Below the pieces are notes generated by a model that worked only from the letters and a program-made list of their open reading frames with translations, ran no database searches and was not told where the DNA came from. Shown here piece after piece: positions 1-64,000 of a DNA stretch of 64,000 bases; the first letter of the stretch is position 1; every line of letters starts with the position of its first letter. Made by a program: the position numbers and the translations under genes. This stretch comes from Hymenopellis radicata (taxonomy: Eukaryota > Basidiomycota > Agaricomycetes > Agaricales > Physalacriaceae), in assembly GCA_015501595.1 (NCBI GenBank), contig JADNRX010000045.1:62001-126000 (forward strand), given 5' to 3'.

Positions 1-427
1 CCATCAGCGAGCAGACATTCAATGCTTGAAGAAACATACGCCAAAGGACGAGAACGGCGTCGACAAAAGGAAGATATCTCGTCAACAAATAGAGTATCTT
101 GGTGATATTCCAGGCCGAGGGCCAGATGAGGGTCACCTCTTGCTCGAATGTCAAGATGTACTCGTGAACCTTGGAAATAATTCAGCGGGACTGGACAGGA
201 CGAACGCTACGAGACCTGGACGTACAAGCAGGGCGGTGGATGCGACTGATTTTCAAACCGAATATGTAAGCCGCGAATTGGTCCTTGGACGTTGTTCGAT
301 CTCACCATCAAAGTACTGACCCGGGCATATCAGTACCATACTAAGCAGCTGACGCCAGGCTCACCGTAACAATCTGCATATGCTCCAGAGCTGTAATGAG
401 CGCGCGCGCTTGGGCCTGGGGATCCAT
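1..427 (-). CDS. DUF6533 membrane protein, 5' part (runs off the window)
   Basis: The 5' end of an agaric DUF6533 multi-spanning membrane protein of unknown function. Four exons read cleanly: 365-427 (ATG at 427), a 10-nt micro-exon 306-315, 226-245 and 40-169. A donor GTATG starts at 39, and the gene continues beyond the window. The spliced product has the family pattern: a short hydrophilic start, then YFDVASTALLVHEYILTF, then EQEVTLIW, then a tryptophan/lysine stretch and TRYLPFVDAVLVLW as the next membrane segment. A paralogue split by insertions lies at 43412-55173 on the same strand. It shares the 10-nt micro-exon and a 130-nt fourth exon. Family membership is secure; function is unknown. 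Confidence 0.82.
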
Positions 428-951
428 GGCAAGCGGGAGTTCGCCAGGAAGATGACAGACACCAAGAGACTCAAGTATGGGACCGACTCCCGTAAGTCCT
501 CGCCACTTGACCCATCCCATCTCTGATCATGATGGTGCCCTTATTCGAATCCTGATTAGAATGTCACGTATACAATACCGAATGAATGGGTTGCCGGCAC
601 CGACCGATGGGAAAGTAACAAACGCGTGGCTTCATCGGAATTTTTGATGCAAGCTGGGATACTGCGTATGCTGTAATTGATCTGGAGATCAACGGAAAGT
701 GACAGCGGCCATGGAAAGATGAGGCGTGCAAGTACTAGTGTATGCGATGTGATCGTGGTAAGTACGACGAAGATTTACGCACCCCGAGGAGTTTGCCGGC
801 CTAGAGCGGCTTCAATCAAGCTAGTGGGTTTTGAGTGGGTTGATGCGCGACAAGCGCTCGGTTCGCTCGGATATAGACTAACACGCCGCTCGCTCATTTA
901 CTTCCACCTGGCTTTGGGGAAAGCTTGTTTTCTTACTTACTCTGCTCACCG

Positions 952-1727
952 ATGGCCCCGCCTCCTATTGACATATCCAAAGTTACTGGTAATGCACCAG
1001 ACAAGGTCAAGAATGTGCTCTCGGATCTTAGGTTCTTTGGCTATGACCTCGACGACAATGGGCACCACAACCGATTCGGGAACAACGTTTTTGCTGGGAT
1101 GTGGCTGGCGGAGGTCTCTTCTACAACCAACGATGAAGAGCCTACTAAGAACGAAGTAAAAGCAGCCTTCGGTGTTGTGGTGGATGAATGTGAGTACACA
1201 TCGCCGTATCCACGTGTCAAAAGCTCAGTGGCGCTGCGCAGCCATGCTCAACGGACTCACGACGCTTCACGGAGGTTGCTCAGCGTTCATGATAGACCTG
1301 TAATCAAATCCCATCTCTCTGTGGTCCCTTACTGATGCTCCTCAAGGGGGACTACACTTGCTCTGCTCGCATATGCTTTGATTTACCCGAAAGACTCACC
1401 TGGCGCGCATACCGTTTCCCACTCTATGACCGTATCGTTTCATAGTCCGGCTTTGATGTGAGTGCCTTCCAACAGATATCCGCCTCCCATCTGATTTCTC
1501 TCCAGAGGGGAGGAACTCAAAGTCATTGGCAGAACCGTGTCCGTGGGAGGAAAGTCTATGACTGCTCGATGCGAGGTACGTTTCGATTTACCATCGCACT
1601 GTCAAACGTCGACTGATTGAACCTTTCCTGCCAGATTTGGAGCGTAACGAAGAAACGGCTGGTAGCCTCTGGGATACAGAACAAGATGATACCCCCGCCA
1701 GCACATGCCAAAGCTGCGAAGCTGTGA
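952..1727 (+). CDS. HotDog-fold thioesterase-like protein (PaaI/ACOT13 type)
   Basis: Five exons join in frame: 952-1189, 1242-1299, 1347-1457, 1506-1575 and 1635-1727, giving 189 residues. The introns are 47-59 nt with good GT..AG borders. The product shows the HotDog thioesterase signature TTLHGGCSAFMIDLGTTLAL in the middle, then TVSHSMTVSFHSPALM, then a VIGRTVSVGGKSMTARCEIW strand. It ends in the family-like VASGIQNKMIPPP. Proteins of this family hydrolyse acyl-CoA thioesters in the cytosol or mitochondria; the substrate cannot be read from sequence. The ATG at 952 was chosen because MAPPPIDISKVTG matches the usual length. An in-frame start at 925 is possible. Confidence 0.85.
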
Positions 1728-2441
1728 GATGCCCCATTTACCTTCGCCGGATGTAGTAGACATCTAGAATAGGTACTGCATGTACCATAGAAGTGGTACA
1801 ACCCGAAAGCGATGTTCCTTCCACAGACTCCTACATCACAAAAGGATGTCAAGACAGCATGTCATCGTACCTCGAGAACACCCATCATCAAACTTGGTGA
1901 TTCGGGATCACATTGTTCGTCTGATCTTGTTATTAACATTGTTAAGCTTACCCATCGCCGCCGACTGTTTCTCTCATGACCATCATATGCATATCATCAA
2001 CCAACATCACGATGCTTCTCATCAATGACCTCCACGAAGGAAAATCTCAGTACAATGGGCCTGGGCCTGAAACGCAGATAGAAGCAGAATATTGTACTTG
2101 GCAACCTGTGATAGGTGGGAGCGCCATGATTCATGAACATTGAACACAGTACCATTTCGGGGCTGGTGCCACAGGTTTCAGATGACTGAAATAGCTCCTC
2201 GGTTCTCACCGGCGAAAAGAGTTCCACCGTCACCGAGCCCGACTTTGTAAACTTCATCAACCATGTGCCGCCACACATACCAGAAAGCACCTCAAGCGCG
2301 CCGCCGCCTCACTTGAATACAATTGTATCTATCCAGTGTACCTATCTACAAAGAAAATCTTCAAGTCCATGAAATCGTAACAATTATATGTCAAGAATTA
2401 TAGATTAGTAATTCGTATACGTTGTATCACCACTTCTTCCT
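1728..2441. other. Intergenic gap between thioesterase and MON2 3' ends
   Basis: Between two convergent genes. Short open frames occur on both strands, but none matches a family I recognise or has convincing exon structure. It probably holds the 3' untranslated regions of both genes. Confidence 0.5.
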
Positions 2442-5400
2442 TCACGGCACACCCATCTCACGCCCCACCTCCTTCAAACACTTGCGACTCAAGTCCCTCG
2501 CATCCAGCTGAACAACAGCCCCGTCCAAATCAGCCTGACCAGCCATAGTCCACACCGAGGGCGTCTTCCTCGGTATAGAAGCAATCTCGCACAACACCGC
2601 GTAGAAATGGAATAGGTGTCCCACGGACGACCGCTTTACAGCATCAGCAATCAACAATGACGGGGTCAACGTCGTGTCTAGGCCTATACCAGAGAGTCAG
2701 TGCATAAATCAGTCATGCCGCAACGTAGCTTACTCGGTTGGGTGATACAATGTTGCGATGGCGTCTCTGAGAGCGCCGCCCACAAGGAGCCATACCACAG
2801 CCGTAGCTCGAGCAGCTTGCGAAGGACGTATAACAGTTCGTCTTCCCTTGCTCTATAGACGATTGAGCGTCAACACGCTAAGAACGGAGAAACAATTTAC
2901 CTCGGGAAAGGAAGGTTACCACGGAGTGACTCATCCGCCACGTACGCTTCCATCGTCATCTTGCATCGGTGTAACAGCGACGGCAAGCTCAACGCCGCTA
3001 ACCTTTTTCTCGACTGCTCCTGGTCTGACAAGGAACGTTAGTGCTATAATGATAATCTGACAAATAGTGTTCACCTTTCGTTGTATCGGAGCAAATGAGA
3101 AATAGTAAGTCGAAGCACCAATACGAAAAGCGCTCGCGAGGTAAGAGGAGGCCGGAATCGGTACTGCCATGACCAACAGAGACATCGACCTTGACATAGT
3201 CTTGCGAATTACGCAATGAGCCAACTGGACTTCCGCTCCGAGAGAGCCCTCGTCCTTCCGATTCATACAGGCGACTGCCTCGTTGGAGTATCTTCGCCAA
3301 TTGAGCGACAAGAATGTCGGGCAGCCTGGAGTCACCAAAGTGAGGAACAACATCAATCTCCAACGACGAAATGAGCGCAAGGTCAAAGTTTTCCTCGGCT
3401 TCCTGAACGTCAAGCGGAAATTCTTCCGCTGGCGCACTGCGACAAGGTTTAGCGACAGCATGATCGTGGGCCGCGTAGCTTCGTACCAATCTGCAAGGAT
3501 ACCACCACGGAAAACGTCGATCACTTGTCGCCAGATGCCTTCAATACGCTCGTCGGGTATCTCTGTAAACGATATCAGAATCACCCAGTCAGGTTATGCA
3601 CGAGAAGTTGACCTTTGGACAGTGGGTCGATATGATGTGACAGTTCCTTCACAATCTTCAAAAAACACGTCGTGGCCGTCTTCCAAAGGGCGGATCTTTC
3701 CCGAATTTCGAAGCAGCTGGGCAGTCGTACTTCAACTTGACCGGTATAGAATATGCCTACAACAGTTTTCACGTCAGTTCTTGCAGTACAAAGCAGTCGT
3801 GGGCAATCGTACCGATAAAACAGACTCCAACGTGCCGTCAACATATATCTCGGCCATATCCCTGTACTTGACGAAGAGGTCGACCAACAAAGGCATAGTC
3901 TTCTTAGAAAGGGCGATGTACGTTATGCGCTTCAGCGGCGTCTGACTATGAGGGTCCTGCGGTACATCGAACGATGCGAGGAATGCAAGCGTCGCATACT
4001 CCGACAGGTCGCGCATAATGAGGGAAGGCGAACCCGAGACAGATAAATCAATGCCAGTAATTGTCTCCATGACCACCAACTGTAAAAAGTTATTAGACAA
4101 GCTGGAACAAGTCACAAAAGAATATAGATACCTGAACAGGCGGAAGAGCATCGATGTCTGGACGATAATCAGGCGAGCTCGGATACGTGAGGATGCCTTG
4201 AATAATGTGAATACAAGCGTCAAAAGAACTTTAGGAAAACGCCTACCTTTCAGAATAACCATTAACCTCGTTATCCGTCCTATCGACCATTCCGATCCTG
4301 TGAACGACCGACTGACAGATCGCGTGCACTGAATAACATCGACAAACGCCACCAGACTTTCCTGAGTAAACGGTTTCGGCATCCCACCTTCAGCAAAACT
4401 CTTCTTCGTAGGACTCTGCAGACCCGTCCTCCTAAGAACCGCTTCTCCTACTTTGTCAATCGACACCCACACACGCTCCCATATGCCATGAAGCCGGTCC
4501 TGTACCTCCGGAGGAGCAGACGCAGAAGCCTTCACCGCCTTCTCCAGGCACCTGAGGGCCGGCGCACTGATAGTGCGACTATCCAAAAGAACCGTATCCT
4601 GCATATGATTAACAAACACATCCCAAACCTCCCCAAACCGGCCCAGATGCAATATCTTGCTAGCCAGAAAATCATGGAAGATCCCCCCAATTGACTGCAA
4701 CGCCAGGATCTTGCTCTCATTCCAATCCTCTCCCTCCTGCTGCTTCAGCTGATCCAGCAAGGGGAACGTCACTTCCCAAACACATTGCTCCCACGTCTCC
4801 AAACTGAGTGTACCACCGTAAAGCTGCATCGTGCGGAAGAGCGTCTGAATGGCGCCATCCCGGACCTCGGACCTATTGTCGGTACATAGGCCCAAGACTT
4901 CAAGCAACAAAAACATCCACAGTTCGCTATACCTGGGCTCCTCTTCGACGTCTTTCCTCTTGCCCTGAATCGCATCCGAGACACTCCACAAAAGACTCGC
5001 CGCGGCTGTCAAAGCGATGTTCGTATCCGCCTGCCGCCCAAACTGTCCTAGGGTACTGATACAAAGACGCAGATGTTCCGGCGATAGTGCTGTAACCGAA
5101 TCGCATACTAATGTCAAAGACTGGAAAGCAATCTTGATGAGCGCGGTGAAGCTCTTCTCGGAGGGCGTTCCAAATCCAATCAATAACGGTTTAGTGCGGC
5201 CGGGTGGTGACGAGGTGGAACTCAGCGCAGACACGGAATCCACGCTGGGCGTCCTGGCAATCGGGAGCGGTTTACACACACTGCTCAGCATCTCGAATAT
5301 CATCTCCCATCCCACGACCAAGGTATGTCCTGAGCTCTGGAGGATTTCATGGAGTGTTTCCAGTCCCATCTTTCTGAGTTCAACGCTCGTGCTCGTAGAC

Positions 5401-8298
5401 ATGACCTGAGCATCAGGCATAACCTGCTGTCTTAGCACGTCGAGCACCCGCTTTTGGACATCCTCTTTGATATCCCCAGTAGAACCAAGATTGCGTGGAA
5501 CGGTCTCGAGGATATCATCCAGCACTCTAGCGGCCTGTATGCGAATGGCCTGGGGGCGAAGGGTAGTCGAATAATGGCAAGAAGGTGCGTAGTCGTTTTA
5601 TCCCAAGCGATATCCGAGGACCGATATATGAGACGATGGAGATTGAGCTTGGCCACACCGCCCAATTTCCCAATACCGAAATCACCAGATCGCTAATTGC
5701 ATCGTGAGCTCCATGTCGTCCAATTGTAGATGTAAAAAGACACCAACCGAGTTGAAGGTCTTGGGTATGTGAATACCACTCAGCCGTCGATGATGAATAG
5801 AAGGCGAAGGTGACGACAACCCGTCCTCCATACTATCGCTGTCCGGAACAACACCCGCACTAGACTGCATTTCAACCATCTCAGCACTCAACTTACACAA
5901 CGCATCCACAAAACATTTGAACGCCCCATCGTCCAGATTCTTTGACCCGTCAAACAACCGCTGAATCCCATTCTGCAGCGTGTCCACATCCAAATCCGTC
6001 AACATCGGGTGGCGGCTTTGGGTCGACGCGCCCGAAACAGTGCGATTCTTCTTTGGCGTTCCGGTGATCGCTGTCTTGCTCGTTAACACGTATTCGGCGT
6101 TCTGCAGAACCTCGAGGATGTTATACCAGCTCTCGGCTAAGCTTCCAGAAAGGAACATAGCGCTGCCAATGAGGACCTTGAGACACGCCAAGTTCCGTTC
6201 GCTCAGCCCTGGCGGGCCTGTGGGACCGGCCAACCCAAAGTTCTCTGCAACCGTTGACCGAGGAGTTTGCGGCACATCCTGGTACGTGTTAAGACAGCTG
6301 ACGACACGAGTGGGTACCGCGAACTTGGCGAGACTGGTAAAGAACGCGTCGCGTGGGGTAGTGAGGCCAAGCATGCCGGACACGTTGACCAGCGCCTGAT
6401 AGCTGGCAAGAACGTCGACGAAGAGTTCGTCCGAGAGGTTGGTGGAGATGACGAAGGAAAGCGCAGCAAGGAGGGCAGGCCATCCGCCGGAGATGATGTT
6501 CTGAACAATAATGAGGTGCTTCGTGGCGGCCTCGTCGGGGGGTAAAGTAGATATATCCAGAGCCGGCGGAGCCCGATTCACCGCTTCGCCTGCTGCCCGA
6601 GGACGTTGAATGACAATTTGAGTGTAAAGCGGGCCAGTGAAAGACGCAAGTCCCTCGCATAGCGACACGAGACATTGAATCCCAAGCAGGTAAATGTAGG
6701 ATTCTGGAATCGGCGGCGAGTCGGCCTTGTCCAGTTGATCTATGCTGAACGTCGTATGAATAAGAGTTTGCTTGGAGAGAAAGTTGAACGGGTTTACCAT
6801 TGAAGCTTCATAGCAGATCCTTGAAGACTCAACCCGGCACCGCCGCCCATCATACCGACAACTCCTACGGCAGCATTAGCTACCATGCCAGCAACACCGT
6901 TGATGTCCAGACTGTACCCGAGCTAGACGCCGACATGGGTCCGGATTCTGAATGAGCCGGGACATTTAGACCCATCATCTGCGTACCCACACCCAGCATC
7001 GCGGGCTTCTCAGTCACCAATCGATTCAAAGCGGTGATCAAGGCAGTGAAAACCTTGCTCCCAGAAGCCTCATACCGGTCCCATACATTGCGCATCAGCT
7101 CTGCGTCGCTGCACAATCCACGCATAATTTCCATGGCGAGAACGCGCATCCACTGTGGGTGATCTTCGTCCGTTATGATCTTGATCAGAAGCATGAGGAA
7201 TACTTCCGACTCTGTTTCAAGCTCGACAGAAAACTGTTTGAGCAGGAGGAAGACTACGCGTGTGCAGCGAAGGGTGAGCGGGAATACGGGACGTTCAGAA
7301 AGAGCCTTGAGAAGGAGCGGGCATAGATGGTGACGGAGGAGTTGTATAAGTTCGGGGTGTACGCGGAACGAGTCGTGGTAGTTGGTGAGGACACTCTCGA
7401 TTAGCTCAAGAGCAAAGGTTTTGTGGAGGAAATCGAGGTTGAGAAAGTTGGGTTTCTCGGAATTAGCCAAAAGGCAGAGATCTTCGAAGACGGCAAAGGC
7501 GTCGCGTGCGGAAGGTCCGAGGGATTTGGTAGTGCCATCAGGGAGTTTAACGTCGTGCATCTCCGGCGAACTGTCCTGCCTGTCTTCGTCTACCATCTTG
7601 TCCACGACGAACATGACGAGTTGACGAAGTGTAGCAGCTGCTGTTGATGAGACTACTGCGATCTTGGACTCCTGCAGCTTGAAGCAGAGTAATAAGGCCT
7701 AGACGTATAATCAGGATGGTGGATGAGAGAATATTGAACACTCACGTCTCCTAGTTGGTCGCCGTGTATCGCTGGAAAGTTGGTGATGAGGGAAACAAGT
7801 GTCTGTAGAATGCGAAGTTGTATATCCACGCCTTGGGTCATGGCATCGTTCATAGTACTGATTATATGCTCGACGGCGGATTGAGGTACAGCCTTGAGTG
7901 CAATCAAGCGCTGCAAGGAGCCCAGCGAAATGGCGACTACTTTGGCATTTTTCGTCGCACATCCCATAAATACTGGGCGTAATAAGTCCTCGGATTGAGG
8001 TCCATCTACGCGCAATGTGAACATTATTGCATATATACAAATGTTACACGTACCAGAGGCTAAACTCGCGTTGGCCTGCTCCGGGGATGCTCTCAATATT
8101 GCGAGCGACTTTTCAGCTGCCTATATGCATACTTTAAGCAGCATGTCGGGGCGGAAATTGCGCATATATACCTCGCGGATATCTGGGTGTTTCCGGCGTG
8201 TTTCGCTAGCCAGCGACTAGAGCAACGTCAGCTCATAAATGAATGGTCTAAACACTACAGACCTGGAGCTCCGTCACCAAAAAAGCAAGGCTGCTCAT
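2442..8298 (-). CDS. MON2: MON2 homologue (Golgi/endosome trafficking scaffold)
   Basis: A long multi-exon gene for a Mon2/Ysl2-type protein, related to the large Arf-GEFs but lacking a Sec7 domain. In yeast and animals Mon2 works at the trans-Golgi and endosomes with Dopey and a P4-ATPase. The start is clear: ATG at 8298 gives MSSLAFLVTELQ, then intron, SLASETRRKHPDIRE, intron, AAEKSLAILRASPEQANASLAS. The largest open exon block (about 4.3-5.5 kb) carries ELRKMGLETLHEILQSSGH and SEVRDGAIQTLFRTMQLYGG. The C-terminus reads REDELLYVLRKLLELRLWYG, SETPSQHCITQP and KCLKEVGREMGVP, with the stop at 2442. There are many introns, and I have not fixed every junction. The gene looks intact. Confidence 0.88.
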
Positions 8299-10030
8299 CG
8301 TCGAGCACGGCGTACGCGACGGCGGGGAATCTTACCACTGCAGATGACGGTTAAGAGCAAGAGCAAGGACGATGATCGAGGTATTCGATCAGGGGATCTT
8401 CTCGCGTGGCGATCAGGTGTTGCTTTTCCTCCAAATTCGAACTTCAACCTACCTTGTCTCTGCGAGAGACATTGACAGAAGCTCCTACTCTCGTGCTGAT
8501 CTATCTAGGTTGAATGTTTCTCAATGCTCTCGTAAGTTGCTACCTGAGAGTCAACGTGTACTCAAAACTTCTGCTAAGGGTAGCAAGAAATCAGATCCTA
8601 CTTGGCAGTTATAAGTCTAGGAGGTAAGGGAGTTGTTACAGCGGACTGGAATACATGGAGCATGCGTAAGGCGCACGACCACTTGTTGGGCTTACATTAT
8701 TCTGGTTATGGGATGCTGTCTGGAGATCGTGACAGCGAAATGAAGAGCTGTCCCCTTGACTTGATTATTCGTTCACTGGCGTACGTGGACAAGTTGCTGG
8801 TGGTGCCGCGACTTCAACATGAAGCTCGAGTTAGGGTATGCATAATGTCCGCCGCGCGCACGAAGATAGCGGTATCTTCCCTTTCTGTCATCCTTCCAAC
8901 GACGCAATAACATAGGTACCGCTTTCATGTCCGAGGTACACCGAAACTTTATTTCTTTCCGATAGCATTCTTACTGTTTTTCAGATGAATTGTTACTGTT
9001 GTGGCTTCAACGATTTCATTCATCGTGGTGGTTCTTCCATCATCGGCCGTGTCTCTGAATTGAAAACGCGTCAAGCTAGGTAAATACGGTGCTGTTCATT
9101 TCACTATCCAATCCGGCTGCAGTCGATGTAGGTTCGGCCGCATCCACTTTTAGCGCTGTTGTCTCATAGACTTGGGAAACAGGTAGCATATCCGCAGACC
9201 CACGGACAGGCTCGTCCATCCTTCTTTGCCATCAGCTTCAACTCCAATTGTTTCTACCACACCCTTTCTACCCCCTGCACACTCTGCTGCCTCGCGCATT
9301 TAAATCTTGATCTCTACTCTCCCTGACTTTATCAGCATGTCGACGAAAGGAACACCGCGCTTGGGCGGTCCTTCACATACCGCGCCTTATTCGCGCACCT
9401 CACGTTCAAACTTTGTCTCACGACGCCACCACCTTACAAGGCGTCCATTCCCTCACGAGGCTCTATCTGAAGTTGTGTAACAGACAATCTCTCAAAACCC
9501 TTCATTGTCGAATGTAGCCTTACCACCCGAGCGCGCATTATCCCAGGCACCTTGCTCTGAATTTCTTCCGACCAAAGCCCCAGGAGCCTTGGACTGTGAA
9601 TGGCCATCGTCTATCTCATGGAACTGTGGAAGTGGTACGGTCGTTCTCTCGTCTAGTGGAACCTTTGCGACTCACGTACAGAAGGCAAGCTGACCATAAC
9701 GTGGCGTCAACTGTAGAATTTCGGCATAGAGCACTGTGCTCTTGAGTGAAGCGCTGGCGTTGGTATATTAAACAACCCTTCTCCATTAATGGAATATGGT
9801 AGGAATTTGCTTGGGGGCTTTCTGAAAACGGATAACCAAATCGAGAGAGAGTGGCGGGTTGGCCCTGAACAATGACTGGCCGTGTTTGGCGAACAATGGG
9901 CAGTCAATGTGGGGTTTTCTATTTGAAGTCTCGTCCACGTGACACTCATTGCCTTTCCTCTCTTCCACCACCTTTTGTTATCCAGTGCGATAATAAAGCC
10001 CCAGAGCTCATTCTCCACACCATTCATAAA
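8299..10030. other. Gap upstream of MON2 and the F-box gene
   Basis: A divergent promoter region between MON2 (minus) and the F-box gene (plus). A small open frame at 9337-9480 (ATG, 47 residues, rich in Ser, Arg and Pro, starting MSTKGTPRLGG) is possible but has no recognised family. I see no other supported gene. The first 35 bases upstream of the MON2 ATG match a segment near 11.9 kb. Confidence 0.4.
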
Positions 10031-11671
10031 ATGTCTGAGGTACGTGCTCATTCATTTGAGCGAGGATTGTCTAATTCTCGATCTCAGACTGTGAACCGCC
10101 AGCGTGGCGCAGTAATTAATGTAGACCTGCGAGTCGAGTTTCTCGCGATCTCCAATACCCCGCCCTTGGAGCGAGAAAGGATAGAGATGCGAGAGACACT
10201 CGTCCGTGTTCGCGTTCTCATTGAGGGCTTGAGTCCCAAGCAAGTAGTACAAAGAGCCAAGCTCGAAGCCTACGCAGCCAAGTTGGCCTCTGTCATCCAC
10301 CCCATCCGCTCGGTTCCCCCAGAAATTCTCAGCGAGATTTTCTCCCACTTGGTCACCGACCCGGATCTTACATGTCAAGACGTGAAGGACGACCACTACG
10401 TAGACAGCCTCGACACCAAGCGGGGTGTATGGGCTTTGACCCACGTCTGCTCTCGTTGGAGAAAGATTGTCACTAACACGTCCTCTTGGTGGACGACGGT
10501 TGGCCTCCCGTTCGATATTTACCGGAAGTCCTCCGTCACTGCCGATATTCTCGCTACATACCTCGAGCGGTCAAAACAACGTCCCCTCAACGTCATCATT
10601 CATTCAAGAGACGAGATATCCACCCATCCAGCGATGGAAGTCTTGATGAAAACGTGCGACCGATGGCGAGGAGGTTGGTTCGCCCTTCCATTAGACACTT
10701 ATCTAGCATGGCAGACCCCATTCCCCTTCGAGCAGCTCGACAAGCTACGCGTCTGCATCCAGGAGCCGCAGGAGCTGCCATTAGCTGCGTTCGCAGAGGA
10801 CTCGACAGTGAGATGTCGCGCATTTGGAAATGCGCCTATCCTCAGCGACGTCGCGGTCGACAACAAGGTGATGTTCAACGGCCTTTTTGAGATCAACTGG
10901 AGCGCTCTGGACATCTTTTGTCAGGAGCAGACGCTCCCAGACGAGTTCGTCGAGTGCTATCCCTTGTCGGACATACTCTCTTCGTTGATAATGCTCTCCA
11001 AAGCATCCTCCCTGGGAAGCGCCCAGTTCCACCTCCACCCATTCGATACAGAGTATGAGGTCGAGTGGTTGGAGGGGGTGGAGGATTACATGCACAAGAA
11101 GGGAGGCATTATACGTAATGCCGCGCTCACCTTCTTGGTGCTGAATGGTGCGCCAGGGACCTGGAGGCGGATACTCTCCAACATCGAACTCCCGAACCTT
11201 CAGACGCTCCACTGCCACCCAAGCCTCTCCGGATTTCCCGATCCGCTTCCCGCCGCAATAGGCAGCAGCCTTCGCAAGCTGGAGGTACATGTCGGCGGGA
11301 ACGCCGACACGGAGCCTATCAAGGCATTTCTGAACATGACGCCCGCTCTCCTCGAGTTGAAGATGATATTTGATTGGTTTTTCGACATCGGGCCCATGTG
11401 CACCATCATCTTTAGGATGACGCCCGACTTGGTGCCGCGACTTACCTCTCTTGCCGTTACAACACTCGGGCGCACCCGAGTCATCATAAAGAGTGACTTT
11501 ATAACGGCCTTGAAGAGCCGAGTGGACGGGCGGGTTTCTTCTAAAACCTTGTTGAAGGTCAGGGTAGTACAATCCGAGCTCGTCGTGATCAATAAGATGG
11601 TACAGGAAGAGTTAGACAGTTTGCTGTTGGGGCCGGATCCTGATAGTAGTAGCCTCCAGAGCATTGCTTGA
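10031..11671 (+). CDS. F-box-like protein (agaric family)
   Basis: A 546-residue open frame from ATG 10031. A conserved N-terminal helix (SNTPPLERERIEMRETLV) is followed by an F-box at about residues 88-110 (HPIRSVPPEILSEIFSHL). Then comes the CSRWRKIVTNTSSWWTTV motif typical of the large agaric F-box family, and a C-terminal region resembling degenerate leucine-rich repeats. Such proteins are thought to be substrate adaptors of SCF ubiquitin ligases; the target is unknown. Bases 10040-10087, right after the third codon, look like a 48-nt intron (GTACGT..TCTAAT..CAG). Because 48 is a multiple of three the frame stays open either way, so the true protein may be 16 residues shorter. Confidence 0.8.
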   Translation: MSEVRAHSFERGLSNSRSQTVNRQRGAVINVDLRVEFLAISNTPPLERERIEMRETLVRVRVLIEGLSPKQVVQRAKLEAYAAKLASVIHPIRSVPPEILSEIFSHLVTDPDLTCQDVKDDHYVDSLDTKRGVWALTHVCSRWRKIVTNTSSWWTTVGLPFDIYRKSSVTADILATYLERSKQRPLNVIIHSRDEISTHPAMEVLMKTCDRWRGGWFALPLDTYLAWQTPFPFEQLDKLRVCIQEPQELPLAAFAEDSTVRCRAFGNAPILSDVAVDNKVMFNGLFEINWSALDIFCQEQTLPDEFVECYPLSDILSSLIMLSKASSLGSAQFHLHPFDTEYEVEWLEGVEDYMHKKGGIIRNAALTFLVLNGAPGTWRRILSNIELPNLQTLHCHPSLSGFPDPLPAAIGSSLRKLEVHVGGNADTEPIKAFLNMTPALLELKMIFDWFFDIGPMCTIIFRMTPDLVPRLTSLAVTTLGRTRVIIKSDFITALKSRVDGRVSSKTLLKVRVVQSELVVINKMVQEELDSLLLGPDPDSSSLQSIA

Positions 11672-14600
11672 TTAACGTACGTAGTTTCGAGATCTTTTTA
11701 CATGCGAGCCGGTTTATATTATGTATCCTATGTATATGCATTCTCATCTTCACAATTCAATATGTATTCATACTACAGAATCATGCGGAAACTTCCATTC
11801 TTGAAAAGCCCCATCTACATATGCTAAATCGTATGCACCTAGACCTCCGTCGCCAGAAAAGCCCGACTGTCACCATGGAGCACGGCGTACGCGACGGCGG
11901 GGAATGATCTCACGCCCAGGATACCCGCCCAACGAAAGAATCTGAGCGACGCGAGTGAAGTGCTGGTTAGGTGCAAGGACGGCAACCTTTCCGGCGCTCA
12001 TGTTGAGGTACATCGCTCAATAAAGCACAAGTACGTAGTATTAAGTCGAGTCGGGGCTCGCAATGGTCTACTAGTAGTACTAACAACTGGAAGAGCGGAC
12101 TAGGGAAAATCTAATCTAAGTCGTACAGACAAATTAAATGAAGTCTAAGGTAAGGTAGCGAACAGGCTCGAAAAATGCATGCTCATGGCTAGGCGTCTAC
12201 TGCTGTTGCTGCTGACGAGCAACACAAGCGGGGCACAGCGCATTGATGTGCGGATCTATTATGTCTGAGAGAAACACTAGGATGAAAGAAGATGTGACGC
12301 ACTGTACTGCTGAGGGAACGTCTTGCTAAAGTACGGAAGTCATGTCAGCGTATCGCTTGGGTAACGAGGTTAACGGCCTACTTTTGCCGGCAGGTCCTGA
12401 GGCAGCTGGGGGGCTTGCACGTCAGAGGGTGGAAGGGACTCCAGCGACAGTTGGAGTTCTCGCAGGTGATCCAAAGACCATAAATATTAGCGCTAGAAGT
12501 ATGCGAGCATGCAGTGTTCTACCATTTCATCTGGCTAGTTGTAAAATGGTGTCATTATAAGAACGGACGGTCGAAGAAGAACACATACCAGGGTTACGCC
12601 GTGACCACATTGGGTGTACACGTTACGAACTCTTGCAAGAAAATGAGCCTCGTTATTCTCGAGGACAACAGGAATACGTACTGGCGAAGGCAGCACATTT
12701 CGAATTGCGTCGAGGAAGGGTAGTATTAAGACTTGTGAGAGAGTAAGAAGAAGAGAGCTGAGGAGATGATGAAATAACTTGCCAGCCACCTAGAGGTTTT
12801 ATAGTACGACGGCCACAGATTCTACGACGCCATTGCCTACGGACCCGTGCATGACACTCCCGCCGTCGCAAGTACGCCTCACAGTTATTCATATTGTAAG
12901 GGAACTGTTGTGTACCTAGTCATGAGCTGAAGCGAGATAATGCCTCCTCTTGAAGCCGGAAAAGGGTGGAAACGATGGCTCCGAAAATTTGACCAGCGGA
13001 GGGTTACGAACACACCTGTTCCGGGATATTGATATCGGTGAGGAAAGAAAGACTCACCAGGACTGTACCGCGGTCTTGAACCTTTCACTGTATAATCATC
13101 ACAATTGTAGGGCGCACTGCAAGGCGCAGGAGTCGCCGTTGGTCCGTGCTCAGTTGGATCAGAAAAGACAGACCGACTCCGACAGCGCTGATGGCATAAA
13201 GCAATGTAGAGTATTAGGCTGAGGTTTGAACTGAGTAACAAGAACAGGACGACAAATTGCGTCCGGTTAACGAGGCGATGAAGAACGAAGACAAGCCACG
13301 GCGAAAGCCGTGTCGGCGCCGGCCGGCTGTGGTAACATCGCGCAGAAGTGGTCAGCCATACTCATACTGATACTCGCGATCACCTGCTCAGCCTCTTGCA
13401 TCAACCACAACCTCCGCATTTCGATCTCTCAGGCAAGCCGACGCTATTCGTGGCTGTGTTGAAGCCCGCTACCGAACCGAAGCCATGTTACTAGAGTCAT
13501 CCGCTTCGCGCTGCTCTTTAACTTTCGGCTGCTGCCAGTGGCACTTGAACTTCAAAGCTGGAGAATGGCATCCCCATTGGACGTTGAAACATTGATTCTA
13601 CGGGAGCACTTGGTCATTGATGTTCAACGCATCTGGAAACTAACGCCAGCGATGTCGGTGCCGCTGTACTGTTGCCTTTGTATTTTTTTAATTCCCAACT
13701 TTGCCGCACATCCGAAAACGCGTTGCACCCGCTCAGGGGCACTGTTAGACTTGCTCCTCCAGGGAACTCCAGGAGTCAGCAAATTCGCAGAATTATGTTC
13801 GACACCGTACTCCTTTATGATAAGAACCGCCCATCCGTAACATGTACGACTCACATCCTAGGCGCTGTCTACGGTGGTTTCGCTCTCTCCTTTGAGTACT
13901 GTCATGGCAGGCGAGTTGCCACCTCATTTCACCGTTATGTATGCGCGGCGTTTCTAATTTCTTTGCATAGGAAACTGTAAGTCAGATGTATTGATCGGTA
14001 TTAGATGTCGTGTGAGTCCGTTCGATTTCGTTTGACCCAGGCAGAGTTTATAGTGATCCCACGGATTCATGACCACTGATGCTGTGTCAATGTTCCGTTG
14101 CCAGTCAGAAAGACCGGCTTTCTAAAGCCCTTGGTCCTTCTAGCTGGCCTGTTCCCCGAGTGTTGCTACTGTCAAGTACAGCCGCAGATATTCATTAATC
14201 ATTGGCTTTTACAACCCGGTCTTTCTTACTAGTTTCATGAACCATGTTGACGACTATGGTTCTTGGTATTCATGGAGCGTCGGACGTAAACTCCCTTGGG
14301 TAGTTGTCTGCGACTCGAGGGCTCTACCGTCGGCGCTTCTCCACTTGTCGGGCAATGTACAGCCCTCGTAAACCTCATCGGCCCACAGTGCTTAAACGCA
14401 CCAATGGTTCACGAGAATCGTGTGACGTTGACATGCTTTTAAATGGCCAGTAGCCTTGCCGAAGCTGAGGACTGACGGAGCACCGGCAAAGAACAAGACG
14501 TTGGGTTGTGAGCTCACAACCGTGAGCCATCACAAGCCACGCCAGTTATTCTTCTTCCTAACTCAGTTCCTGGGAAGCTACAGAGCGGTAAGGACGCATG

Positions 14601-14841
14601 ACCGACGTTCGAAACTCGAATTCACGGTGTTTCTGCGTGTTCAAGACGTTGTAATAATAAATAAGTATATAAAACACGCCTGAAAGAAGCAAGACAAGTA
14701 CACGACAGAGTATCACAGTAACTAGAAAGCATCGGGAAAGCACAGACAACAGGGTATCACAGTAACATACATAGTAAGTACTAGAGAGATATTTCATCAT
14801 GCGAGATGATAAAAACAACTCGACGCAGAAACGACAGAAAC
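11672..14841. other. Gene-poor stretch
   Basis: About 3.2 kb without a supported gene. Open frames at 13538-13980 (plus) have a hydrophobic stretch (MSVPLYCCLCIFLIPNFAA) that faintly recalls agaric membrane proteins, but I could not build a consistent exon structure. A 75-bp relic of the MON2 start region is at about 11832-11907. Confidence 0.4.
11832..11907 (-). repeat. Diverged copy of the MON2 5' end
   Basis: On the minus strand this segment repeats the last bases of the MON2 5' leader and its first exon. A 27-28-bp block covering GTCGCGTACGCCGTGCTC is identical to bases just upstream of the MON2 ATG (about 8304-8331). The following 34 bases align at about 26 positions with MON2 codons 2-12, including CTTTT..TGG.GACGGAG. 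It has no open continuation, so it is a fragment and not a gene. Confidence 0.6.
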
Positions 14842-16006
14842 TCAAGCGAAGCCACGGTATAGCCCCTCATCAACGCCGTCCCTAATGTCGAGTGCGTCGT
14901 TGAGATCAGCGAGCACGGCGTCCTCAGCATAATCGACGAGGTATGGCGCGAATTTCGCGATCTAAGCAAACGATTATGAGAACACGCAGGCGAGCGTAGT
15001 ACAGGAAATCATTGACTCACATCAAAGTTCTTCGAGCTAGGCTCAAGTGGGACACCGACAGATTCCCCGCCGGGCTGGGCCATTTCTGTGTCCTCGTCGA
15101 CTGCGACAGCCACGACAGTTTGGTCAACGTTGACGTTGGCATCGGAAGTGCGATCCATTCCCTTAGAGCATGAAGGATCAGAAAAGCGTGTTGACGACAG
15201 AAGTGAAAACCCACCTCCTCATCATACATCGCCGGGGCATTGCCATCATAATACGCTGATGGATCGTGAAAAGCGGATGGCTGGAAGTAGTAGGGTACAG
15301 GCGAGGCGGCTTGTTGAACAGGTTGCGAGATGTTGGGCATGGGCATGGGCGCGGTGAAGGTGAAATCACAGTCAGTCGGCAGTGAAAACGCGGTACGTGC
15401 TGACAGGTCGAAGTCCAGGGAAGAGGTAGTCGTTCCCTGAGCGTAGCCGTACGGCGGGAGAGGATAGCCTTGTTGGACGGGTTGCATGGGGGCTAAGATA
15501 GCAGGCATTGGCGCGGTGAAGGTGAAGGGGAAGGGGAAAGAATTGTCCGCGCCATTGACGCGTGTATCATCGTCGTTGATCAATGGGGACTGGGTCGGAG
15601 CTGAGACACTATGGACGCCTCGATTGTTCCTCCTTCGAGACCTCTTTGTCGACTTCTGCTGTTTGTTTTTCCCCTTCGCCTGGCCTTTCGCTGCTTTTGT
15701 TGGCATATATTTCCAGTCTGGGTACATTTCGAGCTGTAGCTCTTTCGCCGCATCCTGGGCAGCGAGGTAAGGTTGCCGCTGGTGATCTTTAAGCCTCCCC
15801 CAACGGCCACCATCTCCGTCGAGCGTGATTCCATTATACATGCGGTAGATCAGGTATTGATTTGGAGGGCGTGGAATATGGACGCCAGACTCAGTAACGC
15901 GATGCTTGCGCATATACCTGAGAATAAATTCCTTCGGAGACTCCCTATGAAGAGAAGGGGAAGATGATGTGGTCGCGGACTGGGCAATTGTCGTCAACGA
16001 GGCCAT
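14842..16006 (-). CDS. HMG-box protein
   Basis: Three exons (15215-16006, 15021-15161, 14842-14961) join in frame to 350 residues, with introns of 53 and 59 nt. An HMG-box DNA-binding domain lies near the N-terminus: HIPRPPNQYLIYR, then RQPYLAAQDAAKELQLEMYPDWKYMP, followed by a basic tail (KNKQQKSTKRSRRRNNRG). The rest is low-complexity and Pro/Tyr-rich, with an acidic end. The layout fits agaric HMG transcription factors of the MATA_HMG type. The box is about 10-12 residues shorter than usual between the RPPN helix and the RQPY helix. Either this is a real deletion or a splice there was missed. Confidence 0.75.
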
Positions 16007-17398
16007 AGGTATTGTTTTGAGTAGTAGAGAAATTCAGTGAATGTGTTGGTTGGCGTGAGTGGCAACGATTGTGGTTGTGGATGAGAGCCAAATGTGTCGA
16101 CAATGGCCGACAATAAAGAAAATTTGATCACGTGGGCGCCCACCACCGCTGAAATACCTGTTTTGGAATGCCAAAGCCATAACCCTGAGCCGCCTAGACA
16201 AGCGGAGCGCTCCGTTACAGTTATGTGAACGCTTCATGACTGTCCGCGAGAACACTCAGTTCCTAGGAAGAAGTGTGGCGTCGCATAAATGAGATTGGAG
16301 ATGTAACAGAACAATTGAACTGGAAAAACATCGTTATTAGTCGTACATAATAGCAAGGCAGGACAAATGAGTGTCTTACTTCGGTGATTCCTACTGTTCC
16401 TTGACTAGCAGAAAGTGTGGCGCAATTACAAGCAAAGAATTCTTGATGTTACGACTGAAGCTGTTTCCAGGCGTAGGACGATAAGCCTTGCGAAGACATT
16501 TCACAGCAATCCAGGACGTTCAAGCCTGTGTCTGGTTGAGAAAGAGAAGTTTGAAGGGACAGCACATCGACGAAAGAAGGGACATACAGGGAGATTTCTG
16601 TTCGAATCGACGAGACAGCGTCGTATTAACCGGAAATTTTGTCAAAGACGACTGAAGGCACAGTTTTCGGAATCCAAGTTGGGTGCGGTTACCGTCGACG
16701 GGAGCTGCCGTACATTCGAAGGTATGGAGGATACGGCCCAAGTTTTGAACTCGACGGTACGTTAACACGTCTGGCCGTACAATCTCTAGGAGCGCAGTGC
16801 TAGTAACCTTTCTGTACGTATCATTATAGGACCCATTTAGCAAGTTACGGTCAATAGATAACGACTGGTCTCCTCCAATCGCAAAAACATCGATGCAGTA
16901 TGGCGCCCGTACCGTTGACAGCAGTCGCACGACCACCGATGGTACGGTACCCATCACGGTATGACGGGTGCCGTCTACACCGTAAGTACAGTAACGGGTT
17001 TGTGGTTTGTTGGCGCGTCTACAACAGGTAATCGATTCGGATAACTGATCAGCAGGTCAATGTATAGATCTGGCAGCGTCGAGGGTGCGTCAGGCCCAAT
17101 GATGAGGCCGACGCGTTTTCAGAGAACATATGGACATCTGAATTCCCAAGTTATAAGTAGAACCTCATTGAAATAGGAAGGATACATGCCGCATTTTGAC
17201 GAGATACCACTCCTCGAAGGGTAGACGTTCATGGAAGCCCAGTAGTAGAAGTATTTTTCCTTCCTGTGAGTAGGTATGAGTATGAGGTTCGGAAGGAACC
17301 GTGATCGAGGTCATATCTGGCTTGAACCGTAACCATCATGTGCTCCGCCTTTCAAATTCTTGCCTCCATCTGCGTCCCAGGCTCAGGCTGCCATACGA
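16007..17398. other. Gap between HMG-box gene and retrotransposon 3' tail
   Basis: It contains the HMG gene promoter. Open frames at 16415-16765 (plus) and 16520-16957 (minus) overlap each other and resemble nothing I know. No gene is supported. Confidence 0.4.
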
Positions 17399-17420
17399 GA
17401 TAGATAGATAGATAGATATA
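17398..17420. repeat. (TAGA)n microsatellite tail
   Basis: Five to six TAGA units on the plus strand (TATC on the retrotransposon strand). It sits about 160 bp past the retrotransposon's last stop codon, where several non-LTR families carry a simple-repeat tail instead of poly(A). Confidence 0.7.
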
Positions 17421-17581
17421 TTTTTACGTGCGTCTAGCCCATAAAGAACACAGCACGGTCCGTACTACACTATACATGCTACGGTACCGAACCCACTTCC
17501 TCCTTAACTGATCTAGATTGGTCCCTGTCGGGTACGTCGGCACAATGCTCCAGAGGAAGGGGTGAAAAGTCAAACTTGTAA

Positions 17582-19325
17582 TTACTGGTACCAATCGGGT
17601 ACATACATAGGTTCATCAAGAACAATCTGCAAGAGGTCATACACATAGGCGGCAACAAGAGGTATTAGCTCATCATATTCCATCACCATATGCCACCATT
17701 CTATGGGCGTCTTCGCGCGCCCCTTCAAAGCCGGGTAGAGCTTCCACACAGCAAGCATCATCAGAGTTCGACGTTCGACCAACGAGGGAGCTGTGCACCA
17801 CATAAGCACGTGCAGTTCATCCTCCGTGTCGTCACCACACAACCGGCATAACCTCCAATGTCTCGGTACGCCCTGTGCAAATGCTACCGGGCGAGGCAGC
17901 CATTTTGCGGCTTCGACACCCAGAGTGTGGGAGCCTGTCATGAGTCTGGTTAACGCGACACGATGCGCGGGAATACGCGTGAGGAGGTAGGAGCGAAACA
18001 CCAGAGCGTGGCTTGATACCTTCCCACCTTTACCACCCTGCCGCCGCCCAACAAGCATTGGCAGCCGCTGCTGACCTATCTGGTCAGACACCCAGCGCTC
18101 CGCCGCTACCCTCACCCCCGCCACCAAGCTGTCAATTCCCGCTACCGAGGATAATGCCTCCCCCCAATCCAGGGGCGGCACAACGCCAACTCGCAAAAGA
18201 ACATGTACCACATCACTGAGCCAACCCGGCTTACCCGCCCTCCATAACGCCACATACGCGGACAGGCATCTTGTCACCAGCCGAGCATCCGGCAGTTGCC
18301 AGAGACCTCGCAAGAATCGCAAAGGCCTGCTGATGCGCGTAAAGCGGAGGGGCACAATCCCAGTCTCTGAGTAAAGAATAGCAATTCTTGACCGGTCATG
18401 AAGGTGTAGGACGCGCCGGAGGAAGTAAACTTCCACGGCCTCCAGTAGCGCCAGATTTGCTGCTCTCAAGTCGATTGCAACTTCGGAGGCATGACTTGCT
18501 ATCCGGGATTTGTAGATCATCAGTGCCTGAGCGGGGGGTAGATCACCGAAATGCTTCTGCAAGCGCAGTGTAACATTTGCTGTTTTACGTGCTGTGACTG
18601 CCTTTGCGGCGTACATCGTTGCGAAGAGTCCTCCCTTCCGCGAGCTGAACGTGGAGCCGAGGTACTTATGTTCATCAACCCATTCAATCGGTTTTCCTTG
18701 GAGATACAGTGTAGGGAGAACCTCGGGAACCACCCCGAAGACCATCGCCTGTTGCGAATCATCAGTGCTCACGCTCAAGCAGTCCATATCAAGCACACCT
18801 TTGTTTTTGGTACATTGACCATAAAACCTTTCCGACTCGCGTAGCTGCCATACTCGTCGAGGTGAGCCACGATGCCATTTGGACCAGACCACATTGCGCC
18901 ATCATCGGCATGCAGAAGGTGATTAATTACAACTCCAGCCATGACGGTATCTTCAGGGTGGGGGGAGATGTATAGGTCGGATGAGACAAAGTTCCACAAC
19001 GTCGGAGAGGACGTGTCGCCAGTAAGAATGCCAATTGTTGTGGCGAATGGTGTCGAGACTTGGGAGCCCAACCGCACTACATAGCTCATAGACCCATATA
19101 GCATGCGCAACCAGTCAAAAATCGGACCCCCGGCGCCCTTCCGATATAGCATGGACCACATCATGCCGTGGTTTGTCCACGGAAACGCATTTGTGAGATC
19201 GGGAAAGACAACATAAAGTGTCTTGTTCTCCGCCATAGCCATTTGAATAGCACACTGTAAAATCCACGGGTTGTTGAGTGCGTTGTAGCCCTTCCGGAAG
19301 CCGTTCTGAGTTTCTGGAATGATCT
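17582..19325 (-). pseudogene. Retrotransposon RT, C-terminal half plus zinc finger
   Basis: It begins inside RT at PETQNGFRKGYNALNNPWIL, next to the 9-bp duplication. RT motifs follow: VVFPDLTNAFPW (motif A), LTGDTSSPTLW (motif B) and LLHADDGAMW (motif C, with HADD instead of YADD). A frame change between about 18780 and 18830 separates it from the thumb/connection region (EWVDEHKYLGSTF). The C-terminus carries a zf-RVT-like Cys/His cluster (CRLCGDDTEDELHVLMWC) and ends at 17582. The frameshift and the lost N-terminal half make it non-functional. Confidence 0.85.
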
Positions 19326-19536
19326 TAGTCTCTTTTAAACAGACGACGATACATGACGATCGCAAGCGATGTATGTATGTAGTCTGTCGATGATCGAAGC
19401 CTTTCGCAGCGCCATTTTTCTGTGATGTCATGTCAAGCACGTGACGCGCTGACGCGTCCTAATTTTGGATCGATCTTGCCTTTTACTATCACTTTCCGCC
19501 TCGTTCGACGTGTTTTCAGGCGCGAAACTCTTCCAA

Positions 19537-22500
19537 ATGTCATTCTTTGAACCACCATCGACTAGACAGAAAAAACAATGGACAAGGATACCCCGACCAG
19601 GCGATGATGGTTGGGAAATTCCGGTGTCAAACCCGCTTCTTACAGATGGGCCATCACAGCATACGCGACCGCGAACCATATCGTCTCCATTCCCTGCACC
19701 ACCACACTTGACATCAACACCTGTCTCTGCTGCCTTGAATCCGCTCCCAACCCCCATCTCCGCGCCAGCCGCCTCTCTGGCATTTCAACATGTCTTTCTC
19801 GATAGTCCTATTGATTATTCTGGACCTGCTCGAAAGCGCCCGCTGACCGCATTTGAGCGTGTTGATATTGTCCTGAAGGAAGTCGCCGAACATTATCGGT
19901 CAATGGCGGACTTCCTTCTGGACTACTTCGTGTTTATCAATCCTCGAAGCAAAGAGCGCGATCCACGGACCACGAAACACATTAGATCTGTCACCCAATT
20001 CTGCCAACGTGGGAAGGCATTTGCGGTTGTCGAGGCTCTTTATCGCCATCCTTGCAGCTTCCCTCGCATCGCTCAGATCACATTCTCGAACGCGACCAGT
20101 CCTTTGATGGGAATGCTGATCCACGTAACATCATGTACGCTCGTATTGCTCTATCCGCCTGGGCAACTCGGCTAGTCGGTCGTCGCGCACATACGGAGAT
20201 CCGTAAACTAGGCGTTGATGAGAAGGACGACAAATCTTTTCGTGTCCATATTCCTGCATCCGCCAACGATCGCACCCGACACTTGCGCGTTCTTGTTCAG
20301 AGACATGAGATGATGGAGTTCACGATGGACGCCCTCATAACACGGCTGAAAAGACGTGCTCCGTTAATCTGGTTTCTGACTGAGGAAATGGCTGGTCCGA
20401 AGAAGAAGGGGGTTATTGTGATACGGAAAACTCGTCCTCATCCGATGGTAAGATCTTTCCCAAGTTACAGGTTGGTTTGTGCTAAATTAAATGATAGATC
20501 CAGGCCGCTGCCATTTGTTCGTTTCTTATCAGTCGGAATCGATTTGCCACGGGATATATGGCGATGCAGATGGGTATCTGGCACTTCGCGTGTAAATCCC
20601 ATATCGATATCAAACGCGTCTACACCCGTCTTGGCTCCAGCGTCAGCGATCATACTGCACGGCTTGCTCTTATTGCGCTTGCTGATTCCGGGCGGAAGGA
20701 GGTTCGCGACACTATCGCTCGCGTCATGGAAGAGTCGGGTTACATTCCCTACTGTCGTATCTTCGACAATGTCCAACAGTACCAACGAGTATACGAGCAT
20801 GGGAGTGGACGACGGAATAAAATGATTACGGGAACAGCAGCGACAGCAGTCTTGATGTCGAACGTAGAGCCTGGTGCTTTTGACGTGCAGGACCATCTTG
20901 ATCGTGTCATGGCCAACGAACGACGCCATCTTACCGTATCATCTCTGTATGATGACATCGACTGGCAACACCTCGATGAGGCTTTAGCTCTCCACTTTGT
21001 CCGCACTCTTGTCGAATTCATTCCCCAGCTCAATCATCTGCAGTCCGATGTCTCCAAGAGCTTTCGTACCACCCTCGCGAAACACCGCATGCCTGACGAT
21101 CATGTTACCATTGTTCAGCCACTCGGAACGAATGCTGAGAAGGAGATAGAAAATGCCGGCATGTATCAGTCGCAGCTTGACTTCGACGCGCAGATGGGTA
21201 TCAAGCCCGAATATGCCGACAAGTCATTGCAGTGGGAGCGAGGCGATGGCGGGTCCTTTGGGACATTCTGTCGTGTCAAGAAGATCATGACAGTGCAGGA
21301 TATCGACCGGTACCTTTCGTTTCGCAATCGAATCTCGACTCCCGAGATCTGGCATTCCCGCGCAACCAATCTGAATACCACCGCGTCAAATCATTATGGA
21401 CCACCAGCATGTGGTGATCCATCATCACTCACACAGAATGCTGCGGCGACATCAATGTATCGACCACCAGACCTGTCGAAATGCGACTTCTATCCCACGT
21501 CTCGGACTATGAGCCTCATCTGGAATGCCCGCGTACTTGATGTGTGGAGTATTCAGCTCGCAAATCATGGCGACATCCTGGAGTACTTCGAATCACAGTC
21601 ACAAGCTGACATCGACGCTATAACGGTCGAGAGCCTGATGGTGCAGGCACGAAGTATGGTCAAGTGCTATGCCAACTCAACCGCTCATCAACAAGCACTC
21701 TCAAAGGAAGACTCGACCTCTGGAGACGACGAGTACAGGATCCCTGCTGGAGATCCTTGGACAGATCATACGTTCGCACGAGAAGGGTTCGATGGTGATC
21801 AGGTACTCGCCAATTCGATTCTCTATCTCCGGGACTTTGGATGGTGGACTGAGATTAGTTACGCGGTGGCCGATGGTGATATTGGACGCGTATACGAGAT
21901 TCTCAAGGTTAGATTTCATTCTGCTTGCTGTAAATGAAACTGAGAATCGTTTAGGCATGGATCTTTGTATTTGCAGGCGCTTCAAACCGAAACTACACGC
22001 AGTACTTCCTCGAAATGTACTGCCTCTTTCAATATGAGGCCTCGACAGAACTGCATGATGCTCTGTTTAACAACTGGCTCATTGCTCTGGCAGGAAAGCT
22101 CCGCGCGCGCATTGAAGGCGATCTCCTTCAAGAGCATTCAAATAAATGGCTCGAAGATTTTGTGCAGGCGCATGGCGGCGATTTTGATAAGGCCTTCTAT
22201 CGAGATAGCATATCCCCAAACGTGCTTTTCTTCCTTCGCTTCAAGGAAGTGTTTGAAGATTCCTTTGATCTCAAGCGCCGAAGCAAGTCTCATACTTCTC
22301 TGCATCTTCGTGTCGAGTACCAGATTCTCTTTAAGATCTTTCGCAAGGAGCAGATTCAACTATTCCGTTCTACTCGCTTTATGGGACACGTTGCCTTCGA
22401 CTTCTTGAATCGTGGATGGCCAAACCTCGGGGAACGAATACCCGACTTTGTCAAGCGAACATCTGCTCATGCAGCCATGGTTCGAAAAATTGAGGAAGCA

Positions 22501-22971
22501 AGAACGATTCATTTAGCGAAGCGGGATACACAACCCAACACTCCACCGTTCTCTTCTACTACCCCCTTCGCTTCTCTGAGCCCTCCATCCGACATCGCAT
22601 CAGCTCTTCATGATTCCATGTCCTACGACCAGTTGCCGTCACCTTTCCTACCTCCTACGATCCCCGGCATATCGACTCTTGATCTTGAAGAAGGCAGCGG
22701 CTCTGAAGGGTCCGTATCGAATTATGAAGATAGAGATGACGAGGAGGAAATGGATAAGAGTGAGGATGAGTTTACAGTGCTTGAGAGTGGATCGGACTTG
22801 GCGCCGGTGCTGGATCCAGAGACGGGCAGGATGTTGGACGACTGGCATTCACAGGAGGAATTCGAGGGAATGTTAAGGGAAGCAGAGAGAGAAGAGGCTG
22901 AGAAAGAAGATGATGAGGAAGCAGAGGATAATGACGAATTCATGTACGATTCAGATGGTGAGGAAGCATAA
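19537..22971 (+). CDS. DUF6589 protein of the nested element
   Basis: A multi-exon gene from ATG 19537 to TAA 22971, roughly 1,050 residues. Characteristic DUF6589 stretches include WHFACKSHIDIKRVYTRLGS, TGTAATAVL, EPGAFDVQDHLDRV, LQPLGTNAEKEIENAG as VQPLGTNAEKEIENAG, WERGDGGSF, NHYGPPACGDPSSLT and DFGWWTEI. After a clear 47-nt intron (21908-21954) come AWIFVFAGASN, NNWLIALAGKL and EGDLLQEHSNKWLEDFV. The C-terminus is Ser/Pro-rich and then strongly acidic (Asp/Glu). Upstream junctions near 20.05 and 20.45-20.55 kb are not fixed. DUF6589 has no known function. Its presence as one of only two genes in a mobilised unit suggests a role in transposition. Confidence 0.85.
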
Positions 22972-22972
22972 T

Positions 22973-25130
22973 TTATGGTCGGCGTCTTGTGGAGCGACGA
23001 AGACCGCTATTCTCGTTAGATACAGTAACAGGAGCTCGATACTGAGAACGATATGTCGCAGCTATCTCAGCGGCAGACAGAACAGGCGCTGACGCACGAC
23101 GTTTGCGAGGAGGTCGTCGCGGTTGATTCGTAGTATCAGCGAGTGGTGCTGGTGGCGTGGCTCGTATGGGAACAAGCTCGTCCTCGCGTATGGGCTCCTC
23201 TTCATATTCTTCGTCTTCTTCATCTTCTTCGTCTTCCAATTCCTTCCGCTTCTTTGCACGTTCCTTCTCCCGTTTACCTTGCGAACGTTGGCGAATAATC
23301 TGTAGCTGTTTATCGTGGACTAGAATGAAGAGGTCGTCGGAGAAGTCGTCGATAAAAGGCCACGCAACAGAGCGTAGAAGATCACAGAGGTGAGAGTGCG
23401 AGGAAAGGAGGAGGAATTGAGCCATGAGAACTTTAAGGGTAGCCTTCGAAAACTCGTATGCTGAACGCGGCTTATGGTGCTTCTGATATCGTTCCGCCTT
23501 CCACATGGTCTGGCTAAATGACACCAGGGACTCCTCAATCATCGTCTGTTCCTTGCGGGAAAGCTTGTACTTCTTCTCGATAGCAGGTGTCGACGGCAAG
23601 GACGGAATGACAAAGTCAAGAATAGACACAACAGGAGTCCAATTCAGCTGTTCCACTTCGTTGCGCTTGTATCGCTTGCAGCAGAGCGAGCAGAATAATG
23701 GTCGATGCGCATGGAAACAATCAAGTTTTGATATGTCTTGTGGCGGGTTCTCGTATGTCGTATTGAGGGAGGCGATGAGGCAGACAGTTTCCGTAAGAAG
23801 AGCGCGCTTCCCCTTCTCCATCGAGTCACCTCCTTAAGGACTGATTGAGTTCACGCGCAGAAGAAAATGAATAAGGAGATTGATTACCCTTCTCGGCATT
23901 AGCAATAACACTCTTTTGTACAATAATTACAGCACGTCCACGTGTGTCTTCATCTCGCCCTGCTCGTCCAGCCTGTTGAACGGCCTGATCCAGCTTGTCA
24001 GGAAATCCAATCGAAACGCTGAGTACAAGACGTCGGGCGTTGATCCCATTCGCAAAGGCCACGGTTGAGATAACAAATTGACAGTAAGGGTCATCGTTCA
24101 GGCGGCGAATAGTATCCTCGTTGTACTCGTCGCTGCAAAGGCTGTGATACATCCGAACACGGCGAAGATGGTCGACGGAATCTGGCTCAAGAGACCAAAG
24201 GTAAACAAAGACACGATAAACGAGTTCCATCGTTGCACAGTGGATAATCGTCTTCTGGCCGCTGTTGATATACGGAAGAAGGTCAGGAAATTCATAGCCG
24301 TTGAGACCGTGGCTTGTGACATGAAGGGAAAGCTGGATGTTTCGACGCTCGTTAGATTTCCTAATGAGATGGAAGTTTCCTTCGATGAAGCCAAGGCTTT
24401 GAAAGACACCGCGGGAGTCATCTCCAGGCTGAAGCGTAGCTGTAATAAGGAAGATGGACGAGTGATGGAGAAGGCGCCCGCGAGTGTAGGACCCAACAGT
24501 CTTGTACATCGGTCGAAATGATGCCCAGTCGCGCATGAGATGTCCTTCTTCGATGCAGTTATAGATCAAATTCGACTGGAAGGTGTCGTCAATGGTGAGT
24601 TTGCGCCATTCATCATCCTGGAAGTGCTCCGGGTCCACACAAATGACGTTCCAAGTCTTGCACTCTATAATTTCGCGAACAAGATCTCGTTGGCGGTCCT
24701 TGCGAATTTCTGTGATGTTCTTGTGTGTGTAGGCGAATGCGGGGATTCCGAGAAGCCCAAGTTCAAGAACCTGAATGATATTAGCAGCGTACTGGTCTAG
24801 ATTTGAGGCACGTACGATATTCGAAGCCAAGCCTTTTGTCGGAGTTACCACCAATCCGACAGGATTCTCTCGTACAATGCCAGCGAATTCCGGATACTCG
24901 AGCGGGTTCTGTGAGATCTCCAGGTGACACAAAGTCGGTATTGCATATAGAGCAGTCTTTCCGCCGCCAGTCTGAAGAATACACGCAAGAAACTCGCCAT
25001 CCAGTATAAGCGGGATACACTCCTTCTGTGTTGCGTTCAACCCGTTCTTCCACTGCGGAACGCGCTTGTTGATGATTTTATCGATGGTTTCGATCCCTAT
25101 CGTGTCTTGAAATCGAGGCGCGACGCTCAT
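22973..25130 (-). CDS. RecQ-like helicase of the nested element
   Basis: A superfamily-2 RecQ-type helicase. From ATG 25130 the first open frame (to 23826) has motif I QTGGGKTALYA, a motif II position reading CIEEGHLM instead of DEAH, motif III LITATL, IHCAT, motif V VAFANGINARRL and motif VI QQAGRAGRDED. A second frame (23821-22973) continues with a Cys-rich patch (CFHAHRPLFCSLCCKR), helices, and an acidic/basic tail ending RRSTRRRP. The two frames are offset by one nucleotide near 23822-23830, so either a small intron or a frameshift lies there. An in-frame ATG at 25223 would lengthen the N-terminus. The likely role is DNA unwinding during transposition; this is inference. Confidence 0.82.
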
Positions 25131-25266
25131 TGTCGCCGCCGGGAACGCGAATAGTGGTGGCGAGAAGTAAGCACGCGAGGATCGCTGATGGGAATAAAGT
25201 TCTATATGCGGACATGACATCATCGATCAACGGCGCTGCACTTGGGGCGCGCTTGAAATAGGACTA

Positions 25267-26886
25267 GAATGATCTCGAGATCAGTCATCCACTGCTGAAC
25301 GCGCCTCTCCGCCAGAAGCGTCATCATCTTCAGAATACAGGACTCCAAGCCAATCAGCCGATAGCTTTCAGCCTTCGTCGCGTCCTTCCCAACCTTCAAG
25401 ATACCAATCAGGACTGTGATCAACCACATACGCGGTGCGCCCCGGAGCTCCAGACAACGATTGAACAGCTGCACCAGCAGCTCATTTGGTATTCGTGTGA
25501 AGACGTGGTAAGTCGTGCGGTCCCAGCCAGCAGCACCAGCCAGATCCTTCATCATGCCCTCCTTCACCGCCTCTATTTCTTCCTCCATTAAAGGTCGCGA
25601 GAAGTGGCGCCCGGTCGTAGTATCTGAAGTCAACCCTGGTATAGCCTCAGACTCTAACAGAGCTTGTGTGAGCGCATCAAAGTCAAACTCGACGGGCATT
25701 GTCTCTGGCATGTTCAAGCGCTCCATACACTCGTGCGCCAGATCCTCCAACGCCACCTCGGGCTCCCGATGTTTTGGATCGGTTATGTCCCGAACCATTG
25801 CCCATAAACTGCCGTCGTTCTTCTTGGCTGCATCGACAAAGTCATTCAGCATATCCCAGCGCTCTTGTCGGTTCGCGCCGCGTCCACCATGAGAGGAGAG
25901 AAAAGAATTAGGGAGCGTGGTACTGTCCTCATCTAGGAGAAAAGTGCTGCTGGATCGCGGGACGGCCACACTTAGCAGCAGACTTGTCATCACCTTCGGT
26001 CCTCCCGACTCAACCTGCACGGCGGACCCTGAGGGCGCGAAGGAAGGTAAGCTGTTGAGGGCAGGCAGTAGGAATGCGATGTCAATCATGGCTCCCTGCC
26101 TTGCCAATGCATCAGCCGCATCATTTCCTGTATCCCCAGAGTGACCCTTCACCCACAAGAACTCTACGCGCGCTGTACGGCGTTGGAGTAGCTCCACACC
26201 ATAGCGAATGAGGTCTGCATTGGCACAGACCCAGCCAGTCTGAGCCAGCCTTGGCGCCCAGTGACAGTACGTGTGGATAACGTTCTCACTGTCCGTATAA
26301 ATCTCCAGCGGCAGATCGGGAGCGGCGGAGAGCAAAGCAATGACAACTGCTAGGTGCTCCGCTCGGTTATTCTTTTGAGGTCCCGACACCCTCGCCGCTA
26401 GATTGCGTGACGCTCCCGGACCCCAGTATACCCCGGCACCAGCCTTCGCATTAGAAGCACCATTATCAAGGCAGCTCCCATCTGTCCATACCCGACGCCT
26501 CTTTCCGTTCCTCATCACGGGGCCATAGAGATCGAGGATAGCGTCTTCGGAAGCAACTGCAGCTGCCACCGTTTCGTGATAGAGAATGTCGAGCTCGTCT
26601 GCACTTGGCGGGACGGGAGCACCAGCAAAGGAAGGGACTGCCGTGTCAGGCAAACCGGGAAACGGACGCTCGAGCTTGCCTCGATACGCACGATATTCCT
26701 TGCGCGGGGGTAGCCTTGACAGGTTTACCGTCGCCTTTGACCTAATCCGTATGGACAGCAAAGCATGGTCGGAACGACCAGGAACATCTACTACCTAATA
26801 AGACATGAATGAGCACAAGCAGGCAATGCTCAGAGAATAATAACCTTGAATTCAATGACTCGGTCAAGGAATCTCTCTGAAAACTA
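25267..26886 (-). pseudogene. Retrotransposon RNase H domain and N-terminal half of RT
   Basis: An open stretch of about 500 codons. After the end of the endonuclease (SDHALLSIRIR) comes a type I RNase H domain: VWTDGSCLDNG (first Asp about residue 93 of the 26761 frame), NNRAEHLAVVIAL, IYTDSENVIH and GNDAADALARQG. Next is the RT fingers region with LVQLFNRCLELRGAPRMW, LIGILKVGKDATKAESYRLI and RRVQQWMTDLEII. The frame then leaves retroelement sequence at the nested insertion (25266). RNase H between endonuclease and RT is not the usual order. Confidence 0.82.
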
Positions 26887-27630
26887 AGCATAGTCAACGA
26901 CTGCATTGCCCATGGGCTGGAAAGATGTCCAAACACCCGGAGACGCGCCATCGTAGCGGGTTCCATTCAGAATGACCATCTCCAGGTCGCGGCACATGTC
27001 CACCAACCAGGTGCCACGGGCGTCGGAGACGAAATCGCATGATTGACGTTTTATGTCCTCCGCCGAAGACAACGCGGCAGTACGAGCATTAATATCACCC
27101 AGACCCAAAACTGGCCGAGGCGAACAAGAGCGCATAGCTAGCAGTGCCTGCAGTCCATCACAAGGATCGTCGTCTAACGTCAACAGCCAGGGTGACCCGC
27201 GTGGAGGGATATATGCAAATACTACGGTGACATCTTCAAAGTCCACCGCCAGATATTCGGAGGTCATCAAGACTTCCGGAATGTCGAGAACGATGGAGGA
27301 GCGATACATGACCGCCAGTCCCCCCATATGACGGCGCATGAGTACAGACACCGGCCTAGGGAAAGAGAGAAAAGTGAAGTCAGACGGAAGCGGAAGAGCC
27401 AGATGTTCGTCCTCCTCCATCCACGTTTCACTAAAAAAGATAACATCATACCCATCCAAAAAACTCATCTCAGGACCACGCAGCAGAAGAGCCAATTCCC
27501 CATGTATATTCCAGCCCAATATAGATAAAACACTATTACTTGATTCAACATTTTCGTCATCTGAACGCACCCCATGCTCACTAGCATCTGAGGTCGCTTC
27601 TGCCGCCTGGGCAGGTGAGTTGTGAATCAA
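26884..27630 (-). pseudogene. Retrotransposon EEP endonuclease
   Basis: An APE-like endonuclease/exonuclease/phosphatase domain: LSILGWNIHG, FFSETWMEE (catalytic Glu), GGLAVMYRS, FAYIPPRGSPW, LGDINAR (the D-x-N pair) and WTSFQPMGNAVVDYA. It then stops at a TAG (26884). The family's final S-D-H motif is found downstream in the next open stretch as GRSDHALLS (about 26770), so the domain is split by a nonsense codon and an intron-like or frame-breaking segment. This enzyme nicks the target for target-primed reverse transcription. Confidence 0.8.
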
Positions 27631-27668
27631 GGGGAAAGGGGGAGAAGGACTCGACGGCGTAGTCGCAG

Positions 27669-28813
27669 CTAGTTTCCCGAACCGAAGATGCCACCCAGCA
27701 CATCGGCGGAACCAGCATAGGCAGCGGACACCCCCGCATCTTGAGCGGAGGCGCTGCCCGCAACAGCAGCAATGAAAGCAGCTGACATGGGGAGGGAGCG
27801 GAAATGAACCACGAAACTGCCGAGCGTCGTCGTCTCACGAACGTTCATGATGGACGCGAACGTCAAACCCGGGGAGCGCTCTGCAATGGTGCGAGCCAAG
27901 GTTGCACCATTCAGACCTCCACGAGTGACGGTGAAGAGAACTGACAGCCTCGGCAATGTAGAGATGGGGGGAAGTGGGACCGCGGTGGTGACAGCTGGAG
28001 TGTGAGTCATGTTAAAAACACGCTGATTGCGATCCGCACGTAGCTGGTCGAGACGCGCACCGTGCTCTGTTCCCTGAGCGACCAGCGATGCGATAGTATC
28101 GAAGGCGGTGTTCATCGCTCCATTCGAACGCGAGACCATATTAGCGAGGTCGGCCGTAGCAGTCGTGTTGCGCGCCGCGGTGTCATTAGCGTCGCGCATA
28201 CCCCGTGTCAGAAAATCTGACGTCTCCGCTGCCTCGATGACGTGCTTCTCGAGGGCCTCGTTGAAGCGCCGCATCATCGCGGCCACAGCAGCATCATTTC
28301 CATTCTGCCGCATAGCTCTAGATGCAGCGAGCTCGCCTTTTGGTGGGGGAGTCATTCCAACTGCCGCGTAGTTATCTGCGTCGGACCCAGCGAGGTCCCT
28401 TGCCTTCCCAGTGTCGCGGCGGCCTGCAAAAAACGTCTCCTGCGTGCGAGACACTCTTGAGGACGACGCCGGAGGCAACCCAGTGCCCGAAGAACGGCGA
28501 GCCATTGAGGGTCCCAGTGTTAGACCCGCGAGAGGATCTTCCAGAGTTGGTTCGCGCGACAGCGGAGGAGGCACGATTTTCCTGACAGAAGAGGTCAGAC
28601 AGCAGCAAAACGCACGCCTGTTCACCACGTACAGATCACCCAAGGCCACGGCCGTGGCTGGGGGTGGAATATTTGAAGGCACCGTACTTACACTGGCGGC
28701 GGCATCACTGGGGGAGCACGCAGTGGGGTGACCAGTAAAGTCACTTTTGGGAGTTTTCCAGGCTGAGGTTCGCCCATTTGGACGTCGTCGTCTGTCGATT
28801 TCTCAGGAGACAT
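27669..28813 (-). pseudogene. Retrotransposon ORF1-like protein
   Basis: The first ORF of the element. A possible start at 28813 (MSPEKSTDDDVQMG) runs to a stop near 28690. The main open frame, 28682-27669, must be joined by a frame change or intron. The protein is Ala/Arg-rich, with a helical middle (AAVAAMMRRFNEALEKHVIE) and a C-terminal part that could be a small nucleic-acid-binding fold. No zinc knuckle is visible. Assignment rests on position directly upstream of the endonuclease on the same strand. Confidence 0.6.
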
Positions 28814-30728
28814 GAAGGGAAACACCAAGCTATCGCAGCTCGCTACCCGGCCTTATCAGCCAGAAAACTTTTGAGCACCACATGAAATTTTCACCTCGGC
28901 CGACCGACCAGACCAATTGCGGTCTTCTAGAGAAGACGGAGGCAAAAAGTCCATCGCATTTGGCGGCGAGCTTGCGGTTTCACCGCGACACACGCCCTTA
29001 AACCGCGGCCGAGGCGTATAGATCGGTGCCAGAGCCCGAAGCGTCCAGAGACAGACGAGACGAGTCAAAGAGAGACTCTGAACAGTGGTGCGTCGCATGG
29101 TGTCCGTGGAGGTTGAGAGCCACGTCGCGAACCGTGAGAAACGTAGGATGACGCCGCACTTTAGGGCTAGGGTTCCGCATTCGTCGTGCACCCGCAGACG
29201 GGCATTGAGCTCAAAGGCGCGCTAGCACACATTCTATCTTAATGAACCACGGCAAGCACCTGAGATGCATATTATTACGCAACAGACATGTATTGGTAGA
29301 GCAAGGCGGGCACATCTGTCTTTTCACACCACATCCACCCAACGTCATCCAACTCGTTGAGGAGCCATCCAGCGCAGAGCCATGCTCAATGTGCCTTCCA
29401 AACTGTTCAATGCAGAGCCTAGCTCAATGCAAGCCTCTAGCACGCAGAGCCTAGCTCAATGCGACAGAGGTTGGACGGGATGTTCAGGGAACATGATCGT
29501 CACAAGCGGACGGTAGGTCGAGAGAAATCCGTTTTTGAACTCGTTGAGATAACGCAGACCAAATATCTCTGCGTGCAGGTCTCCCTGTTGGTGCGTTTTC
29601 TACCTCTATTTCTCCAGGTTTAATATCACCAACACGCCCGCAGATTTCTAGCCCTAACTGCGATTTTCGCGTAACCGGCTGCGAGGTCACAGGTGTCGTC
29701 GGGACTCGACTTGGGACACCCACCCTCCTGCTTCCCGTAGGCGCCAGGACGATATCCCATAGCGGAAACGTTCCACGACCTACCATCAGATTTTGTCCCA
29801 TTGCGGCTCTTCTACGCCCATGAACTTGGAAGACCTATTCACATCAAGTAAAGGCAAATACGCATGGCTGCGCTACGTATGTATCTTAATCTAATCCCTT
29901 GTTCATCTCTGACGACGCGCAAAATTAGAATAAATTCACTCTTCTTCATGATCCATGTGCTTTACCCGACAACAATCGTCGTAAACTCTTCTGAGTCTTC
30001 AGTACCGGCCTCCATCGCCCCACCCCCCATTCACCGTACACCCAAAGCCGCTTTAACTGCGCCAGATGGTCATTTCGCGACGGAGGTCACCATGCGGGCG
30101 GAGCATAGACGAAAGCACATCCGCCGAGGACGGTACAGCGCAGGATAGCGGCGAACCTTCAGGAGAAGACGCCGCCGAATGGCATGTCTCGAGGATATAG
30201 CTATCAGGATGTGAGACTACCAGCCGACACGCATCGCACGGCCTTCAGCATTTTGGCCCTATTGTCATGTACACAACACGCATTTCCTTTACACCCTGTT
30301 CAACCAGATGTGTTCTATGATATCCGCAGCGTGTCATCCTCTGGCGGCTAAGCACGGTTATAGCTACCAGACGACGATAAACAGGGTAGTAGGTGGGTCT
30401 TCTGTGATACAGTCATGTACCAATCAACGGGACAGCTAATTAAAGATTGTGCCCGGAACCTACTATATAATGTTTGGAATGCGGACTGGGCTGCTTCGTC
30501 TATAGAATACAGGTACTCTACTTGATTCTACGTAGAAATACGAGCACCTCGACATCTATAGAAGCTGGCGGAGAATAAAGTACTGTAATAAGCCTTATCG
30601 GGATGGGACCACTCAACAGGACAGCGTAACATCACGCTGATATGCCTTATATGGACGGGCGGCAACATCGGATCTACTCTGTTTAGCTCGTAGCTAGTGA
30701 GACGACGTCATGGGTCCGTCGCTCCTTT
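28814..30728. other. Gene-poor stretch left of the MULE-like element
   Basis: It probably starts with retrotransposon 5' sequence. The minus-strand frame 28856-29191 may be its leader. Three degenerate copies of a 19-bp unit (GCAGAGCCTAGCTCAATGC) occur at 29374-29462. Nothing else is supported as a gene. Confidence 0.4.
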
Positions 30729-30810
30729 GGAGCAAACACTTGATGGGTCTTTTCGGATCTAGGAAGAGGGGCAAGATAAGACGAGATAAGACTATTATTA
30801 AGAGCGGATC
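30729..30810. repeat. Left terminal inverted repeat of the MULE-like element
   Basis: About 75-80 bp matching the reverse complement of 41885-41962, with a conserved GAAGAGGGGCAAGATAAG core. Confidence 0.78.
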
Positions 30811-31084
30811 TAGTCGGAACCACTGCCTAGTTACCGGTTACCGCGCATAAGATCCTAAGTCCCAAAGTGGACACAATCACTAAGTTCTTTGCAATCGACG
30901 TTCTTCGGGTCTGGTATGCTGGTCCGCTCCAGGCGCATCAAAAGTGAGGGAACCTTGGGGCAAGTCTCGTGAGTTTTGACAGCCTGCACGCGTTTCTTTC
31001 TTTCCCCGTCGTGTTTTCTGTTCCCAACCCCCACATTCATTCTTTTCTGTTCATTTTTTTCTGTTCATTTCCTTTCGCGGCAGT

Positions 31085-33087
31085 ATGCAGGGCTGGCCAA
31101 ATGGCTTTTTCCCTTTTGCCATGCCTGCCACACCACCACGCCGCCGTTTGACTGCGCCTTTGCCTCAAATTATCCTGCAGCCAGTTTATCTCCCGGCACC
31201 ATCATCCAGCGGCAACCAAATTCTTCCCTTGCCATATAACGCGCAACTGCCAAACAGCACGGCCCTCTTTCAAATCTCCGCACTCCAGCAATTCTCTGCG
31301 CCCATCGCAAACGTCTGGAGTCCACAGATTCAGGCTGCACAGTTCCCATCCATTCCGAGAGCTCCTCGAGAGAGTGACTACGATTTGACGCCAGAACAGC
31401 AGGCGCCATTCTTTGCAACTCATTGCCCAAGCACAGGCACAGTCACCGCCAGCCATATTGGATTTCTTTCGGGAGCGTAAAGAAGAGGAGCGAATCCAGA
31501 TATACATGAGGTGTGTGAAGTTGAATGCTTTGTTATTCATCTAATTCCCTGTAGACCAGACCACAGAGTCGATCGCAACGGTTTCCTCAAATTTATGGCG
31601 ACGAACAAGATTGCAAAGTCTGGGAAACGCCTGCCAAGATGCATTGTCCATGCGCAGAACCACAGACGACCGGAAGAATCCTGCATTCTTTTCATCAAGA
31701 AACGCCTCGATCAGGATATCTTTTGCTGTCCCATCCCGAACTGCCTAGTTATCTGTAAGCGTCCGAGTCCTCTTTGTTTAGTCTATTTCCTAATAACAGC
31801 ATTTAGTTATTATTCCACCGGCGAGTCTCATGCCCAAGACCAAAGCGCCTGCATTACAGATCGTTGAATTACCGACGCCTCCTTCGAGTCAGCCGAGGAT
31901 CAAGCGTGAGCGGCCAGAGACACCAGGTAGATTAACTTGTTCATATCAAACTGTCTCTAACGCTTGGAATAGCTATCTTGGAAATATCGTCCAGTGACGA
32001 GGAAGCGCCAAAGAAGACAACAGCGAAGATCATCAAGAAAAGACCTACCAAGAAGTTCAAGGCCGATACGGAGCCACCTCAGCCTCTTCCAGATCGTTTC
32101 GAGGGAGGGGCTGCTCTTCAGAATAACAAGCATCAGTCTCTCTTTGGAAAGAAGAGTGCCGAAGCGCGAGCAATATGGGGTATGAGTTATGCTCCTTTAA
32201 TATTTTCATACTGACAATTCAATAGATCGTGCGCTGGTCCACAGTGTTGTCGATTCTTTCAACAAGGGGGAGTATCAGAGTAAGTGTTCTTGTCTTTTAT
32301 TGATTTGCTTTTCATTTGGACTTAGATGATCCTCGTCAACATCCGACGTGGAGCAGCGCTACACCAGCACTTTTTCGACCATATGATCCGGAGACTGTTC
32401 CGCAAAAAGCTCCAATTCTGCGTTTTCGCCTGCAGTTCATCGATGGGACCTCAATCGGGGATGTTATCAAGTCATTTTGCAGCCTGGTGGGCTGTCAGCC
32501 AGAAACTTATGCTAAGATTGTCCAAGATGCGCGGCGCTGCAACGCATGCCTCTGTTCATTCTCGACTACGGGGTATAACGCGCACATATACCAAGGGAAT
32601 TGCGGGAACTGGCCCATGCCCGTTGCCAGTATGATTTTCATTCACGTTGTCCTCCTTTGAGAACTGACGGTTTCCAGTTCGCCCGTTCCGAGTTGAAGAC
32701 GAGCTGCTGGAGGAGCTATCTGTTCGAACCTACTCGGACACTTTCAACGAGTTGGCCTATAATGAGCTGCAAGAGAGTGCGTCGAGTGTACCAGCAGACT
32801 TTTTCGGGTTCGCTTGGTCTGATTGGCACTCGAGACTTGGAGTTCCGTACGACGTCTGGGTTCTCATGTCTACTGGAGTTGTTCGATGTGAGGAGTGTAG
32901 TCTCGTTCGAACTCTGGCTGCACACCGAAGTCATCTGAACGCGGAATGGAAGTGCACGGATCTAGGGCAGAACGAAGAGGTAAGTATCCTTCTTCCTGAA
33001 CTGCACTGTCGACTCAACCCTATGCAGTCTCACATCGCTGAAGTGGGGGAAGAGGAGGGGGGTATTGCTAAGGCTCAGGAAGATTAA
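31085..33087 (+). CDS. Uncharacterised protein with Cys/His clusters (element cargo)
   Basis: A multi-exon gene inside the MULE-like element. It starts MQGWPNGFFPFAMPATPP with a Pro/Gln-rich N-terminus. Then come a charged segment (ILDFFRERKEEERIQIYM), a basic part with Lys-rich motifs (KKTTAKIIKKRPTKKFKAD), and two Cys/His clusters that could bind zinc: CNACLCSFSTTGYNAHIYQGNC and CEECSLVRTLAAHRSHLNAEWKC. It ends EEEGGIAKAQED. Splice junctions near 31.37, 31.51, 31.75, 31.93, 32.18, 32.28, 32.63 and 32.98 kb are likely but not all verified. No family was recognised. Nucleic-acid binding is a guess from the Cys/His clusters. Confidence 0.55.
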
Positions 33088-33339
33088 ACGCTCAATGAAT
33101 TCAAGACCTTACCACGCTTTACTGACTGCACGTGCTTATTTACGCTCGCTTACAGATAGAATACGCTCATTTACTGATAGAATATGCTTTGATACAAATA
33201 CGCGTTGATACAGACTGAATGTGCTGGCTAATGCCCAAATATACTCGTATGCTTATTTTCGTCCGGAAACCTGTCATCCTAAGCGTATAAGGTGTCCAAG
33301 CGCATCTAGTGCATGAAACAGCTCTCAAACCAACCATCA

Positions 33340-34124
33340 TGAGCTGTGTTATTGGGCATTTACCTCTGAATCTGGCTCTGGAACAGCATTTTCAAGAAAG
33401 GGTAAGTCTGCGCCACTTTGAAGGAAACCCTTCTCATGCACAGTAGGTTTCCTCCAACGTCTTGGCAAAAGGAGTCAGGTACCTTCGGCCGCTCCGCCAG
33501 GCAGTCAATCAGACGCTTTCGACAAACAGAGAGATATTCCTGGAGTCACTTCTTGGAGAGATGTGGATGTCGATTGCTCTCAACGAACTCCAGGGAAGAG
33601 AAGAAAGTGAAGTCAATTTCATTCGAAAGGTCAAGGATCTGGTTCCGTTTGAATGCACCCAATGCTGAGATAAATTGCAGGTCTTTACACAGGTCATCTA
33701 CTCTCACGCCATCCATGATAATCTTCCAATGAATGAGTGGACGCTCCTTCCCGAATCCCCAACGCCCATCCTTGGATTGGTCCCTGGACAGGAATACCTC
33801 CGGGTCTACGATCGTCAATTGGAGACCAAGGAAGAGCGCCTTATTCGAAGACAAAGAAACTTGGTGGCTCAACGGCGCCAGGAGCAATGGGAGTCATACG
33901 GATTTGTCTACCTTCCTGATGCTTGTCGATTTAGCCCTCTCCGGGAATTCATCTTCAATCGGAAAAGAGATGGTCGGGAGTTTTCAGAAACGGAATCTAT
34001 GGACTCGGACGAAAGTGAAGAGGAAGGACCAGAGATCAGATCTGATGAGGAGCCCTTGAAGGAAGAGGAGGACGGTCAGATCTGGTTTGAAGACGAAATT
34101 TGGTTTGATGCACAGGAGGATTGA
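33340..34124 (+). CDS. Uncharacterised acidic protein (element cargo)
   Basis: Three or so exons. ATG 33340 gives MSCVIGHLPLNLALEQHFQE, and an intron follows to about 33448. Then come SSNVLAKGVRYLRPLRQAVN, MWMSIALNELQGREESEVNF and a second intron (about 33629-33680). The last exon has VFTQVIYSHAIHDNLPMNEW, GLVPGQEYLRVYDRQLETK and SYGFVYLPDACRFSPLREF, with a very acidic tail to the stop at 34124. No family recognised. It is about 60 bp from, and convergent with, the dioxygenase gene. Confidence 0.55.
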
Positions 34125-34185
34125 AGAGATTCATACACATTGCACTTCTGAAAAAGCTTGAAATTGAAAATATTCAAATTAATAA

Positions 34186-35994
34186 CTACACACGCGGTAA
34201 CGCGCCATCCATCCCAAGCAGCTCTCCAATATCTGCATTCCCCGAGTATCCCTCTAGACGAGCCTCCGCAAGTGTGTTAAACCCTGTCTCCGAAGTCTGG
34301 AACATCGACGCTTGGTTAAACCAGACCACCGATCCTCGACCATTTCCTGCCTCCCAATCCTCCTCTGAGACATTTGCTGGACGTGTGAGTGTAGGTCCCG
34401 ATAGAGGCGTGGAGTTCTGTTGAGTAGGCCGTGCACCATCGGGGGTCATAACGATGTCAACGTTGAAGTGGTAGAAAAGAGATGAGGGATACAGTAAGAA
34501 TACACCTGGCGGAAGCTCCAAGCAGATGCCTGCCTCCCATATAACTAGCCATGCTTTTTCGCGATGATTGAAGACGCCTATTGGAAAGTAAGATAGTGAG
34601 ATTTCTTTGTTGCTCTTCAGGCTTACCGTAGACGAAGACCACACATACTGCCAGCGCGAGGTTCTTGAAGTCGACGTGAGGGTCACAGAACACTCGCTTC
34701 ACTCCAGCAAGGGGTGCATTGAGGCACCAATTCCAAAACTGCCCGAACATTGGCTCCATTTTATGATTCGTCCTCATGTAATCGGCGCAGGCCTGAAATC
34801 GAGCTGCGATCGCAAGAAATAGGATAGCGACCAAGTCGTTGGCGATACCACTGGAAGAACGTCAAAAAAAACCCCGGAAAAGAGAGCAGCATTTACAAAC
34901 TTAGCACGGTTGAAAACACGCTTTGGACAAAAATACTCCTTGATAATAGGCGCGTTTTCCTCATGCCATTTTGATAAGGCTGGGACAGATTTGTTGTTGC
35001 GGTCTGCACCCGCTATGCAGAACCAATGATTGCCGCGCAAGTTTCCAGCGATGACTGAATCAGAGGGTGGTTTACAGGCCTTGACGAAGGCAGCAGCCTC
35101 CGCACCAAACTCGGCAGCCAAGGCAGCCATTCCAGGCGTAATCTTTGAGCGAAAGATTATTCGACGGTGCTCTGCATCGAGAACCTGTGTGGCTTGGCCA
35201 TTGTACGGTAGAAACTGTATCCTGTCTAGAAACTCCCAGACCTCATCCTCAGAACGATGAGCGTCGCGCAGAATGCGTGCCCAAGACTGAGGTATTCCCA
35301 CTCTCAGTCCCATCCAGCCAGTAGTAGTAATCGGAAGGTCGATGGCTGCGTTCAGCCCGTTTGTGGCGGCATAGGTCTCCATTTCGTTCAAGATACGCGC
35401 CTTGTATGCCTGCTTTTGGCGATGGCTACGTTTCGGTCGCACCGTTTTTGCAGATTCTCCAGAGCGTATGCGCCTTGAGGGTTTTCTAGTAACCTTTGTC
35501 AGTGGACGAAATAGGCTGAGTAAGAATTCACGAACTCTTGTGAGTACGCGACATGAGGTAGCGTCGGCTTTTTCTTTTGCTGTACCCGCGTTTGTGCTAG
35601 CTTCTTGCGAGGTGCTGAGTTACTGACGCGTGGAGGACGTGTGGCGTGGCCCGCTGTAGAGGCTGAGGAAAAATCCATGTTGTTGGAGGCAGACGGCGTA
35701 GACTGGGAGAGGATTTGTCCTAGACTGAAATCGTCGGGTCCATGGCCACTGTCCCGCGTTGTCACCCAGGACAGCAGCGCGGTAACGTCGGGGTCCGCAT
35801 CACGTCGAGAAAGCTGGGCATGGGTCCTTGAGAGGAAGATGAGATCAACGAGGCTGTTCTCCAGATTGAGAGTCTCCCCAGACCTAAGGCTCCGTTAGTC
35901 TGAGGGTTTCTGTGTGAAGCCCTACTTACATCTGGCCGCCGGCGTCCTTCCATCGAGCAGCGAACGACTTGAGAGCACTTCGCGTCAAACGCAT
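34186..35994 (-). CDS. TET/JBP-like 2OG-Fe(II) dioxygenase
   Basis: ATG 35994 gives MRLTRSALKSFAARWKDAGG. A Ser-rich and basic N-terminal half follows (RRIRSGESAKTVRPKRSHRQ), then the helical NEMETYAATNGLN region. The oxygenase core shows the iron-binding pair in CDPHVDFKNLALAVCVVFVYG (H-x-D). After an intron, the distal His lies in YPSSLFYHFNVDI. The 2-oxoglutarate Arg is in GRGSVVWFNQASMF, followed by ETGFNTLAEA. Fungal TET/JBP proteins can oxidise 5-methylcytosine. The reading frame changes near 34835-34880 beside a run of T, so a splice or frameshift there is unresolved. Its place inside an element suggests an anti-silencing role (inference). Confidence 0.72.
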
Positions 35995-37808
35995 GACGAG
36001 GGTGGGAGAGGCTGAACAGATGTGGATATCAGCACCCGTTGGGTGACACGCACAGCCTGGGGAAAGGCTTAGAGGACCACGCGCCTTTATACTCCCAAGG
36101 GTGGGAAGCCAACGAGATCACGCGTTGGACGCGCCGTTGAGGATCACGAGCACGCGTTCGCTGCTCGTGGTGGTGAGAGGGAGGAAGTAAACGAAGGACC
36201 CTGGACACGCGGCATTCCGTGGCCGAGCGCTTAGCTTGGGCGCTTATTCATGTTCCAATCAGAACGCTGATCTGTTCTGGCGGAACAACACGCCTTGCCA
36301 TTGTCCTCCGACACTCGTTCCCTGGCTGACTTCCAGATGAGCGTGCAGGGGCTCGTGAGGTGCGTTTACTTGCATCTCTAGTGGGGAGATCCATTAACCC
36401 TTCTATAGGTCTACAATTGTGACAATGAATACCACACCCTGCGAATGTCCCCGCTGTGGCTGTCGCCTGGCAAGCATCTCGTTCGCCGCTCAGGAGATTA
36501 TCGCGGTGTTGAAGTCGAACGCTGCTACCGCCATAGACGCCACGCTTCTCCTCGAACCCTCCCCCATACGCCCACTCGATCCACTGCGACGACGGGACCA
36601 TTTATTAATATTGGGATGTTCCGCGAGCTGGATGGGCTCTTTGTCTCCTTGTTTACTCTGGTCGTTGGTTTTCCAGTGCGCTTGATAGCACCCGTCTTAT
36701 CCATGGACAGGCACGACGACGAGCAGCCCCCAACAAAGAGCTCGTTGCCCGTCAGCCTCCAGCCCCTTCTCCTCAGTGCCACCCTCAGAAACAGCTCGAC
36801 CAGAACCACCATCGTCCCAGAGGCCGGCGACGACGACGAGCAGGAACAGCCGTCACCTTTCACTCTGCCGCTGTCTACTCGACCTGCGATGAGACCTCCT
36901 TTGTACGAAATAGACTGCCGGTGCACGTCCCATCGATCTCGCGCTCGAAATTAATGGCATTATGTTTGAGGTTATCGTTAGCCGGAGGTTTTACAGACCG
37001 GTGCGTGTATTAGCTGGCGGCGAGGTGAGTATTAACGTTGACGCTAGGTGGGATGTACGGGCACTTCGCTGGAAGAGAAGCCTCTCGTTGAGCGGCAAAG
37101 CAGTCCGTATCATGAGTGGCGCTTATGTACGGTTGTGCTGATCGACTTGGAGGTCTGCTTCTTCTCGCCGGCGCGCTCTTGATCAAATGCGACGACCACG
37201 CCCCATTGCATTCCCCAGCGAACCACGTCCTACCTCAGGCGTTAATTTCCGTTGGAGAAAGAAGAGCGCACAATGGATGCCTGTTGCTGCATGTTCGCCC
37301 TCCCCACCAAGGTTGGACGACACCAGCCGTTACTCTGCTATATCGGGCGACAAAAAAGCGCGGGAGTGGGAGGACTACCCCTCAGAACTGACTATGTCTC
37401 CGCCCGCAGACGTTTTAACGCGCGCGGAGCGGGGATTGGCCGCACTCTATGTGTTAAGTCAGATAGACGATCCGTACATACGGCCAGTACTCACCAGATC
37501 ATCTAGGGACGTGTCGTTGCAGGTATTGCCAACCGGGTCGCCTCGATGGTAGGATGCATCTTCAGTGTTGCGAGCAGGAACTGGCAGGTCAAGGCGCTCG
37601 AGACTTCGCCGACGTTCAAGTCGGGCTCGACGGCGCTACACAGGGACAGGCAGACAGCCATGACGGACACGGCGTTGACGCTGATCCTGTTCGTGGGGAT
37701 GATTGCGTTCGCAAGGCAAAGGAAGAGGCATGTGGAGAGTGCGTGACGGGCGCTCCCTTGGATTTCTTGATTGTGGAAATTAGTAAATGGGAATGAATTA
37801 TATTCTTT
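35995..37808 (+). other. Unresolved region of the MULE-like element
   Basis: Between the dioxygenase and transposase genes. Plus-strand open stretches from ATG 36424 (NTTPCECPRCGCRLASI, Cys-rich) to 37746 suggest a spliced gene. The last piece, ending at 37746, has a membrane-like segment TALTLILFVGMIAFARQRKR. I could not connect the pieces reliably or name a family. Confidence 0.35.
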
Positions 37809-40800
37809 TCATGCTATTTGTGGAATTATAGGCTTTACAGTACCTGACCCGTGAGGCAACGCTTGGGCAGCTTGGTTAAGCTTTATCATTTCCTCCACCA
37901 ATCTGATACGAGACTGTTCCGTCTTCTCCAAATCGGAACGAAAGAGTGCGACAACAGCGGGATCGTAATTGGTGTTGACGAGGAACTCATGGCGCTCGTA
38001 TTGCTGTCGGCCTTGAATAATTAGGGCATTGGCCTTACGCAAGACCTCGTTGACTTTCGCATTGTGTCTTGTAATCTTTTCATCCTCTTGAGTGTTTCGA
38101 CGAATCTGTTGGCGACCTGGGAGGGAATGAGAACCAACGTCAAATAACAGTGTCTAGACTTACTGCTTTTCTTGATGGCTTCAGCAGAGTTTTCGTATCG
38201 GGTTCCAGTGGCGTACGTCGGACGAATACCTGCAGTTTCAAAGCTCTATTCTTGCTGTCAGTAGACAACACGTGGAAGAGGAAATGGCAAGTACGTGAAG
38301 AGCGGACAGTCACATCAAGTCGTAGTTGTACGCCTTGAGTATGGCGCTGACCAGGCTGCACCGGATACCCTCCAAGTTAACGTGAAAGTGTGAGACCTCC
38401 ACGACATTCGAGTTCCTGTCGCCAGCCTTCCACACTTCGAGGGGGATCTTGCTCTTGCTTTGACATATCCCCTCAAAGGCAAAGTAGCTTGATATCTTGT
38501 TCGCCAGCCAATCTACTCAACCTCAGTAAGAGAAACACTAGAAAGAGAAACGTCCTACCAGCTGCCTTCTTCCCACTCCTTTTGATTAAGGCGATCGTTC
38601 CGTCCCAGTCTGAGTGATTAACACAGACCAGGCTCAGCATCAGCTTCTTGACGTCCTCAGGGAACTTGCCATCGTGTACGTTGCGCACATAATGGACAGT
38701 GCATAGGCGAAAGAGGCGGTGAAGGTGTTCGTAGGGAGTTAGATCACAGAGGCGCTTCCAGGGCTCATGAAGATCGGGATTGGCATTGTTGATACAGATT
38801 CGCTGCAAGTGTAGTCCGATTCCTACAAAGAAATAAACCTCTGTAAGAGTTAAGAGGAGGTGAAAACTAACCCTTGGCTTGCCCTCCGTGCTGATCACCT
38901 GTCCATAGAAGAGTCAAACCCTCAGTATCGTCGATATGGTTTGCATAAATATGCCGCCATTGAATTCGTTCACCGGTATCTCCCAGTACGACTGATTCGA
39001 TGGCCTCCAGAACAAGTTGATGTGCCTCGGCGGTTTCACAGTTCATGTACTGTAGCGTTTCGACCGTAACTTCACAGCCTGTGACCCGTTATGGTCTGAA
39101 GTTACAGTGAACAGCTTCACAGACCCTTAAATTGCCTTATTTGGACAGTCCCGCCTATGGCGGGACCTGAAATTTCCTTATTTGGAGGCTCATGCCTGGC
39201 CAAAGTGGTCCGTGACCCGTTATGGTGTATATACTGTACACTTTAATTCAATTCGTCAGTCACGGGTCACAGAGGATCCGAAATCGACGAAAAGTCACAA
39301 GAGTCACAGCAAAAATTGAGAAAAAGTCCCGGGCGGGGCCCCCGCCAGCCTCCCGCCGCAGCTCCGCCGCGGCGGCAATTACCATATATGGTAATTCGAC
39401 GAAACCATAATTTCGTCGGACCGGTCACAGGTCACATGGCCCGACGAATTGAATGAAAGTCTACAGTATAGCTTCACTTCAAAGACCTCCGTGACCCGTT
39501 ATGTGAATTTGCGGTCGAAACGCTACAGTATACCCGTGCGAACACAATAACTGCAGGGCTGTGAATAAGATACGATTATAGGAGAGCAAGGCTTACTGGT
39601 ATTGGAGTCTCGGTCTAGTCCAGCAAGAACAAACTCTCTCCAACCGACTACGCGTTTGAAAGAGATGTCGCTCTGCAGGTACTGTGCTTTCAGAAGAAGA
39701 GCACTCATATCCGCTGTCATACAAATGATAGCTCTAAAAGAGTCACTTCTGTCTGTAGCCTTGGCTCGTCGATCCTCCACATGCTCCGTGAGCTGACTGG
39801 GGGATATATCAATGACCCGTCGAATATACTGCTGATCGGAATCCAGTTTCTGCTGTGCTTCGAAGAGTAAAAGTGCACCTGTATAAATGTCAGCAACTCG
39901 AACCAAAGGATTATTCAGATTTACCTTCCCAGCCAGTTCCCTTCGGAAACGTCTTGTTCTTGAACCCCTTGATATACCCACGTAGATGAGAACGATTCGC
40001 AAGCGACACGTGAACGTCAGCCAAAGTTGCCAGCGGATTGTTGGGAATCCGGTCTTTGACATACTGTAGAACTGTGGGGTGTCGAAGAAATCCACGGACT
40101 GTCATGTCAGCAATATTAGTTCCCATACCCTCCAATATCTCGTGAATCTCCCGGCGAATGATGGGTGGCGTCTTTTGAGGAAGGGGAATAGGGTGGCGAT
40201 GGATTCCACGAACAATGAGAAGTGCATAGGGAAAGGCGTGTCGATACTCTGGGTAAGGTTCAACGACCCGAACCGTGACCTTACAGTCTAGCTTCTTCAT
40301 AACTGGCTGACAGAGAATTCCATCCTCGTTTCGATGGGCGAATGCTAGGAGAGAAAATGTCAGTACTCCTTCAAATTGTACTATGGAATACCTACGGCAG
40401 TTCAGACGCTGACTGGAGACGTTTGTAACAGTCGTACATTCCACATTCGGCCCATATCCAAGACTCTCAACTGCTTGCTCAATTTGCTGAGCCTGCTCGA
40501 GATCTCCTTCCAGAACAGCCTCAAGGTACTCTGCATGCAAAGATTCGTCGACTCGATGGCGAAAATGATTTCGATTATCGGAGTTATGAAAATGTTCACA
40601 CCTAGAAACTGTATTACTCGGCGGATAGATTGAAACAGAATCAATCGACTTACTGGACGTAGTGGGCACCGTCGTGCTCTTCAATAAATCTGATATCACC
40701 TTGACATCTCGGAATCTGGTCCTGATATCCGCGTTGAAGAAAGGTCTTGTAATCCCGTAAGAATGCACGTGTTGGATCTGCGTCTTCTGAAGATGGGTCC

Positions 40801-41816
40801 TCGCTATCATCCACTGCACGACATCCCACGCGTTGCAAGGCAAGGAGATAGTTGAGTGTTCGGCTGAAGACCTCTGCAGATGGGGAGGCAATTTCCAATC
40901 GCTCATCCCGGTCATTGGCAAGTCTTTGCGCTAGCAGCTCTGGAGTGGCGTGACAGTGCCCTTCTTGCATTCGCTCGAGGTCGGAGGATGGGCAAATCTT
41001 GCTGCCTTGACCTGAGAGCGAATGAATAGGGAGAAAAGAGAAAAGAATCAGTGACTTACAAGTCTTATGAGCTTCAACACACGGAATTGGCCGCCCGTTC
41101 ACCTGGAAAAGTGCATGGGTTATCGAGTCCCCCATCTGTGTCTGGCCCTTTGGCGCATTTAAGGAATACGCGCAGTTCCCCATAATAACCTGTGCGCCAC
41201 CCCAATTGTCTAGATCTTGTCGAAGCAGATATCCAATGCCATTCGGATGAGTTTCCGGGTAGTCGATAAAGACGTTCGGGCTCTCGTATAGATAGAGTTT
41301 ATGCAGTGTTGTCCGACTACTGGTTTTGACATTGTGATAGATCTGGGTGGGTTGCTGAAGAGCAAGCGGATTGTGATGGGTGGAGGAGATGGGTGGATGG
41401 ACTGGCGCAGGTGGAGGATCTGGAATGGGCAGAGGAGCGGGTGGAGAAGGTGGAACGAATGAAGGAGCAGAGGCGCGTCTTGCCCAATATGTGGCTCCAG
41501 GTCCAAGAGAGGCAATATACTCATGCAGTTCACGTTCAAGCCGAGGCGGCGCCAGAAGGGTGCCGTGGACATCTAACTGAATGTAAAGGCGCCGTATAAG
41601 CGGCGCAATGTCAACGAGTGTGGGCGTGGAAGGAGTGGGATCATTTAGCAGCGCGTGAATGGACATGCGCCCGGCCATCCTGAACGACGGGCTCAGCAGG
41701 ACACCATAGTGGTGAAGGGAGAGAACAAGATCGGTCCCGCTGTGCCCGCACGTATCCCAGATTGCTTGACGGTCGGAGAGTCCCCATCGAAGTCGCGACG
41801 CGTCCAACAGACCCAT
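37809..41816 (-). pseudogene. MULE-like DDE transposase, disrupted by a MITE
   Basis: ATG 41816 gives MGLLDASRLRWGLSDRQAIW. The N-terminal domain includes a Pro-rich linker. The catalytic part has an AQYLQSDISFKRVVG block (first Asp), LLWTGDQHGGQAKGIGLHLQ (second Asp), then the RLCTVHYVRNV Cys-x2-His element seen in MULE transposases. An acidic residue follows within EVWKAGDRNSNVVE (third). The C-terminus is a helical tail ending at 37809. Several introns are needed. A 479-bp MITE (39050-39528) breaks an exon; joining across it with one TA copy gives VFARVYMNCETAEAHQLVLE in frame. MULE membership is inferred from the Asp spacing and the Cys/His motif. Confidence 0.72.
39050..39528. mobile_element. 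TA-flanked MITE in the MULE-like transposase
   Basis: A 479-bp insert with TA on both sides (39048-39049 and 39529-39530). The left end reads CTGTAGCGTTTCGACCG, and the right end is its perfect reverse complement for 17 bp, with weaker match beyond. The inside repeats TGACCCGTTATG and AATTCGTC motifs and has no open frame. Its TA duplication and CTGTA ends fit a Tc1/mariner/pogo-type MITE. Its termini resemble those of the Ulp1-DDE element at 44987-49557. Confidence 0.85.
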
Positions 41817-41884
41817 TCGGGCATTCTCATTATTATTGAATTATTTATATACTATCTGATCTTGACTTCGTGTCGGCTTTAGGC

Positions 41885-41962
41885 CTTCGGCTCCGTCTTA
41901 TCCACCCTTATCTTGCCCCTCTTCCCTTATCTGAAAAGACCCATCAAGTCTACGTTCGCTCC
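41885..41962. repeat. Right terminal inverted repeat of the MULE-like element
   Basis: The reverse complement matches 30729-30806 in ordered blocks; see the element entry. Confidence 0.78.
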
Positions 41963-43411
41963 TTTGGGTCAGTGTGACATATTTCTGTAGATGGCTTCGA
42001 GATATGCTCGATAACTGTTCCTCCTTGCTCAAATAATATCATGTAGGCCTTAGCTGGTGTAGTTTTAGTATACCTTTGAAATGACAGGTTTTTTTTGGCA
42101 GATTCAATGCTCGAAAGGAGCCAGAATCCATCATCTGTCAAAATTTCACTCATTTTTGGAGAGCACAGAGCTCTTGTTCACTGCGACAGCCTCGGAGGAC
42201 AAGTATTATAGCACTGTACATCATTCATTGTCATCTGCTAAGAACTCCGAGCCCAATTTAAGCCTGTGCCGCGGTTCCGAGCCGTTTGTCCCGTTGACGG
42301 GTCCTGTCCCGTTGATTGGTACATGACTGTAGCTTCTCCTCTGCGATTCTGATATTCTCGCAGCAACATGGCATACAATAACATATCCCGCTTTGTCCAG
42401 GACGTACGCGTGAATATGACGAGTTTAGACTCGGACCCGCTGAATGAAATCATGTTGACTTGATGGAGAGTTCTTGTTGTGATAAATCTACCATACTGCG
42501 CCTGCTGATGATACAGAACTTGTCGCGATCGACAGGCTCTTGCTACCGCGAGAATCTAGTGTCTCGACATCGATTGTGGAGCCAAGTGTGGATCTCGCTC
42601 TAGTGACACCTAATGGTGTAAATGTGTATTCGTGTATGCGTGTAGAGATGCGACTCCGAGGAGGCATACGTATCTCATCACCTACTCAAGTAGTATCGAC
42701 CAGTCCTATTCCTGGCGCAGTGCACACGTCCTGCAAGGCGGTGGATGTGTACCGACTTCGGGCCCATATACTGCCTCCACAATGAAAACGTCAAATCTAG
42801 GTGAGTGTATGTTGCCTGTATCATCGCCCTACCTACTCACAATCTGTTGAGTGTATGTTGCCTGTATCATCGCCCTACCTACTCACAATCTGTAAAGAAT
42901 ATCCATCTACGCTGGACTGCTTCGGCGTGGCGATATCCTTCGCAGATCTCGGAGACGATGTGTGGTGTCAACTCCTGTATCCGCAACATGCCCTTTCCTT
43001 GCTCGTGGTCTGTGACATCTTCGACGCCTGCTCGGCGAGCACAAGATGTAGACGCGCCGCAGACTGGGATTCACGGACCGAACGATTCGGACTATGTATG
43101 GAGCGTTCAAGTGACACTTTGCGCGAAGTGATAGCTGGATGGCCGACATAAGGGCTGCTGGGACTGATACGACCATAACACGGAGGGCCTGTTGTCGTCT
43201 TCTCTTGTGCTGCTAGGCAGTCTGCACATCCGACCGACGACATTCAATTCGGTGGGTAGCTTCTTCACACTGTTGACTTTGAGTGATGTGCTCAAAGGAG
43301 AACGTCGGGACTCCTTTGATATTTTGTTGAAGTATGGTATACACAAGCCTGGCGATATTCGCGACAATAAATAAGGCTCAGAGTCAGTCGAGATTCTGAG
43401 CGCAAATGCGA
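41963..43411. other. Gap between MULE-like element and DUF6533 gene
   Basis: Plus-strand open frames at 42540-43151 are of uncertain meaning and no family is recognised. A 46-bp exact tandem duplication is at 42802-42893. Confidence 0.4.
42802..42893. repeat. Exact 46-bp tandem duplication
   Basis: Two identical copies (42802-42847 and 42848-42893) beginning TGAGTGTATGTTGCCTG. The first is preceded by AGG, so it looks like a splice donor (AG|GTGAGT) that has been copied. Confidence 0.85.
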
Positions 43412-44986
43412 TTAATCCTCCTCATCCGAGAACGACCGTGACGAGACCTGAAGTGCACTGACAGTTCCTAGGTCGCCGATAGTAACACTGCTTCCAATGA
43501 TCACCTGTCTCTTTGCTTGAGCACGTATGTTGGTGATTACCCGGCACGCCAGGATTGAGTGCATGGTCCGCTCGAAGCTGTTGATCCCAGTGTTAATCGA
43601 ACCGATCGCAAGAGAAGGACCTAGCATACTTACAGCGAAAGCAGAATAACGAGGTCTGGCTGTCAAAAGTGTTACTGCTAGAATCTAATGCTAATGTATC
43701 AGGGGAAGGACGTACTGCAAGACTCCGTATAAGAACGACATTTACAACGGATATTGCTAGTAGGGGAATGGTTAACACCGGGACCGTCGTAGGGAGCGGA
43801 CGGGATCGTACCGAATAGATAGATGTAGTAGATGATACCTGTCGTAATTGAGAGGATAACGATAACATATTTCGCAGGACGAATGGAGACATACCATCCT
43901 TCAGAACGACGTTCACTAGCCGCGACGATCCGGTGACGGGCACCTCCCGAACTATCATTCCCTCAATTAGTCGCTTCCCAAGTGAGAATTCGAAGCACCA
44001 TGGCCAGTAACTCACATTGCTGGTACGCCCTAACCGCCATAAGAAGAAGCATGACTGCAGGACATGGAGCCATTGTGTCAGAGCAGAGCAGGGAGGGAGC
44101 ACCTACCTCCTTCATATCCTGTCAAAAGCGCAAAGTTCCACCAAAGAATTGGGTCGCCGCCTGATACAAAACAGCCCTTGAAATCCGGAATAGGAAGCAG
44201 TACAACTGCAATTTTTAATCAGATACTTGCTGGACTACAGGCAAGATTGGGCATACATTGCAGAGAGTCGAGAAAAAGACCTATGACCACCAAAGTAGAT
44301 GTCAGGATCGCGATGAAGAGAGCAGGCATTGCGGTGGTCAGGTAAGGATGACGGTTCCAGACTGCCCAAGTTCGGAGTGTCAGGATCGCTATTGAGTTCG
44401 TGAGGCCTTGAAGACGAGGCGCGCAGTAACCGGCACGAACCTTCGGCTAAGGAGATGCCTAGGGTGATCATCCCTGTATGCTCGGCGTCAAAAAATGGGC
44501 GCGCTCGAAATGCAGCGAAAGCTCACAGCCGTTGATCTTGTAAGCAACTGAGCAGTCGTTGAGGCTCATGTTTGGCATAACTTGATCTGTCGGGGATCGA
44601 GATGTTAGAGCATTATAGGGATAAACAAGGCTTCCCCCCGAAAGAACTTACGCCACAGGACGACGACAATGTCAACAAAGGGAAGATATCTCGTCGCGAG
44701 GTAAAGGATCTTCGTGACATTCCACTTGGCCCGCCAAACGAGCTCTACCTCCTGGTCCAATGTTAACAGGTAGTCGTAGACCTCAAAATTACATGAATAC
44801 GAATCAGCCTAGAAGTCGCAAGGAAGAGCTGTACATAGACAGCTGTAGAAGCAACTGTGTTGAATGTCCGTTAGTCAAGAAACACCGAGTTGACAAGGAT
44901 GTCAAGCGTACCATCGAAGAACTAGAGGAAGGCAGGCTGTCAGTAATTCCGAGAAAGACACGAGGTTCTTACGGTGACAAGTTGTA

Positions 44987-47900
44987 CTGTACTAACGCGA
45001 CCATATGTTCACGTAACGCGTAACATATGGTCGTGAACTGAACTTATCCGCTGAGCATAACGCGTAACGATGGGCAGTGAACATGTACTAATTTGAACTC
45101 AAATTCACACTTTTTTCGAGCTCTGATGCAAAATTTGGTGCTGCCGCGCCGTAAATTAACCAATTCCGTGCTCTAGAAACAGTCTATACGAGTCTACGAC
45201 TAGGATCGCTCCCAAATCGACCCATCATACCAAGTTGAGGGTCGGATTGTCCTTCCACTGCGGCTGCGCTTGGGCAGCTCAAGAACGGGCTCCTGGTCGT
45301 TGCGCCCGGATGAGACATGATCATCATCATCCGACTCAGCGATCCCGTCGCGACGGACAGAGCCAGTCTCGACGTCAAGCGAGAAACCGTGTGAAAGACC
45401 TGCGCCGACACCATGCATCATGTCAACGAGGATGTCCAAGGGGATGTCGCTGTCATCCTCTGGGCCTCTTGCACTGAACTCGGGTTCAATTTCGGGGGAC
45501 TCTTGGACGAAGCGACTGCTTGAAAGCTCCTTGAACAGAGAAGGGTTCTTCTGGGGAAGTTCCCTGAGGAGGGCAAGTGCGCGGGGCGATGTGAGCGATG
45601 ACTGAGAGCAGTTCAGCCCATCAATCGTACATAATTCAAAAGCCTAACATTGTCATCAGCACAGGTAGAATGTTGTAAATAGAAAACTGACCTTTTGAAT
45701 GAGCTCCTTGTTGGAAAGGTCGCGTATCGCTGCCACAATCCATCCAACAGACCGATCGCGTAATGTCCCGATGCGTGTATCAAGAGTCGTTACACAGTCC
45801 GGATCTGTCTCGAGCTGCGCGTTCACCTCGGCAACCAAGTCGCGATGACATGCCCGCTTCATGCTGAGCTTCATCACACGCTGGATACCAACATCCAGGG
45901 GCTGCCACAAACCGGTACAGTTCCCCGGAATAAAGATGACAATGATGTTACCGTGATTGGCGGCCATCCAGTCCAAAAACTCGCGCGATTTGTGTACGCT
46001 CCAGCAGTCGATCTTCCAAAGAGAGTTCTGGTCCGGGCCAAGTCCGAGCTCCTGCTTCTTCTCGTCAAAGTAGGGGGCGATGATGTGATCCACAAGATCA
46101 CGCATGGTCTCCTGCGTCGACCAGTACGTGTCTGTCTTCGAAGGAACAAAACGTGTGCCGAATGCGATTGCATCATCATAGAATGGGGATTTGGGGGATG
46201 GACATGAAGTAGGAGTTTTACCGTGGAAGATCGCCTGCATGGGAAGAAGATCACCGTTCGCAGCAATGGAAGGGACTAACGTGAATGCACGCTTCTCGTC
46301 GTGACCAACGACAGATACTTGCTTCGAGTTTTTCTGGCTCCAGGATGTTTTAGTGCCCTGCTGGTAAACGATTTGAGTCTGATCTGTGTTGACGCGCAAG
46401 GCGTCGGGAATACCAAAGTCACGGATGACATGTGCCTCGCGTATGAAGGCGTCGGTAAGGATCTGATCCACGTTCTCGGGCACCTTCTTAGCTGCCTTGG
46501 TCGCTCGACGTGGTGTCCACCCAAGCTGCTTATGGAGGTACTTGTGAACGAAAGTCTCCGAACACCGGAAGTATGTGCCATCAGACTGGCGGACATTGAA
46601 GACATTGGGAGCGTGTTTTTCGATGAAAGTGACCATTACGGCCTGAATAGAGGTCATAGTCAACGCAACGCCTGCCTCTCGAAGGGAGCGCAGACGGTGG
46701 TTGATGGTGATACATAAATCCGGGTACTGATGCTGAACGCCGAGATCAGAATCTATCAATTGATGAGCCAATCGGACTTACCAGAATCCCGGTCCGCGTG
46801 TTCTTCCCGCCCGGTCGGTTCCCTTTCTTCACTGCTTCCAAGACTGTATCTCTCCAGCGCTTCTCTCCGCGAACTTTCCAGCGCCCAATGACCTGCTCAG
46901 TCAAGGAATTGAAATCCTGGTTCCGACTTTTGAGATCTCTCAAGATATCTCGCGGACTCCATCCAACACGACGACGGGATTGTTCGATCTGGGAGAAGAG
47001 GGTGGGCAGGAACCAATTGGTGCGCGTTGCCTTTTCTTGTGGATTAAGTCGCTTCTGACCAGTCGATTTTTTAGGAAGGTCCTCCTTGAATTGACGGCGC
47101 GGACGGGAAGCCTCCGCCAAGTCAGGCGTGCCGCCATCGCTACCCTCATCGTATGCTTCAAGGCTGATCTTCTACAAAGAGAATTAGTCACTGTACGTCG
47201 TTGCTATTGATGCACCTACCCGCCGCTTATGATTTCCACGATTAGGTGTCCATCCAGCAGCTCGCTTCTCTGCGGATCGATTGTCACGGAATATCTGCTG
47301 GCGCTCACGACCCGCTTCGCGCTTTGCCTCAATTTTTCTCTGGGCAGCAATACGCTCATTCATCAGCCGCGTCTCCCGTGTACTTTTCTGCACCTCGGCC
47401 AGTCGGCTATGACGGTCTATGCGCTCCTGCAATGACTCCTTCGTGAAGAAGTCAGTAAGGGAGACTTTGGCATTGACATTCAACGGAGGTGTTGATTGTT
47501 TCCCGCTATCTTTCTTCTCCTCTTCGTCATCCTCTTCGTCCTCCTCGTCCTCCTCGCCATCATCACCCTCATCATCAGACGCATCCACGTCAGCAAGTAC
47601 AGGCATATCTTTGTCGTCCTCACCAACAGGATCGATCAGGAATGATGGGAGAGGGACCGAAGCGTCTGGAACTGGTGGTACCCGCTTTTTGTTCGGACTG
47701 GGCATTGGTGTCGGAGCATCAGGGTGTGCTCGACTACGCTTCGCTGTGTGGGATACGGATTCGGGTAAGTCGGTTCTGTTGCCAGTCTTCGGAACAGGAT
47801 AATTGAACGTGAACTCGCAGCTTGGAAAGCCACTTTCGTCGAAGTATTCCTCATCTTTCGTATCCTCAGGCATAGGCTCATCACCTCCGGCCGACATGGT

Positions 47901-49557
47901 GTCACTCGGTGGACGCGGTGGAAGCTCGTCGTCGTCATCAGAGTCGTTCTCAAGCTAGAGTCATGATCAGATAATGGTAATGGCGGCAGTAGCTGAACTG
48001 GTACGTACTATCGTTCGGATTCGGCGCGCCATCGTATTGAAAAGTTCCATCCTTCGCAGCGCAAAGGACCGCACGGAGTTTTGAATAAGAGGACGAGCAG
48101 GGAAAACAGAGTGGTAGAGGGCATCATGCGCAATAATCCCGCAGTTATCAGTGTCGGTCTGGTGCGTGATATCCATGCTGCGAAACACAATGTCCTGATC
48201 GTCGAGCAGCCATTCAATCGCTTTCCTCATTCGCTCGGACATCGGCTTGCCATATGGATCGCCATACTCGACTAACTTCTGAGTACCATCAAGCTTGAGT
48301 GCGACCCAGTGCGGCCTTCCATCCAGCACCTCGCAGTTAGGCTCCGTCAAAATCAGGGCCCCTTCATGGAAGCTATCCGCGACACCCGTCAACCACCCAT
48401 GTGCAGGGCGGTCGCCATTGCTCTCTGCATGGCGGTCGACGAGAATGTTCACGAACTCGCAGTCCTCGACACGCACGCCGGAATGAAGACCAGCCTCGTC
48501 CAGAATATTCTCGTGGAGGAGCCGAAGCTGGTCATTGATCTGCGCACTTGAGAACCAGTAACTCCCCAGATAGCGGTACGTCGTATGTACTGGTGTTTCG
48601 TTCTCGAGGATACTGATGGGCGTGTTCCAAGGAAGTGACGTGAGATGGTCCCAGGTTTGGCGGGCAGTGATTTCGTGCTCGCGGTGTTTAGGATAATGGG
48701 TCTGCTTCATGACGAAGTCTGTGCACTTCAACCAGCGACTGCGTGCCGCCTTTCTCTCGACACACTCCTTCCAGACGCTGAGCACTGCCAGTGGGAACGG
48801 TGTGACCGTCTTTGCTCCCTCGGTGAGATGCACGAAGTAAATTGACCGAAACCCGCTGACATATCTGGAAGGTGCCATCTCGCAAAGGCGGTTGACGAGG
48901 TCTGGGTGGGGCATTGTTGTGAGGCGTATCTGGGATCTATGGATGTCGCGGAGGGTAACAGGCGTCTCGCGGCTGAAGAATGCAGAGATCGAGTCGGGTT
49001 TGACCATAGGCTTTTGTTGGAAGGAGGGAATGTCAGCCTTGGCGAGACCGCGAAGCGAGTCATCTAGCCCAAAGACCGCTGTGTGAAGGGAGTCGGGGAT
49101 GTGGAAGGTGGAGTTCATGGCATTGCGAACTGAGTCGGGTGCTTTCTCATATGCTGCATTCTGTACGAGCCACGGGAGCTCCTTGGTGATGTTCATAGTC
49201 GTCGTTGTCTGAAGAAGAGAATTTTTTGTCGATGCCGTTGTATATTTCTATGGGTGGTTGTTCTCCGTCCACCCTGTATATTCTTACTGTTTTTTCATTG
49301 GCTGTTGTTATGATACATTGAATCAAAGCTGTGCCCGTGCATCGCCCATCTTGATTAGGCTTGATGAAGGTCCTAAAGAGGACCAATCATGATATAGGGA
49401 GGTACTAACGGTGATGCGCGCATCAGAGCACTGGCCGGTGGTGCCGTGAACTTATGGCATTTGCCATAACGCGTAACTCGACCTTCTGAACATGACCTCA
49501 GTTGGTTCACGACCATAACGCGTAACAACGCGTGAACATATGGTCGCATTAGTACAG
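44987..49557. mobile_element. TA-flanked element encoding a Ulp1-DDE fusion
   Basis: A 4,571-bp insert with TA at 44985-44986 and 49558-49559. The ends are inverted: CTGTACTAACGCGACCATATGTTCACG on the left; on the right, the reverse complement differs by one base (T for C) over 27 bp. Further TAACGCGTAAC and GGTCGTGAAC blocks lie inside both ends. It contains one gene, 45200-49196. TA duplication and DDE_1-type catalytic motifs place it in the Tc1/mariner-pogo group. It sits in exon 1 of the DUF6533 gene. Confidence 0.88.
45200..49196 (-). CDS. Ulp1-like protease / DDE transposase fusion, 1,265 aa
   Basis: Five exons join in frame: 48009-49196, 47220-47954, 46782-47171, 45692-46732 and 45200-45643. 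Each exon is a multiple of three and the introns are 48-54 nt. The N-terminal third is a C48 (Ulp1-like) cysteine protease: PHWVALKLDG (His), VEYGDPYG (Asp), TDTDNCGIIAHDAL (Cys). A long acidic linker and a Lys/Arg-rich coiled coil (NERIAAQRKIEAKREAGRER) follow, then a helix-turn-helix-like part and a DDE_1 domain with Asp in VNTDQTQIV, WKIDCWSVHKS and GLWQPLDVGIQRVMK. The acidic C-terminus ends at 45200. It appears intact and possibly active. A further upstream exon cannot be excluded. Confidence 0.88.
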
Positions 49558-49603
49558 TAGATGATGCAGCGCGGAGATCAGTGCTGCATCTCGAAAGGCC
49601 TAT

Positions 49604-50075
49604 ATGCCTTAAGGCGACTTTAAGCAACTTAAAGCGTCTTAAGACATGAAAAGATAATAAAGATAAGTAAGCTAATAAGACGCTTAAAACAAAGGTTCAC
49701 GTTGATGAGTGCTTTAAGGCAGCTTAAGACACTTTAAGGCATTCTAAAAGCTCTTAAAAGACTCTCTAAAGTTAACTTAAAGCATACATCTCCGTGAACC
49801 TTATCTTAAGTTGCCTTCAAACTGCCTTTCGATAACTCAAAAAGCACTCAAAAAGCTCCTAAAACTGCCTTCCCGTAGTCCGTAAAGCACTACAGAGGTG
49901 ACTTAAAGCATATGTTGTTGTGAACCTTATCTTAAGTTGCTGTCCGGCTGCCTTCTGAATGCCTTCCAAGTGCCCGTCAACTGCCTTCTGACCACCTTTC
50001 GACTGCCTTCTGACCACCTTTCGACTACCTTCTAACCACCTTTCAACTCCCTCTCTCAACAACTTTCCAAGCAAC
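49604..50075. repeat. TTAAG-rich subterminal region, left
   Basis: Dense degenerate copies of CTTAAG, CTTAAAG and GCCTTC motifs on both strands, mirrored at 54840-55125 near the other end of the mosaic element. Such arrays often bind transposases; here this is inference. Confidence 0.6.
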
Positions 50076-50433
50076 ACAAGCCTTCAAAAGATGCAAGAAT
50101 TAAGCAAAAGCAGATGATAATTGATGGCCCTCTACACAATAATAATACTAGTATCTAGTAATGACTAGGTTACAGTAGTAACAAGACATGTATCCTCAAG
50201 TGTCCAAGCTGATCCTCATCCTCGATAATGGACATCTTGCGCATGGTCCCCCACCCCTCGCTCATCCAGTTCGGTGCTCATCGTCGTCCTCAATGGGCTC
50301 GACATCGGCATCCTCATCAGCTGAGCATCCTTGTAATGGTCCTCGTCCTCATCACCGGACCATCCTCCTCCTCGTCGTGGTCCTGGTCCTCGTCATCATG
50401 GCCCGTGGTGACTGTCGTGGTCCTTGTTGCTCG

Positions 50434-51862
50434 TCATGGTTCTCTCCGAGTCATGGTTCTCGTCCGCGGGTGTTCGTAGTCCTCGTCCTGGATGTGCTCG
50501 AGGTCCTCGTGCTCGTCCGCGGGTGTTCGTAGTCCTCGTTCTTGGTGTGCAAGGTCCTCATCCTCGATGAGCTCGAGGTCCTCGTCCTCGGTGTGCTCGT
50601 GCTCGTCCGCGGGTGTTCGTAGTCCTCGTTCTTGGTGTGCGAGGTCCTCGTCCTCGACGTGCTCGAGGTCCTCGTCCTCGTCCTCGGTGTGCTCGTGCTT
50701 GGTGTGCTCACACTCGTCCTCGATAGTGCTCGACCTCGACCTCGATACTGCGCGTCTCGTCCTTGGGCCCATCGAGTGTGTCCGTCTCCTCGTCCATGTC
50801 TAGGTCCTCGCGCGTGTCTAGGGTGCTGGGGGCGCGTCGTTTCGTCGCTCGAGGGAGCTGCCACTACGGCCGAGTGCTGAAGGCCGTCGTCCTGGTCAAT
50901 ACTCTTCAACATCCGCAGACAAAGAATGAGAAAGATGAAACAAAATGATTGTTTGACTACGCACCAGGTTGTTGAAGGAGGTGATGGGCACCACGGACTC
51001 CACGTTGAGGTCGCGCCGTCGTGCGCAAGACAGCATCAGCGAGCGACGTGCACATAGCAGCGTCGACCAGGAAACAGCTGTGCACAGAGCAGCAGCGCGG
51101 AAGTGGTGGGTGGTGGTATGAGACAAGTCGAAAAACTGGGTCCGATCGGAATTTAAACCAACCGGCACGTGAGGCTGACGTGGCCTCAAGTGCCGGCGGC
51201 AAAATGGACTTGTCTATTTTCTGGGAGCAAAATCAGCGCAAGGGAATAAGTGGTTAACGTTGACGGCGCCATGAGCGACGTCAACAAATCAATGGGAAAA
51301 TTTTAATTAAGCAAAAAACGTACCAACCAGCGCTGCGTCACTAGCAACACGGCGCCCAAAATCCGACTCGACGTGCTTGAAACCTGTGCGACGGCAGGAC
51401 AGCATTAGCCTGAGCCGTCCTAGCGCTACGGCGCTTCCATGTTGCGCGGCGCGGCAGGCTCGTTGTTAGAGGTCTTGCTGCCGCGAAGAATGAAGTCGAA
51501 CGCCATCCATGGCTGTTGGAAGCCGTGGAGACGAGTCTGGGATCCAGAGGGTAGGAAAACAAGAGGAAGTCGAGCAAAGAGGCACCAGACAGAAGTCTGA
51601 GACTGGATGCGGCGTCGTCGTTGATGTGACATGGTGGTAAGAGAGGAGAGACGACGAGCGAAGGGCTCTGATCACGATCCGGCGTTTGCCGGATCGTGCT
51701 CGGAGCATCCTCAACGTCGCTCGGAACAGCCATGAAGGCGTCGGAGTGGAAATAAAACCATCGGAAATTACTGCAGTATAAGTACTGCACCGATCTAAGC
51801 TGAATTTGGGTAATACAACCACTGTAGAACCTCGCAATTACCTTACATAGCAAGTATCCCAT
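50434..51862 (-). CDS. Uncharacterised gene with His/Asp/Glu-rich repeats
   Basis: Minus-strand open pieces within the mosaic element. One starts MAVPSDVEDAPSTIRQTPDR near 51732 and continues through at least two introns (about 51.3 and 50.95 kb). The last exon has repeats of the type EDEDLAHQERGLRTPADEHE, encoded by a 90-bp unit (30 codons) between about 50458 and 50690. No known family. The repeated part may be translated, because the period keeps the frame, but expression is unproven. Confidence 0.4.
50458..50700. repeat. 90-bp period tandem repeat
   Basis: The segment from GCTCGTCCGCGGGTGTTCG to CTTGGTGTGC recurs at 50511 and 50601, with a partial earlier copy from 50458. The filling is CCTCGTCCTCG low-complexity. 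Confidence 0.75.
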
Positions 51863-52099
51863 TGGGTATATGGTAAGATCGTGCTCTCCAGCACCAGAAA
51901 CTTCTTCGACGGCTCAAAATTTCACTGTAATCTATAGTTTACAATGTAGTTCATTAATACAAGCTGAATTTAAGGCAACACTGTGTGGTCATAAGTGGTA
52001 TTTACCACAGAAGTCCATTTCGAATGACGGACCGAAAACCTAAATAGTGATCGGATTCGTTCTCTTGTTCTACGACCACCATCAATGACCGATCCGCTC

Positions 52100-54545
52100 A
52101 GGACGACGAGCAACGCTCACGACTCTCACGTCCACGGCACCTGCGACCGACTTTGAGTCGTCGCCCATTGCCACGGAGACCGACTTTGCGTCGTCTCCCT
52201 CTCAACTCTTGCACGACTTCCGGCGACTACATCTTGGAACAGATCATGTCTGCGGGCTTGAAGAGCCCCGGCGGCCCCGCTGGACGCGTAAGCCCTCCAA
52301 CGAGGCTGCAGATCAACGAGGTGACGGCAACGGCAGCAGTGGCAGCTCTACGACGACGACAGTGTCCCCGCCGATATCTTAAATGACGAACAGCCGCGTA
52401 AGCCTGGACCACAGGCAGCGCGCAAGTACGTATTTCTTCCACTTCAAAAAAATTCTATTAATCTCCACCAGCCTTGTCAATGGCAACGCGGCGGCGTCGA
52501 CAGTGATGTCGAATTGTCAACGATGCATAAGCCCCACCAACGTGGGCGGCATATCCATCACTCCCACCTGACTCCCACTCTCATCTTACCTCCCACCTCG
52601 CCCAGGTACGTCTTTTGTTGTCCACATTTATCGACGTGCTTTTCATACTCTCTCACTGACGGCCGTCCTTCAGAACTGAACCCGCTCGAGCCGGCCTACC
52701 TAACAAATCGCGGCGCCTCAAGTATGGCGGACTATCAAGAGGTCGCAACCCTACCATCACGATCTCCATCTGCGAAAACACTGCTCCGCTGAGCACGCTA
52801 TTAGACCGCCCTAGGGCTGGCGACACCAGCGCTGTCGGCGCTGAACACCAAGGACGACAGACCACGACTCAATGGCGAAGAGTGGGTTTTAGAAGGGGGG
52901 ATCACGCTGAATTGGCGCCATCATCTCGACGCAGCGCGAGGTATGTGGGTTTTGGTTTTATTTTTTATTATTCATTCGATTTATTTTCAACAGCATCAAT
53001 GGCGACACTGGATAAACTGCAGCATTTTTTCTGCCCGCGCCAGTACCGCGCTCGTCTCCTCTCTCGCAAAGCTCTACAAACTACCATGCACCCCCTCCCA
53101 GCTCTCGCTGTTCGCTCGCCAGGGCTCCGGGTCCGCTTGCTACGTCGCTTGGGAGATGGGACACGGCGGACATCTGGAGACCGTACACGTCACCCGCGAG
53201 ATCGAATGTATCTGGGAAACCCCGAACTCATTCCCTACTAGTATACCAGCACAGCACTCGTATCCTCCCACATAACACCGAAACCATTAAGACTTGTGTT
53301 CGAAACACCGCTCTGAATCCATCCCTTCTCTCATTTTCCGCCACCTAACCGACTTTGAGTCCTCGTCTGCTGAGCTGAGCCGACGCTAGGACGTATACCC
53401 GCGTAAGCCCCAGACCACTGGCAGCGTATCATCGAAACACGGCGGCGTTGGCTAGGACTATCGTTGCTAGGCAGGGCCAGCTCGTAAGATTCGTCGTGTG
53501 CCATCGACGAGAACATTTGGCCGAGCTCTCAGACGTCGTTTAACCAAGAGATGCCAGTCCTGTGATTCGCCCAAACCCTGTTACGGGCTTCGAGTCTTTA
53601 TTCGCGAAGAAATCGTTAGTGTTTCCTGTCATATTCTCTTCACCAAGCATCTAAATGGCTCCCAAGCTTCACGAGACGAATCGTTGAGCTGACGACAACC
53701 TCGACTATTCCGAAACCACCCTTCAAGTCCCAGTCCTACATGACACGGACGGGAATCGAATCGCTGCTGGCTTCGTTCCCGAAACTGATTCCGACAGGCA
53801 TCCAGCATACGACCGTCGAGACCGCCAACGTGCGCTATGTCTACCAGCCACTGTATATCCACCTCATCACAAACAAGGCATCCAACATCCTCCAAGACAT
53901 CGACACCCTCCATCTCTTTGCCCGCGTCGTGTCCGACCTTTGCCGCTCTGCCGGCGAGCACGAGATATTGACCAAGGCATCACGCAATTCCGCCACGTCG
54001 ACGACAAGCATGACCGCAAACACCTCCAAGCTACCTTTTTCTCCGGAAAACATACTCGCCCACCCACGCCCGGAAACCATCGTAGGTGTATTTACATCGA
54101 TTTGAATCGAGACTCTGAATCATTCGCGCGGCGCAGGTATCCCATGAGCGACCCAATTCGTCGTCCATCTCTTTCTGCAGTCACTCCTAATGCGAACCTG
54201 GCACCACCGCCCAATTCATCGCCAGCTGCGTTCAAGTACTCCCATGCCGATCTCTACACCGTTAATTCACTCAACTCATTCTCGTTCGGGAATGCACATT
54301 CAGGCGGGTCTGTCTCGGCCTCCCCCATCAGTCTACTTGACGATTCTACCGATGGCGACTCCATCGCCGCGTTCGACGTTACCCCACGTCTGTCCGTTGT
54401 CGACAACCCCCAGCCAGTCAGCCTCTCCCGGCATAGTCATTCAGTGCACAACTCCCCAGGACCCTCTCGCAGGAAGCGCTCCCCAAGCACGGCCTCGCAT
54501 CATTTTTGGAGAGCAGGTGAGAGCAGCAGTCCTAGTGACGGATAA
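52100..54545 (+). CDS. Composite plus-strand gene of the mosaic element
   Basis: A series of open exons with intron-like spacers: 52.14-52.43 kb, 52.49-52.61 kb, 52.68-52.94 kb (before a GTATGTGGG donor), 52.98-53.24 kb, 53.5-54.1 kb and 54.13-54.545 kb. The last begins [20 protein letters not shown] and is Ser/Pro-rich. The exact transcript is unclear, and stop codons appear in some joins. It may be a chimeric transcript built from unrelated captured exons, a decayed gene, or both. Confidence 0.35.
53030..53160 (+). pseudogene. Fragment resembling mevalonate diphosphate decarboxylase
   Basis: In the frame of 52943-53275 this reads [19 protein letters not shown], then [18 protein letters not shown] and YVAWEMG. 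It matches the substrate-binding core of mevalonate diphosphate decarboxylase (ERG19/MVD), a sterol-pathway enzyme. The family's RSLFGG, which should lie between GSAC and YVAWE, is missing, and similarity ends soon after. It is about 45 residues from a roughly 400-residue enzyme, so a captured piece. Confidence 0.72.
53740..53979 (+). pseudogene. Fragment resembling coatomer subunit delta
   Basis: The open frame gives [47 protein letters not shown] and [16 protein letters not shown]. This is the longin-like N-terminal region of coatomer delta (RET2/ARCN1), a COPI coat protein. About three residues normally present after YQPL are missing, and sequence beyond EILTKA is unrelated. A captured host fragment of about 80 residues. 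Confidence 0.78.
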
Positions 54546-54839
54546 CCTGTGCGCCCCAGACAATGGGAAGCCCCTCACTGAAATACCGCGCCATCGACTA
54601 GAAAACGGCACACAGGATGACTTACAACCCCGTTGCCTTCAGCACCGTGTAATATTATCAGCCGGTGAGCCGCGCATGGACCATCTATTTAGTCTGGTTT
54701 GTTACAGCCCGTGCTTCCCCCGACATGCTTGTAGCATACATTGTGTGTTTAAGAGCATTGATGTAAATATTTTTGTGTATGCAGATTGATGTATCTAGTC
54801 AATGATACCTGAAACTGAGTTTATGAGCGAGTTGGTCTT

Positions 54840-55125
54840 GACTCTTGAGCTGCCTAAGGATAGATGTATTTGTAGTGTATGTGTAAAGTTGCATTAAGAT
54901 GCCTTTTAATGCTTGAAGTTTAGCCTCATGACTTAAGTTGCGTAAAGATAGCTGTGTTTGAACAGCATGTCTTAAGTTATCTTTAGGCGTCTTTTGCCGC
55001 TTTTTGCTGCCTTATGTTTCATGTCTATGATACATCAGCTTTAAGATGTCTTTAGAGCTTTAAGAGCTTTTTGAAGCTTAAAGTTTGATGTTTCAGTGAC
55101 ATGAATCTTAAGATGCCTTAAGGCA
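54840..55125. repeat. TTAAG-rich subterminal region, right
   Basis: The counterpart of 49604-50075: repeated CTTAAG, TTTAAG and GCCTTTT motifs next to the right terminal repeat of the mosaic element. Confidence 0.6.
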
Positions 55126-55173
55126 TATAGGCCTTTCCTGATGTGCTGCCTGGGACTGGGCTGGGGTATCCAT

Positions 55174-56948
55174 CGAGGGCTGTCTGGCGAAATCCCGGGC
55201 AGACTCACTTAAGAGTGCTTCAAGTGGCCTAAAGCTATACCTCGGGACGAGCTGATCGACGAAGAACTTGATGGTACTTATGCACTCCAGTGATTGATGG
55301 CGATAGTCCTTATCTGTTTGAGATGGCGGATACATTGCACTGCATCGATGTCCGTTCCCTTGCTGTAGAACCTGAGGTTTCGTGTGAGAAATAGGGATTC
55401 AGGCAATAATTCGTGAAATACATACTGTGTTCTGTTCAACAGCCTGGAGCGGCGCGCACAAAGCATGAGGAGAGATATGTGGTCTAGGTCAGAACACATA
55501 ATGATGGCACATCAGGCAGATTGTGGAAGAACCGAGAGGAAGATGACCGCTGCACCCCGAGAGTACATATCAACCCTCGCCAATAGATGTGAACCTGCCA
55601 GTTGTGATGGGAAGGCGCAGCAGACAAGCAAAGATAGTCTTTTGGAGAAAAGCCAGTACCGCGATGATAGTAGTCTTGGGTGGAAGTTGGGTGGAGGAGT
55701 AACCCATTTGGTTGAAAATGATCGGGCAAGGCGCGATCGGCCCGTGAACCCGAACCACCACTGACAGCAGGCTCTTTGATCATCGCTCTAAGTATAAGTA
55801 TGGTCCGAACAATTACCCAAGGCTACACGTGTGCCATCTAGATGCCGTTGACCGCGAGGCCGTGCAAGCACGCACTGCGTCAAGTATAGGTATTCGCACG
55901 ACAGCGTTGATATCGATAGTCCCATTCGTGTTTATACCGAAATCATTTTTTAGGCGCGTCATGTCAGGAGGGACAGTTCCGAAGGACGCAGACATCCGGA
56001 TGGAGAGACTACTCCCTTTTCGCTTGTCTGCGACAGCCCTTTATCCTCCTCATCACAATCCGCTTGTTCATATCTATTGGTCAAGGTTAAAACGTTGATG
56101 TGTCGCACTTGGAATAGAACGGCCCTCTTCCGAGTCTTCGTTCTGGTCCTTCAACAATATGTCTGATACTATCATGATATCTTCTGTGCAGTGTGATGTG
56201 GGCCCCAAACACCCATCTATCAGGGATCGTTATCAATCACTCACACATTCCGACCACCAGGTACTGACCAAGGTTAATCTAGCCGCGCCGGTAGGCTCGC
56301 AGAGGATGTCAAAATGCCGACTAACAATGCGACCCACCTTGCACTGTGAGCGGCAAACCAGATGAAAGTCATCCAGCGTGAATCAACCACGGCTTGGATC
56401 GAGTTTAGCCACACCGTGGTTGATTTCGGGTTACGAATCATCCTCGGTCAATGGGTTGAATAGCACCCCGAATGGGCCGTTTTCAACCAGTACATCTGCT
56501 GGCCCATTCCACCCGCTTTATAGATGACTGTTAGCAAGAATCCGGATGATTATCTATCCAGATTTGGCATAGTTTACATTCATACAACGGCTAGTTACTA
56601 TCCTTTTTGTGACTGCATTTCAAGCATTTTTGATATACGGTTGAATCCCGGCTCGGTGCGGGTGCTCAAATCCGGCTCAAATGCGACGCCACATACACCT
56701 CACGGTCGCGCCAACACGAAGAATGCAAAAGCACAATAGATTAGGTATAAGTATGTTCGTGAATTGTAAGTAGGTAAGGTATACACGTATACTCCAGGAG
56801 TTGACCAACGCGACGCGACTCGAAATGAATATCCTATTCACACGAAAACGTTCCATCCGTTGGCAGATCAGAACCCCGGAAGACACGATGACAAGCGAAC
56901 TAGAACATGGGGTTAGTAGTTGATGAAAGGAGGAATCAAGTACGTACG
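55174..56948. other. Gap upstream of the disrupted DUF6533 gene
   Basis: It contains the DUF6533 promoter side. Short frames on both strands are not convincing. A 12-bp inverted repeat (AATCAACCACGG / CCGTGGTTGATT) spans about 56383-56430 and could form a hairpin. Confidence 0.4.
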
Positions 56949-58301
56949 TTAACCGGATCCTTCCATCCCGCCGTCACCATCATTCTCACGGCGTGGCAGC
57001 TCATCATTCCCACCACCACCACCACCGTTGGTCCCATTTGCCATGTGAACATCACCTCCTCCGTTGTTATGCTCGCCATTGTCGTGTCCGCCATCGCTGT
57101 GTCCGCCATCGCCTTGTCCGCCGGTGTCCTGGCCAGATCCTGAAGCAGCTTGCTGAGCTTCGCGTTCGGCTTGAGCTGCCGTGCGTTGGCGTCTTGCCTC
57201 GCGCTTGTCGGCTGCCTTTCTCGCGAGCGCGATCTTAGCCTTACTCTTTCGATTCCCGGATCCACGTTTGGCTGCGTTCTCGGACATCTTCTCGTATCCT
57301 GTGGGCACCTGCGCCTCGCCTCTTCGATATGCTGCACAGCGTTGATTCTTAACGTATTGCTGAGCCAGAAGCTCGGTCGGCCAGTCGTTGAGGAATTCTG
57401 TGAGGATAGGATGTTCTTGACGACACTGTTCGAAGGTAAGGCGAGTTTATATATAACGGCGAGCATCGTACTGACCATGGCATACAGTTCGACCTTCTGA
57501 ACTGGCGAGATGTCCTTCCACTGAGCTGTGACATCAATCCCGGCTCGGATGATATTGCGGCGGACAGAGCGCTACGACGGAGACAGTGAGTATCTGAACT
57601 GCACTGAATATTGCAGCTTACTGAGATTGAGTTATAGCTGCTGGTATCCTCGGCACTCTCTGACAAGCCCATGGCTATCTGAATGTTGACGGGGCCGTGC
57701 GGCCGTGGAATCTTCTGCTCGCCTGCTTGGGCCTGTCCCTCGAGCTGCTGCTCAAGCTCCTCAATGCGAGCATTTTGCTCTGCTATCTGGTCTGTAGGTA
57801 AATTAATTACAGCTAGCTTAGACACATTGAAGCTAATACTCACTTTCAAGCTCTTGTACACCCTCGTCGTTCTGGGGCTCCGGTATTGCTGCAATTTGAC
57901 GCTGAAGGGCTTGAGCTCTTTCCTGCTCTTTCCGAAGGCTTTCTTGATCTTTGCGTCGGTCTTCCCTCTCGCGCTCCAGCTCGGCTAGGTTTGGGACCTG
58001 TAAGTTGTATTTATCTGTTGATTTACTAAGACTTACCTTCTTTTTCCTTTAGCTTGGCCTCCCAGTCAGTGTTGGTTGCGTTTCCAAGTGCGCTGACTCC
58101 ACCCCTACCACCACGACGAACTGTAGTGCCTCCGCGAGGCGTAGCGCCGCCACGAGACAAGGCTGCACCTCCACGAGCCGTAACGCTACCGCGAGATCCT
58201 CCACGAGCCGTAGTGCCTCCACGTCCGGTACCACGAGAAGCAGGCGTAGGGGCACCTGCCTGAGGTGCGGTGCCGCCGCTGCGAGTACTACGGGTCGCCA
58301 T
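56949..58301 (-). CDS. Accessory protein of the Tnp2 element
   Basis: ATG 58301 gives MATRSTRSGGTAPQ, then an Arg/Gly-rich repeat (ARGG, PRGG). Exons follow with a coiled coil (EREREDRRKDQESLRKEQER; EQNARIEELEQQLEGQAQ), IPRPHGPVNIQIAMGLSE, and EHPILTEFLNDWPTELLAQQ with YVKNQRCAAYRRG. A Lys/Arg-rich stretch comes next, and the C-terminus is Gly/His/Asp-rich, ending at 56949. At least five introns are implied; junctions are approximate. Similar coiled-coil proteins with a PRPxG..NIQxAM motif are common in agaric genomes. It is divergent from the Tnp2 transposase with about 96 bp between the starts. Function unknown. Confidence 0.65.
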
Positions 58302-59778
58302 TTGTTAGGTCGATGTGGTAGACAGACTTGAAATTCTTTTTTCAGCAGAGGGTTTATTTGGTCAGGTTTACCACCGGCCCTTCTTCCGAACTACTACATG
58401 GCTCGCGACGACGTATTCTGTGCTGCATGCCAGAAACTCCATGGCCGAAAACTTGCCCAAAAGTACGAATGACTTTTAAATGCTCAACCATATCCGCCGC
58501 AACCTATTCTTCGTCGTGTTGGTGTCACCTCTCGACACGGACCAGCCCCCGATTCTGATCCCATACCTGAGCCTGTCGAACAAAGAGGACATGACGACGA
58601 AGTCCCGAACAATTTCATGAACAACGACATGGGTGCGGGAACTCCGCCGTCCTCTCCCCAACATAGTCAACGACTTCCACATGGTTGTTTCATGGTTGAG
58701 GAAGTTGATGAGGATGATGAAGAGGAACCAGACTTGGAGGATGTTGGGATGGATGATAATGACGAGGATGAATTCCACTTCGTCAATTTTGATTGGGATG
58801 GTTTAGAGCGCGATGCTGACGGGCTCACGGCAATGGACCGTTCAAGTGCTGCGTATCATCAACGCGTGAGCGAGATTAGTACGTCTTTGTTTTTCAAACA
58901 GCGTACAATTCCTAATGCCTCGTATAGCTGATAAATTGAATAATTTAGATCGGCTTATCTGCAGGGCCTTCGCGTACAAGTTACGCCATCACCTCACTGA
59001 TGAAGGATTCGTCGACCTTCCCCATGTCTTCGAACCGGATGCCGACCATTCCCAACTATCCCTGGCTGCCGTGCGCACACGTGTTGCATTCCTTTCTGGC
59101 TTTAAGCCACAGTTCTACGACTGTTGCCCAAAATCCTGTGTTTGCTATACTGGCCGATACGCAGAGATGGCGACATGTCCATATTGCCAGGAACCCCGTT
59201 ATCGCGACGATGGAAAGCCACGCCAGAAGTTCACCTATCTTCCCATCATTCCCCGCTTGCAAGCATTTGCCGCGAACACATCTGTTGCCTCTGCAATGCA
59301 GTATCGTTCGACCCATCGACCTTCCGAGCAGGATCTCACGGAGGATATCTTCGATGGCGATTTGTATCGTCGCCTCTGCGAGCGCTTTATACACGTTAAC
59401 GGTTCCATACTGTCATCGAAGTATTTCGCAGATGCCCGTGACGTCGCGTTAGGATTTTCGACTGATGGATTCTGCCCACACAAGCGTCGTAAAAAGACGG
59501 CATGGCCGCTCATCATATTCAATTACAACCTTCCCCCCGATGTTCGTTTCCATCTCGAGAATGTTCTGGCACTCGGCGTCATTCCCAGTCCCAAGAAACC
59601 CCATGACATCGATTCGTTCCTATGGCCGTTTGTCCAGGAGATGAAGTTGTTGATGGCGGGTGTGGTTTCTTTCGACATTATCAAGAAGGAAATGTTTCTT
59701 CTTCGCGCCTTCCTTATTTGCGTGTTCGGCGACATCCCGGCTGTTTCGCTGCTAATGGACATAAAGGGCCATAATGGT

Positions 59779-60286
59779 CAGTGTTGTCATTAAAGGTAAA
59801 GGCTTTAATAATTAAAGGTCTTTAATTAGGGTTTAATAAAGATCTTTAATTATTAGAAATTTTGATTAAAGGCCTTATAAAGGCTTTAATATCTTAGTAC
59901 CTCTTCTCTCTCCTCCTCTTTTCTGTTCCTATATAGTGAGTAATATAAATTAGATATAGATACTTTGATGAGCATCTTTAATCTGATCTACGACTTACCT
60001 ACACTCTTAGGTTCTTAGTAAAAAATACAGTGTACTGTAGTGTTTCAACCATTAATTCACATATTGGGTTACGGAGCCTTATGAAGTGAAGCTGTACATA
60101 CTAGATATTGCATCATGGCCAGCATTTTCAGGCTCACCTTGCTCAAAAAGAAATTTTTTGAGCCCGCAAAAATAGTTTAATAGACCTTTAATAGGCCTTT
60201 AATATTAAAGCTTTATAAAGCCTTTGAACCCTTAAAGATCTTTGATAAAATTTGAGGCCTTTAAAAGGCCTTTAATGACAACACTG
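59779..60286. mobile_element. hAT-type MITE inside the Tnp2 gene
   Basis: A 508-bp insert with an 8-bp duplication ATAATGGT (59771-59778 and 60287-60294) and perfect 18-bp inverted ends (CAGTGTTGTCATTAAAGG). Subterminal stretches repeat AAAGGCCTTTAAT-like motifs. No coding capacity. An 8-bp duplication and CAGTG ends are typical of hAT elements. Excision with one duplication copy restores HNGYSPC in the transposase. Confidence 0.9.
60031..60100. repeat. Fragment related to the TA-flanked MITE at 39050-39528
   Basis: Within the hAT MITE, this stretch (TGTACTGTAGTGTTTCAACC.., then GGGTTACGGAGCCTTATGAA, then GTGAAGCTGTAC) aligns along about 65 bp with the reverse complement of the right end of the other MITE (CTGTAGCGTTTCGACC.., GGGTCACGGAGGTCTTTGAA, GTGAAGCTATAC). 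Confidence 0.7.
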
Positions 60287-62233
60287 ATAATGGTTACTCT
60301 CCCTGTCGTATGTGCAAGATTACGGGCGTTCGAATCCCCGGTGCTACTCGCGTCACGACACACTATGTTCCTCATGATCGCTCTTCCCACCCCGCTGTTA
60401 TCGACAATCCTGACGCCATCAAAGAGTACGACCTTGCCAATCTTCCGATGCGAACTCATGCCGAGATGGTGGCACAAGGAGAAGAAGTACTTGGTGCACG
60501 GACATTGGCTGAGGCGGAGGAGCTCGCACGGAAGTACGGTGTTAAAGGTATTCCCATTTTGGCTACACTCGACTCGTTGATGTTACCCTCCTCGTTTCCG
60601 TACGACTTCATGCATCTGATTTGGGAGAACCTTATGAAGAATCTCACACTTCTCTGGACTGGGGAGTTCAAGGGTGTCGATGAAGGAGATGGATGTTATG
60701 AGTTGTCGGCGGCTATATGGGAGGGTATCGGCAAGGCTACAGCGGCGTCTGGTGATACGATTCCATCCTGCTATGGCTGTCGTGTCCCGAATGTCTCTAC
60801 AGATCGCAGTTACATGTCTGCGGAGATGTGGTCCTTCTGGACACTCTATATTGGACCTGTGCTTCTTCGGAATCGCTTTCGACACGCCCGCTACTATAAG
60901 CACTTCGTCGAGCTTGTCTATCTTTTAACGATCTGTCTCCAATTTCAGATCAGCGCCTCCGAAATAGAACAAGTTCGTACTGGATTTATCAAGTGGGTTA
61001 CCGACTATGAAAGGTAAGCATTTCAGTGTCTCAACAAGCTTGAATACTCACACAATGTTTAGTCTTTACTATCAACGAGATCCGACACGAGTCAACGTTT
61101 GTCCGGTGACAGTTCACGCTCTCCTGCATATTGCCGGCAGTATCAAGGCGATGGGTCCTGTCTGGTGCTACTGGGCCTTTCCTATGGAACGTTACTGTGG
61201 CACGCTCTCACCCGCTATCCGAAGTCGGCGAAACCCATGGCGTTCAATGGACCGCTTCGTTCTGGAGACCGCACAGCTTACACAGATTAAGGTTGTGTAT
61301 GACATGCATGTGGGGCTTGCGCTGGGACGTAAAGCGCGAGTGCACGATTCCGTGAGAGGTAGTGTGCATATTCCGGGTTGTATGTTGTTCCTCGCATTCC
61401 CCCTACTGCACCTAATGGCCTTTATCTAGATACATCTTGCATTCTCCTTCCACCACGCTCAAAAGTGCGGCCAGATTCGTCATTGATTCAAAAATCGTTA
61501 TCAGCGGCGCTGGTTACAAGATTCAACGTCAGTATCCAGGTAATCCATGCTCACATCGGTGAGGTCTTCATTGAGGAGTATGGTTGTCTGCGTCGGACGG
61601 ATACATCTGAGGGTGACACAATGTACGCAAATTCGATATACAAGCGCGCTGAAGATCACCGTGATCCCACATTCGTACGCGTAAGTTCCGCATTCAATTT
61701 CTATAACTGTCAGCTAATACATCTACAGTATACCATGCAGGTTGACCTGAATGCCCGTCAGCGTGGTGCCGCCATTCGCCTCGTCGATCGAGAGTTCTAC
61801 GGACAGTTACAACACATAATGCACTTACACCTGCCAAGTCATGTGCGAACAGCATTCAAAACCGAGCTGAAGGATCTTATCATGGTGGCCGTGCGTAATG
61901 CACCTGTGAAGCAGGCAAGCGGCATGGAGCCACTGGACATTCATGTTGCACAGCGCATGGAAGGGGCTCTTGATGTTGTTGATGCCATTTCTGTTCAGTG
62001 TCTCATTGGGCGGGTAGTAGATGGTCGAGAATGTGCATTTATTGATCGTAGTGGTTCACTAGTACGTTGTATGCCCTCATAGCGATTCCTAAATAGAATA
62101 TATGTACCGCGCCACTACACTGCTAGGGTTAGGGTTTTCTCGATTGGGAACAGCACGAGTTCGGAAGTTGACGTTAACGTTCTGCCACTATCACCTCAAC
62201 AAGTCGGAGGGACTACGCCGCACAACACTGCCG

Positions 62234-62925
62234 ATGAGCAGAAAACCGGTGACGCAACATTCGAGTCGGTTGCCTGATGCACTGGATGAGCAGCGGCAGG
62301 TGTGTCCGATTCAGCTATCATTCATATACTCTGACAAAAACTTTTAGACTTCGCCAATTTCTACTCCCATATCGCGGAAACGGGCAGCTTCGCTTCAAGA
62401 GTCTCCGACGCTGCAGAGGAACTCCCATACCACTATTGCGCAACCTTGTACACCGGCAGCGCCGCCACGCCGCAAGCGAATGAGGTTTAACCCGGATACC
62501 CCGGAACTCTGTCGCCAGGCGCGTCAAGAACTGTCGGACACAGAGGATGAACATGGTGAAACAACAGAAGAGGAAGATTATCTGAGGGATGTGAAGTACA
62601 CGCTTACGAAGGGTGCTCCTCCTCCACAATATAACGGCGGCCACTCCAGTTTGAAGAAGTATCTGCATGAGATGGCCAATACTCTTGATAACCCGGAGCG
62701 GTTCAAGCAAAGTACGTGACCCACTTTTGGCTTGTTGTCCTCCCTGACTTGTTTTCAGAATACGATGCCATGGGCAAGGACATCCTGGATCACACCGTTC
62801 GCCAATGCGAAAGTCACCGACATGCGGCGTTGCACGCGGCGTGGAGCACTGGCCAATCCAGATACCAGCTACTCAGAGCGAGAGCAGGAAGTCTGTCAGA
62901 TAATGCTCCAGACAGTGATTCGTAG
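62234..62925 (+). CDS. Small uncharacterised protein beside the Tnp2 gene
   Basis: Three exons (62234-62299, 62348-62711, 62759-62925) join in frame to 198 residues, with introns of 48 and 47 nt. The N-terminus is Ser/Thr/Pro-rich. A basic PPRRKRMRF stretch could be a nuclear localisation signal. Then an acidic region (DTEDEHGETTEEEDYLRD), helices (SSLKKYLHEMANTLDNPERF) and an Arg-rich end follow. No recognised family. It lies on the same strand as, and about 150 bp after, the Tnp2 gene, so may be a third gene of that element. Confidence 0.6.
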
Positions 62926-64000
62926 TGCATCTGTGTCGTTAACGTTATTCCATGTCCTGGTCAATACATCCATATGTTTCCCCATGTCCTCTACACTGCC
63001 TCAGAGCTGCTGTTGCCCTTGCTATTCATCGGGAAGCCACTTGACTCCCAGCTTGTAGAAAGGTTTGAAATGAGTCGAATTTTAGCTTAAAATCAACCAA
63101 GAAATTTGGGGAATATCTTTGATTGAAAATGATACACGGGAAGGCTAAATATCAACCAGTTTGGATCAACCAGGAGATACTGGATGAAGTCGATCAACCG
63201 GTGAAAGATCCAAGGAAAGGATGATGCCACATATTCATCCAGACCGCGGATGACGGAAGGATGATCGGCATCCTTTTCGACGCTCACAGTGTTGGTGGAT
63301 GCGCCACAGATCTTGTCGCAGCAGTAACGACTACGTGCTAAATGCCGACGATATTGGACGGCGACGGCAACGACAACGTTCTTTTAGGCTACCGGATTCA
63401 GCGGCTGTTCGATGGGTCTGAGACTTTGGACGATGGGCACGCCACTGTTCGCAAATGTCGAGCGTTGAGATGCGGTCCAATGTGATTGTCGTTGCATGAC
63501 GTGATCGCATGAAGGTCGCCTTGTCTCATCATGACTTCTTCTATGCCACGTACGTGCAACTAGAGTTTACAAGTCCAGTTGCAAGGACTGCAAAAGACCG
63601 CCAACCGGACCGGACTGCAACCGGTTAGGACCGATTTTGAGACGGACCGGTTGGCGGTTGCAACCGGTTGCGGTTGGCGGTCCGGAGCCTATCTGGAATT
63701 ATCTGCAACCGGGTCGGACCGGTTGGGACCGGTTGCAACCGCTTTTTGGCTTAAAATGAGTATATATGCTAGATTATGAGCTACACATTGGTTTTTGGAC
63801 TTAGGTGTGAGTGTACGAAATGTAGAGCGGTGAATTCTGCACTAGATAGTGTCCGGGTCGATATTTGTAGAGGTCATAACACCTGAGTAATCAATAAAAT
63901 ACAGGTGAAATTACGCCAAATCGCGTTTTATTGCCTAATTTAGGCATGAACTGCTATCCGATTTAAATTCCATTAAATCCGGCTCTCAAAACTGAACATT
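62926..64000. other. Right-hand gap with GGACCGGTTGCAACC repeats
   Basis: No gene supported. Bases 63597-63742 repeat variants of GGACCGGTTGCAACCGG, a partly palindromic motif, with single-base variation between copies. The last 200 bp are AT-rich without open frames. Confidence 0.5.
63597..63742. repeat. Short palindromic repeat cluster (ACCGGTTGCAACCGGT-like)
   Basis: At least six copies of ACCGGTTG, CAACCGG and GGTTGCGGTTGG variants within 146 bp. Confidence 0.75.

Follow-up and report, generated by a model that had tools for sequence, protein, structure and literature searches.

The window analysed here, a 64,000-nucleotide stretch of a Hymenopellis radicata contig, contains a non-LTR retroelement that is split by a unit carrying two genes, one for a DUF6589 protein and one for a RecQ-like helicase (Table 1). 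The first-pass annotation had described a 9-bp duplication on both sides of this unit and a reverse transcriptase (RT) that returns to frame once the unit is taken away, and both observations stand: the two copies of GAATGATCT are exact, each is followed directly on the inside by TAGTC, and removing 19326-25275 leaves a continuous RT frame of 678 aa. Among the left and right pairs scanned around the element, the GAATGATCT/TAGTC boundaries have the best score. A search for empty sites had also been proposed. Indeed, when the two flanks are joined, the resulting 300 bp align along their whole length (300/300 bp, 84%) with two further sites of the same genome, C576 and C509, and both are copies of the retroelement without the insert. 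They are similar, yet not identical over 3,300 bp, and because of this mutual similarity (their scores are equal) the two uninterrupted sites may not be independent. Since the target-site duplication (TSD), the TAGTC ends, the restored RT frame and the uninterrupted paralogous sites coincide, the insertion in the window is real and precise.

Table 1. Features of the transposon and of the interrupted retroelement, in window coordinates.
Feature	Positions	Strand	Basis
Interrupted non-LTR reverse transcriptase, downstream part	18775..19316	-	profile matches; frame restoration
Left target-site duplication GAATGATCT	19317..19325		sequence
Transposon, 5,941 bp	19326..25266		TSD and TAGTC ends; RT restored; uninterrupted paralogous sites
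A-type outer terminus TAGTCTCTTTTAA	19326..19338	+	genome pattern counts for TAGTCTCTTNTAAACA
Cap palindrome, hairpin-forming, CAGAC...GTCTG	19339..19387	+	fold z -2.22; covariation
Inner TAGTCTG repeat	19380..19403	+	comparison with opposite end
29-nt subterminal inverted repeat, left arm	19406..19434	+	inverted-repeat search
Transposase gene (DUF6589)	19537..22971	+	N-terminal coding part from 19537; introns 20448-20497, 21908-21954
D195 codon (P0002), candidate first catalytic Asp, strand 190-205	20765..20767	+	alignment and predicted structure
DUF6589 (PF20231) match, two exons	20915..22293	+	Pfam profile search
D355 codon, candidate second catalytic Asp, right after strand 350-354	21245..21247	+	alignment and predicted structure
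E635 codon, candidate catalytic Glu, helix 630-648	22132..22134	+	alignment and predicted structure
RecQ-like SF2 helicase gene	22973..25223	-	helicase exon within 23826-25223; C-terminal exon with CxxC region down to 22973
29-nt subterminal inverted repeat, right arm	25211..25239	-	inverted-repeat search
B-type terminus TAGTCCTATTTCAAGCGCGCCCCA	25243..25266	-	end comparison
Right target-site duplication GAATGATCT	25267..25275		sequence
Interrupted retroelement ORF, upstream part (RNase H and RT start)	25276..26761	-	profile matches; frame restoration

The usual order in non-LTR retroelements is RT, then RNase H. In the interrupted retroelement (18775-19316 and 25276-27630, minus strand), the RNase H domain is N-terminal to the RT, and an endonuclease domain lies in the next ORF upstream. 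Its paralogue L056, with the ORF judged by eye, reads through uninterrupted in the same RNase H-then-RT order.

The DUF6589 gene gives one Pfam match to PF20231 in each of two exons (E 6.3e-64 and 9.7e-24). The protein BDZ89DRAFT_1012477 (P0002, 913 aa) is 100% identical to the DUF6589 protein of the window and uses the intron end at 20497; it begins downstream of a change of reading frame near 20060, in the N-terminal part of the gene, which is probably a frameshift particular to the window copy. Because of this frame change, and because DUF6589 relatives have a longer N-terminus (for example P0003, 1,119 aa), the window gene may be a decayed copy. The first-pass annotation had supposed that DUF6589 is, or contains, the recombinase and that a model of it should be checked for an RNase H-like fold, and prediction supports the idea. 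The predicted model shows an RNase H-like core in which a large insertion, mostly helical, precedes the last Glu; when this model is compared with PDB entries, the top 12 rows are all DDE transposases, the closest being Hermes, P element, ISCth4, Transib and Mos1. Three acidic residues, placed as D, D and E, are invariant wherever an alignment row has a letter (D195, 25/25; D355, 26/26; E635, 25/25). By prediction, DUF6589 is a DDE transposase of the RNase H fold, and D195, D355 and E635 form its candidate catalytic triad. Pfam finds no separate transposase among the element ORFs, and a sequence search of the PDB with the transposase alignment gives no match up to E 1. In two protein searches, one with the alignment and one with a distant member as query, every match carries PF20231 and the named sources are fungi; animal relatives are absent from these matches, many of which come without an organism name. 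One of these searches, like the first protein search, scored the best 8000 candidates by common words, so that distant relatives may fall outside. Close relatives are present in Armillaria and Mycena genomes. PF20231 is classed as a family of unknown function, and in many mushroom genomes its proteins are annotated as 'hypothetical protein'. If PF20231 is seen as the transposase of helicase-bearing transposons, these genes can be masked as mobile elements instead of being taken for host genes.

The helicase gene is convergent with the transposase gene, and a single base separates the ends of their reading frames. Pfam recognizes the DEAD (PF00270) and Helicase_C (PF00271) domains. The best NCBIfam models belong to the RecQ family, with scores far under the model cut-offs (TIGR00614, E 2.2e-18, 66 bits, cut-off 219.8), and among solved structures the top rows are mixed, DDX46 standing first (E 6.5e-09) and RecQ next to it (E 7.4e-09). 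A probable intron of 55 or 58 bp starts at 23887; the second exon encodes the C-terminal part, with a CxxC motif common to the neighbours, and in a search that skipped very common words, the DNA of this exon matches nothing in the genome except itself. Among the eight ORFs scanned against Pfam, the five of the element contain no nuclease domain. For helicase motif II, the window (minus strand, near 24545) and copies C491 and C391 have EEGH, and the distant copy C963 has DEAH.

A search for convergent DUF6589/RecQ pairs at other loci had been proposed, and the H. radicata genome contains them in number. Its 75.5 Mb give 88 DUF6589 matches and 44 helicase matches, which manual merging reduces to 45 and 31 loci. 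Of the 31 helicase loci, 30 have DUF6589 on their contig, always in convergent orientation, and in 28 of the 31 the partner lies within 4.5 kb. In the other direction the pairing is less complete: 29 of the 45 DUF6589 loci serve as the nearest partner of one of the listed helicases, and among the remaining 16 are fragments and second pieces of interrupted copies. Some contigs look near-duplicate (C763/C349, C1295/C1342), so that not every locus counts as independent. DUF6589 and the helicase form a recurrent, well-supported two-gene unit.

The ends recur together with the genes. Shared TAGTC termini with duplications had been anticipated for other copies, and this expectation holds in part: TAGTC ends with exact matching duplications are present in 8 of the 15 gene-bearing copies examined at both ends (window, C704, C491, C391, C471, C1295, C627 and C963), whereas the other seven (C958, C714, C763, C349, C993 and both C845 copies) have no clean TSD. 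The duplication of C627 is 10 bp long. C963 belongs to a distant protein clade, at 16-20% identity; this copy is 9.2 kb long, and its TSD at the TAGTC ends measures 9 bp. For C471 and C627, the TAGTC pair was chosen instead of the top pair of the automatic scan, that of C627 from a listing of TAGTC sites; C347 and C1212 were inspected at one end each. With at most one mismatch allowed, the genome contains the terminus pattern TAGTCTCTTNTAAACA 71 times, whereas the reversed pattern, used as a control, occurs 10 times. It has 31 exact matches, 24 of them apart from DUF6589 and helicase matches, and 20 of these 24 were fetched. Of these 20 sites, 14 are elements of 494-510 bp that carry no genes and are flanked by exact duplications, 9 bp long in 12 cases and 10 bp in two; the other six have no clean pair. 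When flanks were swapped between loci as a control, 1 of 380 pairs matched. The duplicated targets, 9 or 10 bp long, vary in sequence between copies. Taken at the level of sequence, the boundaries, the duplications, the gene pairing and the empty sites support DUF6589 and the RecQ-like helicase as one DNA-transposon unit, as had been proposed, and the gene-less copies have its ends in common.

Two further observations concern individual copies. The gene-less copies L066 and L072 have the common target ACCATCATG, which is the one match of the swapped-flank control. At C845:3300-18300 there are two mirror-image copies. GAGTTCTAG lies to the left of one and to the right of its partner, an arrangement suggesting that copies have recombined or that the assembly contains an inversion.

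The two ends of the element are built differently. The first-pass annotation had described inverted ends starting with TAGTC; this motif is indeed present at both, but the exact match is limited to the outermost 5 bases, and a better inverted repeat (29 nt, 83%) is subterminal and displaced by 53 nt at the left end. There, the A-type end consists of TAGTCTCTTNTAAA, followed by a palindrome, CAGAC...GTCTG, and then by a second TAGTCTG. Both ends are known for 22 elements; in 20 of them, the B-type end is closer to the inner than to the outer A repeat (mean 17.2 versus 10.9 of 24), the exceptions being the window copy (inner 10 versus outer 13 of 24) and C963 (9 versus 9). The inner repeat lies 52-59 nt inside in 21 of the 22 and 68 nt inside in C963. 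Because the B-type end prefers the inner A repeat, we regard the better inverted repeat as shifted inwards on one side by a hairpin cap, about 53 bp long.

The palindrome is present at one end only in the window (19339-19387) and at the A-ends L032, L033, L034, L037, L043, most of L060-L078, and L080. It is present in autonomous and in gene-less copies, and in the distant clade it differs in sequence. Covariation was examined in 20 (19 distinct) of 29 aligned A-ends, leaving out duplicate rows (L051, L069), one row close to another (L075), rows with a different, longer palindrome (L038, L080) and rows with a degenerate or no visible palindrome (L063, L067, L078, L079). Pairing-preserving changes on both sides occur in 10 of the 12 inner pairs, 94.3% of the cells over 17 hairpin pairs are paired, and none of 500 shuffles reaches the observed values, several pairs depending on one sequence and kinship alone being able to beat such shuffles. 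When the partners are slid, pairing falls to 9-48%. The outer five pairs have no double change among the 20 A-ends. Single-strand fold z values range from 0.41 to -3.99 for A-ends, strongest in C963 and C845, and from 0.19 to -1.90 for B-ends. A lax hairpin count passes 30 of 31; it was made without a control and one passing row looks unrelated, and it is not relied on. Either selection for a hairpin or cruciform or a template switch in which one arm serves as the copy of its partner could account for the covariation.

The A-type end is also not bound to one gene. It is on the transposase side in the window (C796), C704, C845, C714, C1212 and C963, and on the helicase side in C491, C391, C471, C627, C763 and C349; for C714, C1212, C763 and C349, the side was called from the transposase-side end only. 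C1295 and C993, both outside the tree of these 12 copies, have it on the helicase side too. A single switch between gene sides explains the distribution on the tree and has modest support, the relevant split appearing in 68% of bootstrap trees (68/68).

We propose the following cut-and-paste scheme as the most likely. The DUF6589 transposase would bind both TAGTC ends and cut the element out, the excised element would be joined to target cuts staggered by 9 (sometimes 10) bp, and gap repair would produce the 9-10 bp duplication. The RecQ-like helicase may assist, most plausibly by separating the strands at the ends, where the cap can form a hairpin, or by acting on the gapped products. From their common ends and duplications, we infer that the gene-less copies of about 500 bp are moved in trans. 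The hairpin cap outside the inverted repeat and the gene-side switch of that end go beyond what we have seen in print. The cap, like the link to DUF6589, looks worth following up; it is the feature that specialists might not expect, and together with the helicase pairing it raises the question of why a cut-and-paste transposon carries a RecQ-like helicase. As a tentative and rather doubtful answer, the cap might mark one end as different, and its opening by the helicase might be a required step of transposition. If true, this would be a DDE transposon reaction dependent on a structured, asymmetric end.

AcademH was reportedly described by Kojima in 2020. In their available portions, PMC10045372 and PMC10799480 both cite Kojima 2020 (Mob DNA 11:15) as its source. 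The former gives AcademH TSDs of 9 or 10 bp and a helicase, not a nuclease, and AcademX TSDs of 3 or 4 bp and a nuclease, tying the TSD lengths to helicase and nuclease respectively; the latter describes AcademH as low-copy elements in Basidiomycota, Ascomycota and Mucoromycota. In the available part of the Marasmius oreades genome paper, putative non-autonomous Academ elements are described as widespread in that mushroom. The earlier statement that no known superfamily combines these features thus has to be withdrawn, as AcademH joins a helicase to 9 or 10 bp TSDs (PMC10045372, as far as available). The element fits AcademH in every feature tested: TSDs of 9 or 10 bp (8/15 gene-bearing copies, 14/20 terminus sites), an SF2 helicase (PF00270, PF00271; RecQ-like) paired with DUF6589 genome-wide, no nuclease gene among the five element ORFs by Pfam, and, by prediction, a DDD/E transposase. 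It is very probably an AcademH-type DNA transposon with a DUF6589 DDE transposase and a RecQ-like helicase, a membership that we strongly infer by matching published descriptions. PF20231 is probably the Academ-type transposase, a link that we have not seen in print: a partial literature search found no statement equating the two and no paper mentioning DUF6589, its sole text match for PF20231 being an unrelated optics paper.

That same silence in the partial search, the missing transposon name for DUF6589 in Pfam and a comparison with Academ made by description would also suit a new superfamily, in which a DDE transposase and a RecQ-like helicase, unrelated to Academ transposases, came together convergently with AcademH. 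The fungal hosts, the helicase and both TSD lengths, 9 and 10 bp, agree with the AcademH description in the available parts of its sources, and make a new superfamily improbable. A fungal Kolobok lineage is a still weaker candidate: Kolobok elements duplicate TTAA, whereas here the duplicated targets measure 9-10 bp and differ in sequence. KolobokH does encode a RecQ helicase and, in the available text of PMC9587614, is reported from fungi only, but its helicase is placed downstream of the transposase domain, against a separate, convergent gene on the opposite strand here; one rhodophyte Kolobok has RecQ on the complementary strand (PMC9587614, same portion). We set KolobokH aside as very improbable. 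Gene-less copies demonstrate that these genes need not be in cis for the ends to move, as would be the case if an unrelated transposase moved a non-autonomous or chimeric unit with DUF6589 and the helicase as passengers; yet the gene pair and the ends recur together over a divergent range, including the C963 clade at 16-20% identity, and DUF6589 is itself a predicted DDE transposase, which leaves the passenger reading hardly credible. MULE/MuDR was considered, and PF10551 has no match in the eight ORFs (E 0.001) or in six DUF6589 proteins (E 1). Helitrons make no TSD and encode an HUH/Rep protein; here TSDs are present, and no HUH/Rep Pfam match was found in the ORFs or DUF6589 proteins scanned.

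Among known systems, Hermes (hAT), the P element and Transib/RAG1 resemble the AcademH-type element in having an RNase H core, here predicted, that is interrupted ahead of the last Glu by a large and mostly helical insertion; at 6-10% identity, the relation is at fold level only, and we know of no helicase partner in any of them. AcademX is the sister lineage of AcademH in the same superfamily (PMC10045372, available part) and differs by its 3 or 4 bp TSDs and its nuclease, against 9-10 bp and no nuclease domain in the element here. With AcademH, compared by description, no difference was seen in the available parts of PMC10045372, PMC10799480 and PMC9587614, and the likeness extends to the encoded helicase, the Academ (DDD/E) superfamily, the 9 or 10 bp TSD and the fungal hosts.
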